A stretch of DNA of 64,000 nt from Halobacteriovorax sp. (GTDB lineage: Bacteria; Bdellovibrionota; Bacteriovoracia; Bacteriovoracales; Bacteriovoracaceae). A program made the position numbers and the translations under genes. Shown piece after piece: positions 1-64,000 of this stretch; position 1 is the first letter of the stretch; each line of letters opens with the position of its first letter. The notes beneath the pieces were generated by a model. That model saw only the letters and a list, made by a program, of their open reading frames with translations. It was not told the origin of the DNA and did no database searches. The stretch is taken from assembly GCA_002720865.1 (NCBI GenBank), contig PBIO01000014.1, positions 310,001 through 374,000 on the forward strand, read 5' to 3'.

Positions 1-72
1 ACAGGTTATTTTCGGTAACGAGGGAAGTTAGGGCCCTAAAATATAAGTTAACTCAAAGAAAAATGGGAAAAG

Positions 73-1125
73 ATGGAAGCAAAGGCTAGTTCTTCTAAAA
101 AGGAATGGCTAAGGCTTATCTTCTTTTTTAGTATTATCTTAATTTTTGGGGGAGCTCTTTTGAGTCTACCCAGGGCAGCCATTCCACTAACCATTGCTTA
201 TGTTATTTACCTCATTGTTAGTCCTGCGTTGCCAACGCTGGCGAAGTTAGGATTAAGCAAAGGGTTTTCGATCGCTTTATTATTCGTTGCCTTGTTGTTT
301 TTCTTTATTTATCCGATTGTCAAAGTAGTGCCTACAATTACACGGGAGGCAAAAGAGTTTAAAGATAATATTCCACGTATCGAAAGATATGTTGAAACTC
401 AGTACAGTAAATCGCGTGCAGTAATCAAAGATAAAACAGGATACGAAATTCCTAGTAAGTATGTATCGGAGGTCATTGAAGTCGCGAGAAAAGGTACTGC
501 TAATTTTTTATTAAACCTTCCGCAAGTTCTAGCCTCATTTCTAGAGTGGATCTTGCTTGTTCCGCTATTTTTATTTTTTCTTCTAAAAGACGCAACCAGT
601 TTTAAAAGATCGATCCTAAGACTAACGCCAAATTCAATTTTTGAAAGATTTTACTACTTATCTCACAAGTTTAATTCTCAGCTTGGAGACTATATTTTTG
701 CAAAGTTTGTTGAAGCCAGCATTGTGGGAATAATTATTACAAGTGGCTTATTAATCTTAGATATAAAATTCTCTTTATTGCTCGGTTTAGTGGCAGGTAT
801 GACAAATGTGATTCCTTATGTTGGGCCTGTGTTAGGAACAATACCAGCGATTGTTCTCGGGTTCGCTGAATATGGAACAACACCCACAACTGGTGCCATA
901 GTCCTCCTGTATTTGATAGCTAATACAATTGATATCGGAATTGTATTCCCGATACTTGTTTCCAAAATAGTTGATCTTCATCCTGTGGTTGTTGTTATGT
1001 CAGTGATTCTAGGATCTCAGTATCTTGGGATCTTAGGAATGGTAGTCTCAATACCCTTAGCTGCCGCAGTGAAGCTTATAATTATCGAGATTTACAACGA
1101 AGTATACTCTGATAGGAACCGATAA
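73..1125 (+). CDS. AI-2E/PerM-family permease
   Basis: Integral inner-membrane protein of 350 residues in the AI-2E transporter (PerM/YdiK) family. Hydrophobic segments lie at about residues 13-55 and 65-90. A long soluble stretch (about 90-150) follows, then a second membrane half (about 150-340). The Gly/Pro-rich stretch near residue 245 (MTNVIPYVGPVLG) is the typical family signature. Members export small molecules or ions; the substrate cannot be told from sequence, and autoinducer-2 transport should not be assumed. The start is preceded by a purine-rich stretch (GGGAAAAG). It heads a plus-strand group with the two genes that follow, but 88 bp separate it from the next gene, so co-transcription is uncertain. 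Confidence 0.85.
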   Translation: MEAKASSSKKEWLRLIFFFSIILIFGGALLSLPRAAIPLTIAYVIYLIVSPALPTLAKLGLSKGFSIALLFVALLFFFIYPIVKVVPTITREAKEFKDNIPRIERYVETQYSKSRAVIKDKTGYEIPSKYVSEVIEVARKGTANFLLNLPQVLASFLEWILLVPLFLFFLLKDATSFKRSILRLTPNSIFERFYYLSHKFNSQLGDYIFAKFVEASIVGIIITSGLLILDIKFSLLLGLVAGMTNVIPYVGPVLGTIPAIVLGFAEYGTTPTTGAIVLLYLIANTIDIGIVFPILVSKIVDLHPVVVVMSVILGSQYLGILGMVVSIPLAAAVKLIIIEIYNEVYSDRNR

Positions 1126-1213
1126 TCGCTTGTTGCTTTACTAATTTTGGCTCTAAATGATAGACTAGCCCTGTAGATCATATCTCATGATTTCAGACAG
1201 TTAGGGTTTTGTT

Positions 1214-1960
1214 TTGAACAAATTATTATCTATTCTATTCATAAGTCTTATTTTTTTAATGTCTTGTAGTACTCAACGTCCAAGTGGAAAAACTGAGGCG
1301 GAGATTCTCTTTAAAGAAGCACAAATGCTGATCGAAGACGGTCGTTATTTGATGGCAACAGAAAAGCTTAACTCTCTTCGTTCACAGTTTCCCTATAGTT
1401 ACTACGCTACTCATGCGGAACTTCTTCAGGCAGATATTTTATTTGAACAGGAAAGTTATGTTGAGGCAGCTTCGGCTTATATACTTTTTAAGGACTTTCA
1501 TCCGAGGCATAAAAAGATGGCTTATGTTGTCTGGAGAATCGCTGAAGCTTTTAATAACCAAAGACCGCCTTCTTATGACAGAGATTTATCCCCTTTATAC
1601 GAAGCAATTAAGTACTACGATGAACTATTAAGAGTGTATTCTGGCTCCGAATATACAAAAGGTGGTCGAGAAAAAATTGAAGAGTGTAAAAAGTTACTAG
1701 AGAAGAAAGAGAGATATATAGCGGATTTTTATTTTAAAACTGATGTTTATCAAGCAGCCAGATACCGATATTTAGATATTCTAAAGAACTTCTCAAGTAG
1801 AAATTTAAGAGATCATTCGATAGTTAGAGTAATGAAAGCATCGCTAGAATTAAAAGAACCTGAGAAGTGTAAAGTACACTTTAAAAACTTTTCAGGTGAG
1901 CTAAAGGGCTCTGTTAAGAAGACCGTTGATGGAATTTTAGCTAAATGTACTAATATTTAA
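1214..1960 (+). CDS. BamD-like outer-membrane assembly lipoprotein
   Basis: A 248-residue lipoprotein starting at TTG. Residues 1-17 are a hydrophobic signal peptide ending in a lipobox (L-M-S-C, Cys18). The rest is helical, with TPR-like pairs at about 28-115 (e.g. LFKEAQMLIEDGRYLMATEK) and more repeats to about 230. Length and layout match BamD/YfiO (about 245 residues), the TPR lipoprotein of the BAM complex that inserts beta-barrel proteins into the outer membrane. A generic periplasmic TPR lipoprotein cannot be excluded because BamD is poorly conserved. The next gene, also TPR, begins 9 bp downstream and is likely co-transcribed. Confidence 0.7.
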   Translation: MNKLLSILFISLIFLMSCSTQRPSGKTEAEILFKEAQMLIEDGRYLMATEKLNSLRSQFPYSYYATHAELLQADILFEQESYVEAASAYILFKDFHPRHKKMAYVVWRIAEAFNNQRPPSYDRDLSPLYEAIKYYDELLRVYSGSEYTKGGREKIEECKKLLEKKERYIADFYFKTDVYQAARYRYLDILKNFSSRNLRDHSIVRVMKASLELKEPEKCKVHFKNFSGELKGSVKKTVDGILAKCTNI

Positions 1961-1969
1961 GGGGGAATA

Positions 1970-2713
1970 TTGGAAAACTTATCAAAAACAGATTTGGTTA
2001 ACAGAGGTAAAGATTGTTTTCAGAAAGGCGAATATAAAAAGGCCAAAGGGATTTTTACCGAACTAATTGAAGATCCCTCTTCGTCGGAATCAATCTTGAT
2101 TGATGCCTTTTTTCACATGGCAAATATTTTTCATATTCAAGGGGATATTGGTAAAGCCATTAAAGGTTTTAATAAAGTTCTTGAGTTAGAGCCTGGCCAT
2201 ACTGATGCATCAATTAGCTTATCAGTTTTATATAATGATATTGGACATTATGAGGAAGCTAAGAAAGTTTTTGATAAGGCAAATCAAAGAGTAAAGCACA
2301 CTGGTCCCCAAGGTGGTGTTGAAGATATTCATATAAATAAAAAATTCTCATTAAAGCACTTAGAATTGGCTGATATGTATAGCTCTTACAATAGGCATGA
2401 CGAAGCTTTATTTGAATATAATAAAGTTACTGCCTTAGATCCTGAAAATCTTGAAGCTCGAATTAAGGTGGCAAAAGTTTATGCAAAGAAAAACTTTATG
2501 GCGAAAGCTTTTGATGAACTAAAAAAGTTAAAGAATGAACACCCCGCTTATGTTGAGGGCAGAGTTGCTCTAGGGATCTTATACTATGGAACAGGGAAGA
2601 TTTTAGAGGCTCAGAATGAGTGGGAGAACGTGATTGCACGAGATCCTGCTAACTCTGAGGCTGCAATGTATTTAAACCTCTCTAAAGCAGCTACAGAGAC
2701 AACCCTTCCGTAA
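1970..2713 (+). CDS. TPR-repeat protein
   Basis: A 247-residue protein with no signal peptide, built of tandem TPR units. Recognisable repeats sit at about residues 10-35 (GKDCFQKGEYKKAKGIF), 45-75 (MANIFHIQGDIGKAIKGF), 78-105, 130-160 (LADMYSSYNRHDEALFEY) and 195-230. It starts at TTG behind GGGGGAAT, 9 bp after the BamD-like gene, so the two are probably one transcript. The likely role is a cytoplasmic or peripheral scaffold. Some similarity in style to LapB/YciM-type TPR proteins is visible, but there is no rubredoxin motif or membrane anchor, so I do not assign a function. A terminator follows immediately. Confidence 0.75.
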   Translation: MENLSKTDLVNRGKDCFQKGEYKKAKGIFTELIEDPSSSESILIDAFFHMANIFHIQGDIGKAIKGFNKVLELEPGHTDASISLSVLYNDIGHYEEAKKVFDKANQRVKHTGPQGGVEDIHINKKFSLKHLELADMYSSYNRHDEALFEYNKVTALDPENLEARIKVAKVYAKKNFMAKAFDELKKLKNEHPAYVEGRVALGILYYGTGKILEAQNEWENVIARDPANSEAAMYLNLSKAATETTLP

Positions 2714-2738
2714 AAATTAGTTTTAATATTTAAGCAAA

Positions 2739-2768
2739 AAAAAGCCCTCTAAATTAAGAGGGCTTTTT
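2739..2768. terminator. Bidirectional intrinsic terminator
   Basis: Perfect 8-bp stem AGCCCTCT (2743-2750) / AGAGGGCT (2757-2764) with a 6-base loop. It is flanked by an A-run on the left and a T-run on the right, so it works for both strands. It lies between the converging TPR gene (plus) and fliW (minus). Confidence 0.9.
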
Positions 2769-2790
2769 TATATCTAATTTTGAATAATGC

Positions 2791-3348
2791 TTAAGCTTCT
2801 GGACGTTTTGGCTCTGTAGGTTTTGTTGTTTCAGTTTGTGTTTCTGAAAGTTCCACGGCCTGAGGTTTAGCTGTTGTCGTTCTTTGAGAATCGTCAGAGC
2901 TAAAGTTAGAAATATAAGTTTTAAGCTCGGCATACATTGAGTAGCGAACTTCTAACTTGCTGTCTTGAAGAACAATTTGTCTGGCCTCTTTTGACTTATT
3001 ATTAATAATAATTGGAGCCTTAAGATTAGCGGACATTTCCGTAACAGCCTTAGGTATTGTTAAAATTGTATAAACACTTGCTTCAGTAACAGTATCAAGA
3101 CTTAAACTTTGAAGTTCTGCTGGAAGAAGTTTAACTGAATAGTCTGGTTGAAAAATCTTAGGTTCAATAATAGGAAAAGCAGTTTTCTCATCATCGATTG
3201 ATTGAAACCATAAGATTAAAGTTTGATCACCTGGATCAACAATAAAAAATCTTTTTAGGTGTTCAAAACCAAGAAGACCTTCTTTAAAGGTAATAATATC
3301 TTTCTTTTCAACTTCAAGTTCACCAAAACGGGTTGTATTGATTTTCAC
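2791..3348 (-). CDS. fliW: Flagellar assembly factor FliW
   Basis: FliW binds flagellin and also CsrA. When flagellin is exported, freed FliW sequesters CsrA and relieves repression of flagellin mRNA. This is established in Bacillus and epsilonproteobacteria and inferred here. Residues 1-145 carry the family hallmarks: TRFGELEVEKKDIITFKEGL near the N-terminus and GFEHLKRFFIVDP after it. The last ~40 residues form a Thr/Glu/Pro-rich tail not normal for FliW (usually 130-150 residues). The start is GTG behind GGAGG at 7 bp. It is the last gene of the minus-strand flagellar block, 127 bp downstream of csrA. Confidence 0.93.
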   Translation of the reverse strand: MKINTTRFGELEVEKKDIITFKEGLLGFEHLKRFFIVDPGDQTLILWFQSIDDEKTAFPIIEPKIFQPDYSVKLLPAELQSLSLDTVTEASVYTILTIPKAVTEMSANLKAPIIINNKSKEARQIVLQDSKLEVRYSMYAELKTYISNFSSDDSQRTTTAKPQAVELSETQTETTKPTEPKRPEA

Positions 3349-3475
3349 TTATAGGCCTCCAGACATATAGGGAACCGGCGAGCTCCAAAGTAATTTTATC
3401 AGGCGTAGGGGCAAAAGGGCAAGCGGGAATTTCTTGCAGATCCGCTGTAATAAATTTGTAATTTCAAGTATTTAT

Positions 3476-3706
3476 CTACTTCTTATGAAGTTCGCTTGCA
3501 AGGTCAGAAATTGAGTTTAAATCGGCCTGAGAAGCCTCTGTATTCTGGTCCTGAATGGCTTTGTAAACCTCTTCACGATGGATTTTAGTCTCTTTAGGCG
3601 CCTTGATGCCTAAACGAACCTGTTTACCTTTTATTTGGACTACGACGATCTTGATATGATCATCGATTGCAATACTTTCACCTAGCTTCCGTGTCAAAAC
3701 GAGCAT
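3476..3706 (-). CDS. csrA: Carbon storage regulator / translational repressor CsrA
   Basis: A 76-residue RNA-binding protein. The N-terminal ~55 residues are a clear CsrA: MLVLTRKLGESIAI start, Arg6 and the VRLGIKAP strand. CsrA dimers bind GGA motifs in mRNA leaders, typically blocking ribosome access. Its place between flgL and fliW fits control of flagellin synthesis through the CsrA-FliW switch. The C-terminal ~20 residues are an uncharged-to-acidic tail, as is common. It is separated from flgL by about 135 bp, so it may have its own promoter. Confidence 0.97.
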   Translation of the reverse strand: MLVLTRKLGESIAIDDHIKIVVVQIKGKQVRLGIKAPKETKIHREEVYKAIQDQNTEASQADLNSISDLASELHKK

Positions 3707-3841
3707 TATTTCCCTCGAAGAGTTCTAAACCTTCCTGATTCAGTCGGCGTCGAATCTAATATTATTTAGTAGGGTAAAAAGCAAGTAAAAAGCTAGTATT
3801 TTGTTAAGAATACTTGGAATTGGCCTAAAATGGCCTAAAAT

Positions 3842-4876
3842 TTACCGCAGAAAGTCTAAAAGATTTTGATTTATGGTGCCCTTCGCCGTTTGATATGTAG
3901 TTTTTAAAATTCCCTGTTGTTTAGTTATGTCTGCAAATAAGTCAGCGATGTCAGCATCCTGGACCTTACTCTTTCTCTCTGCGAAATTTACATTATCTGC
4001 TTCGTGAACATTCTCTGAGCTTTCAGCAGAATTCATTAGAGAACCAACTCTGGTCCTAAGTCCAACCATTCTATCCATCGTGGAGTCGAACTTCTCTAGA
4101 AGCCCTTGGATGAGGACAGCGTCGTCATTTTCAAGTGCCGTTGCTAGGGCCTCAAGTTGAGAAAACATATTATTATAAGCAGCGAAGCCACCTTCAGCTT
4201 CAGTTATGGAAGCCAGGTCACGACCCATTCCAACATCATTTACTTTTTCGTTTTCCCCTTCGTGTTTATTTTTATTTTCTAATTCAGGGAACTTTTTTAA
4301 GGGGTGCTCAATCTTATTTGAAGAATCGTCGGTTGTGAAAAAGACTTCAGCACCGTGTAGATTCATAGGAATAAAAAAGTCCTTTGCAACTTCGACAGTT
4401 ACGTGACCCTTGTCTCCATGATATTTTCCATCTGGGGTAAAAGGCTTATCAAGAGATTTAAAACCTCCAAAGATATACCTTTGTCCGATTCTTTTATTAG
4501 CAATACTTAAGGCTTGATTTCTAAGTTGATAAACTTCATTTGCCACATTCTTTCGAATTCCTTCACCATAAAAATCAGAGGCCTGAGCGATGGCGATCTC
4601 TTTGGCTTTTAAAAGTATGTCACCTAATTGTTCGAGTGCTTTATCTGTAGCTGCAAGTTGAGTTTTAGAATAGTCTATGTTTCTTTTGTATTGCTTTATA
4701 TCGCTTTGGCTCGATGAGATATTTAAAGTTTCGACGTTTCCAATAGGGTCATCTGAAGGCCTAGTAATACGCTTCAGGCTAGTACCTTTCATTTGTAGGT
4801 CTTCCATCTTTCTCTTCGCCTTATTTAACGCAAAGGAAAGTGAAGCTGTAGCTGAATTTTCAGATACTCTAACCAT
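3842..4876 (-). CDS. flgL: Flagellar hook-associated protein FlgL (HAP3)
   Basis: A 344-residue hook-filament junction protein that joins the hook to the flagellin filament. The N-terminus (MVRVSENSATASLSFALNKA, then ITRPSDDP) is a flagellin-like D0/D1 helix carrying the conserved R-P-S-D-D-P. The C-terminus has the matching helix (DIADLFADITKQQGILKTTY). The middle ~100 residues are variable and Lys/Glu/Asn-rich. It is exported by the flagellar type III system, with no Sec signal. It directly follows flgK in the same direction with a 7-bp gap, as in most flagellar operons. Confidence 0.93.
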   Translation of the reverse strand: MVRVSENSATASLSFALNKAKRKMEDLQMKGTSLKRITRPSDDPIGNVETLNISSSQSDIKQYKRNIDYSKTQLAATDKALEQLGDILLKAKEIAIAQASDFYGEGIRKNVANEVYQLRNQALSIANKRIGQRYIFGGFKSLDKPFTPDGKYHGDKGHVTVEVAKDFFIPMNLHGAEVFFTTDDSSNKIEHPLKKFPELENKNKHEGENEKVNDVGMGRDLASITEAEGGFAAYNNMFSQLEALATALENDDAVLIQGLLEKFDSTMDRMVGLRTRVGSLMNSAESSENVHEADNVNFAERKSKVQDADIADLFADITKQQGILKTTYQTAKGTINQNLLDFLR

Positions 4877-4883
4877 TAATTAC

Positions 4884-6350
4884 CTATCTCTTAATACTCA
4901 TAATTGTTTTCATCATTTCATCAGCAGTCTGCATTACTTTAGCATTAGCCTCATAGACTTGTTGAAAACGAACCATATTTGCGGCTTCCTCGTCTAGAGA
5001 AACCCCTGATACTCTTTGTTTTATATTCTCTGTTAGTGCCTTTAATCCTTCTGCTTGCTCGTGATCTAAGTTTGCTTTTCTCGTCTGTAAACCTAGGTTA
5101 CCTATCGAGCTTAAGTATGATTCCTCAAGGGTCGCAACTCCACCGCCGAGTATTCTTTCATGTTGAATTTTAGAAATGGCTACAGCTACTCTGTTATCAC
5201 CAGGAGCGTTTGGAGCAAGTGCAGTAGAAATATTTGAAAGATCATTTTTAACGTCATCGGAAAGATCTATCATTGCAGCGGCACCTTTAACCCCACTTTC
5301 AATCGACTTGAAAAAGTCTAGACCCGTAGTAGGTCCTTTAGAGTCGCTTAAGGGAGGGTTACCATTTGCATCGAGTTCCACTTTTCTGTTTACATATCCA
5401 CGTCTATGGACAGCGTTGACTGTTTGAACTAACTCATGGGCTATAAGATCAACTTTGTCGTATAGGTCTTTGATATCTTGATTACGAACATTGATCAAAC
5501 TTGAGACTCTACCGCTTTTAAATTTATTAGTTATTGGGCCTGAGGGTCTATTTTTAAAATAAACTTCCATGGCACCAGGCATTCCAGACTTACTAGAATC
5601 AGCGCTTACTGGACCGGCTGCAAGCTCTGCTGTATTTGTTCCTGTAACAAGGGTACCAACATTTACAGCACTAACAACATAACGTCCTTTTTCATCCTGA
5701 TAAGTATGAATCTTAAAACTCTTTGATAGTTCCCTAATTAGTTCATCTCTTTGATCTCTTAAATCCCCAGTCTCATTTTTTACAACTTCTAGGGTAGCAA
5801 TTTTTTTATTAAGATGAGCAACTCTTCTTGTGATTTCGTTTATCTCTGAAACTTCACCTTTTATCTTTCCATTTATCCCATCAACGAGACCATCAAGAGT
5901 CTCTTTGATTCTATGAAAATCTTTTACAACCAAAGAGGCATTATCTCTTACTACTGATCTTATTGTTTCGTTTTCAGGATTATTACTTAGTTCTCTAAAT
6001 GAATTGAAGAATTTATTAAGAACTTTGTTAAGGCCGTCTTGGTCAATTTCGTTAAAGATATTTTCGACTTGCTCTAATTGTTCTGTTCTATGACGAAAAA
6101 ACTGTTCAGAAGAAATATTTGAATTGAGTCGTTTTTCAACGAATTTATCATGGTCTCTAGCGATCTTGTTAATTCGAACACCAGATCCCTGTACAAGACC
6201 ACCTTTAGAAATAGGGCTATTTGTCGATTGGTGAACTCTTTGCTTTGAGTAGCCTTCAGTATTAACATTGGCGATATTGTGCGACGTAGTCTCAAGAGAC
6301 TTCTTACTTGTATGTAAGCCTGTAATACCAATATTTAAAATATCAGGCAT
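4884..6350 (-). CDS. flgK: Flagellar hook-associated protein FlgK (HAP1)
   Basis: A 488-residue hook-filament junction protein. The N-terminus has the flagellar rod/hook motif (SHNIANVNTEGYSKQRV, residues ~22-38). The C-terminus has the matching D0 helix (EEAANMVRFQQVYEANAKVM). Length is within the normal range (450-650), at the short end, so the variable outer domain is small. A good ribosome-binding site (AGGGGAACG) precedes the ATG. It sits just downstream of its chaperone gene flgN, with an 8-bp gap. Confidence 0.95.
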   Translation of the reverse strand: MPDILNIGITGLHTSKKSLETTSHNIANVNTEGYSKQRVHQSTNSPISKGGLVQGSGVRINKIARDHDKFVEKRLNSNISSEQFFRHRTEQLEQVENIFNEIDQDGLNKVLNKFFNSFRELSNNPENETIRSVVRDNASLVVKDFHRIKETLDGLVDGINGKIKGEVSEINEITRRVAHLNKKIATLEVVKNETGDLRDQRDELIRELSKSFKIHTYQDEKGRYVVSAVNVGTLVTGTNTAELAAGPVSADSSKSGMPGAMEVYFKNRPSGPITNKFKSGRVSSLINVRNQDIKDLYDKVDLIAHELVQTVNAVHRRGYVNRKVELDANGNPPLSDSKGPTTGLDFFKSIESGVKGAAAMIDLSDDVKNDLSNISTALAPNAPGDNRVAVAISKIQHERILGGGVATLEESYLSSIGNLGLQTRKANLDHEQAEGLKALTENIKQRVSGVSLDEEAANMVRFQQVYEANAKVMQTADEMMKTIMSIKR

Positions 6351-6358
6351 CGTTCCCC

Positions 6359-6883
6359 TTAGTCAGTTGTATGGGTCCTAGAAGCTCCTCTCTTATTGTA
6401 AGTAGAGTAGTTCTTATTTCCCATGACTTCTTCTCTTATTTGTTTCAACGAAAGTAATGCTTTGTTGATAAATAACTGATTCTTTTTATTTTGGTCCTGA
6501 ATTTTCTCAATAAGGTCTATTAAGAGACTATTGAATCGAAACAGATGTCTTTGTTCATTTTTCTTTTCGTAAATATCCATTACCATGATGAGTTCAGAGA
6601 CCGATTCAATCGGATCCATATTCTTTGTAGCTAAAAATTGATTTAGTTCCTCAATGATTTGAGTTCTAACTTTTTCAAGAGCTGAGATTTCTACGTTGAT
6701 AGCATCCTTTTCTGCGGTTTTTGTGTCTAATTTATCAAGGTCAGACTCGAGAAGAAGTGCGTACTCATCAAAGGTTAAATTTAATAGAGTAGTATGTTTT
6801 TCACATAATCTTTGCCATAAATCCGTTACTCTGAAGTAAATCATTTCAAGAGTATCAATTTGTTGGTTTGTTTCCTTATTCAT
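6359..6883 (-). CDS. flgN: FlgN-type flagellar export chaperone
   Basis: A 174-residue, mostly helical protein with heptad-like stretches (about 60-100 and 105-150). There is no signal peptide or membrane segment. FlgN binds the C-terminal helices of FlgK and FlgL and escorts them to the flagellar export gate. Sequence conservation in this family is low; the call rests on size, helical character and position between flgM and flgK. The last ~20 residues are basic and disordered. Confidence 0.75.
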   Translation of the reverse strand: MNKETNQQIDTLEMIYFRVTDLWQRLCEKHTTLLNLTFDEYALLLESDLDKLDTKTAEKDAINVEISALEKVRTQIIEELNQFLATKNMDPIESVSELIMVMDIYEKKNEQRHLFRFNSLLIDLIEKIQDQNKKNQLFINKALLSLKQIREEVMGNKNYSTYNKRGASRTHTTD

Positions 6884-6891
6884 TTGATCTC

Positions 6892-7212
6892 CTAAAACTC
6901 AGTTGCCAGTAGCTTGTCAGCAATGGCTTCGTAGTTAACTTTGTAAGTTCCGTTATTAATTTGTTGCTTTAGTCTTGCGATCTTTTCGCTATTATCAATT
7001 TCTGGAGCAGCATCAACAGCTTTTTTGATTCTTGAGAAGTCCCTTACAGCATCAGGGATTTGTACTTTAGCGTCGTTCTTGCTCATTTTCTCTAGCTGCT
7101 GTCTTCGCGAATAATCATTGCGCCTCATAGACATTTTCTGAGCTCTAGTCGTTTTTGCCTGCTCACTATTTGGAAAAAAGTTAGAACGATTTGTAACATC
7201 CATATTACTCAT
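6892..7212 (-). CDS. flgM: Anti-sigma-28 factor FlgM
   Basis: A 106-residue FlgM that would bind and inhibit the flagellar sigma factor FliA until it is exported through the finished hook. The C-terminal half is the conserved binding region (residues ~50-106: DNSEKIARLKQQINNGTYKV, then YEAIADKLL). The N-terminus is disordered and basic, as expected for an exported substrate. I chose the ATG at 7212 because AAGGAG lies 7 bp upstream. A longer in-frame reading back to 7260 would lie inside flgJ and lacks support. The start overlaps the flgJ stop by 8 bp, suggesting translational coupling. Confidence 0.88.
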   Translation of the reverse strand: MSNMDVTNRSNFFPNSEQAKTTRAQKMSMRRNDYSRRQQLEKMSKNDAKVQIPDAVRDFSRIKKAVDAAPEIDNSEKIARLKQQINNGTYKVNYEAIADKLLATEF

Positions 7213-7642
7213 TGCTAGGCTCCTTGCCTTCGACGTTGGGATTAGCCATTTTAACGTCATTTCTTTTTATGATTCTTGAGTCTTGCTGTGCCTGGAATTG
7301 CTTGTAGGCGAGTGCATTTCTCATTCTTTGAGGATAGATTTGATCTAGAATTACTTTTTGAAGACCCATCCCTTGATCTTTAGTCGCTAACATATCAGCT
7401 CTTTCTGAGTTCATAAGAGACTTATAGTACTTAGCGGCCTGATTGTTTTCAGTTTTACCAACAGAGTTTTCCATTTGTGAAATCATGAACTCTGCAAATT
7501 GCTTCTCCATACCAGTAGCAACTTTCTTGTAAGCGTCTGGGATGTACTCGTAGCCATCAACAAGTTTCGGAGAACTGTGTTTGTTTTTATCCTGTTTGTT
7601 TACAGGCATTGGAATGGATTCTTTAACTGTACTTATGCTCAA
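7205..7642 (-). CDS. flgJ: FlgJ-like rod-binding protein (no muramidase domain)
   Basis: A 145-residue protein matching only the N-terminal rod-binding domain of FlgJ. Key stretches are GMEKQFAEFMISQMENSV (about 44-61) and AAKYYKSLMNSERADMLATK (about 69-88), followed by GMGLQKVILDQIYPQ. In Salmonella FlgJ a C-terminal glucosaminidase domain cuts peptidoglycan for rod passage. That domain is absent here, as in many alpha-, delta- and epsilon-class bacteria. The start is TTG behind AGGATGAG; the later ATG (7609) has no ribosome-binding site. Confidence 0.85.
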   Translation of the reverse strand: MSISTVKESIPMPVNKQDKNKHSSPKLVDGYEYIPDAYKKVATGMEKQFAEFMISQMENSVGKTENNQAAKYYKSLMNSERADMLATKDQGMGLQKVILDQIYPQRMRNALAYKQFQAQQDSRIIKRNDVKMANPNVEGKEPSNE

Positions 7643-7756
7643 ATTCTCATCCTGAGTTATTTAGTCGGTCATTCCTCGGCCAACTAGCATTGTTCTATTT
7701 TACCATTGAATGGGGCTAAAAATCCATTCAGAGTAAAACTGTAAATTTTATTCCCA

Positions 7757-8764
7757 TCAAATTAACTCAATCTCTCCTATCAAAGCACCATTTCTCTTAA
7801 GTGCTTGAAAAATCGAAATTAAATCTTCTGGTGTAGAGCCAAAAGCGTTTAAACTCTTCACTAGATCATTTAGTGAAGTCTTTTTATCAACAAAATAGAA
7901 GCGATTTGGCTTATCTTTTTCACCACCGCCATCGTCTCCAATTTCGATTGTTAGGTCCCCATGGCTTATGGCAACCGGCTTTAAGAGGATATCTCCTCCT
8001 GCTACGATAGTGCCAGTCCGTTCGTTGATTATAATTTTTGCTATTGAATCCGTATAAACTCTGAAATTTTCTACGATAGCGAGAAGCTGTACTACTTTTC
8101 TTTGATAGTGTGCCGGGATTATTAAATCAACAGTGGTTGAATCTTTAGAGTTTGCAAATTTTCCACCTAGTTCTTGATTGATGACTTTTTCTATTCTTGC
8201 TGAAGTTGTGAAATCAGGATTTTTAAGACTAAGTCTAAGACTTTTTTTCTTATCAAAGTTTAACTCCAGTTCTTTCTCAACTGTTCCGCCGTTTGTAACA
8301 AGTCCTGAGGTAGGAAACTTACTTCCTTTAGTTAGCCCACCAACTGAAATTGATCCACTCGCGATTGCATAAACTTTTCCATCACCACCTTTGAGAGGTG
8401 TAACCAAAAGTGTTCCCCCAGCAAGTGACTTCGCGTTTCCAATACTGGAAACCTTAACATCAATTCTTTGTCCCATCCTAGCGAAAGGCTTCAGTCTTGC
8501 GGTAACAATTACACTGGCAACATTTTTAGAGGAAATTTCATTTTGAGGATTTAGACCAAGCTTTTGAAACATCTTCCTAAGAGAGTTGTCTACGATCTCT
8601 CCACCTCCGTCTCCAGTCCCATTGAGACCAATAACAAGTCCGTAGCCGATAATGGGGTTTTCTCTAACACCTTTAACGTCGACTAACTCTTTTAGCCTAA
8701 TAGGTTTAGCAAAAGCCGTTTGAGAGATAAAACTTAATACTAAAAAACTAATTAATACTTTCAT
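7757..8764 (-). CDS. flgI: Flagellar P-ring protein FlgI
   Basis: A 335-residue periplasmic protein forming the peptidoglycan-level ring around the flagellar rod. Residues 1-19 are a Sec signal peptide ending A-F-A. The mature start (RLKELVDVKGVRENPIIGYG, then LVIGLNGTGDGG) is the strongest family signature. The stretch RTGTIVAGGDILLKPVAISHG is the conserved late motif. Length is slightly short of the usual 345-370. It ends the flgF-flgG-flgA-flgH-flgI series, with only 3 bp to flgH. Confidence 0.96.
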   Translation of the reverse strand: MKVLISFLVLSFISQTAFAKPIRLKELVDVKGVRENPIIGYGLVIGLNGTGDGGGEIVDNSLRKMFQKLGLNPQNEISSKNVASVIVTARLKPFARMGQRIDVKVSSIGNAKSLAGGTLLVTPLKGGDGKVYAIASGSISVGGLTKGSKFPTSGLVTNGGTVEKELELNFDKKKSLRLSLKNPDFTTSARIEKVINQELGGKFANSKDSTTVDLIIPAHYQRKVVQLLAIVENFRVYTDSIAKIIINERTGTIVAGGDILLKPVAISHGDLTIEIGDDGGGEKDKPNRFYFVDKKTSLNDLVKSLNAFGSTPEDLISIFQALKRNGALIGEIELI

Positions 8765-8767
8765 AAA

Positions 8768-9502
8768 TCACCTAATAACATTAACTGTTGACTCTATAAT
8801 TCCAGATGAACTCACTGTATCTGCATCAGTAATCTCTCTCCTGGGTACTAGAGCTTGAACCTCTACCAAACGCTTTTTATTTTTAAATAATAAAAATTTT
8901 CTTCCTCTTAAAAGAAGATGGTCCTTATTAATTTCCTCAATGACAATGCTACTAATTCTGTCAAAAACCTGATCTTTGTTTCCATCCTGGGAAGCTGCAG
9001 GTGTGGCTGCAGGTGCCTCTGCGGTTTTCGCATCGCCGGCAGCAGCTTCTTTGTCAGACTTTTTCTTTAGCTTTTTCTTTTCCGGAAAGGCTCTTTTGAG
9101 CTCGGCCGTAATCTCATTTTTCAATCTAGATTCAACATCTATGAGAACGATATCTCCACTTGATTTCTTAGTGTTATCTGTAAATAGGAAGTTGTCATCA
9201 CCTCCACCTACCCAAAGGCTACCAGCGCTTCCGTTGTCATTTAGATCATCCGCTTTAATTCGCTTTTCAGATTGATAGTTTCTTTTAACTTGTGGCAAAA
9301 GAACTTTATTGTTTGAAGAGCTTACTAGTCCATTTTTAGGTGCCCGTGCATTTTTTCTATAGAAGTCGAATTGATCTCCGTGCTTCCTTGGCTTTCTTCT
9401 CTTGCCATCAGCTCTATCGAACTCTCTATGCATTTTACCTACGTATGAGCTACAACCTGATAGCAGTAGGGCAGTGAGGGTAGTAAGAATTAAAAATTTC
9501 AT
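8768..9502 (-). CDS. flgH: Flagellar L-ring lipoprotein FlgH
   Basis: A 244-residue lipoprotein forming the outer-membrane ring of the basal body. The signal peptide ends in L-S-G-C (Cys17). The conserved GSLW near residue 94, GDIVLIDVESRL (about 116-127) and the C-terminal TVSSSGIIESTVNVI region identify FlgH. Between about residues 135 and 175 there is a Lys-then-Ala-rich insertion (KKLKKKSDKEAAAGD and onward) that is not part of the core and is probably a flexible loop. The start overlaps the flgA stop by 4 bp (ATGA). Confidence 0.9.
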   Translation of the reverse strand: MKFLILTTLTALLLSGCSSYVGKMHREFDRADGKRRKPRKHGDQFDFYRKNARAPKNGLVSSSNNKVLLPQVKRNYQSEKRIKADDLNDNGSAGSLWVGGGDDNFLFTDNTKKSSGDIVLIDVESRLKNEITAELKRAFPEKKKLKKKSDKEAAAGDAKTAEAPAATPAASQDGNKDQVFDRISSIVIEEINKDHLLLRGRKFLLFKNKKRLVEVQALVPRREITDADTVSSSGIIESTVNVIR

Positions 9503-10401
9503 AAGTCCACCAGTACCTTGTTAAAATCTACAACTTTTCCAATTATCATTCTTTTTGTTTTAGGATTTCTTAGTTTTATAATTTCTCCAAACTTTCCACT
9601 TTGACTAGGAATGCCTGTACCGTTTAAAACAAGCCCTCCGCTTTTTAATACGACCTTTGTTGGGATTCCCGCAGAGACCAGATTAATTGGTGTTAAATCT
9701 GTAAACTTGAGACCAGTTCCCTCTGGTAGAGACTTATTTAGTTTATAAAAAACTAGTTGTTCAATATTTGTGAAATATTGTTCTGGCCTAGTTACATTTA
9801 TTAGCTCTTTCTTAAAAAGAGAGGGACTTAATTGAGGCTCAGATGCAGATAGAGATCTAACCGGAATAAGTGCTTTTGTTGAAATAAAGACAGTTCCTTG
9901 AACCCAATGGGTTTTGGAAAAACCCTTTATGGGGTTCCTCACCTCAAGCGCAATATTCTTCTCTCCAGTGGTATGACATAATTCGCAAGAGAGGCTTAAG
10001 CTAGACTCCAAATCTAGTCCAATAGCACTCTTCTTATTCAACATTTTTAACTTTCCAAAGGTCCAATCCTTCCTCAAATTAAACTGCTTTTGAAACTCAT
10101 TTTTTAGATTTATTACCTGTATTCGGTTGGGAGTTAACTCAACGGTGTAACCGGAGTTTTTAATTTCACTAATTGAATTAATTATATTCGAAGTAAGTGA
10201 TCCACTTGATTTATATATTTGTCTATTAAACTTTCTTTTTACATCTAAAGGACAATCTGATCTCTTGATAATTTCCTTTGAGTTGAACCCATTAGGATTA
10301 GGAAGATAGTATATTTTTTCAAATGAATCAATTTTACAACTTTTTGTATTACCAAAACTTGAAAAACTAAAAAGAATGGAAGCCAATAGGATTAATTTCA
10401 A
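9499..10401 (-). CDS. flgA: P-ring assembly chaperone FlgA
   Basis: A 300-residue periplasmic chaperone for FlgI. It starts at TTG and has a signal peptide (MKLILLASILFSFSSFG). The C-terminal ~140 residues hold the SAF-type fold with typical FlgA motifs: an IPVRSLSAS stretch near 175-185 and PTKVVLKSGGLVLNGTGI near 250-267. The N-terminal ~150 residues are poorly conserved, with a Cys pair near residue 140 (CELC) that could form a disulphide or bind metal. It lies between flgG and flgH, as in many operons outside the enterics. Confidence 0.85.
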   Translation of the reverse strand: MKLILLASILFSFSSFGNTKSCKIDSFEKIYYLPNPNGFNSKEIIKRSDCPLDVKRKFNRQIYKSSGSLTSNIINSISEIKNSGYTVELTPNRIQVINLKNEFQKQFNLRKDWTFGKLKMLNKKSAIGLDLESSLSLSCELCHTTGEKNIALEVRNPIKGFSKTHWVQGTVFISTKALIPVRSLSASEPQLSPSLFKKELINVTRPEQYFTNIEQLVFYKLNKSLPEGTGLKFTDLTPINLVSAGIPTKVVLKSGGLVLNGTGIPSQSGKFGEIIKLRNPKTKRMIIGKVVDFNKVLVDL

Positions 10402-10406
10402 GTTTA

Positions 10407-11192
10407 TTACCTCAGGTTGTTTACTGCTTGTAACATTTGATCAGCCACACCCATAACTTTTGAGTTCATCTCATATGCTCTTTGGGCCTTAATTAAATCA
10501 GTCATTTCAGTCATAATGCTCACATTAGAAGTTTCTAGTGTTCCTTGAAGGATTACACCCGTCTTGTTTTGACCTGCTACGTTTTCACTGGCGGGACCAC
10601 TCGATCTTGTGACTCTATAGAAGTTTTGACCAGCAGCCGATAAACCGACAGGGTTAATAAAGGTATAAACGGGGATGGTTCCCACCTGTGTAGGTTCAAC
10701 AACATTTTGTTGAAAGGCCTCAACAAGACCATCTTCAGTTATGTTTACGCTGATAGTTCCAGGAGGAAAGACAATCCCAGGCATAACTTTGTAACCTTGT
10801 TTGGTTACAAGCGTTCCGGTTTTATCTACATTGAAAGAACCATCTCTTGTGTAAACAACCTGCTGGTTAGGCAGAAGAACTCCAAAAAAACCTTCACCTT
10901 TAACCATCAGGTCAAACGGGTTATTGGTTACATTTGGACTTCCATCGGTAAACTCTTTTCTAATAGCCGAAACCTTGGCTCCACTACCAACTTGCATTCC
11001 AACACTATAAACAGTGTTGTTACTAGAGCGGGCTCCGGGATCATTTACTGTTTCATATAGTAAGCTTTCCATCTCTGCTCTACGTTTCTTAAAACCAACA
11101 GTATTAATGTTGGCAATATTGTTAGAGATAGTATTCACGTTAGATTCTTGAGCTGCCATACCTGTTGCGGCAGTATTAAGGGCCTTTAGCAT
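10407..11192 (-). CDS. flgG: Flagellar distal rod protein FlgG
   Basis: A 261-residue distal-rod protein, exported by the flagellar type III apparatus. The canonical start MLKALNTAATGMAAQ matches the FlgG N-terminal helix. It is followed by ISNNIANINTVGFKK and, at the C-terminus, VSIMTEMTDLIKAQRAYEMN. Its 261-residue length equals E. coli FlgG (260). I chose the ATG at 11192 on family grounds, although its upstream sequence has no clear ribosome-binding site. An in-frame ATG at 11255 has GAGG at 5 bp and would add a 21-residue hydrophobic leader; this ambiguity is listed as a finding. Confidence 0.93.
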   Translation of the reverse strand: MLKALNTAATGMAAQESNVNTISNNIANINTVGFKKRRAEMESLLYETVNDPGARSSNNTVYSVGMQVGSGAKVSAIRKEFTDGSPNVTNNPFDLMVKGEGFFGVLLPNQQVVYTRDGSFNVDKTGTLVTKQGYKVMPGIVFPPGTISVNITEDGLVEAFQQNVVEPTQVGTIPVYTFINPVGLSAAGQNFYRVTRSSGPASENVAGQNKTGVILQGTLETSNVSIMTEMTDLIKAQRAYEMNSKVMGVADQMLQAVNNLR

Positions 11193-11235
11193 CGTATGCC
11201 CAGGTACTGAATGTAGTAGAGCAAAAATAAGTAAA

Positions 11236-12084
11236 TTAGAACTTAGAAATTTCATTAACACCTCGGGCTGTGATTTCATCATATGCTTTGATAACTTTTT
11301 GGATTGATTCAAAATGTCTATGTGCCTTTATAAGGTTACTCATCTCGGCAACTGCATTTACATTGGATCCTTCTAGAAATCCTTGATGAACAGCAGATTT
11401 AGATTCTGAACTTTTAATATTTTGTAAATCTTTGTTTATATAGAGAGAGTTTCCTTCTTTTCGAAGAGCATGAAGATCCTCAAATTCGACGACAGATAAT
11501 TGTCCAACGCGATTCCCGTCTTGATAGTACTCACCTTCTAAATTAAAAGAAATAGATCCTCTTCCAAGTTCAATTATTCTTTCTTCTGGTTGGGGAACCT
11601 TTATTTTTTTAGTAGAAGCAAATTCTCTATTAAGTGCGGACTCTGGTATGTCTAGTTTTGACAACACTGGAAATCCGTCACTAGTAACGAGCTGATTTTT
11701 ATTATTAATCGTGAAAGTACCTTTTCGTGTATAGCGAACACCATTTGGCGTTAAGATTTCGAAAAACCCTTTTCCATGTATTCCTAAATCAAGAGGATTG
11801 TTAGTAGGTTGGAGTGAGCCCTGTTGGTGGTCAGTGAAAGAGCCATCTACTTTTACCTGCGCTCGCTCTGCCCCATAGGATCTGTAAAAATCAGCAGGGG
11901 CCCATTCTTTATTGGGAAGATCTATATCCTTATAACCTTTCTCAAGTGTGGTTAAATATTCTTTAAAGGCCAGTTGATCTTTTTTAAAGCCAGCGGTATT
12001 TGCGTTAGCTACATTGTTGGCAATGGTTTCAACATTCCTCTGTTGAGCTATTGCTCCTGAAATTGGTACCCATAGGTCTTTCAA
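11236..12084 (-). CDS. flgF: Flagellar proximal rod protein FlgF
   Basis: A 282-residue FlgF/FlgG-family rod protein. The N-terminal helix (IANNVANANTAGFKKDQLAF, about residues 20-39), the middle motif NPLDLGIHGKGFFEI and the C-terminal SNVNAVAEMSNLIKAHRHFE define the family. FlgF rather than FlgG is assigned because a clear FlgG follows and the order flgF-flgG is standard. The start is TTG behind AGGAGG at 7 bp. It heads the minus-strand rod/ring operon; a possible sigma-54-type site lies about 45 bp upstream. Confidence 0.87.
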   Translation of the reverse strand: MKDLWVPISGAIAQQRNVETIANNVANANTAGFKKDQLAFKEYLTTLEKGYKDIDLPNKEWAPADFYRSYGAERAQVKVDGSFTDHQQGSLQPTNNPLDLGIHGKGFFEILTPNGVRYTRKGTFTINNKNQLVTSDGFPVLSKLDIPESALNREFASTKKIKVPQPEERIIELGRGSISFNLEGEYYQDGNRVGQLSVVEFEDLHALRKEGNSLYINKDLQNIKSSESKSAVHQGFLEGSNVNAVAEMSNLIKAHRHFESIQKVIKAYDEITARGVNEISKF

Positions 12085-12129
12085 AAATCACCCTCCTGGT
12101 GATCGATTCTCTAGGTAAATTGTACCTTA

Positions 12130-12145
12130 AGCGCCAAAAGTTCCA
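12130..12145 (-). promoter_or_regulatory. Possible sigma-54 (-24/-12) promoter upstream of flgF
   Basis: Read on the minus strand the site is TGGAACTTTTGGCGCT. It has the required GG-N10-GC spacing and partial agreement with TGGCAC-N5-TTGC, but the bases before the GC do not match. It sits about 45 bp before the flgF start. Sigma-54 control of rod/hook genes is known in Vibrio, Campylobacter and others, and this window encodes a sigma-54 activator. The match is weak and could be chance. Confidence 0.25.
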
Positions 12146-12173
12146 CACGAGGCAAAATACTCCTACAGGATAA

Positions 12174-12368
12174 CTCTTTGAAATTAGGAGGAAAAATTGT
12201 AGATATTACAACGCGCCATTGTTATTAATTGCTGTCGTAGGACCAGTTTTGAAGCGTGGTGTTATTGCGCTTGGAATCATCAAGGATGTGGCTCAAGTAT
12301 TTAAAAATATTTGGAAAAATATACCGATTAAGAGAGAATTTACCGTCATTAAATTGTCTGAGCAATGA
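12174..12368 (+). pseudogene. Possible 3' remnant of xseA
   Basis: An open stretch with no usable start runs into the xseB start, sharing ATGA (12365-12368). From 12219 it encodes about 49 residues, including PVLKRG, IIKDVAQV and a tail IPIKREFTVIKLSEQ. These resemble in order the C-terminal end of exonuclease VII large subunits, which has P-x-x-VLKRGY, then a short beta segment and a final GEFTV-like strand. xseA commonly sits directly upstream of xseB with an overlap. There is no room for the other ~400 residues, so if this is xseA it is a left-behind 3' end. The similarity is by eye only. Confidence 0.3.
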
Positions 12369-12604
12369 GCTCAACTTCGGAGATCAAAATGGCCGAAAAA
12401 AAATCCATTAATTTGGAGAAGTCATTAAATGAGTTAGAAAAGTTAGTGGAAAAGCTAGAGAGTGGGGATTCAAGTTTGGATCAAAGTTTATCTCTTTTTG
12501 AAAAAGGAGTGTCTCTATATAAAGACTGCAAAAAAGAGCTCGATAAGGCGGAGAAAAAAATCTCAAAGCTAACTAAGAGTTTAAAAGAAGAGGAGCTTGA
12601 TTGA
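12365..12604 (+). CDS. xseB: Exodeoxyribonuclease VII small subunit XseB
   Basis: A 79-residue helical protein. The motif SLNELEKLVEKLESGDSSLD followed by SLSLFEKGVSLYKDC is characteristic. XseB bundles around XseA to form exonuclease VII, a single-strand exonuclease that works in both directions. The start at 12365 overlaps the upstream open stretch; an alternative ATG at 12389 (MAEKK) would give a 71-residue protein of more usual length. It is translationally coupled to the next gene by a 4-bp TTGA overlap. No intact xseA is in this window. Confidence 0.9.
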   Translation: MSSTSEIKMAEKKSINLEKSLNELEKLVEKLESGDSSLDQSLSLFEKGVSLYKDCKKELDKAEKKISKLTKSLKEEELD

Positions 12605-13557
12605 ATTTCTCTTCTTATTTTTTGATTATTTTCCTCAGCCTTTTAGTATCCTGTGCTGGACCAGTAGAAGAATCTTATGATGATATAAGCTCTAATGTCG
12701 TAGATCTGGATAGTAGTTCAAGTGAAAAAGCACCACCGACAATTGGATCAGAAAGTGATGTCTCTGCTGTTGGTGTGGGTCCAAAGCCAATTGGGCCTAA
12801 TCGAGTAGGACAAGATGAGAAAAACCCGAGTGTCTGGGCCCTCGTCTTAAGTCCTGGACTAAATAGAGTGATTTGTCATGCAGTCGCAGTCAGAGCTCTT
12901 TATGAAAAAGGAATAAGGTTTAACATAATTACTGGTAGTGGAATGGGGTCTATTGTTGCGGCATACTTGGCCCAAGGAACGACTCCTGAAATTATCGAAT
13001 GGAGATTTCATAAGTTTTTTCAAAAGTCTGAGGGAATGAAACCTTTTTCAAAAAACTGGATAGAAAGAGTTGAAAAAGATCTACTAAAAGACTTTGAAGG
13101 GAAAAAAATTCAAAACACCAAAATTACTTTATTAGTACCGGTATATAATGAGTTAGAGAAAAAGGTGGATTACTTAAGAAGAGGTGATTTGCATAAAAGC
13201 TTGTTAGAGAATGTGAACCTTAGAGCAAGAGTACCAGGTAAAGCTAATAGCGTTATTGTTTACGATAAATTAGATTCATCAAAATTAATAAGTGTTGGTG
13301 CACAAAAAATCGTTGAAATAGATGCGCTAGGAAGAAAAGTTAAATTTGAAGGAAGTGCAGATTATTTATTTGGGATTTATGGTAGATGGAGTTCTGTTCC
13401 AAAAGAACAAAATGAAAATCACTATCTTATGGAACTCCCAATAGCAGATTTTTCTTTGGACTCAACGAAGGATTTACCTGAATACCTAAGAATGTCATAT
13501 TTGTATGTTCGTGATAATTCAGTTGATATAAAAGAGAATTATCTAAGTAGGAATTAA
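12601..13557 (+). CDS. Patatin-like lipoprotein lacking the catalytic serine
   Basis: A 318-residue lipoprotein starting at TTG. The signal peptide ends in L-V-S-C (Cys18), followed by a ~55-residue Ser/Pro/Gly linker. Residues ~78-125 look like the start of a patatin phospholipase: a glycine loop (SPGLNRVICH), helix VRALYEKGI, then IITGSGMGSIVAAYLAQG where patatins have G-x-S-x-G. Here the nucleophile position (residue 114) is Gly, and no D-G-G/A dyad is visible late in the protein. It is probably a non-enzymatic relative. It is nested between xseB (4-bp overlap) and the PBP gene (1-bp gap), so a cell-envelope role with the PBP is possible. Confidence 0.65.
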   Translation: MNFSSYFLIIFLSLLVSCAGPVEESYDDISSNVVDLDSSSSEKAPPTIGSESDVSAVGVGPKPIGPNRVGQDEKNPSVWALVLSPGLNRVICHAVAVRALYEKGIRFNIITGSGMGSIVAAYLAQGTTPEIIEWRFHKFFQKSEGMKPFSKNWIERVEKDLLKDFEGKKIQNTKITLLVPVYNELEKKVDYLRRGDLHKSLLENVNLRARVPGKANSVIVYDKLDSSKLISVGAQKIVEIDALGRKVKFEGSADYLFGIYGRWSSVPKEQNENHYLMELPIADFSLDSTKDLPEYLRMSYLYVRDNSVDIKENYLSRN

Positions 13558-13558
13558 A

Positions 13559-16300
13559 TTGATAAAGCAAAACTTATATAAATTGATGGGTGTTTTTGTA
13601 GCGTTGGGAGTTATTGGTGCAGTTTTTGGAATAAGCATTATTGTTTACTTTTCATTTACTTTACCAAAGATCAGTAAGCTTTCTGATTATTCCCCGCCAA
13701 TTACATCACAAATTTTGGCTAAAGACGGAACAGTACTAGCAAGTTTAAGCAAAGAAAAACGAGAAATTATTCAACTTGATGAAGTGCCACCACTTGTAAT
13801 CGATGCTTTTTTATCTGCTGAAGACTCTCAGTTTTATGAACATCAAGGTGTTGATTATCTTGGTGTAATGAGGGCCATGATTGCCAACATCAAAGCAGGA
13901 AGAGTAGTCCAAGGTGGAAGTACAATTACTCAACAGGTTGCAAAGTCACTTTTGCTTTCTCATGAAAGATCTTTTACGAGAAAGATTAAAGATTTTTTAT
14001 TAGCACAGAGAATTGAAAAAAAACTTTCTAAAAAAGAAATTTTATTTCTCTACTTAAATCAAGTTTATCTTGGTGGCGGCTACTACGGAGTCAAAACTGC
14101 TTTTAGGGGATATTTTGGAAAAGAACTGGCTGAGGCAACTGTTGCTGAAGCGGCTATGGTGGCCGGGCTACTCGTGGCACCGGGGAAATATTCACCGTAT
14201 ATCAACCCAAGCCGAGCCAAGAAAAGACAAGCCTACGTGCTTTCCCGGCTACTTGCGAATGAAAAGATCAGCGAAGAAGACTATAAACAAGCTGTTGAAG
14301 AAAAAATAAAGTATCGAATCAGGAAACCTTCTTACTTTAAAGCAGGTTATTTCACTGATTGGGTCAGGCAAAGGGTTATTGAAAAGGTTGGAGAAGAAAA
14401 TTTCTTAAAAAATGGATTTCGAGTAGTTACAACCCTAGATTGGGAGCTGCAACAAGTAGCCGAAAAAGAAATTAAGGAAGGGGCTAAGGCCATTGATAAA
14501 AGGCAAGGCTTTAAGGGACCATTAAAGCATCTTGAGTCAGAAGCGGCCTTTAGAGACCACTACAAAAAAATTCGGATTGAAAAATACAAAGAAAACTCTA
14601 ACTACTTCGTTGTTAATGAGGAGCGTGAAAAAGTTTTTGAATTAAGTCTTGATCCAAATGAACTATCAGCAACAGAGGACCATATAAAGGATGTTCAAAG
14701 TAAAATTAAGTATAAACGATTTTACCCAGGATATAGAAAAGATGATCCACTGCTTGAACAAATTAAACCAGAAGAAAATTATGAAGCTGTAGTACTAAAA
14801 GTACTCGATCCGGAAAGGCTGGTCATTGTTTCTGTTGGTGGAGTTACTGGAATAATGGGCTATGAGCAGTTCAATTGGGCCCATGAGAGGATTATCCAAG
14901 AAGAAAGACATTTTTATCCTTATGTAACAAACCCAAGTACGATATTGAAAAAAGGTGATGTTGTACTTGTTAAAATTATTAATAAAAAAGCAAAATTCCA
15001 TAACACGATAAGAAAAGCTGCTTTTGACAAAAGATTAAAAGCAAATAAAGAACTGTCTAAAATTAAGAAGGAGAACTATCTGTTATGTTTACTAGACCAA
15101 GAGCCTGATGCAGAGGCTGCCCTAGTATCTATTTTGCCATCTACGGGAGAAGTTATTAGCTTTGTGGGAGGATATGATTTTTCAAAGTCCCAATTTAATC
15201 GAGCTATTCAATCTCAAAGGCAACCGGGATCATCCTTTAAACCCTTGTTGTTTGCAGCGGGCTTAGAAAACGGATATACGCCAGCAACTATCATTATAGA
15301 CTCGCCGGAAGCTCTGGGAGGTTATGATGCATCATTAAATTGGAAGCCTAGAAACTACGATGGAAAATTTAAAGGCCCTATTACTTTTAGAAATTCTCTA
15401 GAGCAAAGTCGAAATGTTCCAACCATTAAGATTGCCGAAAAATTGGGTGTTCCAAAAATATTAGAATTTTCTAAAAGGATAGGTTTTAAAGCAACGTTAG
15501 ATGAAGACCTGTCTTTGGCCCTCGGTTCTTTTGGTGTGACCTTGATGGATATGGTGGCAACCTATGGAATTTTTCCTAACGGTGGAAAACTTCTAACTAT
15601 AAAATCGATTACAAGTGTAACAGACCGAAATGGCGAATCTTATTACCTTGAAGATAAAGAAGTCGAGGCGGCTCCGACGCCTGAAGTTGTTGAAGAAGTA
15701 GAACCATCTCCAGAACCTACTGAGGTTGTGGAAGGGGAAAATGTTGAAGAGGAGCCAAAAGAGAAAATTAATCCTTTTCTTGAAAGCCTAGGGGGGGATC
15801 AAGTTTACGATCAAAGATTGTCATATATCATGACAAATTTGATGAGAGGAGTGGTACTTCATGGGACAGGAAGGGGAGCTAGGTCAGTTAGCCAATACTT
15901 AGGTGGGAAGACCGGGACTACCAATTCTTATGTTGATGCTTGGTTTACAGGATTTTCTTCTAATGTAGTAACTGGAGTTTGGACAGGCTTTGATGACAAT
16001 AAGACACTAGGTTTTGGGGAAACTGGTGCTCGGTCAGCTCTTCCAATCTGGAAAGAGTACATGAGTGCGGCCCTTAAAAAGTTTGGTGAAAATGACTTCA
16101 AGCCACCACTAGGTATCGTTAATGTTCTAATAGATAAAGATACTGGAAAACCAAGTAGTTCAGGGAATACTAGAGCTTTTTTAGAGGCTTTTGTTGAAGG
16201 TACGGAGCCAGGAAGCCAACAAGAAAAAGCTCAAAATGAAGAGGGTGCGGATAAAAACACTCAGTTTTTTGAAGAGGACGATTATTACAATAATCAATAG
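13559..16300 (+). CDS. Class A penicillin-binding protein 1A
   Basis: A bifunctional peptidoglycan synthase of 913 residues starting at TTG. A membrane anchor lies at about 10-35. The GT51 glycosyltransferase domain spans about 55-230, with catalytic Glu88 in AEDSQFYEHQG, then QGGSTITQQ and RKIKDFLLAQRIEKKLSK. The transpeptidase domain has S558-x-x-K561 (GSSFKP), S617-R-N619 and K784-T-G. An OB-like insert lies between the two domains. A Pro/Glu-rich acidic stretch (about 702-740) interrupts the transpeptidase domain between SxN and KTG. The C-terminal ~40 residues are acidic. It follows the patatin-like lipoprotein by 1 bp. Confidence 0.95.
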   Translation: MIKQNLYKLMGVFVALGVIGAVFGISIIVYFSFTLPKISKLSDYSPPITSQILAKDGTVLASLSKEKREIIQLDEVPPLVIDAFLSAEDSQFYEHQGVDYLGVMRAMIANIKAGRVVQGGSTITQQVAKSLLLSHERSFTRKIKDFLLAQRIEKKLSKKEILFLYLNQVYLGGGYYGVKTAFRGYFGKELAEATVAEAAMVAGLLVAPGKYSPYINPSRAKKRQAYVLSRLLANEKISEEDYKQAVEEKIKYRIRKPSYFKAGYFTDWVRQRVIEKVGEENFLKNGFRVVTTLDWELQQVAEKEIKEGAKAIDKRQGFKGPLKHLESEAAFRDHYKKIRIEKYKENSNYFVVNEEREKVFELSLDPNELSATEDHIKDVQSKIKYKRFYPGYRKDDPLLEQIKPEENYEAVVLKVLDPERLVIVSVGGVTGIMGYEQFNWAHERIIQEERHFYPYVTNPSTILKKGDVVLVKIINKKAKFHNTIRKAAFDKRLKANKELSKIKKENYLLCLLDQEPDAEAALVSILPSTGEVISFVGGYDFSKSQFNRAIQSQRQPGSSFKPLLFAAGLENGYTPATIIIDSPEALGGYDASLNWKPRNYDGKFKGPITFRNSLEQSRNVPTIKIAEKLGVPKILEFSKRIGFKATLDEDLSLALGSFGVTLMDMVATYGIFPNGGKLLTIKSITSVTDRNGESYYLEDKEVEAAPTPEVVEEVEPSPEPTEVVEGENVEEEPKEKINPFLESLGGDQVYDQRLSYIMTNLMRGVVLHGTGRGARSVSQYLGGKTGTTNSYVDAWFTGFSSNVVTGVWTGFDDNKTLGFGETGARSALPIWKEYMSAALKKFGENDFKPPLGIVNVLIDKDTGKPSSSGNTRAFLEAFVEGTEPGSQQEKAQNEEGADKNTQFFEEDDYYNNQ

Positions 16301-16407
16301 TTAAAAAGGAAAAGGACAATATTTCCCTTAGCTAAATACAAGTCATTTTACTAATTTAAATAGATGATTCAGTCGATAAGTTTCTTAGTGATAAGAGGTT
16401 TATTGCC

Positions 16408-17379
16408 ATGAAAAATGACTTTGAAAAAAACTTAGGATTAAAAAGGTATCTAAAAAGGTTCTCTTTTTGGGCTACGGTTTTTTCTTTTATTATTCATATG
16501 TCCTTTTTGGGAGTGAAGATTAGTCTGCCTGATTTTAAAGGTGAGCCTAAAAAACTTTCTTCAAGCGTCATTAAAGTTAAGCTTTCTCCAAAAAAACTAG
16601 AGCCAAAGTCTAATACCTTAAAAAAACAAATCGTGACTACGGAAAATAATGGCAAAGAAGAAAAGCCAAAAGAAAGTAAATTTCTATCAGAAAAAAATCA
16701 ATCCTTTGATCGTGAAACAGTTTCTAAGAGAATAGGTGTTTTTAAGGAATCAGGAAAAGGTATTCGTAAAGGTTTAAAGAAACTGGCACCTAATAAAAAG
16801 AATACAAAGAAAAATAAAAAAGTCGCAAAACACAAAAAGAAAAAAGGGATTAATAAAAAATCAAAAACGGTTAGCTTGAAAGATCTGGCCCTTGGGAGTC
16901 AAACCCCTAAAGATGAGAAGAAATTAGAAACTCAGCGTAAACTTGCCGCACTTGGATTGAAAAGCGGAAGAGAAGGTCTTTTGGGTCTCTCTCAGAATAA
17001 TGACTATGTAGAAGATGTTCCACTAGGTGATGTTACAAACTTAAATACAGTTGAGTACAAATATTACGGATTTTATCATCGGATAAAGCAAAAGCTTGAA
17101 CAGTATTGGGGTAATTCCTTACGTAAGAAAGCAGAAGCCTTGTATAAGCAGGGTAGAAGAATTCCGGCCAGTGAGAACAGGATTACTTCATTAACTATTA
17201 CGATGGATAAGATGGGTAATATTGTAGATATTAAGATTAATTCTACTTCAGGGGTTCGAGAGCTTGATGACGCAGCTATTGAGTCTTTTAAGCAGGCTGG
17301 GCCTTTTCCTAATCCACCCCGTGGAATGATGCGAGATGGACTTGCTCAAATTGAATGGGGCTTTGTCGTTAAGAGCTAG
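16408..17379 (+). CDS. TonB-family energy transducer-like protein
   Basis: A 323-residue protein with one N-terminal membrane anchor (about 20-38), a Lys-rich periplasmic linker (about 45-160, with runs such as KKNKKVAKHKKKK) and a C-terminal TonB-like domain (about 220-323). The C-terminal domain is recognisable from YWGNSLRKKAEALYK, then ITSLTITMDKMGNIVDIKI, SGVRELDDAAIESFKQAGPF and PNPP. Such proteins link inner-membrane ExbBD or TolQR motors to outer-membrane partners. No exbB/exbD is adjacent, so TonB versus TolA-like use is open. It is 107 bp after the PBP gene and may have its own promoter. Confidence 0.8.
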   Translation: MKNDFEKNLGLKRYLKRFSFWATVFSFIIHMSFLGVKISLPDFKGEPKKLSSSVIKVKLSPKKLEPKSNTLKKQIVTTENNGKEEKPKESKFLSEKNQSFDRETVSKRIGVFKESGKGIRKGLKKLAPNKKNTKKNKKVAKHKKKKGINKKSKTVSLKDLALGSQTPKDEKKLETQRKLAALGLKSGREGLLGLSQNNDYVEDVPLGDVTNLNTVEYKYYGFYHRIKQKLEQYWGNSLRKKAEALYKQGRRIPASENRITSLTITMDKMGNIVDIKINSTSGVRELDDAAIESFKQAGPFPNPPRGMMRDGLAQIEWGFVVKS

Positions 17380-17381
17380 TC

Positions 17382-17690
17382 TTAATGAGTATTAGACTCT
17401 GAGGGCTCTTTTAAAAGCTCTTTAAGCTTTCCTAAGCCTTCCATCATCACATAATGATTCCAAATAGAATCTAACTCTCTAATGGTCTCTACGATCTGAA
17501 CAGCAGCATGATCTCTGCTAATTTTTTCGGAGTCTGCTAAAGTGGAGATCGCTCCAGCAATTGCATTCACTGCAGGTTGTTTACAAATTTCAGAAAGCCT
17601 TCTCTCGTAAGAGCTATCGATTTTCTTTTCTTTTGATTTAACAATCGCTGTATTTAATAACTGAACGAGTTCTTGATTTTCCATTTGCAT
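17382..17690 (-). CDS. Small conserved-looking protein of unknown function
   Basis: A 102-residue soluble, helical protein I do not recognise. The reading frame stays open back to 17882, but that part is encoded by poly-A/T-rich DNA and looks non-coding. GGAGAGG about 11 bp before the ATG at 17690 supports the shorter form (starting MQMENQELVQLLNTAIV). It converges tail-to-tail with the TonB-like gene, with 2 bp between the stops. No signal peptide, membrane segment or metal-binding motif is visible. Confidence 0.55.
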   Translation of the reverse strand: MQMENQELVQLLNTAIVKSKEKKIDSSYERRLSEICKQPAVNAIAGAISTLADSEKISRDHAAVQIVETIRELDSIWNHYVMMEGLGKLKELLKEPSESNTH

Positions 17691-17915
17691 TGGTGTGTGT
17701 GCCTCTCCAAAATTTGATTCCGGAAGTATCAGAGTTTTTGCCTGAGGAGTAAAGTAAAAAAAATCTATGGACGAATTTTTTTTAAGCGTTAAATTTTTTC
17801 TTACTTCGTGACTAAGGAAAGCCGAATTTTCATAGGGAAAATTGAAAAAAAAAGAAAAAAACGCAGTGTAATTTCTTGACATGAAAAATCAAAAAAAAAA
17901 ATTATTTTTCTTGCA

Positions 17916-17941
17916 ATTAAAAACCCCCATAAAATGGGGGC
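17916..17941 (-). terminator. Intrinsic terminator of folD-gcvT-gcvH
   Basis: Perfect stem CCCCCAT (17924-17930) / ATGGGGG (17934-17940) with a 3-base loop. On the minus strand it is followed by a T-run. It lies about 50 bp past the gcvH stop. Confidence 0.88.
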
Positions 17942-17988
17942 TAGGTGGTATTTTGCTGGTCTTAAGATTTTGTAAAGTAAAAAAAGAA

Positions 17989-18378
17989 TTATTCGATTGA
18001 GTTACAATGCTCCAAGTAGGCCGAGGGAGTCATAAGTTGTTCTAGCTCAGTCGTATTAGAAATTTTAATTTTAACAATCCAATTTTTATATGGATCAGAA
18101 TTTAAAAGTTCAGGAGCTCCTTCTAGTTCAGCGTTGGCCTCTAGAACTTCACCAGTTAATGGTGCGTAAAGATCACTGACAGACTTAATGGATTCAACAA
18201 CACCGAAGGCAGACTCAATTTCCATGTTTCCGCCAACTTCCGGTAGCTCTACGAATACAATGTCACCTAAGGCTGATTGCGCAAAGTCTGTAATGCCGAT
18301 TGTCACGACATCACCCTCGATTAGGGTCCATTCATGTTCTTTTGTGTACTTAAGGTTTTCTGGAACGTTATGTGACAT
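17989..18378 (-). CDS. gcvH: Glycine cleavage system H protein
   Basis: A 129-residue lipoyl carrier that shuttles the aminomethyl group of glycine between the P, T and L proteins. The lipoylation motif FGVVESIKSVSDLYAP places the modified Lys at residue 65. Flanking signatures (YTKEHEW near the start, GITDFAQSALGDIVFVELP) are textbook. The start overlaps the gcvT stop by 1 bp (TAATG), so the two are coupled. No gcvP gene is present in the window; glycine decarboxylase must be elsewhere if the system is complete. Confidence 0.97.
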   Translation of the reverse strand: MSHNVPENLKYTKEHEWTLIEGDVVTIGITDFAQSALGDIVFVELPEVGGNMEIESAFGVVESIKSVSDLYAPLTGEVLEANAELEGAPELLNSDPYKNWIVKIKISNTTELEQLMTPSAYLEHCNSIE

Positions 18379-19454
18379 TACTTATGTCCTCCGGTGACAA
18401 ATGGCTTTGTATGATAAGTAGCTGGAAAAACTTTATTCCTAATTTCAATTGAGAAACTTTTGTCCTCAGGCCAGTCAGATCTTTTAACAAGCGCAAGGCA
18501 AATACCTTTTCCAAGACTTACAGAATGAGTCCCAGAAGTTATATGACCAATTTTAGAACCTTTACCATCTAAAACGGGATAACCTTCTCTTGGAATCCCT
18601 TTTTCTAAACTTAATTTGGCCAGTCTGTATGTGGGCTTAAGTGTTTCGAGTGAGTTTTTACCTAGAAACGAAGGCTTATCAAGCTTAACAGTCCACTTAA
18701 GATTTGCATCTAAGGGTGTTAAGTCATCGCTAAGTTCATGCCCATATAAAGGATAGCAAACCTCTAGCCTTAAAACGTCCCTTGAGGCTAGGCCACAAGG
18801 TGTGACATTTGCTTCGATTAGCTTATCCCATAAATTGGAAATCTTATTATTTGGGCAAAAAACTTCAAAACCGTCTTCACCTGTATAACCTGTTCTTGCC
18901 AGCAGGATTTCGGTACCATCGAAGTTATCAGGACTTACTGAATAGTAAGGAAAGTCCCCTTTAGATAAGAGTCCAATTTTTTTAAGAGCTGCTTCTGAGC
19001 CAGGACCTTGAACAGCAATAAGGGACGTCTCGTCGCTTTGGTCTTCTAATGTAATATCAAAACCTTCTGTCTTGCTAGAGATCCAGTCCCAGTCCTTTTT
19101 TATATTAGCGGCATTAACGCATATCAAAACTTTTTGAGGTCCAAGCTTGTAAGCAATAAGATCATCAATAACTGTTCCGTTTTCCCGGCATAAAGGGGAG
19201 TATACGGCCTTGTTTTCGCCAGCATTTAAAAAATCGTTTGTTACTATGAAGTCTACAAACTTATGAGCTTCTGGTCCTTCAACCATGAATTCGCCCATAT
19301 GGCTTACATCGAACATCCCACAACCATTTCTCACTGCAATGGTTTCGTCTTTTACTGAGGTGTATTGAATTGGCATATCGTAACCAGCAAAGGCAGCCAT
19401 TTTGGCTCCTAGGTCACAATGTTTTTGATGAAGGGCGGTTTTTAATAAATTCAT
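18378..19454 (-). CDS. gcvT: Glycine cleavage system T protein (aminomethyltransferase)
   Basis: A 358-residue enzyme that takes the aminomethyl group from H-protein and makes 5,10-methylene-tetrahydrofolate plus ammonia. The N-terminus (LHQKHCDLGAKMAAFAGYDM, then PIQY) and GMFDVSHMGE are characteristic. RTGYTGEDGFEVF is the folate-site motif, and GLASRDVLRLE follows. Length is normal (about 360). It sits 14 bp after folD, which uses the methylene-tetrahydrofolate made here, so the operon links glycine breakdown to the one-carbon pool. Confidence 0.97.
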   Translation of the reverse strand: MNLLKTALHQKHCDLGAKMAAFAGYDMPIQYTSVKDETIAVRNGCGMFDVSHMGEFMVEGPEAHKFVDFIVTNDFLNAGENKAVYSPLCRENGTVIDDLIAYKLGPQKVLICVNAANIKKDWDWISSKTEGFDITLEDQSDETSLIAVQGPGSEAALKKIGLLSKGDFPYYSVSPDNFDGTEILLARTGYTGEDGFEVFCPNNKISNLWDKLIEANVTPCGLASRDVLRLEVCYPLYGHELSDDLTPLDANLKWTVKLDKPSFLGKNSLETLKPTYRLAKLSLEKGIPREGYPVLDGKGSKIGHITSGTHSVSLGKGICLALVKRSDWPEDKSFSIEIRNKVFPATYHTKPFVTGGHK

Positions 19455-19468
19455 AAGATATCTTTAAT

Positions 19469-20329
19469 CTATAAGCTGTTTTCAGCTGCTTGTAAAAGAT
19501 TTTGGGCCAGTGAAAGAATTGTTAATGGTCCAACACCGCCAGGTACAGGAGTGATTGCAGCGCATTTATCTTTTATATTTTCATAGTCCATATCACCACA
19601 AAGTTTACCCTCTGAATCATGATTTATTCCAACGTCTACAAGTATTTGATTTTTATCTTTGCTTAAATAATCAGACGTTAAAAAGCGAGGTCTTCCTACG
19701 GCCGATACAATAATATCTGCTCTTTTAGTGTGTTCTGGTAGGTCTTTGGTTCTAGAATGACATACGGTAACTGTGGCATTTTTATTGAGCAACAATAGTG
19801 AAAGAGGTTTTCCCACGATTAAGCTTCTTCCAATGATGACGACATTCTTTCCAGAAAGGTCATTCCCGTAATACTCAATAAGGTTCACCACTCCCTGTGG
19901 TGTGCAAGGCATTAAGCCATTGCTTTTTGGATCACCCTTAAATAGTTCTCCAATATTGTGCACATGGAAACCATCTACATCCTTTTCTGGTGAGATAAGA
20001 GCACCACAATCAATATGCTGTAAGTGCTTTGGTAGAGGAAGCTGAACAAAGCAACCGTGAACATCATTACGCTCACTAATCTCTTTAACCTTTGCTAGGA
20101 ACTCACTTTCTAAAATCTCTTCACTTAAGTTAATGATTTCACAATCAGCTCCAAATTTCTCACAGAATTTTTTTTTGTTTCGAGTGTAGATAAGACTGGC
20201 TTTATTCTCTCCAACCAGCAGAACTTTCATGGAAGGAGTAACTCCCTTTGATTTCAAAGACTCACAACGTTCTCTAAGACTCTCTAATTCTTTTTCAACT
20301 AGGGGAGCAGACTTCATTTCTATAGACAT
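19469..20329 (-). CDS. folD: Methylene-tetrahydrofolate dehydrogenase / cyclohydrolase FolD
   Basis: A 286-residue bifunctional enzyme converting 5,10-methylene-THF to methenyl- and then 10-formyl-THF with NADP+. Catalytic Tyr and Lys lie in YTRNKKK (about 49-55). Other signatures are VQLPLPKHL, the motif SPEKDVDGFH, GLMPCTPQGV, the nucleotide loop VIIGRSLIVGKPLS and the C-terminal ITPVPGGVGPLTI. The family's usual IVGRS loop is present as IIGRS. AAGGA at 7 bp supports the start at 20329. It is the first gene of the folD-gcvT-gcvH group. Confidence 0.97.
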   Translation of the reverse strand: MSIEMKSAPLVEKELESLRERCESLKSKGVTPSMKVLLVGENKASLIYTRNKKKFCEKFGADCEIINLSEEILESEFLAKVKEISERNDVHGCFVQLPLPKHLQHIDCGALISPEKDVDGFHVHNIGELFKGDPKSNGLMPCTPQGVVNLIEYYGNDLSGKNVVIIGRSLIVGKPLSLLLLNKNATVTVCHSRTKDLPEHTKRADIIVSAVGRPRFLTSDYLSKDKNQILVDVGINHDSEGKLCGDMDYENIKDKCAAITPVPGGVGPLTILSLAQNLLQAAENSL

Positions 20330-20449
20330 TGGTGATCCTTGAGGAAGTAGGAGTTTATCCTAGCCTTATTTTGCGAACTTGTGGACTCACTTTGCGTCGT
20401 CAAAATAATTTTGATACAAGCAATCTCAAGAAAAAATGAGGATCTTTTT

Positions 20450-20623
20450 ATGATGTTTTATTTTGGCTTTGGCCTTCAGCTTATTGGATTAACTACGGTA
20501 GGTATCTGCCTGTTTTCTGGTATGACCAAGGGAGACTATGGTCAGATTGAACTTGTGCAGCTAGTTGGTGGTTCTCTAATTTTCTATGTGGGGAATTTTG
20601 TCCGCGGCAGATTCCAATCTTAA
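20450..20623 (+). CDS. Small two-helix membrane protein
   Basis: A 57-residue hydrophobic protein of unknown function. Two membrane helices are visible, at about 3-22 (GFGLQLIGLTTVGICLF) and 35-50 (VQLVGGSLIFYVGNFV), with a charged C-terminus. An upstream in-frame ATG at 20381 would add 23 residues, but the ATG at 20450, with GAGGA upstream, gives a cleaner membrane protein. It lies just before ruvC in the same direction, with 43 bp between. Confidence 0.55.
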   Translation: MMFYFGFGLQLIGLTTVGICLFSGMTKGDYGQIELVQLVGGSLIFYVGNFVRGRFQS

Positions 20624-20666
20624 GTCTATAGACACTCTATTTCGCAATTAGTTATCATTATAGTTA

Positions 20667-21209
20667 ATGATTATCTTGGGAATCGATCCAGGTTCAAGGA
20701 AAGCAGGCTTCGGTCTAGTTGAATTAAAAGGTCGCAAATTAAATTATTTAGAATCGGGTGTTTTAAACTACGACTGCAAGAAAGACTTTCTGGACCGGTT
20801 AGGGAATATCTATAGATCATGTGAAGAGTTGGTTCAAAGATATAATCCGGATGAAATCGCAGTTGAATCCCTTATTTACGTTAAAAGTGTAAGCGCGTTA
20901 GCAAAATTAGCACAAGCGCGAGGGGCTATGGTTGCAGCCTTTATGAAGAGTCATAATGGTCATGTTTTTGAATATTCACCAAATTTAGTTAAATCAACGG
21001 TTACTGGTCATGGTCATGCTGATAAAACCAGTGTCGATAAATCTTTGATGATGCTATTTAAGAATCAGATTCAAAGAGAGTTTAAGACCCATGACGAAAG
21101 TGATGCCCTTGCAATAGCAATTTGCCATTCATTACTGAGAGGGCAAAATGGAAGTAAGGATCAATATTTAAAAGGGGGCAGATCCCTTAAAGAGGCGTTT
21201 AAAAGATGA
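20667..21209 (+). CDS. ruvC: Holliday junction endonuclease RuvC
   Basis: A 180-residue resolvase that cleaves Holliday junctions in a symmetric, sequence-preferring way, using Mg2+. The acidic catalytic set is visible: Asp7 (GIDPGS), Glu67 (AVESLIY), and Asp143/Asp146 (HDESDALAIA). It overlaps ruvA by 4 bp (ATGA), and ruvB follows, so the complete RuvABC branch-migration and resolution machine is one operon. Confidence 0.97.
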   Translation: MIILGIDPGSRKAGFGLVELKGRKLNYLESGVLNYDCKKDFLDRLGNIYRSCEELVQRYNPDEIAVESLIYVKSVSALAKLAQARGAMVAAFMKSHNGHVFEYSPNLVKSTVTGHGHADKTSVDKSLMMLFKNQIQREFKTHDESDALAIAICHSLLRGQNGSKDQYLKGGRSLKEAFKR

Positions 21210-21847
21210 TTGGACATATACAAGGTAAAGTTCTTTTTAGTGATGGAGTTGAAACAATAGTTTTAACCTCCTCAGGAATTGGTTATCAAGTCTTCTTTAA
21301 TAAAGTTTTATCAGAGGGAAGCTTTGTAAGTATTTTTATCTCTCATCAGATCAAAGAAGCAAGTGAGCAGCTTTTTGGGTTTCAAAACTTAAGAGATAAA
21401 AAGATGTTCGAACTACTAACTTCAGTTAAAGGAGTTGGTCCAAAGGGAGCTTTTAATTTATTAGGATTTTTAGGAACCGAAAGCATTATCGAATCTGTCT
21501 TACTTGAAAATAAAAAAGCACTTACAGCTGCTCCTGGGGTTGGGCCAAAAGCAGGAGCTCAAATCATCTTAGATTTATCTAAAAAAATAAATAAAATTAG
21601 AATGTACTCACCCTCTTATAAAGTTGACGCAGATAACTTAGAAGAACTACCAGTATTTAATACAAGTGAAGTTGTTGAAACTTATCCAAATGACAATTCA
21701 AATGAAATCATGAATGAAGCTCTTGTCGCTTGTAAGGAGCTAGGCTTTAGGGAAGATCAAGTTCTGCCTCTTGCTCAGAAAATTCTTACAGACAATGAAG
21801 TGACTAAACCGGAACAGCTGGTTCACTTAGTGTTAAAGGAAATATAG
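21206..21847 (+). CDS. ruvA: Holliday junction branch migration protein RuvA
   Basis: A 213-residue protein forming the tetrameric platform that holds the Holliday junction and loads RuvB. The N-terminal OB fold starts MIGHIQGKVLF. The helix-hairpin-helix pair is visible as LLTSVKGVGPKGAFNLLGFL and LTAAPGVGPKAGAQIILDL. The C-terminal domain that touches RuvB (about 165-213) ends with ALVACKELGFREDQVLP. The ruvB start is immediately adjacent to the stop. Confidence 0.95.
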   Translation: MIGHIQGKVLFSDGVETIVLTSSGIGYQVFFNKVLSEGSFVSIFISHQIKEASEQLFGFQNLRDKKMFELLTSVKGVGPKGAFNLLGFLGTESIIESVLLENKKALTAAPGVGPKAGAQIILDLSKKINKIRMYSPSYKVDADNLEELPVFNTSEVVETYPNDNSNEIMNEALVACKELGFREDQVLPLAQKILTDNEVTKPEQLVHLVLKEI

Positions 21848-22861
21848 ATGGAAATAGATATCGAAACATCAAGTGACAGATTTTTATCTCCAGAAGGTAG
21901 TAGAGACTATAAGCAAGAAGAAAGACTAAGACCTAATAATTTCGATGAATTTATTGGGCAGAAAAGAGTTATCGAAAATATTGACGTTATGGTGAAGTCT
22001 TCAAATATGCGTGAGCAAGCAATGGATCATGTTCTACTTTCAGGACCTCCAGGTCTAGGTAAAACTTCACTGGCGATGCTTATTGCAAACTCTCTAAATA
22101 GTGAACTGCATGTGGTCTCCGGACCGGCCATTGAGAAAAAAGGTGACCTTGCGGCGGTTCTAACAAATTTACAACCAAGAGATGTTCTTTTTATTGATGA
22201 GATACATAGAATGCATATTTCGGTTGAGGAAATATTGTATTCAGCAATGGAGGACTTTAGGCTTGATATAGTTATCGGTCAGGGTCCAAGTGCTAGAACA
22301 ATGCAAATAGAAGTAGCCCCTTTCACTCTTATTGGGGCAACTACAAGATCGGGGCTTTTATCAAATCCGCTAAGGGATAGGTTTATGGCCCATCTCCATT
22401 TCGACTTTTATCAAAGTGAAGAATTAGGAAAAATAATTCAGAATAATTCAAAAAAATTGGATGTTGAATTAAAAGATGATGCTCGCCTTGAAATGGCAAA
22501 ATGTTCAAGAGGAACACCTCGGATTGCCAATAGAATCTTAAGGAGAGTGCGAGACTTTGCCTTAGTTGAAGGTCAGAGTTCAATAAGCCCTCAGCATGTA
22601 AAAAAATCATTAGATCTGATGGATATAGACAGTTCGGGTTTAGATAGAATGGATAGAAAAATACTTACAGTTATTAGGGATTACTATAATTGTGGGCCCG
22701 TTGGAATTGAAGCTCTCTGTGCAACCTTGGCCGAGGATAGAAGTACTATCGAGGATGTTTATGAACCTTTCTTATTAAAGGAAGGTTTTGTTTTAAGAAC
22801 ACCAAGAGGGCGCGAAATTTCTCAAAAAGCTAAAGATCATTTAGTTTCAATTGAAGTCTAA
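21848..22861 (+). CDS. ruvB: Holliday junction helicase RuvB
   Basis: A 337-residue AAA+ motor that drives branch migration. Walker A GPPGLGKTS (66-74) and Walker B VLFIDEIH (113-120) are intact, as are sensor 1 (FTLIGATTRSGLLS) and the arginine-finger region (NPLRDRF). The C-terminal winged helix ends in EPFLLKEGFVLRTPRGR. Length matches E. coli RuvB (336). It is the last gene of ruvCAB. Its stop overlaps the stop of a small opposite-strand gene. Confidence 0.98.
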   Translation: MEIDIETSSDRFLSPEGSRDYKQEERLRPNNFDEFIGQKRVIENIDVMVKSSNMREQAMDHVLLSGPPGLGKTSLAMLIANSLNSELHVVSGPAIEKKGDLAAVLTNLQPRDVLFIDEIHRMHISVEEILYSAMEDFRLDIVIGQGPSARTMQIEVAPFTLIGATTRSGLLSNPLRDRFMAHLHFDFYQSEELGKIIQNNSKKLDVELKDDARLEMAKCSRGTPRIANRILRRVRDFALVEGQSSISPQHVKKSLDLMDIDSSGLDRMDRKILTVIRDYYNCGPVGIEALCATLAEDRSTIEDVYEPFLLKEGFVLRTPRGREISQKAKDHLVSIEV

Positions 22862-22974
22862 TTAATTTTTGCAGCAACTCTTTTAATTTTCGAATCTGTT
22901 TCTTTCGAGTTTGTTTGCGAGGCTGCAAAAGTGATTAGTGCAAGTAGCACTACTAAGTATTTTAGGTATAACAT
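22858..22974 (-). CDS. 38-residue peptide with a signal/anchor segment
   Basis: A short frame on the minus strand starting MLYLKYLVVLLALITFAA and continuing with a polar, Lys/Ser/Thr-rich tail. The N-terminal hydrophobic run followed by F-A-A-S looks like a Sec signal peptide, or a single anchor with about 20 outside residues. GAGAG lies about 6 bp before the ATG. The stop overlaps the ruvB stop by 2 bases. Length is too short for homology judgement; the support is the non-random signal-like composition and a plausible start. Confidence 0.45.
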   Translation of the reverse strand: MLYLKYLVVLLALITFAASQTNSKETDSKIKRVAAKIN

Positions 22975-23128
22975 TTTTTCTCTCAATTAATGTGTGTAAG
23001 AACAATTCTCGTAGAAAAGGATGAATATCTAAACATGAAAAAATTGAAAAAATATTACAAATGAAGTGAATTGAGTAAGAATATCCAAAATGGCGCCAAG
23101 ATTATGACGCCTCGATTATAATTTTTAT
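22975..23128. other. AT-rich intergenic stretch
   Basis: About 150 bp between the FecR-like gene and the 38-residue peptide gene, both on the minus strand. It is A/T-rich; I see no convincing terminator or other gene in it. It probably contains the promoter of the peptide gene. Confidence 0.4.
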
Positions 23129-23785
23129 TTAATCGTAGTCCTTATCTAATAAATCCGTATAGGCAGACTCAATAGAGACTTTATTTACGAGGTCGCCTGA
23201 CTTGGGATTCATATTCCAGTTTAGTTTTCTCGTCCACTCAAGCGGTTTTGGTTTTGATGTGTCGGTTCCATTTTTTACAACAATACCTTCGCCTTCTTTA
23301 ACTAGCGTAGACTTTTTTTCGTTTTTAGATCTTACTGCAACAACTCCCTCATTCACACACATCCATACATCATTACCTGATCCATAGCTTGCAAAAAACT
23401 CAGTCCCTCTAACACCCATAGCCGCCGTTTTCGTTCGAAGAGTAAGTTTTGATTTTTGACCTTTTCTTAATTTTCCTTTTAACACTTTTATAAAAGAGTT
23501 TCCTCTTAGTAAGTTTAGTTTGGTCGAATCATCTTTGGATTTAGGTAGTACTTTAATGACCATGACACTTTCAGGTCCAAGCTTAACTTTGTTTCCTTGG
23601 GGTAAATGCAATACTGCAAGTGAGTCTTTCCCCGTTGTAATGCGATCTCCAGCTTTAATGACCTGGTTCTTCTTTAGCTTTGTAGATTTTCCAATCTTTA
23701 CAACACCCTTCGTGAAAATCACTTTTCCATTCTCGGCGAAAACTTAAAAACTAAAAAATAAAGAAAGTACTACTAAGAAATTCAT
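23129..23785 (-). pseudogene. FecR-domain protein with a stop codon in its signal peptide
   Basis: The intact body (about 195 residues) is a FecR-type domain: DRITTGKDSLAVLHLPQGNK, then VKLGPESVMVI and TKTAAMGVRGTEF. These periplasmic domains sense or scaffold at the cell envelope. In the same frame upstream is a clear signal peptide from an ATG at 23785: MNFLVVLSLFFSF, then TAA (23744-23746), then VFA-EN as a normal cleavage site. The ATG has GAGGT 5 bp upstream and shares ATGA with the thioesterase stop, so it is surely the original start. As written, only an internal start (GTG at 23722, weak GGA upstream) could give the body, and it would stay in the cytoplasm. Confidence 0.75.
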
Positions 23786-24213
23786 TCGGACCTCGTTTTT
23801 ACAACAGCTAAAGTTAGTTTTGATGAACAAACCAAGCGGTCGCGGTCATCATATATATTTGTATCCCATACTTGAATCGTTTTACCTAAATGAATAGGTT
23901 TAGTTATTCCCTTAACCTCACTTCCTTCAATAGCTGGTCTTAAGTGATTGGCCTCAATTGAAATACCGAAAGCGACATATTTACTTTGATCTAAAACCAT
24001 ATTTGCAGCTATCGAAGCCAAGCTTTCTGAAAGTACGCAGCTTACACCACCGTGAAGCCTTCTTTGTGGCTGAACAGTTCTGTGATCTACCGGCATTGTT
24101 CCGGTTAGGGAATTATCGGCGGCTTCAACAATTTCTATTCCATTATGATCAACGGCCGTATTTTTACACCAATCATTTATTTTTTTTAAGTTGGGCTCTT
24201 TAAACCAAATCAT
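23782..24213 (-). CDS. Hotdog-fold thioesterase (PaaI/EntH-like)
   Basis: A 143-residue single hotdog domain. VDHRTVQPQRRLHGGVSCVL is the family core: the Gly-Gly after His starts the long helix, and LSESLASIAA carries the expected acidic residue. HLRPAIEGSEVKG and HLGKTIQVWDTNI are the following strands. Family members cleave acyl- or aroyl-CoA thioesters; the substrate is not predictable. The ATG at 24213 overlaps the upstream stop by 1 bp (TAATG), which makes it more likely than in-frame ATGs at 24222 or 24255. Confidence 0.85.
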   Translation of the reverse strand: MIWFKEPNLKKINDWCKNTAVDHNGIEIVEAADNSLTGTMPVDHRTVQPQRRLHGGVSCVLSESLASIAANMVLDQSKYVAFGISIEANHLRPAIEGSEVKGITKPIHLGKTIQVWDTNIYDDRDRLVCSSKLTLAVVKTRSE

Positions 24214-24617
24214 TAATCCCATCCCAAGACTTGATAACCTTGTTTTGATAAACAATGGTTCACATATCTTTGTTTAAGTTCATCTGGACTCATGGCCCCT
24301 GCAACAGCTCCACCAGCTCCGCCCATGGCGGCACCTTGAGCAGCACTTCCAGCAATATCGCCTGTAAATATTCCGGCCACACCGCCGACCACTCCACCAA
24401 GCAGTGCTCCTGCACCACCAGATTTTAACATTTTTTTGGCCTTGGGAGACTTTAGAAACTTATCAGCCTTATCCATGCAGATTTTTGTATCGTGCTTTGC
24501 CCTTTCTTCTCCCACTGATTCAAACTTATCATTAGGGTATAGAACGGGTTTACTAGAACATGAGCTAAATAAAATTAATATACAAAATACAACATAACTA
24601 CTTGATTTTAAGTGCAT
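24213..24617 (-). CDS. Glycine-zipper lipoprotein
   Basis: A 134-residue predicted lipoprotein. GGAGGAG just before the ATG at 24617 fixes the start; an upstream in-frame start at 24683 is not needed. A signal peptide (MHLKSSSYVVFCILILF) leads to S-S-C. After a charged stretch comes a glycine-zipper segment (about 67-108: GGAGALLGGVVGGVAGIF, then GSAAQGAAMGGAGGAVAGAM), which probably inserts in the outer membrane. A short C-terminal helix carries two Cys in the form H-C-L. Such proteins often affect envelope stability. The function of this one is unknown. Confidence 0.7.
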   Translation of the reverse strand: MHLKSSSYVVFCILILFSSCSSKPVLYPNDKFESVGEERAKHDTKICMDKADKFLKSPKAKKMLKSGGAGALLGGVVGGVAGIFTGDIAGSAAQGAAMGGAGGAVAGAMSPDELKQRYVNHCLSKQGYQVLGWD

Positions 24618-24931
24618 TGCTCCTCCGTAAGTACCTAATAAGAGTAACTTATTATGGGCCAGATTGAGAATAAATAGTGGCATTTTTAGAGAAATGCCTT
24701 AGTAGAATACTCTAGAAAAGTGTCAAAACCCTTTGAAATTAGGAATATTTACATAAATTCGCAATTTTTTTCCCTTCCTAGGAGTAGATTTGATACAAGG
24801 CTGTCGTATATAAATCGGGAATATTTACCGCTTTAATATCCGTGAAGCTGGGTAGTTTATACTGATACTGTGTGTTGCCAATAGTAAAACCAGCACATTA
24901 GAATAACTGAATACTTAAATTTGGAATTTAA
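24618..24931. other. Divergent intergenic region before lpxC
   Basis: About 310 bp separating the minus-strand lipoprotein gene from lpxC. It holds a good sigma-70-type promoter for lpxC (listed separately) and presumably the promoter of the lipoprotein operon on the other strand. I see no gene or RNA structure in it. Confidence 0.6.
24875..24904 (+). promoter_or_regulatory. Predicted sigma-70 promoter of lpxC
   Basis: TTGCCA (24875-24880), an 18-bp spacer and TAGAAT (24899-24904). Both boxes match the consensus at 5 of 6 positions. It would give a leader of about 20 nt before the lpxC ATG. Confidence 0.5.
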
Positions 24932-25852
24932 ATGCTTTACCAAAGAACACTAGCAAAGAAAGTTACAGTTACCGGGTTGGGTCTCCACTCAGGTAAAAAA
25001 GTAACGCTAACGTTAAGTCCTGCTGAGGCGGACTTTGGTATTCAATTTACTAGAACTGATCTTCCTGAAGAGCCGGCAATAAAAGCGTCGGCCATTACCG
25101 TTGGTGCCACAGAAAATAATACAACAATTGGTTCAGGGAAAAATATCATTCATACCGTTGAGCATCTTCTTTCAGTTTTTTATGGACTGGGGATAAATAA
25201 TGTTCTTTGTGAAATTGATGGTCCAGAGGTTCCAATTATGGACGGTTCTGGAGCCTCATTTGTTTTTCTTTTAAAGGAAACAGGAATCACAACTCTAAAT
25301 ACCTCAAAGAAGTTTTTAGTAATTTTAGAGCCGGTTAGAGTTGAATTAGAAGATAAATGGGCAACAATTGAGCCTAATTCAAAACTTGTTATTGATAGCA
25401 CAATTGTTTTTCCGCACTCTTTAATTAAGAAGCAAAACAAAATCTTCGAGTTTTCTTGTGAGAACTTCATCAATGAGATCTCAAGAGCAAGAACTTTTGG
25501 AATGCTTAGAGATGTAGATATGCTCAAAAGAAGAGGGTTAATTAAGGGCGGAAGCCTTGATAATGCTGTCGTTCTTGATGAATTTAAAGTGGTTAACCCT
25601 GAAGGACTTAGATTTGGTGATGAGTTTGTTCGCCATAAAATCTTAGATACCATTGGAGATATCAGCCTTCTTGGTTATGAAATCGCTGGAAAGATTACAA
25701 CTTATAAATCAGGTCACAATCTTCACAATATGCTTTGTCGCAAACTTCTTGAAACACCTAGTGCTTTTGAGATTGTTTCAGCTTCGGCCCTACAAAAAGA
25801 AACTATTGAAGCCTTTGAGCTCCCGCAGGCGCTCGCGCCGGCATTTCACTAA
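24932..25852 (+). CDS. lpxC: UDP-3-O-acyl-N-acetylglucosamine deacetylase LpxC
   Basis: A 306-residue zinc enzyme carrying out the committed step of lipid A synthesis. Zinc ligands are visible: His78 (HTVEHLLS), His235 and Asp239 (RHKILDTIGD). His262 is the catalytic base (SGHNLHN), and Glu77 sits next to His78. The GLGLHSGKKV start and IDGPEVPIMDGSG are also typical. Its presence shows a lipid A-containing outer membrane. The encoded C-terminus (EAFELPQALAPAFH) is a short extension. proS follows after about 75 bp. Confidence 0.97.
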   Translation: MLYQRTLAKKVTVTGLGLHSGKKVTLTLSPAEADFGIQFTRTDLPEEPAIKASAITVGATENNTTIGSGKNIIHTVEHLLSVFYGLGINNVLCEIDGPEVPIMDGSGASFVFLLKETGITTLNTSKKFLVILEPVRVELEDKWATIEPNSKLVIDSTIVFPHSLIKKQNKIFEFSCENFINEISRARTFGMLRDVDMLKRRGLIKGGSLDNAVVLDEFKVVNPEGLRFGDEFVRHKILDTIGDISLLGYEIAGKITTYKSGHNLHNMLCRKLLETPSAFEIVSASALQKETIEAFELPQALAPAFH

Positions 25853-25926
25853 GGCTAAGACTACACAGTCACTGGCCAACCTCCTAAATTCATTATATTA
25901 AATTTAAAAAACACAGGAAGAAACCT

Positions 25927-27657
25927 ATGAGGCTTTCAAAGGCATTTTGGCAGACATTTAAAGAAACTCCAGCAGACGCTGTAATACCTAGTCATCAATT
26001 AATGATGAGAGCTGGGCTAATTCATAAATCTGGAGCAGGGCTTTATAACTATCTTCCATTCGGTTTAAAAACGATTAAGAAAGTAGAAAATATTGTTCGC
26101 GAAGAACTGGATAAAGCTGGTTGTCACGAGCTCTTAATGACAGTTGTTACTCCAGGTGAACTTTGGCAAGAGTCAGGTCGTTGGGACAAGATGACTGAGA
26201 TGCTTAAATTCAAAGATAAAGGCGGTCGAGATGTTTGTATTTCACCGACCAATGAAGAGGCGATAGCCGATATTTTTAGAAAGACGATCAAGAGTTATAA
26301 ACAGCTTCCTGTGAATTTATACCAAATCAATACTAAATTTCGTGATGAAATTAGGCCGCGATTTGGTTTAATGCGTGGGCGTGAGTTTGTGATGAAAGAT
26401 GCTTATACCTTTCATATGGATAAGGCCTGCCTTGATGAAGGTTATGAAAATTTAAAGAAAGCTTATTCAAGGATATTTGAAAGACTTGGACTTAACTTTT
26501 TTATTGTTGAAGCAGATGCTGGAGCTATGGCAGACAGTTCAGCTAAAACACATGAATTTCAAGTCATTGCTGACAATGGTGAAGACTTACTGATTTATAA
26601 TCAAGAAGCTAACTATGCTTCAAATCAAGAAAAAGCGAAAACCAAAAGAGCTAATATTGATTTTGATACAAGTAAGCCAGCTCAAGAAGAGGTGGCAACA
26701 CCTAAGATGTCTACAATTGAAGATGTTTGTAACTTCTTAAAAGTACCACAGTACACCAGTATTAAGTCGTTAGTGTATTTTGCAAATTACCACGAAGAAG
26801 ACAAAGACGGAGAGTTTGTTCTCTTACAGCTTCTTGGTGATGATGAGCTTAACGAATTAAAACTAACAAATTATTTAGGGGCATCTGAGGTTAGACCTGC
26901 TGCTGATGATGAAATGAAAGACCTTGGATTAGTTAAGGGATTTATCGGTGCATTCAATTTAAAAGAAGACCTTAAGGTTTTAGTTGATTCGGCTATAAAT
27001 ATGGACGGAGCGTTTACCGTTGGAGCTCAAAAAGAAGATTTTCATATTAAAAACTTTGTCCCATCAAGAGATATTAAAGAATGTGAACAGGTTGACTTAA
27101 GACTCGCCAAGAAAGGTGACCTTACAGAAGACGGTAAACATATTGTTGATGAGATTAGGGGAATTGAAGTAGGTCATATTTTTCAATTGGGAGATATGTA
27201 TACCAAGGCCATGGGAATTACTGTTTTAGATCAAAATGGAAAAACAATTCCTCCACTAATGGGTTGTTATGGAATTGGTATAACTAGAACTGTCGCTGCT
27301 GTTATTGAACAGCTTCACGATGATAAAGGTATTATTTGGCCAAAGAATATCGCACCTGCTGATATATACTTTGCTTCAATTGCTAAAAGTGACGAGCTTA
27401 AGGCTATTGCGGAAGATGTTTATAAAGAACTTCAAGATTCAGGTTTCGATGTAGTCTTTGACGACAGAAAAGCGGGGCCAGGATTTAAATTTAAAGATTC
27501 GGATCTTTTGGGATTACCAATAAGAGTCGTTCTCGGTGAGAAGACTTATGGTGAGAATCAAGAGCTAGAGTTAGTCGTAAGAAAAACAGGGGAATCTTTA
27601 AAAGTTAAAAAAGATCAACTTGTTTCTAAAGTTAAAGAACTAATGGAAACCCTATAA
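25927..27657 (+). CDS. proS: Prolyl-tRNA synthetase
   Basis: A 576-residue class II synthetase of the bacterial type, which charges tRNA-Pro. Motif 1 region HQLMMRAGLIHKSGAGLYNY, motif 2 FRDEIRPRFGLMRGREFVMKD and motif 3 GCYGIGITRTVAAVIEQ are intact. The editing insertion (INS domain, about 225-400) that removes Ala-tRNA-Pro is present. The anticodon-binding domain occupies the last ~105 residues. It overlaps rlmB by 1 bp (TAATG). Confidence 0.98.
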   Translation: MRLSKAFWQTFKETPADAVIPSHQLMMRAGLIHKSGAGLYNYLPFGLKTIKKVENIVREELDKAGCHELLMTVVTPGELWQESGRWDKMTEMLKFKDKGGRDVCISPTNEEAIADIFRKTIKSYKQLPVNLYQINTKFRDEIRPRFGLMRGREFVMKDAYTFHMDKACLDEGYENLKKAYSRIFERLGLNFFIVEADAGAMADSSAKTHEFQVIADNGEDLLIYNQEANYASNQEKAKTKRANIDFDTSKPAQEEVATPKMSTIEDVCNFLKVPQYTSIKSLVYFANYHEEDKDGEFVLLQLLGDDELNELKLTNYLGASEVRPAADDEMKDLGLVKGFIGAFNLKEDLKVLVDSAINMDGAFTVGAQKEDFHIKNFVPSRDIKECEQVDLRLAKKGDLTEDGKHIVDEIRGIEVGHIFQLGDMYTKAMGITVLDQNGKTIPPLMGCYGIGITRTVAAVIEQLHDDKGIIWPKNIAPADIYFASIAKSDELKAIAEDVYKELQDSGFDVVFDDRKAGPGFKFKDSDLLGLPIRVVLGEKTYGENQELELVVRKTGESLKVKKDQLVSKVKELMETL

Positions 27658-28412
27658 TGGCTCAAGAGATAATAGTTGGAATTCACTCAATCGTTGAGGC
27701 CTTAAATAATCCTGAAAGATCTGGACATAAGTTATTCACAACCAAAGAAAATAAAAGTGAATTAACTAAAAAAATAAATCTTAATAATATTTCAGGATTA
27801 GAAATTTTTGAGCATAAGTCCCACGATATTCAGGAAGAGGCTAAAAAACTTTATAAAGAGTTAGATTTTTACTTTAGTAGGGTTCCGTCAAATACCTTTC
27901 TTGTTACTGAGAGACTAGAGTTAAAGAACCTAACTTTTCTATATAACTTAATAGACTCGAATGAAGATTTTAAAATGCTTATCCTTGATCAGGTAACTGA
28001 CGTGCATAATTTAGGGGCTATCATGAGAACGGCGAGCTTTTATGGTGTTAATGCCGTTTTGATTTCAAGAAAGGGAGATCTTTTAAGAACTCCAACTTTC
28101 CATAGGATTTCATCAGGTGCCTTTGAGCATGTGCCATTAATTAACTGCGGTAGCCTTCCAAAAACTATAGCAAAGCTAAAAGAAAAAGATTTAATGATGC
28201 TGGGCTTTTCTGAGCATTCTGAAGATTCTTCATTTGAAGCCGCAAAAAAAATGGCCCTTGTCCTTGGAGCAGAGGATGTGGGTTTATCCAACGCAATTAC
28301 CAGAATATTGGATAAAACCATCAGTCTACAGCCTCGTGGAAACATCAAGAGCTTGAACGTTTCAGTCGCAGCGGCCGTGGCCATGGAAAAAATGATTTCA
28401 ACTAACGCTTAG
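27657..28412 (+). CDS. rlmB: 23S rRNA 2'-O-methyltransferase RlmB (TrmH/SpoU family)
   Basis: A 251-residue SPOUT-fold methyltransferase. Family motifs are LDQVTDVHNLGAIMRTASF (motif 1, with Asn and Arg), LVLGAEDVGLS (motif 2) and ISLQPRGNIKSLNVSVAAAV (motif 3). An N-terminal RNA-binding L30e-like domain covers about 1-80. RlmB methylates G2251 in the peptidyl-transferase loop of 23S rRNA; a tRNA TrmH role is less likely given the N-terminal domain. It is coupled to proS. The tRNA-tuf operon promoter starts within 20 bp of its stop. Confidence 0.88.
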   Translation: MAQEIIVGIHSIVEALNNPERSGHKLFTTKENKSELTKKINLNNISGLEIFEHKSHDIQEEAKKLYKELDFYFSRVPSNTFLVTERLELKNLTFLYNLIDSNEDFKMLILDQVTDVHNLGAIMRTASFYGVNAVLISRKGDLLRTPTFHRISSGAFEHVPLINCGSLPKTIAKLKEKDLMMLGFSEHSEDSSFEAAKKMALVLGAEDVGLSNAITRILDKTISLQPRGNIKSLNVSVAAAVAMEKMISTNA

Positions 28413-28428
28413 CGCGGTTATAAATTTC

Positions 28429-28457
28429 TTGATTTTAATATTCCAAATGATTATAAA
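28429..28457 (+). promoter_or_regulatory. Promoter of the tRNA-tuf operon
   Basis: TTGATT (28429-28434), a 17-bp spacer and TATAAA (28452-28457). Spacing is optimal and the boxes are good. Transcription would begin about 17 bases before the first tRNA. Confidence 0.6.
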
Positions 28458-28480
28458 CATCCACTGACAAACGAATTTGG

Positions 28481-28556
28481 GCTGGCTTAGCTCAGTTGGT
28501 AGAGCAACGGTTTTGTAAACCGTAGGTCGTAGGTTCAACTCCTATAGCCAGCTCCA
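28481..28556 (+). tRNA. tRNA-Thr (anticodon TGT)
   Basis: 76 nt with encoded CCA. Acceptor GCTGGCT pairs with AGCCAGC, and the T-loop contains GGTTCAACTCC. The anticodon loop TTTGTAA gives TGT, reading ACA and related Thr codons. It is the first of four tRNAs upstream of tuf. Confidence 0.96.
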
Positions 28557-28576
28557 TTTTTTTTTGTTATATTAGT

Positions 28577-28661
28577 GGCGAGGTTGCCGAGTGGCCAAAG
28601 GCAACAGACTGTAAATCTGTCGGGTTTCCCTTCGATGGTTCGAATCCATCTCTCGCCACCA
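28577..28661 (+). tRNA. tRNA-Tyr (anticodon GTA)
   Basis: 85 nt with encoded CCA and a long variable arm, as expected for bacterial tRNA-Tyr. Acceptor GGCGAGG pairs with TCTCGCC (one G-T). Anticodon loop CTGTAAA gives GTA. Confidence 0.96.
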
Positions 28662-28674
28662 TAAATCTCAATAA

Positions 28675-28750
28675 GCGGGCGTAACTCAGTTGGTAGAGTG
28701 TCAGCCTTCCAAGCTGAATGTCGCAAGTTCGATCCTTGTCGCCCGCTCCA
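28675..28750 (+). tRNA. tRNA-Gly (anticodon TCC)
   Basis: 76 nt with encoded CCA. Acceptor GCGGGCG pairs with CGCCCGC. Anticodon loop CTTCCAA gives TCC, reading GGA/GGG. Confidence 0.96.
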
Positions 28751-28765
28751 TTTTTTCCTTTACAT

Positions 28766-28840
<75 letters not shown>

Positions 28841-28919
28841 GTAACCTGAATTTTTCCTAAATATCTTTGAATTAAGACTCTATTGAATTAATAACGTACT
28901 ATTTTTTTCGGATTATTTG

Positions 28920-28952
28920 GCCTAAAACCCCCAATTCATGGCGTTTTTAGGC
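28920..28952 (+). promoter_or_regulatory. Inverted repeat in the tuf leader
   Basis: GCCTAAAA (28920-28927) and TTTTTAGGC (28944-28952) can pair around a 16-base loop. There is no T-run after it, so it is not a standard terminator. It lies between the last tRNA and tuf, where it might protect a processed 3' end or modulate tuf expression. Confidence 0.35.
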
Positions 28953-28981
28953 TTGTCATCGGCGAGACCTTAATACATACT
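28953..28981 (+). promoter_or_regulatory. Possible second promoter before tuf
   Basis: TTGTCA (28953-28958), a 17-bp spacer and CATACT (28976-28981). The -35 is good and the -10 is moderate. It would allow tuf to be made independently of the tRNAs. Confidence 0.35.
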
Positions 28982-29049
28982 GTGCGGACTTATACATAGG
29001 TATTGAAAAAAATAGGAATTAATAGCTTCACTTTATAGGAGTATAGAAA

Positions 29050-30240
29050 ATGGCTAAGGAAACCTTTAATCGGGATAAACCCCACGTAAACATTGGAACC
29101 ATCGGTCACGTTGACCACGGTAAAACTACATTAACTGCTGCGATCTCAATGACTCTAGCTGCTGCATCTGGATTAGATGCTAAAGATTATTCAGACATTG
29201 ATAATGCTCCTGAAGAGAAAGCTCGTGGTATTACTATTAACACTTCACATATTGAGTATGAGACGGCTACTCGTCACTACGCTCATGTTGATTGTCCAGG
29301 TCACGCTGACTACGTTAAGAACATGATTACTGGTGCTGCCCAAATGGACGGTGCTATTCTTGTTTGTTCAGCTGCTGACGGACCTATGCCACAAACTCGT
29401 GAGCATATCCTTCTAGCTCGTCAGGTTGGTGTTCCAGCTCTAGTTGTATTCCTTAATAAGGTTGACCAAGTAGATGACGAAGAACTACTTGAGCTAGTTG
29501 AAATGGAAGTTCGTGAACTTCTTTCTTCTTATGACTTCCCTGGTGATGATGTTCCAATCGTTGCTGGTTCAGCTCTTGCTGCTGTTGAAGACAGAGATGC
29601 AAATATTGGTAGAGAAAAAGTTCAAGAGCTTATGGACAGAGTTGATGAGTATATCCCAACTCCTGCCCGTGACGTTGATCTAGACTTCCTAATGCCAGTT
29701 GAAGATGTTTTCTCAATTTCAGGTCGTGGTACTGTTTGTACTGGTCGTATTGAAAGAGGGATCATTAACGTTAACGACGAAGTTGAAATCGTTGGTATTC
29801 GTGAGCTACAAAAAACTACTATTACTGGTGTTGAGATGTTCAGAAAACTTCTTGATAAAGGTATGGCAGGTGATAACGTTGGTCTTCTTCTTCGTGGTAC
29901 GAAAAGAGAAGATATCGAGCGTGGTCAATGTCTAATCAAGCCAGGTACAGTTAATCCACACAAGAAATTTAAGTGTGAAGTTTATATCCTTTCTAAAGAT
30001 GAAGGTGGACGTCACACTCCAATCTTCAAAGGATACCGTCCACAGTTCTACTTCAGAACTACTGACGTTACTGGTGCAATCACTCTTGCTGACGGCGTAG
30101 AGATGATCATGCCAGGAGACAACACTTCTTTCGACGTAGAGTTAATTACTCCTATCGCGATGGAAAAAGGTCTTAAGTTCGCAATCCGTGAGGGTGGTAG
30201 AACTATCGGTGCTGGTACAGTATCTGAGATCGTTGAATAA
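29050..30240 (+). CDS. tuf: Elongation factor Tu
   Basis: A 396-residue GTPase that delivers aminoacyl-tRNA to the ribosome. G1 GHVDHGKT (19-26), the switch I region with ARGITIN, G3 DCPGHADY and G4 NKVD are intact. It uses strongly biased codons: 14 of 23 Arg codons are CGT, a sign of high expression. It follows four tRNA genes in the same order as E. coli tufB. No second tuf occurs after fusA in this window. AGGAG precedes the ATG, and a strong terminator follows. Confidence 0.99.
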
Positions 30241-30265
30241 TTAAGAAATTAATTTTCAAATAAAG

Positions 30266-30291
30266 AAGGGGAGCTTTTGCTCCCCTTTTTT
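30266..30291 (+). terminator. Terminator after tuf
   Basis: Stem AAGGGGAGC (30266-30274) / GCTCCCCTT (30279-30287), a 4-base loop and then a T-run. It separates tuf from tRNA-Trp. Confidence 0.93.
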
Positions 30292-30347
30292 GTGTCTAAA
30301 GAAGATGGTCAAATTGACGATTCTTTGCTAAAAATTCAGAACCTTGT

Positions 30348-30424
30348 GGGAGTATGGCACTAATTGGTAGCGCGGCTGATTCCAAATCAGTAGGTTGGGG
30401 GTTCGAATCCCTCTGCTCCCGCCA
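30348..30424 (+). tRNA. tRNA-Trp (anticodon CCA)
   Basis: 77 nt with encoded CCA. Acceptor GGGAGTA pairs with TGCTCCC (one T-G). Anticodon loop TTCCAAA gives CCA for UGG. Its place before secE-nusG is a common bacterial arrangement. Confidence 0.96.
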
Positions 30425-30520
30425 CTTTTCAAATACATTATTTTATCTTTAATGCGGCGGGGCATCGTAGCGTTATAGCCGGGCGTTAAATTTATTTGGC
30501 CATGTGTCACTGCAAGGCCC

Positions 30521-30551
30521 TTGCCAAAGTGCTCAAATTGTTGGATATAGT
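30521..30551 (+). promoter_or_regulatory. Possible promoter of secE-nusG
   Basis: TTGCCA (30521-30526) and TATAGT (30546-30551) are separated by 19 bp, which is longer than ideal. It is the best sigma-70-like pair in the 200 bp between tRNA-Trp and secE; I see nothing else coding there. Confidence 0.25.
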
Positions 30552-30622
30552 CTAGACTTGCGTGAGTAAGATGTTGAAAGTCCGCCCCTAGAGGGTAGGC
30601 GTCGAAATATATAAGGAAAGAT

Positions 30623-31009
30623 ATGTCGATTGTAAAAAGTGAAGATAGTCGAAAGTGGATTAACTCTTTCGTAGCGATTGTTGCAATTCTTGCTGGTTTT
30701 GTTTCAATTCGTTTCCTAGAGCAAATGAGTGAGTGGTTCGACTTAGAAGCAAAAGTTAATCACTTTCTAATGGTAAGCCAAGGAATTGGTATTGTTGTTG
30801 GTCTTGGAACTTTTATTGGAATTATAAAAAACAAGAACGCTTCTACGCATATGCAAGAAGTGTTTGATGAACTTGTTAAGGTTGTATGGCCTGATAGAGA
30901 TTCAGTTATAAAAGTAACAATTGGAATTATTATTGGTGTTGCTTTTATCAGTGGCATTTTAGTTGGAATCGATTTTTCTTTTAGAAAATTACTAAGCCTT
31001 ATTTATTAA
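30623..31009 (+). CDS. secE: Preprotein translocase subunit SecE
   Basis: A 128-residue three-helix SecE, the type found in E. coli rather than the one-helix form. Membrane segments are at about 14-32, 46-64 and 98-118. The conserved cytoplasmic stretch before the last helix ([20 protein letters not shown]) clamps SecY. AAGGAAAG precedes the start. It is followed by nusG after 10 bp, the usual pair. Confidence 0.95.
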
Positions 31010-31019
31010 GAGGACCGCA

Positions 31020-31748
31020 ATGAGCGACGAAAATAACAACGAAGAAAATGTAGTAGAAGAAACCGCCCTTGCGTCTGAAGAGACGACTCAAGAGTCAACG
31101 GAAGAAACAGTAGAAGCTGCTTCAACAGAAGAGGCGACCACTGAAGAACCTGCTGCAGATGAAGAGCCTGCAAGAGTTGTAAATGAACTTAGCCAAGGTC
31201 TTGCAACTCCAGGCGACGGTTTTCAGTGGTTCATTGCAAAGACAATGACTGGTCAGGAAAACAAAGCTGCAAAGTTAATCAAGCAAAGAATTGTTCAAAA
31301 CAATATGACGGAATTCTTTTCAGAGATCCAAGTTCCTGAAGAAGAAGTTATTACGAATGCGAACGGTAAAAAAAGAAGAATTAAGAAAAAGTTTTTCCCA
31401 GGTTATGTTTTCTTAAACATGGCTATGTCGGACAAAACTTGGCACCTGGTTAAGGACACAGACAAGATCACTGGTTTTGTTGGTGGAACTCCAGATAAGC
31501 CAGCCCCACTAAGTGAAGAAGAAGCTGCTTTCATGATTAATCAGACTTCTGACAGCGTTAAGAAACCTCGTACAAGTGTTAACTTCTCTGAAGGTGAGAC
31601 TGTTAAAGTTACTGAAGGTCCATTCGCAACATTTGTGGGAACTATTGAAGAAGTAAATGAGAAGGGAAAGATAAAGGTAAACGTTTCAATTTTCGGAAGA
31701 CCAACACCGGTGGAACTCGATTTTACACAAGTCGAAAAAGTATCTTAG
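31020..31748 (+). CDS. nusG: Transcription termination/antitermination factor NusG
   Basis: A 242-residue NusG, compared with 181 in E. coli. The first ~60 residues are a Glu/Thr/Ala-rich acidic extension. The NGN domain follows ([20 protein letters not shown], then [13 protein letters not shown]), and the C-terminal KOW domain ([20 protein letters not shown]) ends the protein. NusG couples RNA polymerase to ribosomes and Rho. The extension is acidic, so it may compete for RNA-like surfaces; this is an inference. It lies 50 bp before rplK. Confidence 0.95.
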
Positions 31749-31799
31749 ACCTTATTAATAATTTTGTTGGGAGATTCGTAGGAATCGCAGGAGTAAAAC

Positions 31800-32228
31800 A
31801 TGGCTAAAAAAGTTACAGGCTTTATTAAGCTACAAATTGCCGGTGGGAAGGCCAACCCATCACCACCAATTGGACCAGCTCTTGGTCAAAAAGGTGTAAA
31901 CATTATGGAGTTTTGCAAGGCCTTTAATGCAAAAACTCAAAAAGATGCTGGTACGGTTCTTCCTACTATCATCACTGTTTATTCGGACAGATCTTTTACT
32001 TTCGTATGTAAAACACCTCCGGCCTCTTATCTACTAAAGCAAAAGCTTAAGTTGAAAAGTGGATCACAGAAACCTGGAACTGAAGTTGCTGGAACTGTGC
32101 CTGAAAACGTTGTTAAGGAAATTGTTGAGGCTAAGAAACCTGACCTCACAGCAGCAGACGAAGCAGCGGGTATGCGCACAATCGAAGGGTCCATTCGTTC
32201 AATGGGTCTAAAGCTAGACTACAAGTAA
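31800..32228 (+). CDS. rplK: 50S ribosomal protein L11
   Basis: 142 residues, the normal length. The N-terminal [20 protein letters not shown] motif and the C-terminal RNA-binding SIRSMGL end are intact. L11 forms the GTPase-associated centre with the 23S rRNA 1070 region and is needed for RelA activation. It is the first gene of rplKAJL, with rplA 19 bp downstream. Confidence 0.98.
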
Positions 32229-32247
32229 GGGCTAGGAGGAAAAAATT

Positions 32248-32952
32248 ATGAAAGCAAAATCTAAAAAATATTTAGAAGCGGCTAAGAAAATCGAAACCGC
32301 AAAAACATACTCAGTTGATGAGGGGATCGCTCTGGCAAAAGAAGTAGCATTTGCTAACTTTGATGAGACAGTTGATCTTGCTTTTCGTCTTGGGGTTGAC
32401 CCACGTCATGCTGACCAAATGATTAGAGGAGCAATTGCTCTTCCAGCTGGTACAGGTAAATCAGTAAGAGTTTGTGTAATCACTTCTGGTGATAAAATCA
32501 AAGCTGCTGAAGATGCTGGTGCTGACTTTGTTGGATCTGACGATCTCGTTGCAAAGATCGCTGGTGGTTGGCTTGAGTTCGATAGAGTTATCGCATCACC
32601 TGATATGATGGGTAAGCTTGGTCGTATCGGTAGAGTATTAGGACCAAGAGGTCTTATGCCTAACCCAAAACTTGGAACTGTAACTCCAGATGTTGCTAAA
32701 GCAGTAACAGAGCAAAAGGCCGGTAAGGTTGAGTACAGAACTGAGAAGACAGGTATTATTCACGTTCCAGTTGGTAAAAAGTCATTTGATAATGACAAGC
32801 TAAAGCAAAATATTGAAGCAATTATTACTGCTGTTGTTAAGGCAAAACCAGCTAGTGCAAAAGGGACTTACATGAAGTCACTTGTTTTAAGCACGACAAT
32901 GGGACCTGGTATTAAGTTAGACACGCTAGAAGCTACGGCTCTAGTTAAATAA
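32248..32952 (+). CDS. rplA: 50S ribosomal protein L1
   Basis: 234 residues, the same length as E. coli L1. [38 protein letters not shown] and the C-terminal [20 protein letters not shown] are the family hallmarks. It shapes the L1 stalk that moves E-site tRNA. In many bacteria L1 represses its own rplKA mRNA. TAGGAGG precedes the start. Confidence 0.98.
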
Positions 32953-33039
32953 TAGGATTGAAGAAGGTCGGTTAACCAGCAAGGAAGTTGGTTTGTAAAT
33001 CCTGCCCGAAATCGTCCTCCGTAAATCTTGGAGGTTTAA
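32953..33039 (+). promoter_or_regulatory. Leader between rplA and rplJ, candidate L10 binding site
   Basis: An 87-nt untranslated stretch before rplJ that carries several short complementary segments (e.g. GGTCGGTTAACC and CCTCCGTAAATCTTGGAGG). In bacteria generally, the L10(L12)4 complex binds a structured leader just before rplJ to control rplJL. I cannot assign the consensus L10 kink-turn by eye. Confidence 0.35.
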
Positions 33040-33645
33040 ATGATGAAGAGAGCTGAGAAGGAAGCAATCATCGCCAATATCAAAACAGATATTGAAGCGG
33101 CGAAAGCTATCTTTCTGACGAATCTCATTGGTGTTGGAGCCAATGATGCTGTCGCTATCAGAAAAGGTATCCGTGATGTTCAAGGGAAAATGATCGTTAC
33201 GAGAAATACTCTTTTCAGAAAAGCTGCCGAAGGCACGACAGTTGAGAAAATGCTCGCCGACCTAAAGGGACCCCACGCACTTGCTTTTGCATTTGAAGAC
33301 GCTGCTGCTGTAGCGAAATGCTTAAAGGAGGCTGGCGAGGACCATGAGGTTGTCGATTTTAAAGGTGGATTCCTTAATGGAGAGGAACTCACTAAGGCGC
33401 AAGTTATCGAGCTTGCAAGTCTTCCGTCACGCGACGAAATGCTTGGAACTTTACTTGCTACATTTAATGCACCGATTTCTGCCCTTGCCAGAGTTCTATT
33501 TGCTATTCAAGAGCAAAAGGAATCTGGAGCCGAGCCTGCACCAGTGGAAGCTGCTGCTGAGGAAGCGCCAGCAGCAGAAGCAGCACCTGCAGAAGCAGAG
33601 GCCGCTCCAGCAGCTGAGGAAGAGAAGAAAGAAGGCGAAGAATAA
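33040..33645 (+). CDS. rplJ: 50S ribosomal protein L10
   Basis: 201 residues; E. coli L10 has 165. The core begins MKRAEKEAIIANIKTDIEAA and contains GANDAVAIRKGIRD and VTRNTLFRKA. The C-terminal helix that binds L7/L12 dimers lies near 150-165. It is followed by a ~35-residue Ala/Glu/Pro-rich acidic tail. GGAGG lies 5 bp before the first of two adjacent ATG codons. Confidence 0.96.
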   Translation: MMKRAEKEAIIANIKTDIEAAKAIFLTNLIGVGANDAVAIRKGIRDVQGKMIVTRNTLFRKAAEGTTVEKMLADLKGPHALAFAFEDAAAVAKCLKEAGEDHEVVDFKGGFLNGEELTKAQVIELASLPSRDEMLGTLLATFNAPISALARVLFAIQEQKESGAEPAPVEAAAEEAPAAEAAPAEAEAAPAAEEEKKEGEE

Positions 33646-33678
33646 TAATTTAATTTTTAAAAATTTAAGGAGTTTATA

Positions 33679-34044
33679 ATGGCTATTACAAATGAACAAT
33701 TAATCGATCACATCTCAGCTATGTCAGTACTTGACGTTGCTAACCTAGTTAAAGAACTAGAAGAAAAATTTGGCGTTTCTGCAGCTCCAGTTGCTGTAGC
33801 TGGTGGCGGTGCCGCTGCTGCTGGTGAAGAGCAAACTGAATTTACAGTTGTTCTTGCTGAAGCAGGTGCTAAGAAAATCAACGTTATTAAAGAGGTTCGT
33901 GGAATCACTGGTCTTGGTCTTAAAGAAGCTAAGGAACTTGTTGAAGGTGCTCCAAAGCCAATTAAAGAAGGTGTTGAAAAAGCTGAAGCTGAAGAACTTA
34001 AGAAAAAACTTGAGGCAGCCGGAGCTAAGGTTGAACTTAAGTAA
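33679..34044 (+). CDS. rplL: 50S ribosomal protein L7/L12
   Basis: 121 residues, the normal size. The N-terminal dimerisation helices ([20 protein letters not shown]), the Ala/Gly hinge (about 36-52) and the C-terminal factor-binding domain ([20 protein letters not shown]) are all present. It recruits translational GTPases to the stalk. A large hairpin with a T-run follows the stop and probably attenuates read-through into rpoB. Confidence 0.98.
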
Positions 34045-34073
34045 TCTTTTTATTGCTTAAAATTTAGTTTTAT

Positions 34074-34110
34074 AAAGGTGTGGAAGCGGAATCCGTTTTC
34101 ACGCCTTTTT
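34074..34110 (+). terminator. Intercistronic attenuator between rplL and rpoB
   Basis: A 16-bp stem with a few G-T pairs: AAAGGTGTGGAAGCGG (34074-34089) and CCGTTTTCACGCCTTT, with a 3-base loop and a T-run. A partial terminator at this spot is known in E. coli, where it lowers rpoBC relative to ribosomal protein output. Confidence 0.85.
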
Positions 34111-34193
34111 GTATTTAAAAAAATAATTAATTAAAACAATCAGATAAACTTAACCCTTAGTAGGGAAAAGTTGCTCTCGAAGGAGACTGCAAA

Positions 34194-37100
34194 ATGACAC
34201 AGGTTTTTTCGCCTAATGAATGGTACAGAAAGAACTTCTCTACAGCACCTGTCGTACTCGATACTCCTCCTCTAATGAAACTTCAGACTAAGTCTTTCGA
34301 AGATTTCTTACAGAGGGATATCCCACCGGCAAAACGTGCAGAGATAGGACTTCAACACGTCTTTAAATCCGTATTTCCAATTCACGATTTTAATAAGACA
34401 GTTTCTCTCGAGTTCGTGAGCTATGCTCTCGAAGAGCCGAAGTATCCTATAAAGGAATGTCGTCAAAGAGGTCTTTCTTATGAAGCCCCTTTGAAAGTTG
34501 TTGTTCGTCTAGTTTTCTATGAAGTAAATGTAGATAAGGATGGAGAAGAGCAAAGAACAGTTTCTTCTATTAAGGAACAAGAAGTTTATCTTGGTAATAT
34601 TCCTCTCATGTCTGATACGGGATCATTTGTTTATAATGGTACAGAGAGGGTTATCGTTTCTCAGTTACATAGATCTCCAGGGATTATCTTTGAGCATGAT
34701 AGCGGAAAGAAGCACTCAAGCGGTAAGCTTCTATATTCTTCAAGAATTATTCCTCATAGAGGTTCTTGGTTAGACTTTGAGTTTGATCATAAAAATATTC
34801 TATTCGCTAGAATTGATAGAAAAAGAAAGCTTCATGCAACTGTGGTTCTTAAAGCCATGGGATACAGTACTGAGCAAATCTTAGAGCAATTCTATAAAAA
34901 TGAAACTCTACTTATTAGTAAAGAAGGTACGTTCACTAGAAAGTTAGATGTTAGCCTTCTTTCTGGAACTAGAGCTTTTAATGATATCCTTGATAAGAAA
35001 GGTGAAGTTATCGTTAAAAAAGGGAAGAAGTTTACTAAAGCTTCGATCCGTAAACTTAACGAAGCTGGAGTTGATACAATTCCTGCTGAGCTTGAAGAAG
35101 TTATTGGAAAAGTTGTTGCTGAAGACCTTTTTGATGAAGCTACCGGTGAGGTTCTTTGTCTTGCTAACGAGGCTTTAAGTGAAGTTAAAATAGCAGAACT
35201 TGTTTCTGCCGGAATTAAGGAAGTAAAACTTCTTTATATTGATATGATCAACTACGGTGATCAAATCAGAAACACTCTTTTAATTGATAAGACTGACTCT
35301 CAAGATGATGCCTTAATCAAGATTTTCGAAAGATTAAGACCAGGTGAGCCGCCAACAGTTGAAGCTGCTGATGCTCTATTCCAAAGTCTATTTTTCGATG
35401 ACACTAGATATGACCTTTCGAAAGTTGGTCGTATGAAGATTAATTACAAATTTGGAATGGATATTCCTGTAGAAAGAACTGTTCTTACTCATGACGATAT
35501 TCTTAGAACGGCTCAATACTTAGTAGAACTAAGTAACGGAAAAGGTAAGGTTGATGATATTGATCACCTTGGTAACCGTAGAGTTCGTGCAGTTGGTGAA
35601 CTTCTTGAGAACCAATTTAGAGTTGGTCTAGTAAGAATGGAAAGAGCTGTTCGTGAAAGAATGGCTATTCAAGAAATTGAAACAATGATGCCTTACGATC
35701 TGGTAAATCAAAAACCAGTTTCTGCGGCTATTAAAGAGTTTTTTGGTTCATCACAACTTTCACAGTTTATGGATCAAACGAACCCATTATCTGAAGTAAC
35801 TCACAAAAGAAGACTTTCAGCCCTAGGGCCAGGTGGTCTTACTCGTGAGCGTGCTGGATTTGAGGTTCGTGACGTTCACTCAACACACTACGGACGTATG
35901 TGTCCGGTTGAGACTCCTGAAGGACCGAATATTGGTCTAATTACTTCACTTGCCACATTTGCAAGAGTTTCTGACTACGGATTTATTGAAACTCCTTACC
36001 AGACTGTTGAAAATGAAAAGATCAGTGCTCCTAAGTACTACACAGCATTTGAAGAAGAAGGGAAAGTTATTGCTCAGATCGATATTAATCATATCGAAAA
36101 TGGAAAAATAACTGGTGACCATATTCCAGCTCGTGACAACGGTGACTTCCGTCTCGTTGATAAAGAAGACGTTGAACTTATGGACGTTTCACCATCGCAG
36201 ATGATCTCGATGGCAACATCATTGATTCCTTTCTTGGAGCATGATGATGCTAACCGTGCATTGATGGGATCGAACATGATGAGACAGGCCGTGCCTGTTG
36301 TTAAGACTGATGCTCCAATCGTTGGTACTGGTGTTGAAAAAATTATCGCTAGAGATTCTGGTGCAATTCTTTTCGCAAAAGAATCAGGGAGAGTTATCTT
36401 TGTTGATTCAAATAGAATCGTTGTTCAAAGAGATAAGTTCACTGAAGGTGAATCAGGTGTTGATATCTACAAACTTATCAAATACCAAAGAACTAACCAG
36501 AATACCTGTAATAACCAAAAAGCCCTCGTTAAAGAAGGTGACACGGTTCTTAAAGGACAGGTTATCGCTGATGGTCCTGGTACTCAGTACGGGGATTTAG
36601 CCTTAGGTCAAAACGTTCTTGTGGCATTCATGCCATGGGGTGGTTACAACTATGAAGATTCAATTCTTATTAGTGAAAACCTTCTGGCAAAAGACGTTTT
36701 TACTTCAGTTCATATTGAAGCCTTTGAAGTAGAAGCTCGTGATACAAAACTTGGTAAAGAAGAAATCACTAGAGATATTCCAAACGTAAGTGAAGAAGCT
36801 CTAAGTGACCTTGATGAAGCTGGTATTGTTCGTGTAGGTGCGATCATTAAGCCAGGGGATATCCTAGTAGGTAAAATTACTCCAAAAGGTGAAACTCAGC
36901 TTTCTCCTGAAGAGAAACTTCTTAAAGCTATCTTTGGTGATAAAGCTGGAGATGTTAAGGATACTTCATTAAGAGTTCCTTCTTCTGTTCGTGGTACTGT
37001 TATTGACGCTAAAGTTTATACTCGTGAGGGTGTTGAGCTTGATAGTAGATCAAAAGAAATCATTGATTATGAAACAACTCTAATAAGAAGAGATGAGAGA

Positions 37101-38318
37101 ATCGAAATTAAAGCGATTCAAACATCAGCCATCCAAAAAATCTCAAAGATTTTAAAGGGTGCTTCTACAACAGATAGTCTTGTTTCTGAAGATGGTTCAA
37201 CAGAACTTCTTCCAAAAGGTTCAGAAATCAAAGCAGATACACTTTCTGGAATTCCATTCGAGCTAATCGGATATCTTCCATTAGAAGCATCGCTTGAAGA
37301 AAAAGTTTCTGAATACTTTGCGGATGTTAGAAACAGAATCAATAGAGTTCGTACTAAAGCAAACGAAGAAATTGCAAAACTTAACCGTGGAGATGAACTT
37401 CTTCCAGGTGTTATCAAGAAAGTGACTGTTTATGTTGCTATTAAGCGTAAGCTTCAGCCAGGTGATAAAATGGCCGGGCGTCACGGTAACAAAGGTGTGA
37501 TTTCTAACGTTCTTCCTCAAGAAGATATGCCATTCCTAGCTGACGGTCAGCCGGTTGAGATTGTTCTTAACCCCCTTGGTGTTCCTTCTCGTATGAATAT
37601 TGGTCAGCTTTTAGAGCTTCACCTTGGTTGGGCCGGACGTGGTCTAGGTGAAAAGATCAAAGTAATGCTAGAGGAAAGAGCAAAAGCAGATGAAATGAGA
37701 GATTTCATCTATAAAATTTATGAAACTGAAGACGTTAAAAAGTGGCTAGCTAAAGCATCTGATAAAAAAGTTATGGAAGTTGCAAAACAACTTTCTACAG
37801 GTGTTAGGTTCTCTACTCCGGTTTTCGACGGCGCTACTGAGAAAGACATTCATAGAATGTTTGACCTAGCTGAGCTTGAACAAAATGGTAAAACGACTTT
37901 ATTTGATGGTCTTACTGGTGACGCTTTCTCGGAAGATGTAACCGTTGGTGCCATGTACATGCTAAAACTGCATCACCTTGTTGATGAAAAACTTCACGCT
38001 CGTTCTACAGGACCTTACTCACTTGTTACTCAGCAGCCATTAGGCGGTAAAGCTCAGTTTGGTGGTCAGAGACTTGGAGAAATGGAAGTTTGGGCCCTTG
38101 AAGCCTACGGTGCTGCTTATACACTTCAAGAATTCCTCACTGTTAAGTCGGATGACGTTATTGGACGTACAAGAATGTATGAATCAATTGTTAAAGGTGA
38201 GCAAGTACTTGAACCTGGTCTTCCAGAGTCTTTCAACGTTCTTATCAGAGAGCTTCAAGCCCTTTGTTTGGATGTGAAACTTGAGGAAAGTACTGAGGAA
38301 GAAACGACGTTTAGCTAA
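34194..38318 (+). CDS. rpoB: RNA polymerase beta subunit
   Basis: 1374 residues, close to E. coli (1342). The rifampicin-binding region is unmodified in its key residues ([20 protein letters not shown], then [10 protein letters not shown]), so a drug-sensitive site is expected. Late motifs [20 protein letters not shown] and the C-terminal [20 protein letters not shown] are intact. It forms half of the catalytic cleft with RpoC. GAAGGAG precedes the start. rpoC follows after 39 bp. Confidence 0.99.
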
Positions 38319-38357
38319 ATACATTAGAGTTTTTAAAAAACCTAAAGAGGAAATAAA

Positions 38358-41300
38358 ATGAAAGACCTTTTGAACTTTTTCGACAAACCAAAAGATCCGA
38401 TTAGTGTAGAAGCCGTCTCAATTAAGATGGCTTCTCCTGATACCATTCGTGAATGGTCATTTGGTGAAGTTAAAAAGCCAGAAACAATTAACTACCGTAC
38501 TTTCAAGCCTGAAAGAGATGGTCTTTTTTGTGCCAAAATCTTTGGACCAGTAAAAGATTATGAGTGTATCTGCGGTAAGTATAAAAGAATGAAGCACAGA
38601 GGTGTAGTTTGTGAGAAGTGTGGTGTTGAAGTTACACTTTCTAAAGTACGCCGTGAAAGATGTGGTCATATCGAATTAGCAGCACCTGTTGCTCATATTT
38701 GGTTCTTAAGATCACTTCCTTCAAGAATTGGCGCTATTCTTAACCTAACACTTAAAGAACTTGAAAAAGTTCTTTATTACGAAGCGTACATTGTAACAGC
38801 TACTTCTGAAGAAAACGAAGAAGCTGGACTTGAAGTTGGAGCTGTAATTTCTGAACAACTATTTAATGACCTCAAAGAAAAGGGAATTAAGTTTGAAGCA
38901 GGAATGGGCGGTGAAACTGTTAAAGAACTTCTAAGAAAAGTTGATATCGATATCGATAATAAAGAACTTAGAAGAGCCTTAATGAATACAACGACAGAAA
39001 TTGCTCGTCAGAAATTAGTTAAGAGACTTAAAGTTGTTGAGTCACTTCTTAAGTCTGACAATAAGCCTGAGTGGTTTATGATGGAAGTTATTCCAGTTCT
39101 TCCACCGGATCTTCGTCCTCTAGTACCTCTAGAAGCAGGTAGATTTGCAACTTCTGATCTTAACGACCTTTACCGTCGTGTAATTAATAGAAACAATCGT
39201 CTTAAAAGACTAAAAGAGCTTAACGCTCCAGAAATTATTATCCGTAATGAAAAGAGAATGCTTCAAGAAGCTGTTGACGCTCTTTTTGATAACGGAAGAA
39301 GAGGAAAGGTTTTCACTGGTGCTAATAAGCGTCCACTAAGATCACTTTCCGATATGTTAAAAGGTAAGCAAGGTCGTTTTAGACAAAACTTACTTGGTAA
39401 ACGTGTTGATTATTCTGGTCGTTCGGTTATCGTTGTTGGTCCATCTCTTAGACTTCATCAATGTGGTCTTCCCAAGCTTATGGGTCTAGAGCTATTCAAG
39501 CCTTTTATTTACAACAAACTAATTGAAAAAGGTCACTGTACAACTATTAAAGTAGCTAAGCGTATGGTTGATCAGCAGAAACAAGAAGTATGGGATATCC
39601 TTGATGAAGTTGTTCAAGAGCACCCAGTGCTTCTTAACCGTGCACCTACTCTTCACCGTCTTGGTATTCAGGCGTTTGAGCCAATTCTTATTGAAGGTAA
39701 AGCTATCAATCTTCACCCACTTGTTTGTACGGCCTTTAATGCCGACTTCGACGGTGACCAGATGGCCGTTCACGTTCCATTGTCTCTTGAAGCACAAATT
39801 GAATGTCGTGTTCTTGCAATGTCGACAAACAATATTCTATCTCCAAAAGATGGTAACCCAATTATCGTTCCATCACAGGATATCGTTCTAGGTCTTTATT
39901 ACATGACTAGAATTCGTCCTTATGCACGTGGATATGGAAAAACCTTTTCTTCAAAAGAAGAAGCACAGTTTGCTTACCACTCAGGAAACCTTCACCTACA
40001 AGCACCTATTAAGGTTCGTATTGAAGGAGAGATGGTTGATACTACTGTTGGTCGTACATTCGTTTACGATGCAGTTCCTGCTTGTTTAACTTATGCAGAT
40101 ATCAATAAAGTTCTAGGGAAAAAACCTCTAGGAGCTCTGATTGACCATGCTTATAGAATCGGTACGGAAAAAGACACTGTTCTTTTAGCTGATTCACTAA
40201 TGAGACTTGGTTATTCTTACGCAACTAAAGCTGGTATCTCTATTAACGTTAACGATATGACGATTCCTGATGAGAAACCAAATATCCTTGGTGCTGCTTC
40301 AGCGGAAGTTGATAAAATTACAGAAGAATATAACGAAGGTTCTATTACAAACGGAGAGCGATACAATAAGATCGTCGATGTTTGGGCCCAGACAAATGAG
40401 AAGCTAACAAAAGTTATGCTTGAGCAAATTTCAACTGATACTTTTACAAGTGATGTAAAAGGAGAAGAAGAAATTAAGGCTCCTTCATTCAACGCACTAT
40501 TTATGATGGCTGACTCTGGAGCAAGGGGTTCTACTACTCAGATGAGACAGTTAGCTGGTATGCGTGGTCTTATGGCAAAACCTTCAGGTGAAATTATTGA
40601 AACACCAATTACGGCTAACTTCCGTGAAGGTCTAGACGTTCTTCAGTATTTCGCTTCTACCCACGGTGCCCGTAAGGGTCTAGCCGATACGGCACTTAAA
40701 ACTGCTAACTCTGGTTACTTGACTCGTCGTCTAGTTGACGTAGCTCAAGATGGTATTATTAGAAATGAAGACTGTGGTTCTCAAGACGGTATCGTTCTTA
40801 CATCAAGAATTGAAGCTGGTGAGATCGTTGAACACGTAGCTGAAAGAGCTATGGGACGTGTTACTTCAACACCAATTGTTGATCCTACAGGGGAAGAAAT
40901 TTTTCCACGTGGATATATGTTGACCGAAGATGACTACGCGATTCTAAAAGAAAAAGAAGTCGATCAAATTAAAGTTAGATCAGTTCTTACATGTCGTGAA
41001 AGACATGGGTTCTGTGCACTTTGTTTTGGTCGTGACCTCGCTCGTGGAACAATGGTTTCAGTTGGTGAAACAGTTGGAGTTATTGCAGCTCAATCAATTG
41101 GTGAACCTGGTACACAGCTTACGATGCGTACTTTCCACGTTGGTGGTACTGCAACTGCTGGTGCACAAGTTAACAAGACTGAAGTTAGAACAGCTGGTGT
41201 TATCCATTTAGAAAACGTTACTTTTGCTACTACTGCAACTGGCGATAAAATCGTAATGAATAAAGTTGGTGAGATTGTTGTTAAGACAGCTCAAGGAGCT

Positions 41301-42485
41301 GAAAAAGAACGCTATCCAACTCCTTACGGTGCAAAACTATTCGCTGTAGATGGTGATGAAGTTAAAGTTGGTGATAGAGTTGTTGAATGGGACCCGTTCT
41401 CAATTCCACTTCTTACTGAAGTTTCAGGTACAATTAAATATGAAGACCTTATCTCTGGTTCTACAGTAAATGAGCAGGTTGATGCTGTTACAGGTTTAAC
41501 TAATAGAATTGTTACAGAATCTAAGGATCCTTCACTTCAGCCTAGAATTACAATTGTTGATTCTGAAGGTAAGCCGATTGTAATTCCTGGAACAAAAAGA
41601 CACGCTAGTTATCGTCTTCAAGTTGGTGCCAATATTATGGTTACTGATGGTGCAAGTATCGAAGCCGGTTCTGCCGTTTCTAAGCTTGCTCGTGAAACAA
41701 CTAAGACAAAAGATATTACCGGTGGTCTTCCAAGAGTTGCAGAACTTTTTGAAGCTCGTAACCCGGCCAACGCTGCTCAGATTGCTGACATCGCTGGTAC
41801 GATTGAATTTGGTCCTGAGTTAAGAGGAAACAGAAAGATTCTTGTTAGACCAGAAGATGGTGGAGAGCCAGTTACTTATAGTGTTCCTAAAGGACGTTAT
41901 GTAATTGTTAATGAAGGTGATTATATCCGTGCTGGTGAGCCAATTATGGATGGTCCTTCTAACCCACATGATATTCTTAGAGTAATGGGAATTAAGGCCC
42001 TAGCTCGTTATATCGTAGATGAGATCCAAGAAGTTTATAGACTTCAAGGTGTTAAGATCGATGATAAGCATATCGAAGTTATTGTAAGTCAGATGCTTAA
42101 GAAAGTTCTCATAACTGATGCTGGTGATTCTCACTACATCGTTGGAGATTCTATTACTAAGGGTCAATGGATGGAAACTAATGAGGAGCTCGTTGCAAAC
42201 GGCGAGGCACCTGCTCAGGCCAGACCATTATTACTTGGGATTACAAAAGCTTCATTAACTACGGATTCATTTATTTCTGCGGCATCTTTCCAAGAGACAA
42301 CTAAGGTTCTTACCCAAGCTGCTCTTGAAGGAAAAAGTGATGCTCTTAGAGGTCTTAAAGAAAACGTAATTATGGGACGTCTGATTCCTGCTGGAACCGG
42401 TATTTCGAAATATCGCGACTTTGATGCAGTGTGTGAGGATGTTTTAGAGCCAGGTGCTGAAGAAGCAGCGCCATTTATGGTTTAA
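38358..42485 (+). CDS. rpoC: RNA polymerase beta' subunit
   Basis: 1375 residues (E. coli 1407). The N-terminal zinc ribbon shows its four Cys ([20 protein letters not shown]). The catalytic Mg-binding triad is in NADFDGDQM near residue 460. The second zinc site includes [19 protein letters not shown]. The rudder, bridge helix and trigger-loop regions read through normally. Together with RpoB and RpoA it makes core polymerase. A hairpin with a T-run follows the stop. Confidence 0.99.
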
Positions 42486-42503
42486 AGAGGTAAATATACT
42501 TGT

Positions 42504-42543
42504 ACTAGCTAGTTTGCGGTGTTACATAGACTAGCTAGTTTTT
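42504..42543 (+). terminator. Hairpin terminator/attenuator between rpoC and rpsL
   Basis: ACTAGCTAGT occurs at 42504-42513 and again at 42530-42539. The decamer is its own reverse complement, so the two copies pair as a 10-bp stem, followed by a T-run. It separates rpoBC from the str operon. Pairing within one copy is also possible. Confidence 0.7.
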
Positions 42544-42580
42544 AAATGTTGAGCTAAATGTTGATTAAAGGGAGCTGAGA

Positions 42581-42955
42581 ATGCCAACGATTAACCAGTT
42601 AATCCGTAAAGGTAGAACTGACAAATTTTCAAAAACTAAATCACCTGCTTTGAAGGCCTGTCCTCAAAGACGTGGTGTATGTACTAGAGTTTACACAACG
42701 ACTCCAAAGAAACCTAACTCTGCTATGAGAAAGGTTTGTAGAGTTAAGCTAACCAGTGGTTTTGAAGTAACTTCATACATTGGTGGTGAAGGTCACAACC
42801 TTCAAGAGCATAGTATTGTTCTTATTAGAGGTGGTAGAGTAAAAGATCTTCCTGGTGTTCGTTACCATACTATCCGTGGAGCACTTGATGCGACTGGTGT
42901 AGATAAGCGTGGTCAACGTCGTTCTAAGTACGGTTGTAAAAAACCTAAGAAGTAA
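42581..42955 (+). CDS. rpsL: 30S ribosomal protein S12
   Basis: 124 residues (E. coli 124). The decoding-site loops [12 protein letters not shown] and [13 protein letters not shown] have the usual Lys at both positions that mutate in streptomycin resistance, so a sensitive allele is expected. CGKKPKK-type basic end present as CKKPKK. AGGGAG precedes the start. Confidence 0.99.
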
Positions 42956-42975
42956 TTAACTAACTAATTAAACTG

Positions 42976-42997
42976 CCACCATTCCTGTGAATGGTGG
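42976..42997 (+). promoter_or_regulatory. Hairpin between rpsL and rpsG, candidate S7 site
   Basis: Perfect 9-bp stem CCACCATTC (42976-42984) / GAATGGTGG (42989-42997) with a CTGT loop and no T-run. In E. coli S7 binds the rpsL-rpsG spacer to regulate the str operon. This hairpin is in the equivalent place but has not been matched to the S7 16S rRNA site. Confidence 0.5.
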
Positions 42998-43048
42998 ACT
43001 TGGTTTAATAAGAGTAATCCTATTTATATAGGGTGAAGAGAGGAAAGT

Positions 43049-43519
43049 ATGAGTAGAAAGCATAGAGCAGTCCCAAGACAGGTTCTTCCTGATCCAAGAT
43101 TCCAAGACATCGTAGTTACAAAATGTGTTAACTCACTAATGCTAGGTGGAAAAAAATCTGTTGCTGAAAAAATCTTTTACGGTGCAATGGATTTAGTAGA
43201 GAAGAAAACAGGTGATGAGCCTCTTAAAGTTTTTAAGAAAGCTCTTTCAAATATTAAACCAGCGGTTGAGGTTAAGTCTCGTCGTATTGGTGGTGCCACT
43301 TACCAAATTCCAGTTGAAGTACGTCCAGCACGTCGTCAGTCATTGGCGCTACGTTGGTTACGTGAGTACTCAAAAGGAAGAAACGGTAAAACTATGGTTG
43401 AGCGTTTAGCTGATGAGATCATCGATGCTGCTGAAAACCGTGGTGGAGCTGTTAAGAAACGTGAAGACGTTTACAAAATGGCTGAAGCTAACAAAGCTTT
43501 TGCTCACTTGAAGTGGTGA
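43049..43519 (+). CDS. rpsG: 30S ribosomal protein S7
   Basis: 156 residues, normal length. The core reads [20 protein letters not shown], with [20 protein letters not shown] and [17 protein letters not shown]. It nucleates assembly of the 30S head by binding the 16S 3' major domain and contacts E-site tRNA. AGGAAAG precedes the start. A strong terminator follows the stop, which is not usual inside a str operon. Confidence 0.99.
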
Positions 43520-43548
43520 TTTAAAAAAAAATAAAGTTTAATTATGAG

Positions 43549-43586
43549 AAGGCCCTCTCGTTTCACGACGACAGGGCCTTTTTTTT
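43549..43586 (+). terminator. Terminator between rpsG and fusA
   Basis: Perfect stem AAGGCCCT (43549-43556) / AGGGCCTT (43573-43580) with further inner pairing TCG/CGA, followed by eight T. It ends only 17 bases before the fusA ATG, so fusA must be expressed by read-through or from a promoter embedded here. Confidence 0.92.
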
Positions 43587-43602
43587 ATCCTAAAATACAT
43601 AT

Positions 43603-45681
43603 ATGGCTAAAATAGAGAACATTAGAAATATTGGGATTATGGCCCATATTGATGCAGGAAAGACGACTACTACTGAGCGTATTCTCTTCTATACGGGTAA
43701 AAGCCATAAAATTGGAGAAGTTCATGATGGCGCTGCCACTATGGACTGGATGGAGCAAGAGCAGGAAAGAGGGATTACTATCACTTCTGCCGCTACCACT
43801 TGTGACTGGAAAAAAACCAATATCAATATTATCGATACTCCAGGGCATGTTGATTTCACGATAGAAGTAGAAAGATCTTTAAGAGTTTTAGATGGGGCCG
43901 TTGGTGTTTTTGATGCTGTCTCAGGCGTTGAGCCTCAGTCAGAAACAGTTTGGGGGCAGGCTGATAAATACAATGTCCCAAGGATCGCCTTTGTTAATAA
44001 AATGGACCGAATGGGATCTGATTTTGAAAACTGTGTAACAGAGATTCGTGAAAAACTAGATAAGACGGCAGCTGCTATTCAGCTTCCCATTGGATCTGAA
44101 GATGAATTTTCTGGAATTATAGATCTTCTAAAAATGAAGGCCATAAGATTTTCTGAAGGTGACTTAGGAGCAACAGTTACCGAAGAAGAGATTCCGGCAG
44201 ATCTAATGGATCAAGCAACCTCATCAAGAGAAGAATTGATCGAGTCACTTGCTGATTATGATGATGATTTTGCAGAAAAATATTTAGGTGGCGAAGAAAT
44301 TACTATCGATGAAATTAAAAAAGTTATGAGAGCTGCTGTTATAGAACATAATTTTATTCCAGTTCTTTGCGGTTCTGCATTCAAAAATAAAGGTGTTCAA
44401 ACTCTTCTTGATGCTGTCGTAGATTATTTACCTAATCCAGTTGAGAGAGGTGAAATCAAAGGAGTAAGTGCAAAGGATCCTGATAAGGTAGAGGTGAGGA
44501 AGCCTGATGAGTCTGATGTCTTTAGTGGGTTAGCCTTTAAAATTGCCACGGACCCATTTGTTGGAAGCTTAACTTTTGTAAGAATATATTCTGGAACCAT
44601 GAAAATGGGGCAGAGTATTTTTAATCCACATAAAAAGAAAAAAGAAAGAGTTAACAAAATTCTTCAAATGCATGCAGATAAAAGAACTGAGCTTCAAGAA
44701 GCTAAGGCCGGGGATATTGTTGCCATTTCCGGATTAAAATTTACAACAACAGGTGAGACACTTTGTACTGATCATAAACCTATCGTTTATGATCTAATGG
44801 AGTTTCCAGAGACTGTGATTTCTGTTGCAATCGAACCAAAAACAACTGCTGATGAAAAAAAACTAATGACGTCACTAGAGCAGTTAAAAATAGAAGATCC
44901 ATCTTTTACCTATAGAAATAATAAAGAAACAGGACAGCTTTTAATTTTCGGAATGGGAGAGTTACACCTAGAGATTATTGCTGATCGATTACAGCGAGAG
45001 TTTAAGGTTGGTGTTCGAGTTGGTTCTCCACAAGTTTCTTATAGAGAAAGTATTCTTAAAGAGTCTAAAGCGGAGTCAACTTTTAATAAAGAACAGGCCG
45101 GCAAAGTTCAGTTTGGTCATTGTGAAATTAAGGTTGAACCTTTTGATGAACAAGGTGGTGTTCATTTTGAAACTGAGTTAACCAAAAAAGATCTTCCTCA
45201 AGAGTTTTTAGATTCAATTGAAAAAAGTATTCACGATACAGCTCCTGGTGGAGCTCTCGCGGGTTATCCTTTTATTAATATTAAAGCCACATTAGTAAGA
45301 GCAGAATATAGAGAAGAAGATTCAAGTGAAGTGGCTTATTCAATTGCAGCTTCACAGGCCTTTCGTGATGCTTGCCAAAAGGCCGGAGTTAAACTTTTAG
45401 AACCAGTAATGGCACTAGAAGTAATCAGCCCTTCAGAATATACCGGGGATGTTATTTCAGACATAAATATGAAGCGTGGAAAAATTCTAAATATGGGAGC
45501 CAAGCAAAATAAAGAGCAAATTGAGGCTGAGGTCCCACTTTCTGAGATGTTTGGTTATAGTACAGATTTAAGGTCCAAATCCCAGGGCCGAGCCAGCTTT
45601 ACTATGAATTTTGATAAATATGTTGATATTCCTAACGCGTTAGCCAAGGAATTGATGGAAAAACGCGGAATTTATATCTAA
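43603..45681 (+). CDS. fusA: Elongation factor G (divergent copy)
   Basis: A 692-residue translocase GTPase. G1 [16 protein letters not shown]3 [20 protein letters not shown] and G4 [10 protein letters not shown] are intact. It differs from typical EF-G in domain IV, where the usual GGRGQYGH region reads AGKVQFGH. Of about 28 Arg codons roughly 16 are AGA and only 4 CGT, the reverse of tuf, so expression is probably lower. No Shine-Dalgarno is visible before the ATG, and a terminator lies just upstream. It sits in the fusA slot of the str operon but may be a secondary EF-G. Confidence 0.9.
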
Positions 45682-45770
45682 TTTGTTTGGCCATGCGCTC
45701 TGCGTTGGCCGTAATGCAAAATAAAAGCAAAAATACCTTACATTTTTTGACAAAATCTGAAATCAGCATG

Positions 45771-45799
45771 TTGACAAAGGGCCCTATAAAACTTAAAAA
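45771..45799 (+). promoter_or_regulatory. Predicted promoter of the S10 operon
   Basis: Consensus TTGACA at 45771-45776, with TTAAAA/TAAAAA about 16-17 bp downstream (45793-45799). A second exact TTGACA lies 24 bp earlier (45747-45752) without a well-placed -10. It starts the long rpsJ to rplQ block independently of the str genes. Confidence 0.55.
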
Positions 45800-45834
45800 C
45801 CATATTCAATCAAATACTAGAGGGTTAGTAAGGC

Positions 45835-46143
45835 ATGAAAGCGTCGAGACTGAGAATTAAACTAAGAGCGTACGATCACAAATTATTGGATAATTCAGTT
45901 AATGAAATTGTTCAAACAGCGAAAGAAACTGGAGCCCGCGTTGCTGGTCCAATTCCTCTTCCAACTGAGATCAATAAGTTCACAGTTCTAAGATCACCTC
46001 ACAAAGATAAGAAAGCGCGCGAGCAGTTTGAAATGAGAACCCACAAAAGATTGATTGATATTGTTGACCCAACTCAACAAACCGTTGATAGCCTAATGAA
46101 ATTAGACCTATCTTCAGGTGTTGATGTAGAGATCAAGTACTAG
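45835..46143 (+). CDS. rpsJ: 30S ribosomal protein S10
   Basis: 102 residues (E. coli 103). [20 protein letters not shown] and [20 protein letters not shown] are characteristic. Besides its 30S role it pairs with NusB and NusG in antitermination. It is the first gene of the S10 operon, here directly after fusA with no tuf in between. Confidence 0.98.
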
Positions 46144-46223
46144 GCTTAGATCTTTTAACGAAGATTTAAATTTAATAACCGCGAACGCATCCCAGATAGG
46201 CTGGGTGATGCTGTGGAGGATGA

Positions 46224-46937
46224 ATGACTGAAGAAACGACCTCTCCTGAAGTAGAAGCTGAAGCTCCCGCTGAAGAAGAAAAGAAAGAAGTCTCGACCGC
46301 TGTTGACCTACCCGTATTTTACGGAGTCAAGGCCGGTATGACTCGAATTTTTGATGATGCTGGAAATCATGTTCCAGTTACTGTTGTTAAGTTAATCCCT
46401 AACCGTGTAGCTCAAGTGAAAACTAAAGAGACTGACGGTTATGAAGCTTATCAACTTGCTTACAATGTTAAGCGTGAAAAACTTCTTAATAATCCCACGA
46501 AAGGACATTTGAAAAAGGCAGGTATCACTGATCACTTAACTCGCTTTGGTGAAGTTAAGGCTGAAGGTGCTTCTGCTGATGCTCTTGGAAAAGAAGTATC
46601 TTTAGAAAGTTTTTCTAAAGACTCTTTTATTGACGTTACCGGTATTTCAAAAGGTAAGGGCTTCCAAGGTGTTATGAAGAGATGGAACTTCCAAGGTGGT
46701 CCAGCTGCTCACGGTTCAAAATTTCACCGTGCTCCTGGTTCAATTGGTATGTGTGCTTCTCCTGGGCGTGTAATAAAAGGCAAAAAACTTCCTGGTCACA
46801 TGGGTGCTAAACAGAAGACTGTTCAGAACCTTCAGGTAGTTGAGCTTAACAAGGAACAAGGTTACTTACTAGTTAAGGGATCAGTTCCAGGTTCTAAGTC
46901 TGGTTTTCTTAGAATCTCTAAAGCTGTGAAGAAGTAG
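46224..46937 (+). CDS. rplC: 50S ribosomal protein L3
   Basis: 237 residues; the E. coli protein has 209. An extra N-terminal ~29 residues (Glu/Ala/Pro-rich) precede the normal start region (YGVKAGMTRIFDDAG). The central loop GSIGMCASPGRVIKGKKLPG reaches the peptidyl-transferase centre. GGAGG precedes the ATG at 46224. The acidic extension is predicted to be disordered. Confidence 0.97.
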   Translation: MTEETTSPEVEAEAPAEEEKKEVSTAVDLPVFYGVKAGMTRIFDDAGNHVPVTVVKLIPNRVAQVKTKETDGYEAYQLAYNVKREKLLNNPTKGHLKKAGITDHLTRFGEVKAEGASADALGKEVSLESFSKDSFIDVTGISKGKGFQGVMKRWNFQGGPAAHGSKFHRAPGSIGMCASPGRVIKGKKLPGHMGAKQKTVQNLQVVELNKEQGYLLVKGSVPGSKSGFLRISKAVKK

Positions 46938-46946
46938 GGGTAGACT

Positions 46947-47564
46947 ATGACTGATATAACCGTACTTAACTCAAAATTTGAATCTAGCGGAAAGCTTACT
47001 ACTGAAGTTAGCCTAACTGCTGATGATATTAATGTTCCTGTAGTTCACCAAATCGTTAAAGCTACTTTAGCTGGCCGTCGTCAAGGTACTCACAGTACTA
47101 AGACTCGTGGTAATAAGCGTGGTGGTGGAGCTAAGCCATTTAAGCAAAAAGGTACTGGTAGAGCTCGTCAGGGTTCTTCAAGATCACCTTTAATGGTTGG
47201 CGGTGGAACCGCATTTGGTCCAACTCCAAGGGACTATTCTCAAAACGTAAATAAGAAGATGGCTCTTAAAGGGATCCAATCGATTATTGCTGACAAGCTT
47301 CAGGCTGGAAAACTTACTGTAGTTGAAAAGCTTGATTCTGATGGAAAGACTAAAGGTATGTTCAAGACTTTAAATGATAAAGGTCTTCTTCCTGCTCTAG
47401 TTGTAACTGCAGCAAGCGATTCTCTTGCACTACGTGCAGCTAAAAACCTTCAATGGGGTAAAGGTATTCCAGTAAAAGGTTTTAGTGTTTATGAAGCTGT
47501 TAAATTTGAAAACCTAGTAATTGAAAAAGAAGCACTCGAAACGCTTCTTAATCGAGTGGTGTAA
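46947..47564 (+). CDS. rplD: 50S ribosomal protein L4
   Basis: 205 residues, normal size. The tunnel loop KTRGNKRGGGAKPFKQKGTG, then RARQGSSRSPLMVGGG, is intact. In E. coli L4 also represses the S10 operon. It lies between rplC and rplW with short gaps. Confidence 0.98.
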   Translation: MTDITVLNSKFESSGKLTTEVSLTADDINVPVVHQIVKATLAGRRQGTHSTKTRGNKRGGGAKPFKQKGTGRARQGSSRSPLMVGGGTAFGPTPRDYSQNVNKKMALKGIQSIIADKLQAGKLTVVEKLDSDGKTKGMFKTLNDKGLLPALVVTAASDSLALRAAKNLQWGKGIPVKGFSVYEAVKFENLVIEKEALETLLNRVV

Positions 47565-47566
47565 TT

Positions 47567-47854
47567 ATGCAAATGCAAGACGTATTACTGAAACCATTGA
47601 TTACTGAAAAAGCTTCAACTGGATCTGACAAATTTAACCGTTTTGGTTTTATGGTTGCACTAGGTGCGAACAAGAATCAAATCAAGTCAGCTGTAGAAAA
47701 GCTTTATGATGTAAAAGTATTAAATGTTAAGACAAGTATTGCTCCTGGAAAACTCGTAAGAGCAGGGAAATCTGTCAAGAAAACGCCAAAGACCAAGAAG
47801 GCATTTGTTCAGCTTAAAGAGGGACAAAGAATAGAATTTTTTAAAGGCGTATAA
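47567..47854 (+). CDS. rplW: 50S ribosomal protein L23
   Basis: 95 residues. VLLKPLITEKASTGSD and the loop KKTPKTKKAFVQLKEGQRI identify it. L23 sits at the tunnel exit and is the docking site for trigger factor and SRP. Confidence 0.97.
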   Translation: MQMQDVLLKPLITEKASTGSDKFNRFGFMVALGANKNQIKSAVEKLYDVKVLNVKTSIAPGKLVRAGKSVKKTPKTKKAFVQLKEGQRIEFFKGV

Positions 47855-47861
47855 GGATTGA

Positions 47862-48695
47862 ATGATGGGAATTCGTAAGTTTAAACCAACAACACCTTCT
47901 CTTAGAAATACTGCGGTAGTTACTTCGGAAGGGCTTACTAAAGGGGTTAAACCTCTAAAAGGTATGCTCGGTTCAAAGAGTTCAACTGGTGGTCGTAATA
48001 ACCACGGTAGAATTACTTGTCGTCATAAAGGTGGCGGAGTTAAGAGAAGATATAGAACTATTGATTTTAAAAGAAATAAATTAGATATCCCTGCAAAGGT
48101 TCAAGCGATTGTTTATGATCCAAATAGAACATGTCATATCGCTCAACTTGCTTATGCAGACGGTTACAAGTGTTACATCTTAGCTCCTCTTGGACTAAAT
48201 GTTGGTGATACTGTGATCTCTTCAAAAGACGCGGATATTAAGACAGGTAACTCTAAGCTTCTAGCTGATATTCCAGTTGGTACTTTAGTTCATAATGTTG
48301 AACTAAACCCAGGTGCTGGTGGTCAAATGGCTAGATCTGCTGGAGCTTATGTTCAAGTTATGGCGAAAGAAGGAGATTCAGTTCTTCTAAGAATGCCATC
48401 GGGAGAACTAAGAAAAGTTAAACTTACTTGTCGAGCGACTATTGGTCAGGTTGGAAATCTTGATCATGAAAAACGTCAACTTGGTAAAGCTGGTAGAGCT
48501 CGTTGGTTAGGACGTCGTCCAACTGTACGTGGTGTTGCTATGAACCCAGTTGATCACCCACATGGTGGTGGTGAAGGTCGTACATCGGGTGGTCGTCATC
48601 CTGTTTCTCCTTGGGGAATGCCTACAAAAGGTTACAAGACTAGGAAGAACAAGAGAACTGACCGTTTTATTGTTAAAAGAAGAAATAAGAAATAA
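47862..48695 (+). CDS. rplB: 50S ribosomal protein L2
   Basis: 277 residues (E. coli 273). [20 protein letters not shown] and the conserved C-terminal [20 protein letters not shown], with its essential His, are intact. L2 binds domain IV of 23S rRNA and supports subunit joining. Confidence 0.99.
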
Positions 48696-48719
48696 GCCAT
48701 TAGGCTTTAAGGAGAAAAT

Positions 48720-49001
48720 ATGTCTCGATCACTTAAAAAGGGACCATTTGTTGATCAATCGCTTATTAAGAAAGCGATGGAACTTGATGGTGACAAAGCT
48801 AGATCTTCAAAGGTCATTAAGACTTGGTCACGTCGTTCGACGATCGTACCTGAATTTATCGGACTTACTTTCGCTGTTCATAACGGCAAGAAGTTTATCC
48901 CTGTATACGTTACTGACAATATGATTGGTCACAAGTTAGGGGAATTTGCATTAACAAGAACCTATTCTGGTCACGGTGCTGACAAGAAAGGGAAAAAGTA
49001 G
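48720..49001 (+). CDS. rpsS: 30S ribosomal protein S19
   Basis: 93 residues (E. coli 92). [20 protein letters not shown] and [20 protein letters not shown] are typical. It contacts S13 in the 30S head. AAGGAG precedes the start. Confidence 0.98.
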
Positions 49002-49011
49002 GTAGGGAATA

Positions 49012-49347
49012 ATGGCTATAACAGTTAAAAACAGCAGAGTTGGTATTGCTCCCCGTAAAGTTAGACTTGTTTGTGATCTTATCAGAAACAAGAAAGCTTC
49101 TGATGCATTAAGAACTCTTCGCTTTTGTGAGAAGAAAGAAACGGCCATTGTTTTGGCTAAATTAATTAATAGTGGACTAGCTATCGCTCAAGAGTCTGGA
49201 AAGTACGATATCGATAATCTCGTTGTTGGAACTCTATACGCGAACGAAGGGCCAACTCTTAAAAGAATTCAGCCACGTGCCCAAGGTCGTGCCTTTAGAA
49301 TTCGTAAAAGAACTAGTCACGTAACTTTAGAACTGAAAGAAGCATAG
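49012..49347 (+). CDS. rplV: 50S ribosomal protein L22
   Basis: 111 residues. VGIAPRKVRLVCDLIRNKKA and the tunnel hairpin with PRAQGRAFRIRKRTSH are intact, so the usual macrolide-site loop is present. Confidence 0.98.
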   Translation: MAITVKNSRVGIAPRKVRLVCDLIRNKKASDALRTLRFCEKKETAIVLAKLINSGLAIAQESGKYDIDNLVVGTLYANEGPTLKRIQPRAQGRAFRIRKRTSHVTLELKEA

Positions 49348-49357
49348 GAAGGATAGA

Positions 49358-49987
49358 ATGGGACAAAAAGTACATCCATATGGATTTAGACTAGGTTACA
49401 TCAAAGGTTGGCAGTCAAACTGGTACACTGATAAGCGTGCTTATGCGACTAACCTTCACGAAGATTTAGCTATCCGTAACTACATTGAAACGAACATGAA
49501 AAATGCAGCTGTAGCTAGCGTTGATATTTCAAGAACTTCTGATCAAGTTAAAGTTACAGTAAATACTGCTAAGCCAGGTGTGGCTATCGGTAAAAAAGGT
49601 ACTGGAATTGATAAAATTCGTGGTGACCTTAAGAAACTTACTAAAGGAACTCTTATCTTCAATATTGCTGAAGTTAAGAGACCAGACGCTGATGCGAAGT
49701 TAATTGCAGAAAATATCGCAGCTCAACTTGAAAAGCGTGTTGCTTTCAGAAGAGCTATGAAAAAGGTTATGCAATCAGCTTTCCGCGCAGGTGTTAAAGG
49801 TATCCGTGTTAGAACTGCTGGTCGTCTTGGTGGAGCTGAGATGGCAAGAGCTGAAGGATACTCAGAAAGAAAGGTTCCTCTTCATACTCTAAGAGCTGAT
49901 ATTGATTACAATACAGCAGAAGCCAAAACTACTTATGGAGTTATTGGCGTTAAAGTTTGGGTATATAAGGGTGAGATTTATAAGTAA
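49358..49987 (+). CDS. rpsC: 30S ribosomal protein S3
   Basis: 209 residues (E. coli 233, with a longer C-terminal tail). MGQKVHPYGFRLGYIKGWQS, the KH-type GKKGTGIDKIRGDL and the C-terminal GRLGGAEMARAEGYSERKVP identify it. It lines the mRNA entry channel with S4 and S5. Confidence 0.98.
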   Translation: MGQKVHPYGFRLGYIKGWQSNWYTDKRAYATNLHEDLAIRNYIETNMKNAAVASVDISRTSDQVKVTVNTAKPGVAIGKKGTGIDKIRGDLKKLTKGTLIFNIAEVKRPDADAKLIAENIAAQLEKRVAFRRAMKKVMQSAFRAGVKGIRVRTAGRLGGAEMARAEGYSERKVPLHTLRADIDYNTAEAKTTYGVIGVKVWVYKGEIYK

Positions 49988-50020
49988 GAGTTTTTGCTCT
50001 TAATTTAAAGGAATTGGAAA

Positions 50021-50434
50021 ATGTTAAGTCCTAAAAAAGTAAAACACAGAAAGCAACAAAAAGGCCGTATGAAAGGCAAAGCTAACCGTGGAAATACTAT
50101 CACTTTTGGTGAATACGGTATACAGGCTGTTTCTTGTGGTTATATCACTAACCGTCAGATTGAAGCTGCTCGTATCGCCATGACTCGTAAGATTAAGAGG
50201 GGTGGACAGGTATGGATCAAGATCTTCCCAGACAAGTCTCTAACGAGAAAGCCTGCTGAAGTTCGTATGGGTAAGGGTAAAGGTTCACCAGACTCATGGG
50301 TTGCAGTGGTTAAGCCTGGGCGTATTTTATTTGAGATTAAGCATACTGAACCAGAATTAAGCATCGAAGCACTAAAGCTTGCTTGTTACAAACTTCCAGT
50401 TAAGACGAAGATTGTAAAAAGAGAAATGGAATAA
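50021..50434 (+). CDS. rplP: 50S ribosomal protein L16
   Basis: 137 residues, normal size. [20 protein letters not shown] and [20 protein letters not shown] are typical. It contacts the A-site tRNA elbow and is needed late in 50S assembly. Confidence 0.98.
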
Positions 50435-50446
50435 TTAGAGGCAGAT

Positions 50447-50653
50447 ATGGCAATTGAAACGTTGAAATATGAAGAAGTTAAAGGTTGGGATGCGAAGCAA
50501 ATCGACTCAAAAGTTGAAGAGATCAGAACTGAGCTTTTTAACATCAGAATGCAAAAAGTTGCTTCTGGTATCGATAAACCACATCTTTTAAAAATTGGTA
50601 AAAAGAATATTGCCAAGCTCTTAACGGCTAAGAGCGCGAGTAGAGGTAAGTAA
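50447..50653 (+). CDS. rpmC: 50S ribosomal protein L29
   Basis: 68 residues in a two-helix hairpin; the typical [13 protein letters not shown] segment is visible. It lies next to L23 at the tunnel exit. Its stop overlaps the rpsQ start by 1 bp (TAATG). Confidence 0.95.
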
Positions 50654-50904
50654 TGAGCGAACAAAAAGCATTTAAAAGAACACTTGAAGGTGTTGTAGTT
50701 AGCGATAAGAACGAGCAGACAATTGTTGTAAATGTTCTTCGTCGTTTTAAGCACAGAACTTATAGTAAGTTCGTAAACTCTTCAAAGAAGTACCATGCTC
50801 ACGATGCGGCTAACACTGCAAAAGTTGGGGATAAAGTAACAATCATCGAATCAAGAGCTCATTCTAAGTTAAAGAAATGGGAACTTGTAAGCGTTAATAA
50901 GTAA
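50653..50904 (+). CDS. rpsQ: 30S ribosomal protein S17
   Basis: 83 residues with the OB-fold pattern: [20 protein letters not shown], then [20 protein letters not shown] and [15 protein letters not shown]. It is a primary 16S 5'-domain binder. Translation is coupled to rpmC. Confidence 0.97.
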
Positions 50905-50926
50905 TTAAGGCGAGTTGGAGTAAGTA

Positions 50927-51295
50927 ATGATTCAAATGCAATCAAAAATGGACGTAGCAGACAACTCTGGAGCCAAAGAAGTTAAGTGTATTAAAGTTCT
51001 TGGTGGTTCTAAAAGAATGTCAGCTGGTCTTGGAGATATCGTTGTAGTAGCTGTTCAGCAAGCTCTTCCTGGTGGAAAAATCAAGAAGGGTGACGTTAAG
51101 AAGGCTGTTATCGTTCGTACGAAGTACCCGATCAGAAGAGAAGATGGATCGTACATCCAGTTCGATAAGAACAGCGTTGTGATTTTAGGAACAAATAATG
51201 AACCTGTTGGAACTCGTATTTTTGGGCCAGTAGCAAGAGAACTTCGTGGACGTAGCTTCACAAAGATCTGTTCACTAGCACCAGAAGTTCTATAA
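50927..51295 (+). CDS. rplN: 50S ribosomal protein L14
   Basis: 122 residues, typical. [20 protein letters not shown] and [20 protein letters not shown] are conserved. It forms part of the intersubunit bridge B8. Confidence 0.98.
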
Positions 51296-51305
51296 GAGGA
51301 TTGAA

Positions 51306-51614
51306 ATGGAAAAGTTAAGAGTAAGTGACGAAGTAGTAATTTTAGCTGGAAAAGATAAAGGTAAGAAAGGAAATGTTCTTCAAATCTTTAGAAAGCAAAA
51401 CCGTGTAATCGTTGGTGGTTGTAACGTAGTTAAAAAAGCCGTTAAGCCAACTCAAGAAAACCCAGCCGGTGGAATTACTGAAAAAGAGGCCCCTGTTCAT
51501 ATCTCTAACGTGGCAGTTGTTAGTCCAAAAACTAATAAAGCTACTAGAGTTAAAATTGTGAACAAAGATGGAAAAAATATTCGCGTAGCGGTTTCTTGTG
51601 GAACTGAGCTGTAA
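51306..51614 (+). CDS. rplX: 50S ribosomal protein L24
   Basis: 102 residues with an N-terminal KOW motif (DEVVILAGKDKGKKGNVLQI) and NPAGGITEKEAPVHISNVAV. It is an early 50S assembly initiator. Confidence 0.98.
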   Translation: MEKLRVSDEVVILAGKDKGKKGNVLQIFRKQNRVIVGGCNVVKKAVKPTQENPAGGITEKEAPVHISNVAVVSPKTNKATRVKIVNKDGKNIRVAVSCGTEL

Positions 51615-51626
51615 TTAAGAAGGTTT

Positions 51627-52169
51627 ATGATGAGTAGATTAAGCGAAAAATACAATAAAGAGATCATCGGAGAGATGAAGGGTAAATTTAATTATACAAA
51701 CCCACATCTAATCCCGAAGCTGGAAAAAATTGTTGTTAACTGTGTAACTAAAGATTGTGTTACGAATTCAAAAACAGTTGACGGAATTATGGCTGATCTT
51801 GAAGCGATTACTGGTCAAAAGCCGGTTGTTGCTAAAGCTAGAAAATCAATTGCTGGTTTTAAGCTTCGTGAAGGACAGGCACTTGGTGCAAACGTAACTC
51901 TTAGAGGAGAAAGAATGTATGAATTTCTTGATCGTCTAGTTTCAATTACGCTTCCAAGAGTTCGTGACTTTCGTGGTGTTAACAAGAAAGCATTTGATGG
52001 AAGAGGAAATTATACTCTTGGATTAAAAGAGCAAATCATCTTCCCAGAAATCAACTACGACAAAATTGATAAAGTTCGTGGTATCGGGATTTCATTTGTA
52101 ACTACTGCTAATAATGACGAGGAAGGGCGTGAATTGCTTAAGCAATTTGGTATGCCTTTTCAACAATAA
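51627..52169 (+). CDS. rplE: 50S ribosomal protein L5
   Basis: 180 residues (E. coli 179). The motifs [20 protein letters not shown] and [18 protein letters not shown] are standard. It binds 5S rRNA. Two ATG codons stand together at the start; either may be used. Confidence 0.98.
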
Positions 52170-52186
52170 GATAAGAGGAAACTCGT

Positions 52187-52492
52187 ATGCCAAGAAGAGC
52201 AAAGATCGTAAGTAACGATAAAAGAAGAAAGATGGCAGAAAAGCATCTTAAGCTTAGAAAAGAGCTTAGAGCTACTGTGAAAAATACAAACTTAACTGAC
52301 GATGAACGTTGGGCAGCTCAGGACAAGCTCCAAAAGCTACCACGTAACTCTTGTGAAAACAGAGTAAGAAATCGTTGTGTAATAACAGGTCGTTCACGTG
52401 GTGTGTACAGAGCGTTTGGACTTTCAAGACTTGAGTTTAGAAGACTCGCCTTGAGAGGGATGCTACCTGGTGTAACTAAGTCTAGTTGGTGA
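52187..52492 (+). CDS. rpsN: 30S ribosomal protein S14 (zinc-free type)
   Basis: 101 residues, the long form without the CxxC...CxxC zinc motif. The conserved end reads [20 protein letters not shown]. One Cys remains in [10 protein letters not shown] but does not form a zinc set. Confidence 0.97.
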
Positions 52493-52508
52493 TTGAGGAG
52501 AATTAGAT

Positions 52509-52892
52509 ATGATGACAGATCCTATAGCGGACATGCTAACAAGAATCAGAAACGCCATCCAGGCCGGACATGATCGTGTTGAGTTTCCTGCAAGTAAAGT
52601 AAAAGCTGGTGTTTGTAAGGTTATGAAGGAAGAAGGGTATATCCGTGGCTTCAAAATCGTTGCAAAAGAAAAATCAGATATCAGAATCAAAGTTCTTCTA
52701 AAAGAAGATGCGATCGTAGGGATTAAGAGATTTTCTCGTCCAGGTCTAAGACAGTACAGAGGATATAATAATATGCCTCGTGTAATTTCAGGTCTTGGTA
52801 CTGCTATCGTTTCAACTTCTCATGGAGTTCTTTCTTCTAGAGAAGCAAAAACTAAGAAAGTGGGCGGAGAAGTTCTCTGCACAATTTGGTAA
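52509..52892 (+). CDS. rpsH: 30S ribosomal protein S8
   Basis: 127 residues. DPIADMLTRIRNAIQAGHDR at the start and VISGLGTAIVSTSHGVLSSR at the end are typical. In E. coli S8 represses the spc operon by binding near rplE. Here too it is immediately followed by rplF. Confidence 0.98.
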   Translation: MMTDPIADMLTRIRNAIQAGHDRVEFPASKVKAGVCKVMKEEGYIRGFKIVAKEKSDIRIKVLLKEDAIVGIKRFSRPGLRQYRGYNNMPRVISGLGTAIVSTSHGVLSSREAKTKKVGGEVLCTIW

Positions 52893-52901
52893 GAGGTAGT
52901 A

Positions 52902-53441
52902 ATGAGCAGAATTGGAAAAAACCCAGTTGTAATACCAGAAAAAGTAACTGTTACTTTGGACGGACAGAAGGTTTCTGTAAAAGGACCCAACGGGAATTTA
53001 GATTATACCTTTACTGATTTCGTAAAAATCGAATCAGATGGAAAAGAAGTTAAAGTTAATCCAATTGATGAGTCTAAAATGGCTCGTTCACTTTGGGGAA
53101 CAACTCGTACACTAATCGACAATATGGTTGTTGGTGTAAGCACTGGTTTCAAAAAAGACCTAGAGTTTAATGGAGTTGGTTATAAAGCTGCTGTTAAGGG
53201 CGATGTTCTTAATCTTAGCTTAGGTTATTCACACCCAATTGATTATAAGCTTCCAACTGGAGTTTCGGCTAAAGTTGATAAGAACGTAATTTCTATCAGT
53301 GGTGCGGATAAAGAACTTGTTGGATTTGCAGCTGCAAAGATTAGATCGTTCAGACCACCAGAGCCTTATAAAGGTAAAGGTATTAAGTATGCTGACGAAC
53401 ATATCATCCGTAAGGCTGGTAAGACTGGTGCTAAGAAGTAA
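52902..53441 (+). CDS. rplF: 50S ribosomal protein L6
   Basis: 179 residues. MSRIGKNPVVIPEKVTVTLD and the C-terminal PEPYKGKGIKYADEHIIRKA, with a Lys-rich end, are conserved. It lies near the sarcin-ricin loop and factor-binding site. Confidence 0.98.
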   Translation: MSRIGKNPVVIPEKVTVTLDGQKVSVKGPNGNLDYTFTDFVKIESDGKEVKVNPIDESKMARSLWGTTRTLIDNMVVGVSTGFKKDLEFNGVGYKAAVKGDVLNLSLGYSHPIDYKLPTGVSAKVDKNVISISGADKELVGFAAAKIRSFRPPEPYKGKGIKYADEHIIRKAGKTGAKK

Positions 53442-53461
53442 GCACTAAAAGAGAGTAAGAG

Positions 53462-53839
53462 ATGAGAAAACCATTAGGTAAAGTAAAAAACCCTTCATTG
53501 GCTAAAAAGCTAAGAAGAAAATTGTCTATTAGAGCAAAGATTAATGGGACAGCAGAACGTCCAAGATTATGCGCTACTAAGACAAATAAGCATTTAAGAG
53601 TGCAGGTAATTGACGATGTTACTGCCACTACTCTTCTAAGCGTTCAGACGTATGGAAAAGGTGGAGTATCTGGTGCAAGAGCGAACAGAGAAGGTGCAAA
53701 ACTTCTTGGAGCTAAGCTTGCTGAAGAACTTAAAGGCAAGAAAATTGAAAGTGCTGTTTTCGACAGAAGTGGAAGTGCCTATACAGGTGTATTAGCAACC
53801 TTAGTTGACTCTGTAAGAGAAAACGGAATTCGAATTTAA
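53462..53839 (+). CDS. rplR: 50S ribosomal protein L18
   Basis: 125 residues. [20 protein letters not shown] and [20 protein letters not shown] are conserved. It binds 5S rRNA with L5. Confidence 0.97.
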
Positions 53840-53850
53840 AGAGGAATCTC

Positions 53851-54495
53851 ATGAGCGAAGAAACAAAAAAAGCTGAGAGCACAGAAGAAGTTAAAGCGGA
53901 AGAAGCTGGAACAGAGAAAGCTGTAGAAGTTAAGGCAGATGCTGGTTCAGGTAAGAAGGAAGAAAAGAAAGGTCGTCGTAAACCGGCACCTCGTAAGCCA
54001 AAACCTCAAGTAGAATCTGAATTCGAAGAGAGAGTTGTGGCCGTTAACCGTGTTGCAAAAGTTGTAAAAGGTGGACGTAGATTTTCTTTCTCAGCTCTAA
54101 TGATTGTTGGGGATAAGAAAGGTCGTGTTGGATATGGACTTGGTAAAGCTAAAGAAGTTCCAGAAGCGATTAGAAAAGCTACACAAGCTGCTCAAAAGAA
54201 CCTTATTCCAGTGCCAATTGAGCACGGAACAATACCTCATCAGGTTTTAGGTGAGTTCGATGCTGGTAAGATCCTTTTTAAACCTGCTTCAGAAGGTACT
54301 GGTGTAAAAGCTGCTGGTGCATGTCGAGCGATTATGGAACTTGCAGGTGTTAGAAACGTTCTTACGAAATCAACACGTGGGAATAACCCTCATAATGTTG
54401 TTAAGGCTACTTTTCAGGCCTTAGGTCAACTTCGTTCAATTGAGCAAGTTGCAGCAGCAAGAGGAAAAGATGCTAAAGGCATAAGAATTAAATAG
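53851..54495 (+). CDS. rpsE: 30S ribosomal protein S5
   Basis: 214 residues against 167 in E. coli. The first ~40 residues are acidic (Glu/Lys/Ala), then ~15 are basic and Pro-rich ([12 protein letters not shown]), before the normal core ([20 protein letters not shown]). The core has [20 protein letters not shown] and [21 protein letters not shown]5 monitors decoding accuracy and lines the mRNA channel. AGAGGAAT precedes the ATG. Confidence 0.97.
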
Positions 54496-54503
54496 AGGTA
54501 GAT

Positions 54504-54686
54504 ATGGCCAAGACAATTACAGTTACACTTAAGAAAAGTATAATTTCATGCACGCCTAAGCAAAAGGCTTGTGTAAAAGGACTTGGATTAAGAAAAACTG
54601 GTTCATCAAAAACATTAGAAAATACTCCAGCAGTACGTGGAATGATTAAAAAAGTTATTCACTTACTAGACTGGAAAGAAGCTTAA
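54504..54686 (+). CDS. rpmD: 50S ribosomal protein L30
   Basis: 60 residues. VTLKKSIISCTPKQKACVKG and LGLRKTGSSKTLENTPAVRG match the short bacterial L30. Confidence 0.95.
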   Translation: MAKTITVTLKKSIISCTPKQKACVKGLGLRKTGSSKTLENTPAVRGMIKKVIHLLDWKEA

Positions 54687-54704
54687 TAGGTTAGAGAGGC
54701 ATAT

Positions 54705-55160
54705 ATGTTAACGTTAAATAATCTAAGTAGTCCTAAAGGTGCACATCGTAATACGAAGCGTATTGGTCGTGGTCAAGGTTCGGGTCAAGGTACTCAAGCT
54801 GGTAAAGGTCATAAAGGTCAAAAAGCTCGTGCAGGTGGCGGTGTAAGACCAGGTTTTGAGGGTGGTAACATGCCTCTTTATATGCGTCTTCCAAAAAGAG
54901 GTTTCAAAAACTTTCTTTTTAGAACAAATTACGCAGAAATTAGTCTTGCTCAACTTGAAGCTAAGTTTGATGGTGGAGAAGTAACTAAAGAAGCTCTTAT
55001 CGAAAAAGGTTTATTGAAAGGAATCAATAAAAGACGTCCAGTTAAAGTCCTTGGAAATGGTGAACTTAAGAAAGCTCTTACATTTGTAGGAATTGAGAAA
55101 TTCACTAAGTCAGCAGCAGAAGCTGTTACTAAAGCTGGTGGAGAGATTAAAACCAAATAA
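54705..55160 (+). CDS. rplO: 50S ribosomal protein L15
   Basis: 151 residues. The basic glycine-rich start (RIGRGQGSGQGTQAGKGHKG) and FEGGNMPLYMRLPKRGFKN are typical. It is a late assembly protein. secY follows after 17 bp. Confidence 0.98.
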   Translation: MLTLNNLSSPKGAHRNTKRIGRGQGSGQGTQAGKGHKGQKARAGGGVRPGFEGGNMPLYMRLPKRGFKNFLFRTNYAEISLAQLEAKFDGGEVTKEALIEKGLLKGINKRRPVKVLGNGELKKALTFVGIEKFTKSAAEAVTKAGGEIKTK

Positions 55161-55177
55161 GGAAAGGATCCAACGGA

Positions 55178-56488
55178 ATGTCATCCAACCAAACGAAACT
55201 CGAAGAGCTTAAAAAGCGAATTTTATTCACGTTTCTTTTACTCGTAGTCTATAGGTTAGCGGCCCAGATACCAGTTCCTGGTGTTAACGGTTCCGCTATT
55301 CAGGCTTACTTCTCTGAAGGCGGTGGGGGAATCTTTGATCTGATCAACACTTTTTCTGGTGGTGCCTTCAAAAGATTCTCAGTGCTTGCTCTTGGGATTA
55401 TGCCTTATATTACAACTTCAATTATTTTCTCCCTTCTTGGTGAAGTAATTCCACAGATTGCTGAACTTCAAGAAGATGCCGACGGACATAAGAAAATTCA
55501 GAAGTGGACGAGATATGCAACTGTACTTCTTTGCTGTGTGCAAGGTTATGGTATGGCCGCAGTCTTTGAAAGCTTTAAAAGTCCAGGTGGAGTTCCAGTA
55601 ATTCCAGAACCAGGAATGCTTTTTAGGTTAACAGCTATGATTACACTAGCGGCGGGGACAATGTTTCTTCTTTGGCTAGGTGAAAGAATTACTGAATTTG
55701 GTTTAGAGAACGGTGTTTCACTGATTATCTTTGCTGGTATAGCAGTTGAATTACCTTCTGAAGTTATTCAAAAACTTACATTATACAGAAATGGTGAACT
55801 TCCAGGTGTAACTGTTTTACTTACACTAGCTGTGATTCTTGTAACCTTCTATGTAGTTGCCTTTATAGAAAGGTCCTTTAGAAGTGTGCCAGTCCAATAT
55901 GCGAAAAAAGTTGTTCACAACCGTGTTTATGGTGGAACTCAATCACTTCCAATGAGAGTTGATACAGGTGGAGTTATGCCTCCAATCTTGGCATCTTCAC
56001 TTCTAGCTGCGCCAACGACTTTCGCTAGCTTCGTAGCCGCTGATAGCGCTATCAAGCCTTATATCGATACGATTGTTCAGTCGCTTTACCCAGGTAAGCT
56101 TCTATTCAACCTTTTCTTCGCTCTTCTAATTGTTTATATGACGTATTTCTATGCGCCAATTCAGTTTAAGACTAAGAAGATCGCTGAAATGCTTCAAAAG
56201 AATAACGCCTTTATTCCTGGGATTCGTCCAGGGGCGAAGACTAAGGAATACTTGGACTTTCTTCTAAGTAGACTCACATTTTTTGGTTCAATCTACCTCG
56301 TTGTGATTTGTATTAGTCCGACGCTTATTACGGGTCAGCAGACCATGTTCGGTGGAACATCAATGCTAATCCTCGTTAGTGTTTCGATTAGAGTGATGAT
56401 GAACATTCAATCATTCATGTTCTCTGATCAATATGAATCAGCTTACAAAGCAAAAGGTAAGTATAACGGAAGTAATAGAAGGTTCTAA
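55178..56488 (+). CDS. secY: Preprotein translocase channel subunit SecY
   Basis: 436 residues with ten membrane helices, the protein-conducting channel for Sec export. Typical landmarks are PVPGVNGSAIQAYF near the start, ALGIMPYITTSIIF in helix 2, GVMPPILASSLLA in helix 7 and NNAFIPGIRPG in the last large loop. Its partner SecE is encoded upstream in the window. The stop overlaps the adk start by 1 bp. Confidence 0.98.
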   Translation: MSSNQTKLEELKKRILFTFLLLVVYRLAAQIPVPGVNGSAIQAYFSEGGGGIFDLINTFSGGAFKRFSVLALGIMPYITTSIIFSLLGEVIPQIAELQEDADGHKKIQKWTRYATVLLCCVQGYGMAAVFESFKSPGGVPVIPEPGMLFRLTAMITLAAGTMFLLWLGERITEFGLENGVSLIIFAGIAVELPSEVIQKLTLYRNGELPGVTVLLTLAVILVTFYVVAFIERSFRSVPVQYAKKVVHNRVYGGTQSLPMRVDTGGVMPPILASSLLAAPTTFASFVAADSAIKPYIDTIVQSLYPGKLLFNLFFALLIVYMTYFYAPIQFKTKKIAEMLQKNNAFIPGIRPGAKTKEYLDFLLSRLTFFGSIYLVVICISPTLITGQQTMFGGTSMLILVSVSIRVMMNIQSFMFSDQYESAYKAKGKYNGSNRRF

Positions 56489-57126
56489 TGGCTACACAAC
56501 TTATTCTTTTAGGTGCGCCAGGGTCTGGTAAGGGAACACAAGCTGCTAGGCTTGTTTCAGAAATGGGTTATAACCATATTTCTACTGGGGACCTTTTAAG
56601 GAATGAGATTGCTAAAGGCTCAGAGCTAGGACAAAAAGTTCAAGGAATTATGACTCGAGGAGAGTTGGTGGATGATGCCACTGTGCTTGAGCTTTTAAAT
56701 GCAAACTGTGATCTATCATCAGGAAGTTATATTTTTGATGGTTTTCCAAGAAATATTGATCAAGCTAAATCACTAGATGAAGTTGTGATTAAAAATGCTA
56801 ATCATACAGCATTATATTTTGATATCGATTTAGATGTTTTGGCCCAGAGACTAGTTAATCGCAGAACTTGCGGTGATTGTGGAGAGATCTACAATTTAAT
56901 CTCAAAAACTCCAAAGACTGAAGGTGTTTGCGATAAGTGCCAGGGAACAAATCTGAATCAAAGAAAAGATGATAATGAAGAGTCAGTTAAGACTCGCTTG
57001 GGTGTGTTCAAAAGCACAATAGAGCCAGTATTAGAGTACTACGAGAGTAAAGGGGCTCTGAAAAGAGTTAATGCCTCAGCTCCAAGCGAAGAAGTTTTTA
57101 AAGAAGTTAAAAATACAGTTAAGTAA
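56488..57126 (+). CDS. adk: Adenylate kinase
   Basis: A 212-residue enzyme interconverting ATP + AMP and 2 ADP. The P-loop GAPGSGKGTQAA (8-19), FDGFPRNIDQA and the LID domain are clear. The LID carries four Cys in two CxxC pairs (CGDCGEIYNLI and CDKCQ), i.e. a structural zinc site as in Gram-positive and many delta-class enzymes. It is coupled to secY, a very common arrangement. Confidence 0.98.
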   Translation: MATQLILLGAPGSGKGTQAARLVSEMGYNHISTGDLLRNEIAKGSELGQKVQGIMTRGELVDDATVLELLNANCDLSSGSYIFDGFPRNIDQAKSLDEVVIKNANHTALYFDIDLDVLAQRLVNRRTCGDCGEIYNLISKTPKTEGVCDKCQGTNLNQRKDDNEESVKTRLGVFKSTIEPVLEYYESKGALKRVNASAPSEEVFKEVKNTVK

Positions 57127-57160
57127 TATAAATGCTATGCGTTATGGCCTGTGACTATAC

Positions 57161-57190
57161 TTGCCATAGTGAATACGATTGTTCTATATA
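57161..57190 (+). promoter_or_regulatory. Predicted promoter of infA
   Basis: TTGCCA (57161-57166), an 18-bp spacer and TATATA (57185-57190), in the ~95-bp gap between adk and infA. It would give a leader of about 24 nt and let infA and the alpha genes be made independently of spc. Confidence 0.45.
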
Positions 57191-57220
57191 GCTAGAACAA
57201 ACAGGTGGAATTACAGCGTT

Positions 57221-57442
57221 ATGTCTAATGGCGAAACGATTGAGGTTGAGGGCGAAGTAACCGAGCTCCTTCCGAATACGAAATTTAAGGTTAAGCTCCC
57301 AAACGGCCACTCAGTGGTTGCTCACATTAGTGGGAAAATGAGAATGCACTTTATTAAGATCATTCCAGGGGACAAAGTTTTAGTCGAAATTAGCAAGTAC
57401 GACTTAGGAAAAGGTCGTATTACTTATAGAAGTAAAAAGTAA
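57221..57442 (+). CDS. infA: Translation initiation factor IF-1
   Basis: 73 residues (E. coli 72), a single OB fold that blocks the A site during initiation. The core reads [20 protein letters not shown], then [19 protein letters not shown] and [19 protein letters not shown] use the ATG at 57221, which gives the family length. The frame is open back to 57179 but that adds a non-conserved 14-residue leader overlapping the predicted -10 box. Confidence 0.95.
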
Positions 57443-57452
57443 GAGGAATATT

Positions 57453-57569
57453 ATGAAAGTTCGAGCGTCCGTTAAGCCAATGTGCAAAGACTGCAAAGTA
57501 GTAAAAAGAAGTGGTGTTTTACGTGTTGTATGTAAAGCAAATCCAAAACATAAACAAAGACAAGGTTAA
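57453..57569 (+). CDS. rpmJ: 50S ribosomal protein L36 (zinc type)
   Basis: 38 residues, starting [19 protein letters not shown]. Zinc ligands Cys11, Cys14, Cys27 and His33 are all present, so this is the zinc-binding form. AGAGGAAT precedes the ATG. It lies between infA and rpsM, as in many bacteria. Confidence 0.97.
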
Positions 57570-57594
57570 TTATAACTAAATTAGGAGTGTAGCT

Positions 57595-57978
57595 ATGGCC
57601 AGAATCCTTGGTGTTGATATTCCTAGAAATAAAGCGATGAGAATTGCCCTGCGTTCTCTATACGGAGTAGGTCCTACTCTAGCCGTTGAAGTTCTAGAAA
57701 AGTGCAACATTGATCCGAACAAAAGTTCAAATGATTTAACAGAAGAAGAAACGCAAGAAATTCGTAAGCTTCTCGAAGACAACTACAATGTAGAAGGTGA
57801 TCTTCGTAGAGAAGTTGGATTGAATATAAAGCGTCTTAAAGACTTAGGTTGTTACCGCGGAATTAGACACAGAATGGGTCTTCCAGTTCGTGGACAACGT
57901 ACTTCTACCAATGCAAGAACCAGAAAAGGTCCTGCAAAAGCAATTGCTGGTAAGAAGTCTATCAAGTCAATGAAGTAA
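57595..57978 (+). CDS. rpsM: 30S ribosomal protein S13
   Basis: 127 residues. [20 protein letters not shown], the helix-hairpin-helix region LYGVGPTLA, and [20 protein letters not shown] near the C-terminus identify it. It bridges to the 50S subunit and touches P-site tRNA. It opens the alpha operon. Confidence 0.98.
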
Positions 57979-57989
57979 GGTAGGGAACA

Positions 57990-58376
57990 ATGGCAAAAAA
58001 ATCTGTAACAAAGAAAAAAGTTAAAAAGAATGTTGTATCTGGCATCTGTCACATCCAGGCTTCTTTTAACAATACTATCGTAACATTCACTGATACTGCT
58101 GGTAATGCATTAGCTTGGGCTTCTGCTGGTCAGTTAGGTTTCAGAGGATCAAAGAAATCAACTCCTTTTGCTGCTCAAATGGCTTCAGTTGAAGCTGCCA
58201 AAAGAGCAATGGAGCATGGACTAAAAACTGTTGAAGTTAGAGTTAAGGGACCAGGTGCTGGACGTGAAAACGCTGTACGTGCCCTTGTTCAAGCTGGACT
58301 GAGAATCACTGCTGTTTCTGACAGAAGCCCGATTCCTCACAATGGTTGTAGAGCTCCAAAAAGAAGAAGAGTTTAA
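57990..58376 (+). CDS. rpsK: 30S ribosomal protein S11
   Basis: 128 residues. [20 protein letters not shown], with [20 protein letters not shown] and the final [16 protein letters not shown], is standard. It sits on the 30S platform. In E. coli rpsD comes next; here rpoA follows after 31 bp. Confidence 0.98.
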
Positions 58377-58407
58377 TTTTAGTATTTAATTTAAGGAGAA
58401 TATTTCG

Positions 58408-59424
58408 ATGGATACATTTACTTCGAAGAACTGGACAAGCATGATCCGCCCTGTGGCACTAGAGACTGAGATTGATACTACAAACTATGCCTATGGTAAA
58501 TTTGTAGCGAAGCCTCTTGAGCGTGGTTACGGCCAAACTCTTGGGAACTCTTTAAGAAGAGTTCTTCTGTCATCACTACAAGGTGCTGGTATTGTTGCTA
58601 TCCGAATTGAAGGTGTTGAGCACGAATTTGGTACGATTAATAACGTTAAGGAAGAAGTTTCTGAAATTATCCTTAACCTAAAAGAAGTACATTTCAAGCT
58701 TAACCAAAAAGAAGACGTTGTATTAACTCTTGAGAAATCAGGGGAAGGTCCAGTTACTGCTGGAAATATTGTTGAAAGTGCAAACGTTGAAGTTCTTAAC
58801 CCAGATCATGTTATTGCTAACATCTCTTCTGGTGGATCTATTAAGATGGAACTAAAAGTTGCTCGCGGTAAAGGTTATGTTACTGCTCTAGACAATAAAG
58901 AAGAATACGATCTACCTGTAGGTTGGATTTATCTTGATACACTTTTTTCACCAGTTCACCGTGTAAACTACGCGGTAACGAACGCTCGTGTTGGTAAGAG
59001 AACTGACTTTGACAAACTTACTTTAGAAGTTTGGACTAACTCAGGTATTGAGCCACAAGACACAGTTGCTTATGCTGCAAAAATTTTAAGAGACCAACTT
59101 GCTGTATTCCTTAACTTCGAAGACGAAGAAGAAATTGCAAGAATGGAAAGCAAGCCAACTCAAACTCAAAGTCCACAAAACAGTGCTCTTCTTAAGCCTG
59201 TTTCAGAACTTGAGCTTTCAGTTCGTTCTGCTAACTGTCTTCAAAATGCAAATATTAAGTACATCTATGAGCTTGTTTCAAAGACTGAAGGTGAAATGCT
59301 TAGAACTAAAAACTTTGGGCGTAAGTCTCTTAATGAAATTAAAGAGATCCTTACAAACATGGGACTTGGTCTTGGGATGAAAGTTGATAGCATCATGAAA
59401 GACCTAAAAGAGGACGGACAGTAA
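58408..59424 (+). CDS. rpoA: RNA polymerase alpha subunit
   Basis: 338 residues (E. coli 329). N-terminal assembly domain: [20 protein letters not shown] and [21 protein letters not shown]-terminal domain (about 255-325): [20 protein letters not shown] and [20 protein letters not shown], which binds UP elements and activators. AAGGAG precedes the ATG. Confidence 0.99.
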
Positions 59425-59447
59425 AACTAAACTGTCAGGAGTAAAAA

Positions 59448-59804
59448 ATGAGACACGGTAAAAAGAAACATAGAATAGGTACGAACTCTGCTCACAGAAA
59501 AGCATTGCTTCGTAATCTTGCTGTAGAAGTTATTGACCATGGTCAAATTAAAACGACTTTCACTAAATGTAAGGCTATTCGTCCATATGTTGAAAAACTA
59601 ATTACTATTGCAAAGAACGACACTATTGCGAATAGAAGACTAGCTTCTACTAAATTAAATAATAAGAAAGCTGTTCAAAAACTATTTGCTGAAGTTGGAC
59701 CAAAGTTCAAAGAAAGAAATGGTGGTTATACTCGTATTATGAAACTTGCCGACGGAAGAGTTGGTGACAATGCGAAGATGGCTTATATCGCTTTAGTAGA
59801 TTAA
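59448..59804 (+). CDS. rplQ: 50S ribosomal protein L17
   Basis: 118 residues. MRHGKKKHRIGTNSAHRKAL and GPKFKERNGGYTRIMKLADG are typical. It is the last gene of the ribosomal block, followed by a strong terminator. Confidence 0.98.
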   Translation: MRHGKKKHRIGTNSAHRKALLRNLAVEVIDHGQIKTTFTKCKAIRPYVEKLITIAKNDTIANRRLASTKLNNKKAVQKLFAEVGPKFKERNGGYTRIMKLADGRVGDNAKMAYIALVD

Positions 59805-59826
59805 TTTTAAAAAAAAGATTATTAAG

Positions 59827-59864
59827 AAAGCCTTCTTGCGTTTACGTCAGAAGGCTTTTTTTTT
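59827..59864 (+). terminator. Terminator after rplQ
   Basis: Stem AGCCTTCT (59829-59836) / AGAAGGCT (59849-59856), a 12-base loop and nine T. It closes the S10-spc-alpha transcription block. It ends within 10 bases of the next ATG. Confidence 0.93.
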
Positions 59865-59873
59865 AGGTATTAC

Positions 59874-60491
59874 ATGGAAAAAACAGGATCTATTTTTCTA
59901 AGTCATTCCCAAAAGGCTTTTATTGTAGTGGCCGTACTTGCGACAACTTTCCTTTATTCCCATTATCAAAAGGGTTTATATGAAGGATTTGTTAATAAAG
60001 CGCCAACTTTAATACTTAAAGAGATGCCGGACTTTCAGGCAATCGATGTTTATTCAAACGAATTAATTTCAAAAAAGACTTTTTTAAATAAAGGTAAGGG
60101 AACCCTTGTTCACTTTTGGGGAACATGGTGTGCTCCATGCGAGGCAGAATTACCTTCCTTTTTAAAACTATCAAAAAAGCTAGCGCAAGAGAACGTCACT
60201 GTTTTAATTTTAGCCGTTAATGATGAAGAGGTAGCTGTCAAAAAGTTCCTCAAACGCTTTGGAAAGGATCGTCCAAAAAATATTCTATTTGGACTTGATA
60301 AGGAAGGAGCATCTCTACCTTTATATGGTTCCGTTAAGGTACCCGAAACTTATCTATTTTCTAATCAATTAAGGCATTTAGATAAGTTTGTTGGTCCCCA
60401 GGATTGGGCCCATAAAACTTATCGCGACAGAATTTTACGTCTCTTGAACGCAACAATTGCTTCAAACAAGAAAGATGTAGAGACCCACTAA
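59874..60491 (+). CDS. TlpA-like thiol-disulphide oxidoreductase
   Basis: A 205-residue membrane-anchored thioredoxin-fold protein. An uncleaved anchor spans about 14-29. The periplasmic domain has the active site W-C86-A-P-C89 in HFWGTWCAPCEAELPSF, followed by the cis-Pro loop (VKVPETYLF, near 158). The TlpA/ResA/DsbE family reduces disulphides, often during cytochrome c maturation. No cytochrome genes are adjacent, so the substrate is unknown. No ribosome-binding site is obvious in the short gap after the rplQ terminator. Confidence 0.88.
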   Translation: MEKTGSIFLSHSQKAFIVVAVLATTFLYSHYQKGLYEGFVNKAPTLILKEMPDFQAIDVYSNELISKKTFLNKGKGTLVHFWGTWCAPCEAELPSFLKLSKKLAQENVTVLILAVNDEEVAVKKFLKRFGKDRPKNILFGLDKEGASLPLYGSVKVPETYLFSNQLRHLDKFVGPQDWAHKTYRDRILRLLNATIASNKKDVETH

Positions 60492-60704
60492 AAGACTCAA
60501 TTAATCTTTATACAGTTCTAAAGCTCTATAATTACAAGTCAAAATCTGAAATTGTACTGATTCTAAGCACTTGTGTGTAAATTCTTTTTTCACCAAAGCA
60601 TTCAGAAACCTTAAGAAATTAGACAGTCTGCCGAAAAGTTAAACAGTAATAGCTGCACTAGGGTGTCATATTCTAATGCTTTTTAACTTTATAGGAGTTT
60701 TCCA
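60492..60704 (+). other. Intergenic region before the sigma-54 activator gene
   Basis: About 210 bp of AT-rich sequence. AGGAG lies before the downstream ATG. I see no clear sigma-70 pair, no GG-N10-GC site, and no gene; it presumably carries the regulator's promoter. Confidence 0.4.
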
Positions 60705-62282
60705 ATGATTGACTGGAAGGAAATGGGCGATCTTCATGTAATCGCGAAACTAGAAGAAATTCTAAATAAGTGGTGGGGCGTCGAAATGTTTTGGACGGAT
60801 CTTCATTATAAAATCCGATCTAAGCATCTCGATAAAGACTATGAATTTAAAAATCATTTTATGAAAGTTCAATTTGGTATGAGCTATGGCTACGAGTACA
60901 TGGGTCAAGATATCGAAAAGGTAACTGATGGACTTCATGAGAATACAGGTACGCATGTTGTATTTGATTCATTTTTTAAACATGTAAAAGGCGTAGCTAG
61001 TAAAGTAAATGTCGATGGCGAGTATATGGGAACGGTTTTTGCCTTTCCATTTGTTATGGACTCTTTTACTGAAGCAGATGCTGAAGAACTAAAGACGCAG
61101 ATGATGGAATGCGGTGCTGCTGAAGCTGATGCTGTTTCTGCCATAGCTAATTTAAAAAGAATGAGTCCTGCTGATTTAGAGTACTTCTCAGAACTTGTTG
61201 ATTTAGTAGCCGATGAAGTTGTTACTTTTCATAATGAAATTTCTAAAAGAGAAGAAAGAATTCATGAGCTTAACTCAGAGCTTGGGGATAAATACCGCTA
61301 TCACTCTATGATTGGTAAATCTAAGAAGATGCAAAATATCTATAGATTACTTGAGAAAGTTTCAACATCTGAATCAAGTGTGTTTATACAGGGTGAAAAT
61401 GGAACAGGTAAAGAGCTAGTAGCTAAGGCCGTTCATTTTTCATCACCTAGAAAAGATAATATGTTTTTAGCGGTAAACTGTTCAGCTTTTAATGATAACT
61501 TACTTGACTCAGAACTTTTTGGGCATGTTAAGGGAGCATTTACTGGAGCAGTAAAAGATAAGAAAGGACTTTTTGAAAGTGCTAATGGTGGGACACTATT
61601 TCTTGATGAAATCGGGGATACGAGTCTTTCGATGCAGGTTAAGCTTCTTCGTGTTCTTCAGGAAGGAACTTATTTACCTGTAGGTGCAACATCTCCTAAA
61701 AAGGCTGATGTTAGGATCGTTGCTGCAACAAATAAGAATGTAAAAGAAATGATGGCAAAGGGTGAGTTTAGAGAAGACCTTTTTTACAGAATTAATGTAA
61801 TCAATGTAAATCTTCCGCCACTTAGAGAAAGAGCAGATGATATTCCAGTTCTTATGGATCACTTTTTAAAGAAAAGATGTGATGAATCTGGACTTCCGCT
61901 GAAGACTTACTCTAAAAAGTGTAAAGAGAAAATGCTTGATTATCCTTGGCCTGGAAATGTTCGTGAGCTTGAAAATGAAGTTGAAAGGCTAGTTGTACTG
62001 GCCGGAGACGATAAGAATATAACACCAGACAATTTGAGCCCAAGAATTCTTGATCATGGGGAGACTGCAACTTCAGCTACTTCTAGAGGTATTAATACTA
62101 ATGGTGGATTAAAAGCTGCCCTTGAAGAATTAGAATCTCTTATGATTAGAGAGGGACTTAAGCGTTGTAACTTCAATAAATCTAAGCTTTCTAAGGAACT
62201 CGGCATTAGTCGTGCGTCACTAATAATGAAAGTTGAGAAATATGGCCTAGACAAGCGTAAAAAGGCTGCTGGAGAAGAATAA
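60705..62282 (+). CDS. Sigma-54-dependent activator with PocR-like sensory domain
   Basis: A 525-residue transcription activator. Residues ~5-178 look like a PocR-type ligand domain: VDGEYMGTVFAFPFV, then the late ANLKRMSPADLEYFSELVD and helix. The Cys residues that some PocR domains use for a cofactor are absent. The AAA+ domain has Walker A GENGTGKE (230-237), GAFTGA (277-282), which contacts sigma-54, and Walker B GTLFLDE. ENEVERLV closes the AAA+ part (about 430). A Fis-type HTH (NKSKLSKELGISRASLIMKV) ends the protein. There is no receiver domain, so a small molecule rather than phosphorylation is the likely input. The target is not known. Confidence 0.88.
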   Translation: MIDWKEMGDLHVIAKLEEILNKWWGVEMFWTDLHYKIRSKHLDKDYEFKNHFMKVQFGMSYGYEYMGQDIEKVTDGLHENTGTHVVFDSFFKHVKGVASKVNVDGEYMGTVFAFPFVMDSFTEADAEELKTQMMECGAAEADAVSAIANLKRMSPADLEYFSELVDLVADEVVTFHNEISKREERIHELNSELGDKYRYHSMIGKSKKMQNIYRLLEKVSTSESSVFIQGENGTGKELVAKAVHFSSPRKDNMFLAVNCSAFNDNLLDSELFGHVKGAFTGAVKDKKGLFESANGGTLFLDEIGDTSLSMQVKLLRVLQEGTYLPVGATSPKKADVRIVAATNKNVKEMMAKGEFREDLFYRINVINVNLPPLRERADDIPVLMDHFLKKRCDESGLPLKTYSKKCKEKMLDYPWPGNVRELENEVERLVVLAGDDKNITPDNLSPRILDHGETATSATSRGINTNGGLKAALEELESLMIREGLKRCNFNKSKLSKELGISRASLIMKVEKYGLDKRKKAAGEE

Positions 62283-62309
62283 CACAGAGTATAAAAAACC
62301 TAAAATAAT

Positions 62310-62362
62310 AGCCTCCTAGAGACCAAAAAAGTAGAATACACAGGTTTTTAGGAGGCTTTTTT
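62310..62362 (+). terminator. Terminator-like hairpin overlapping the next ribosome-binding site
   Basis: AGCCTCCTA (62310-62318) pairs perfectly with TAGGAGGCT (62349-62357) across a 30-base loop, followed by six T (62357-62362) and then the ATG. The 3' arm contains AGGAGG, the ribosome-binding site of the carboxyltransferase gene. It can act as terminator of the regulator, as RBS-hiding structure, or both. Confidence 0.65.
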
Positions 62363-63925
62363 ATGTCTGATATTTTAGAGCAGAAAAGAAATCTGCTGGT
62401 TGAATTACGAACCCAAGCAGAACAAGGTGGCGGACCCGCCAGAATCGAAAAGCAACATGCCCAAGGCAAGTTCACGGCCAGAGAAAGAATAAATCGTCTT
62501 ATTGATCCAGGAACTTTTATAGAGTTTGATCGCTTTGTTACTCATCGTTGTACCGATTTTGGTATGGAGAAAACAAAATATTTAGGCGACGGAGTTATCA
62601 CAGGTATCGGCGAAATTAGTGGTCAGAAGATTGCTATTTTCTCACAAGACTTTACTTGCTGGGGAGGGGCTCTTGGTGCCGCTCATGCAAAAAAGATCTG
62701 TAAGATCATGGACTTCGCTTTAGAAAATAGAATTCCTATTATTGGGATCAACGACTCAGGTGGAGCTAGAATTCAAGAAGGTGTTGATGCCCTTGGTGGA
62801 TATGCCGAAATCTTCTACCGAAATGTAAAAGCTTCTGGAGTTATCCCTCAGATTTCTTTGATCATGGGACCCTGTGCTGGTGGAGCTGTATATTCACCTG
62901 CAATTACAGACTTTATTTTCATGGTAGATAAAACATCTTACATGTTTGTAACTGGTCCAGATGTTATTAAGACCGTTACACATGAAGAAGTAACAAAAGA
63001 AGAACTAGGTGGGGCAACAACTCACTCTGAAACTTCTGGAGTGGCAAATTTTAAATGCCGTGACGAAGATGATTGTTTTGAAAGAGTAAGAGAACTCTTA
63101 GCATATATTCCAGCTTCTAATTATAGAGCACAAACTCCAAAATTCACTTCTGATCCTATTTATAGAGATAATACGAAATTAAAAACGGTTGTGCCGGCAA
63201 ACCCTAAAAAACCATACGACATGAAAGAGATAATTCTTGATATTGTCGATGACTCTCATTTTTTAGAAGTACATCAAGATTATGCTAAAAATATAATTGT
63301 TGGTTTCGCTAGTATTGGTGGGATTAAAATCGGTGTTATTGCCAATCAGCCAGCAATATTGGCCGGAGTCTTAGATATTGATGCTTCTGTAAAAGCAGCA
63401 CGTTTTATTAGATTTTGTGACGCTTTTGATATTCCAATTGTTACTTTAGTTGATGTTCCGGGATTCTTGCCTGGTACTGTTCAAGAGTACGGGGGGATTA
63501 TTAAGCATGGTTCAAAATTACTATACGCATACGCGGAAGCGACTGTTCCAACGATTACATTAATTACAAGAAAGTCTTACGGTGGAGCTTACGACGTCAT
63601 GGCGTCTAAGCATATTAGAGCGGATGTTAACTTAGCTTACCCAACTGCAGAGATTGCAGTTATGGGAGCTGATGGAGCCGTTAATATTATTTTTAGAAAC
63701 GAACTTAAGGGTCTAGAAGGTAAAGCTTACGACGAAAAGAAAGCTGAACTAGTAGCGAATTATGAAGAACGTTTTAATAATCCTTATAGAGCCGCGGAAC
63801 TTGGATATATTGATGCTGTCATTTTACCGGAAGAAACAAGACAAAGGCTTTTTGAATACTTGAAAGTTCTTAAAGACAAAAAAGTCGAACTTCCTAAACG
63901 TAAACATGGGAATATTCAGCTATGA
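62363..63925 (+). CDS. Acyl-CoA carboxylase carboxyltransferase (beta) subunit
   Basis: A 520-residue carboxyltransferase of the propionyl-/methylcrotonyl-/acetyl-CoA carboxylase family. It transfers CO2 from biotin to an acyl-CoA. The N-half oxyanion region is NDSGGARIQEGVDALGGYAE, and the C-half has SYGGAYDVMASKHI. The stretch FSQDFTCWGGALGAAHAKKI is typical of PccB. PccB (propionyl-CoA to methylmalonyl-CoA) is the likeliest, but substrate choice cannot be settled by eye. AGGAGG sits 8 bp before the ATG within the hairpin above. It overlaps the biotin carboxylase start by 4 bp. Confidence 0.92.
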   Translation: MSDILEQKRNLLVELRTQAEQGGGPARIEKQHAQGKFTARERINRLIDPGTFIEFDRFVTHRCTDFGMEKTKYLGDGVITGIGEISGQKIAIFSQDFTCWGGALGAAHAKKICKIMDFALENRIPIIGINDSGGARIQEGVDALGGYAEIFYRNVKASGVIPQISLIMGPCAGGAVYSPAITDFIFMVDKTSYMFVTGPDVIKTVTHEEVTKEELGGATTHSETSGVANFKCRDEDDCFERVRELLAYIPASNYRAQTPKFTSDPIYRDNTKLKTVVPANPKKPYDMKEIILDIVDDSHFLEVHQDYAKNIIVGFASIGGIKIGVIANQPAILAGVLDIDASVKAARFIRFCDAFDIPIVTLVDVPGFLPGTVQEYGGIIKHGSKLLYAYAEATVPTITLITRKSYGGAYDVMASKHIRADVNLAYPTAEIAVMGADGAVNIIFRNELKGLEGKAYDEKKAELVANYEERFNNPYRAAELGYIDAVILPEETRQRLFEYLKVLKDKKVELPKRKHGNIQL

Positions 63926-64000
63926 CAAATGAACTAGTAGGGAAGACAACTTCTCCTAAAAGAATTTTAATTGCGAATAGGGGTGAAATTGCTAGTCGTG
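63922..64000 (+). CDS. Biotin carboxylase subunit (5' part only)
   Basis: The gene runs off the window end. The readable start MTNELVGKTTSPKRILIANR continues into GEIASR, the ATP-grasp biotin carboxylase N-terminus. The overlap ATGA with the carboxyltransferase stop shows coupling. Whether a biotin carrier domain is fused at the C-terminus cannot be seen here. Confidence 0.88.
   Translation, partial: MTNELVGKTTSPKRILIANRGEIASR

Follow-up and report, generated by a model that had tools for sequence, protein, structure and literature searches.

In a 64,000-nucleotide stretch of DNA from a marine predatory-type bacterium (hereinafter, the window), the gene for a small exported protein carries an internal in-frame stop. 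Considering that the stop falls within the signal peptide and is followed by a complete FecR domain, the question arises whether the gene is being lost, whether the stop is bypassed or even exploited, or whether the sequence is in error.

An interrupted signal peptide in front of an intact FecR domain

Minus-strand translation from the ATG at 23785 bears out the initial annotation of a TAA at codon 14 that cuts the signal peptide: the translation of 23129-23785 reads MNFLVVLSLFFSF*VFAENGKVIF...DLLDKDYD*, where the terminal stop is the TAA at 23131-23129 (Table 1). The context of the internal stop is T-rich (TTTTTTAGTTTTTAAGTTTTC), with runs of five and six T next to the TAA. The claim that the FecR domain after the stop is intact also holds: the 204 open codons match PF04773 with an E-value of 1.5e-11 and a score of 45 bits, well above the Pfam gathering cut-off of 24, which places the protein in this family. 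The start of the gene was correctly described as overlapping the upstream TGA within an ATGA and as having GAGGT just before it: GAGGT is separated from the start codon by 4 bases, and GAGG by 5.

Table 1. Features of the FecR gene and its operon (window coordinates)
Feature	Position	Strand	Remarks
Glycine-zipper-like lipoprotein gene	24213..24620	-	First gene of the unit
Hot-dog thioesterase gene (PF03061)	23782..24231	-	Upstream gene; ATGA overlap with the FecR gene
FecR-domain gene	23129..23785	-	Third gene in a unit of three; complete reading frame with a single internal stop
Codons 1-13, signal peptide before the stop	23747..23785	-	Translation: MNFLVVLSLFFSF
In-frame TAA, codon 14	23744..23746	-	Closest relative has a serine codon here
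VFA, end of the signal peptide	23735..23743	-	Signal peptidase I-like site by inspection; unchanged in the nearest relative
Open frame after the stop, 204 aa	23132..23743	-	FecR domain (residues 33-135) and conserved C-terminal segment
GTG, only possible in-frame start near the stop	23720..23722	-	Nearest relative has GTT; ribosome-binding match is poor
Terminator-like hairpin after the FecR gene	23092..23111	-	Similar sequence in G001 and G002

A search for the family yielded unambiguous full-length orthologues from 14 genomes belonging to the same bacterial family. Because these proteins align across both the signal peptide and the mature part, the interrupted frame is not a product of chance, and the combination of an interrupted signal peptide with an in-frame FecR protein is confirmed as a real observation. 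The signal peptide is uninterrupted in all 14 orthologues and the stop is present in none of them, as expected for a recent (incipient) pseudogene, which would also lack a functional product. The closest orthologue, which is 86% identical, comes from a Halobacteriovorax sp. MAG (contig JAIBDQ010000080.1; hereinafter G001), the only relative returned by the species-level collection. G001 shares the ribosome-binding site and the ATGA overlap with the window, and the alignment of the two gene starts contains no gained or lost bases. Comparison with relatives had been proposed as a check in the initial annotation, and it yields a sense codon in the nearest relative and an upstream signal peptide throughout. 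The accompanying statement that a single base change would restore the gene is valid for some sense codon but not for the serine codon of G001, which differs from TAA at two positions.

The signal peptide shows a second departure from the family. In the window, it starts with MNFLVV and has no lysine or arginine among the first six residues, whereas at least one is present in each of the 14 orthologues. Quite apart from the stop, this loss of the N-terminal positive charge weakens the export signal, although signal peptides evolve rapidly and some function without such a charge.

Selection on the mature part of the protein

The mature part of the gene was under selection in the past: dN/dS against G001 is 0.044 (with dS of about 2.3, synonymous sites are near saturation), a value comparable to or slightly above those of the operon neighbors and one that, at about 0.04, points to strong purifying selection. 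The window protein retains all 24 residues that are invariant across the other 14 orthologues, and its mature part contains no further stops or frameshifts. In simulations, about 60 random substitutions (0.1 per site) produced an extra stop in 95% of the trials; since no such stop is present, either the internal stop is young compared with the divergence from G001, or selection has continued to preserve the frame since this stop appeared. The low dN/dS mostly reflects the time before the stop and therefore cannot by itself demonstrate that the gene is now non-functional. We also considered relaxed selection since the split from G001 and rejected it: the excess of amino acid changes on the window lineage (10 vs 4) is weak (p = 0.18), and the two neighboring operon genes match this pattern (9 vs 4).

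A probable recent nonsense mutation

Taken together, these observations are probably best explained by a nonsense mutation that arose recently in this one lineage, where it is either fixed or still segregating, and that interrupts the Sec signal peptide of a small exported protein with a FecR domain. Through translational coupling with the thioesterase gene, synthesis would start at the ATG and end after 13 residues, leaving no exported FecR protein or only traces of it; the healthy look of the downstream frame would mean that there has been too little time for visible decay. The FecR product is thus presumably lost, and the gene may be an incipient pseudogene, perhaps still polymorphic in the species. 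Among the options offered in the initial annotation, a recent loss of export fits best: the signal peptide is preserved in all relatives, no damage is seen elsewhere in the gene, and the missing charge is a further defect of the export signal. The annotation further argued from the lack of decay to an event that is recent or a stop that is functional; only the first is needed.

Bacterial genes commonly carry short-lived in-frame stops (Belinky et al. 2021, PMC7918605), so this class of event has already been described in bacteria and calls for no new mechanism. The window gene resembles the cases in that study in its single in-frame stop, preserved frame, dN/dS well below 1 and lack of other damage, but differs in that the study covers only stops common to at least two species, whereas the window stop is found in one genome and lies within a signal peptide. 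It offers a clear-cut case of a gene at the point of inactivation or shortly past it, with intact and well-conserved relatives.

Sequencing error

The initial annotation also raised the possibility of a sequencing error. If the stop were an error of base calling or assembly, the true sequence would have a sense codon and the gene would be normal, and both the confinement of the lesion to one codon of an otherwise intact, conserved gene and its T-rich surroundings are compatible with such an error. However, when 240 kb of a further genome, G002, were compared with 224 kb of the window genome, five of the resulting 207 orthologous frames were flagged, and the FecR stop, which the complete alignment of the beginning of the gene with G001 bears out, is the only clear mid-gene stop. 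In three of the other flagged frames, the stop falls no more than 16 alignment columns from the start or six from the end, which reads as wrongly chosen start or end points; the remaining one contains a possible frameshift in a short ORF. With about one candidate among 207 frames, the assembly in this region appears to be accurate rather than noisy. Furthermore, the lesion is a substitution, unlike the length errors typical of homopolymers, and the nearby loss of positive charge, which somewhat lowers the likelihood of an isolated base-calling error, would have to be an unrelated coincidence. We consider an error possible but rather unlikely.

Restart, readthrough and phase variation

Next in plausibility, albeit improbable, is a restart by termination-reinitiation at the GTG, which would give a leaderless FecR protein that works or is tolerated in the cytoplasm. 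This codon, replaced by GTT in G001, lies 21 bases past the stop and inside the first predicted strand (residues 6-12), so that most of the domain would survive; the product would miss the export signal and, according to the predicted structure, the first two residues of that strand. At -3.3 kcal/mol, however, the ribosome-binding match is no better than random (median -2.9 kcal/mol), G001 has the same value, and the family is built for export, as indicated by the signal peptides of all 14 orthologues.

Functional low-level readthrough of the TAA, which would keep a little exported protein, appears quite improbable. The frame is intact downstream of the TAA, and for some in-frame stops with dN/dS below 1 readthrough is the favored interpretation (Belinky et al. 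2021, PMC7918605). Nevertheless, an intact frame and low dN/dS past a stop do not alone demonstrate readthrough, which has no support here. Most tellingly, the stop is conserved in no relative. In addition, TAA is the commonest stop among the genes of the window (44 of 62) and is followed by G in 14 of these 44, making TAAG an ordinary terminator; none of the 39 tRNA genes listed has a UUA anticodon; and the RNA around the stop and downstream of it folds no more stably than shuffled sequences (z +2.3 and -0.4). Thus, the hallmarks of programmed stop-codon recoding, namely a conserved stop and a stimulating element or suppressor tRNA, are missing, and this suggestion of the initial annotation is not sustained. 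An alternative code is rejected given that most genes of the window end in TAA.

It is hardly probable that selection keeps the stop as a valve by which readthrough or restart at the GTG would convert the exported FecR protein to a cytoplasmic or low-level version. The phase-like switch suggested initially, in which the gene would be turned on and off, is extremely improbable: T tracts do adjoin the stop, but a one-base slip shifts the frame without removing the stop, so that no single slippage restores the gene, and the surroundings contain only short, weak matches to invertible or direct repeats, with no simple repeat and no close inverted repeats, that is, no repeat tract or invertible element that could toggle the frame.

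As a separate observation on tRNA genes, six of them (L074, L075, L077, L081, L084 and L098; Gly, Pro, Asn, Arg, Met and Lys) are clustered at about 37.7-48.7 kb of G000:C16. Most of their anticodons also occur elsewhere in the genome, and the cluster could possibly belong to a mobile element or a contaminating contig.

The FecR family and the genomic neighborhood

The gene affected by this probable nonsense mutation encodes a protein whose structure is predicted with confidence (mean pLDDT 84.6). In a Foldseek search, the predicted fold matches FecR-type periplasmic domains (4m0h, 4m0n and 6ovk, E-values 6e-9 to 8e-8). The window protein shares the FecR domain, by sequence and fold, with these proteins (4m0h and 4m0n, a putative anti-sigma factor, and 6ovk, the C-terminal domain of PupR) but has neither an anti-sigma N-terminal domain nor a membrane anchor; instead, it consists of one exported domain with a conserved C-terminus of its own, encoded next to a thioesterase and a lipoprotein. 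FecR-type anti-sigma regulators are defined by a cytoplasmic anti-sigma domain, a TM helix and adjoining genes for an ECF sigma factor and a TonB receptor. An assignment to this class is rejected, given the single exported domain and the thioesterase, lipoprotein, ruvB and lpxC genes as neighbors. A FecR-like region is also shared with the adhesin-named FecR proteins of Leptospira (NCBIfam models Lsa33, Lsa19 and LipL45, E-values 2e-17 to 2e-9), but the scores are far under the curated cut-offs (e.g., 63 vs 420 bits), so the window protein is not a member of these models.

The genome contains 12 other FecR hits, the strongest only 30% identical, and thus no close backup paralogue. A literature search for FecR in Bdellovibrio found nothing. 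The domain and the operon partners suggest a periplasmic or envelope role for the exported protein. The segment that follows the FecR domain is kept in the orthologues (W-T-x-x-L-N-W ... Y-x-D-x-x-x-x-D-Y-D). This segment defines a distinct exported FecR subfamily in the same bacterial family, for which NCBIfam has no specific model.

G001 and G002 share the gene order lpxC, lipoprotein-thioesterase-FecR, ruvB with the window, and the short contig of G034 retains the part from the lipoprotein gene to ruvB. Between the terminator of the FecR gene and the end of ruvB, we detected an unlisted 38-aa ORF (22858-22974, minus strand; MLYLKYLVVLLALITFAASQTNSKETDSKIKRVAAKIN). Well conserved in G001 and G002 and without a match in NCBIfam, its product resembles a signal peptide or membrane peptide followed by a short tail.
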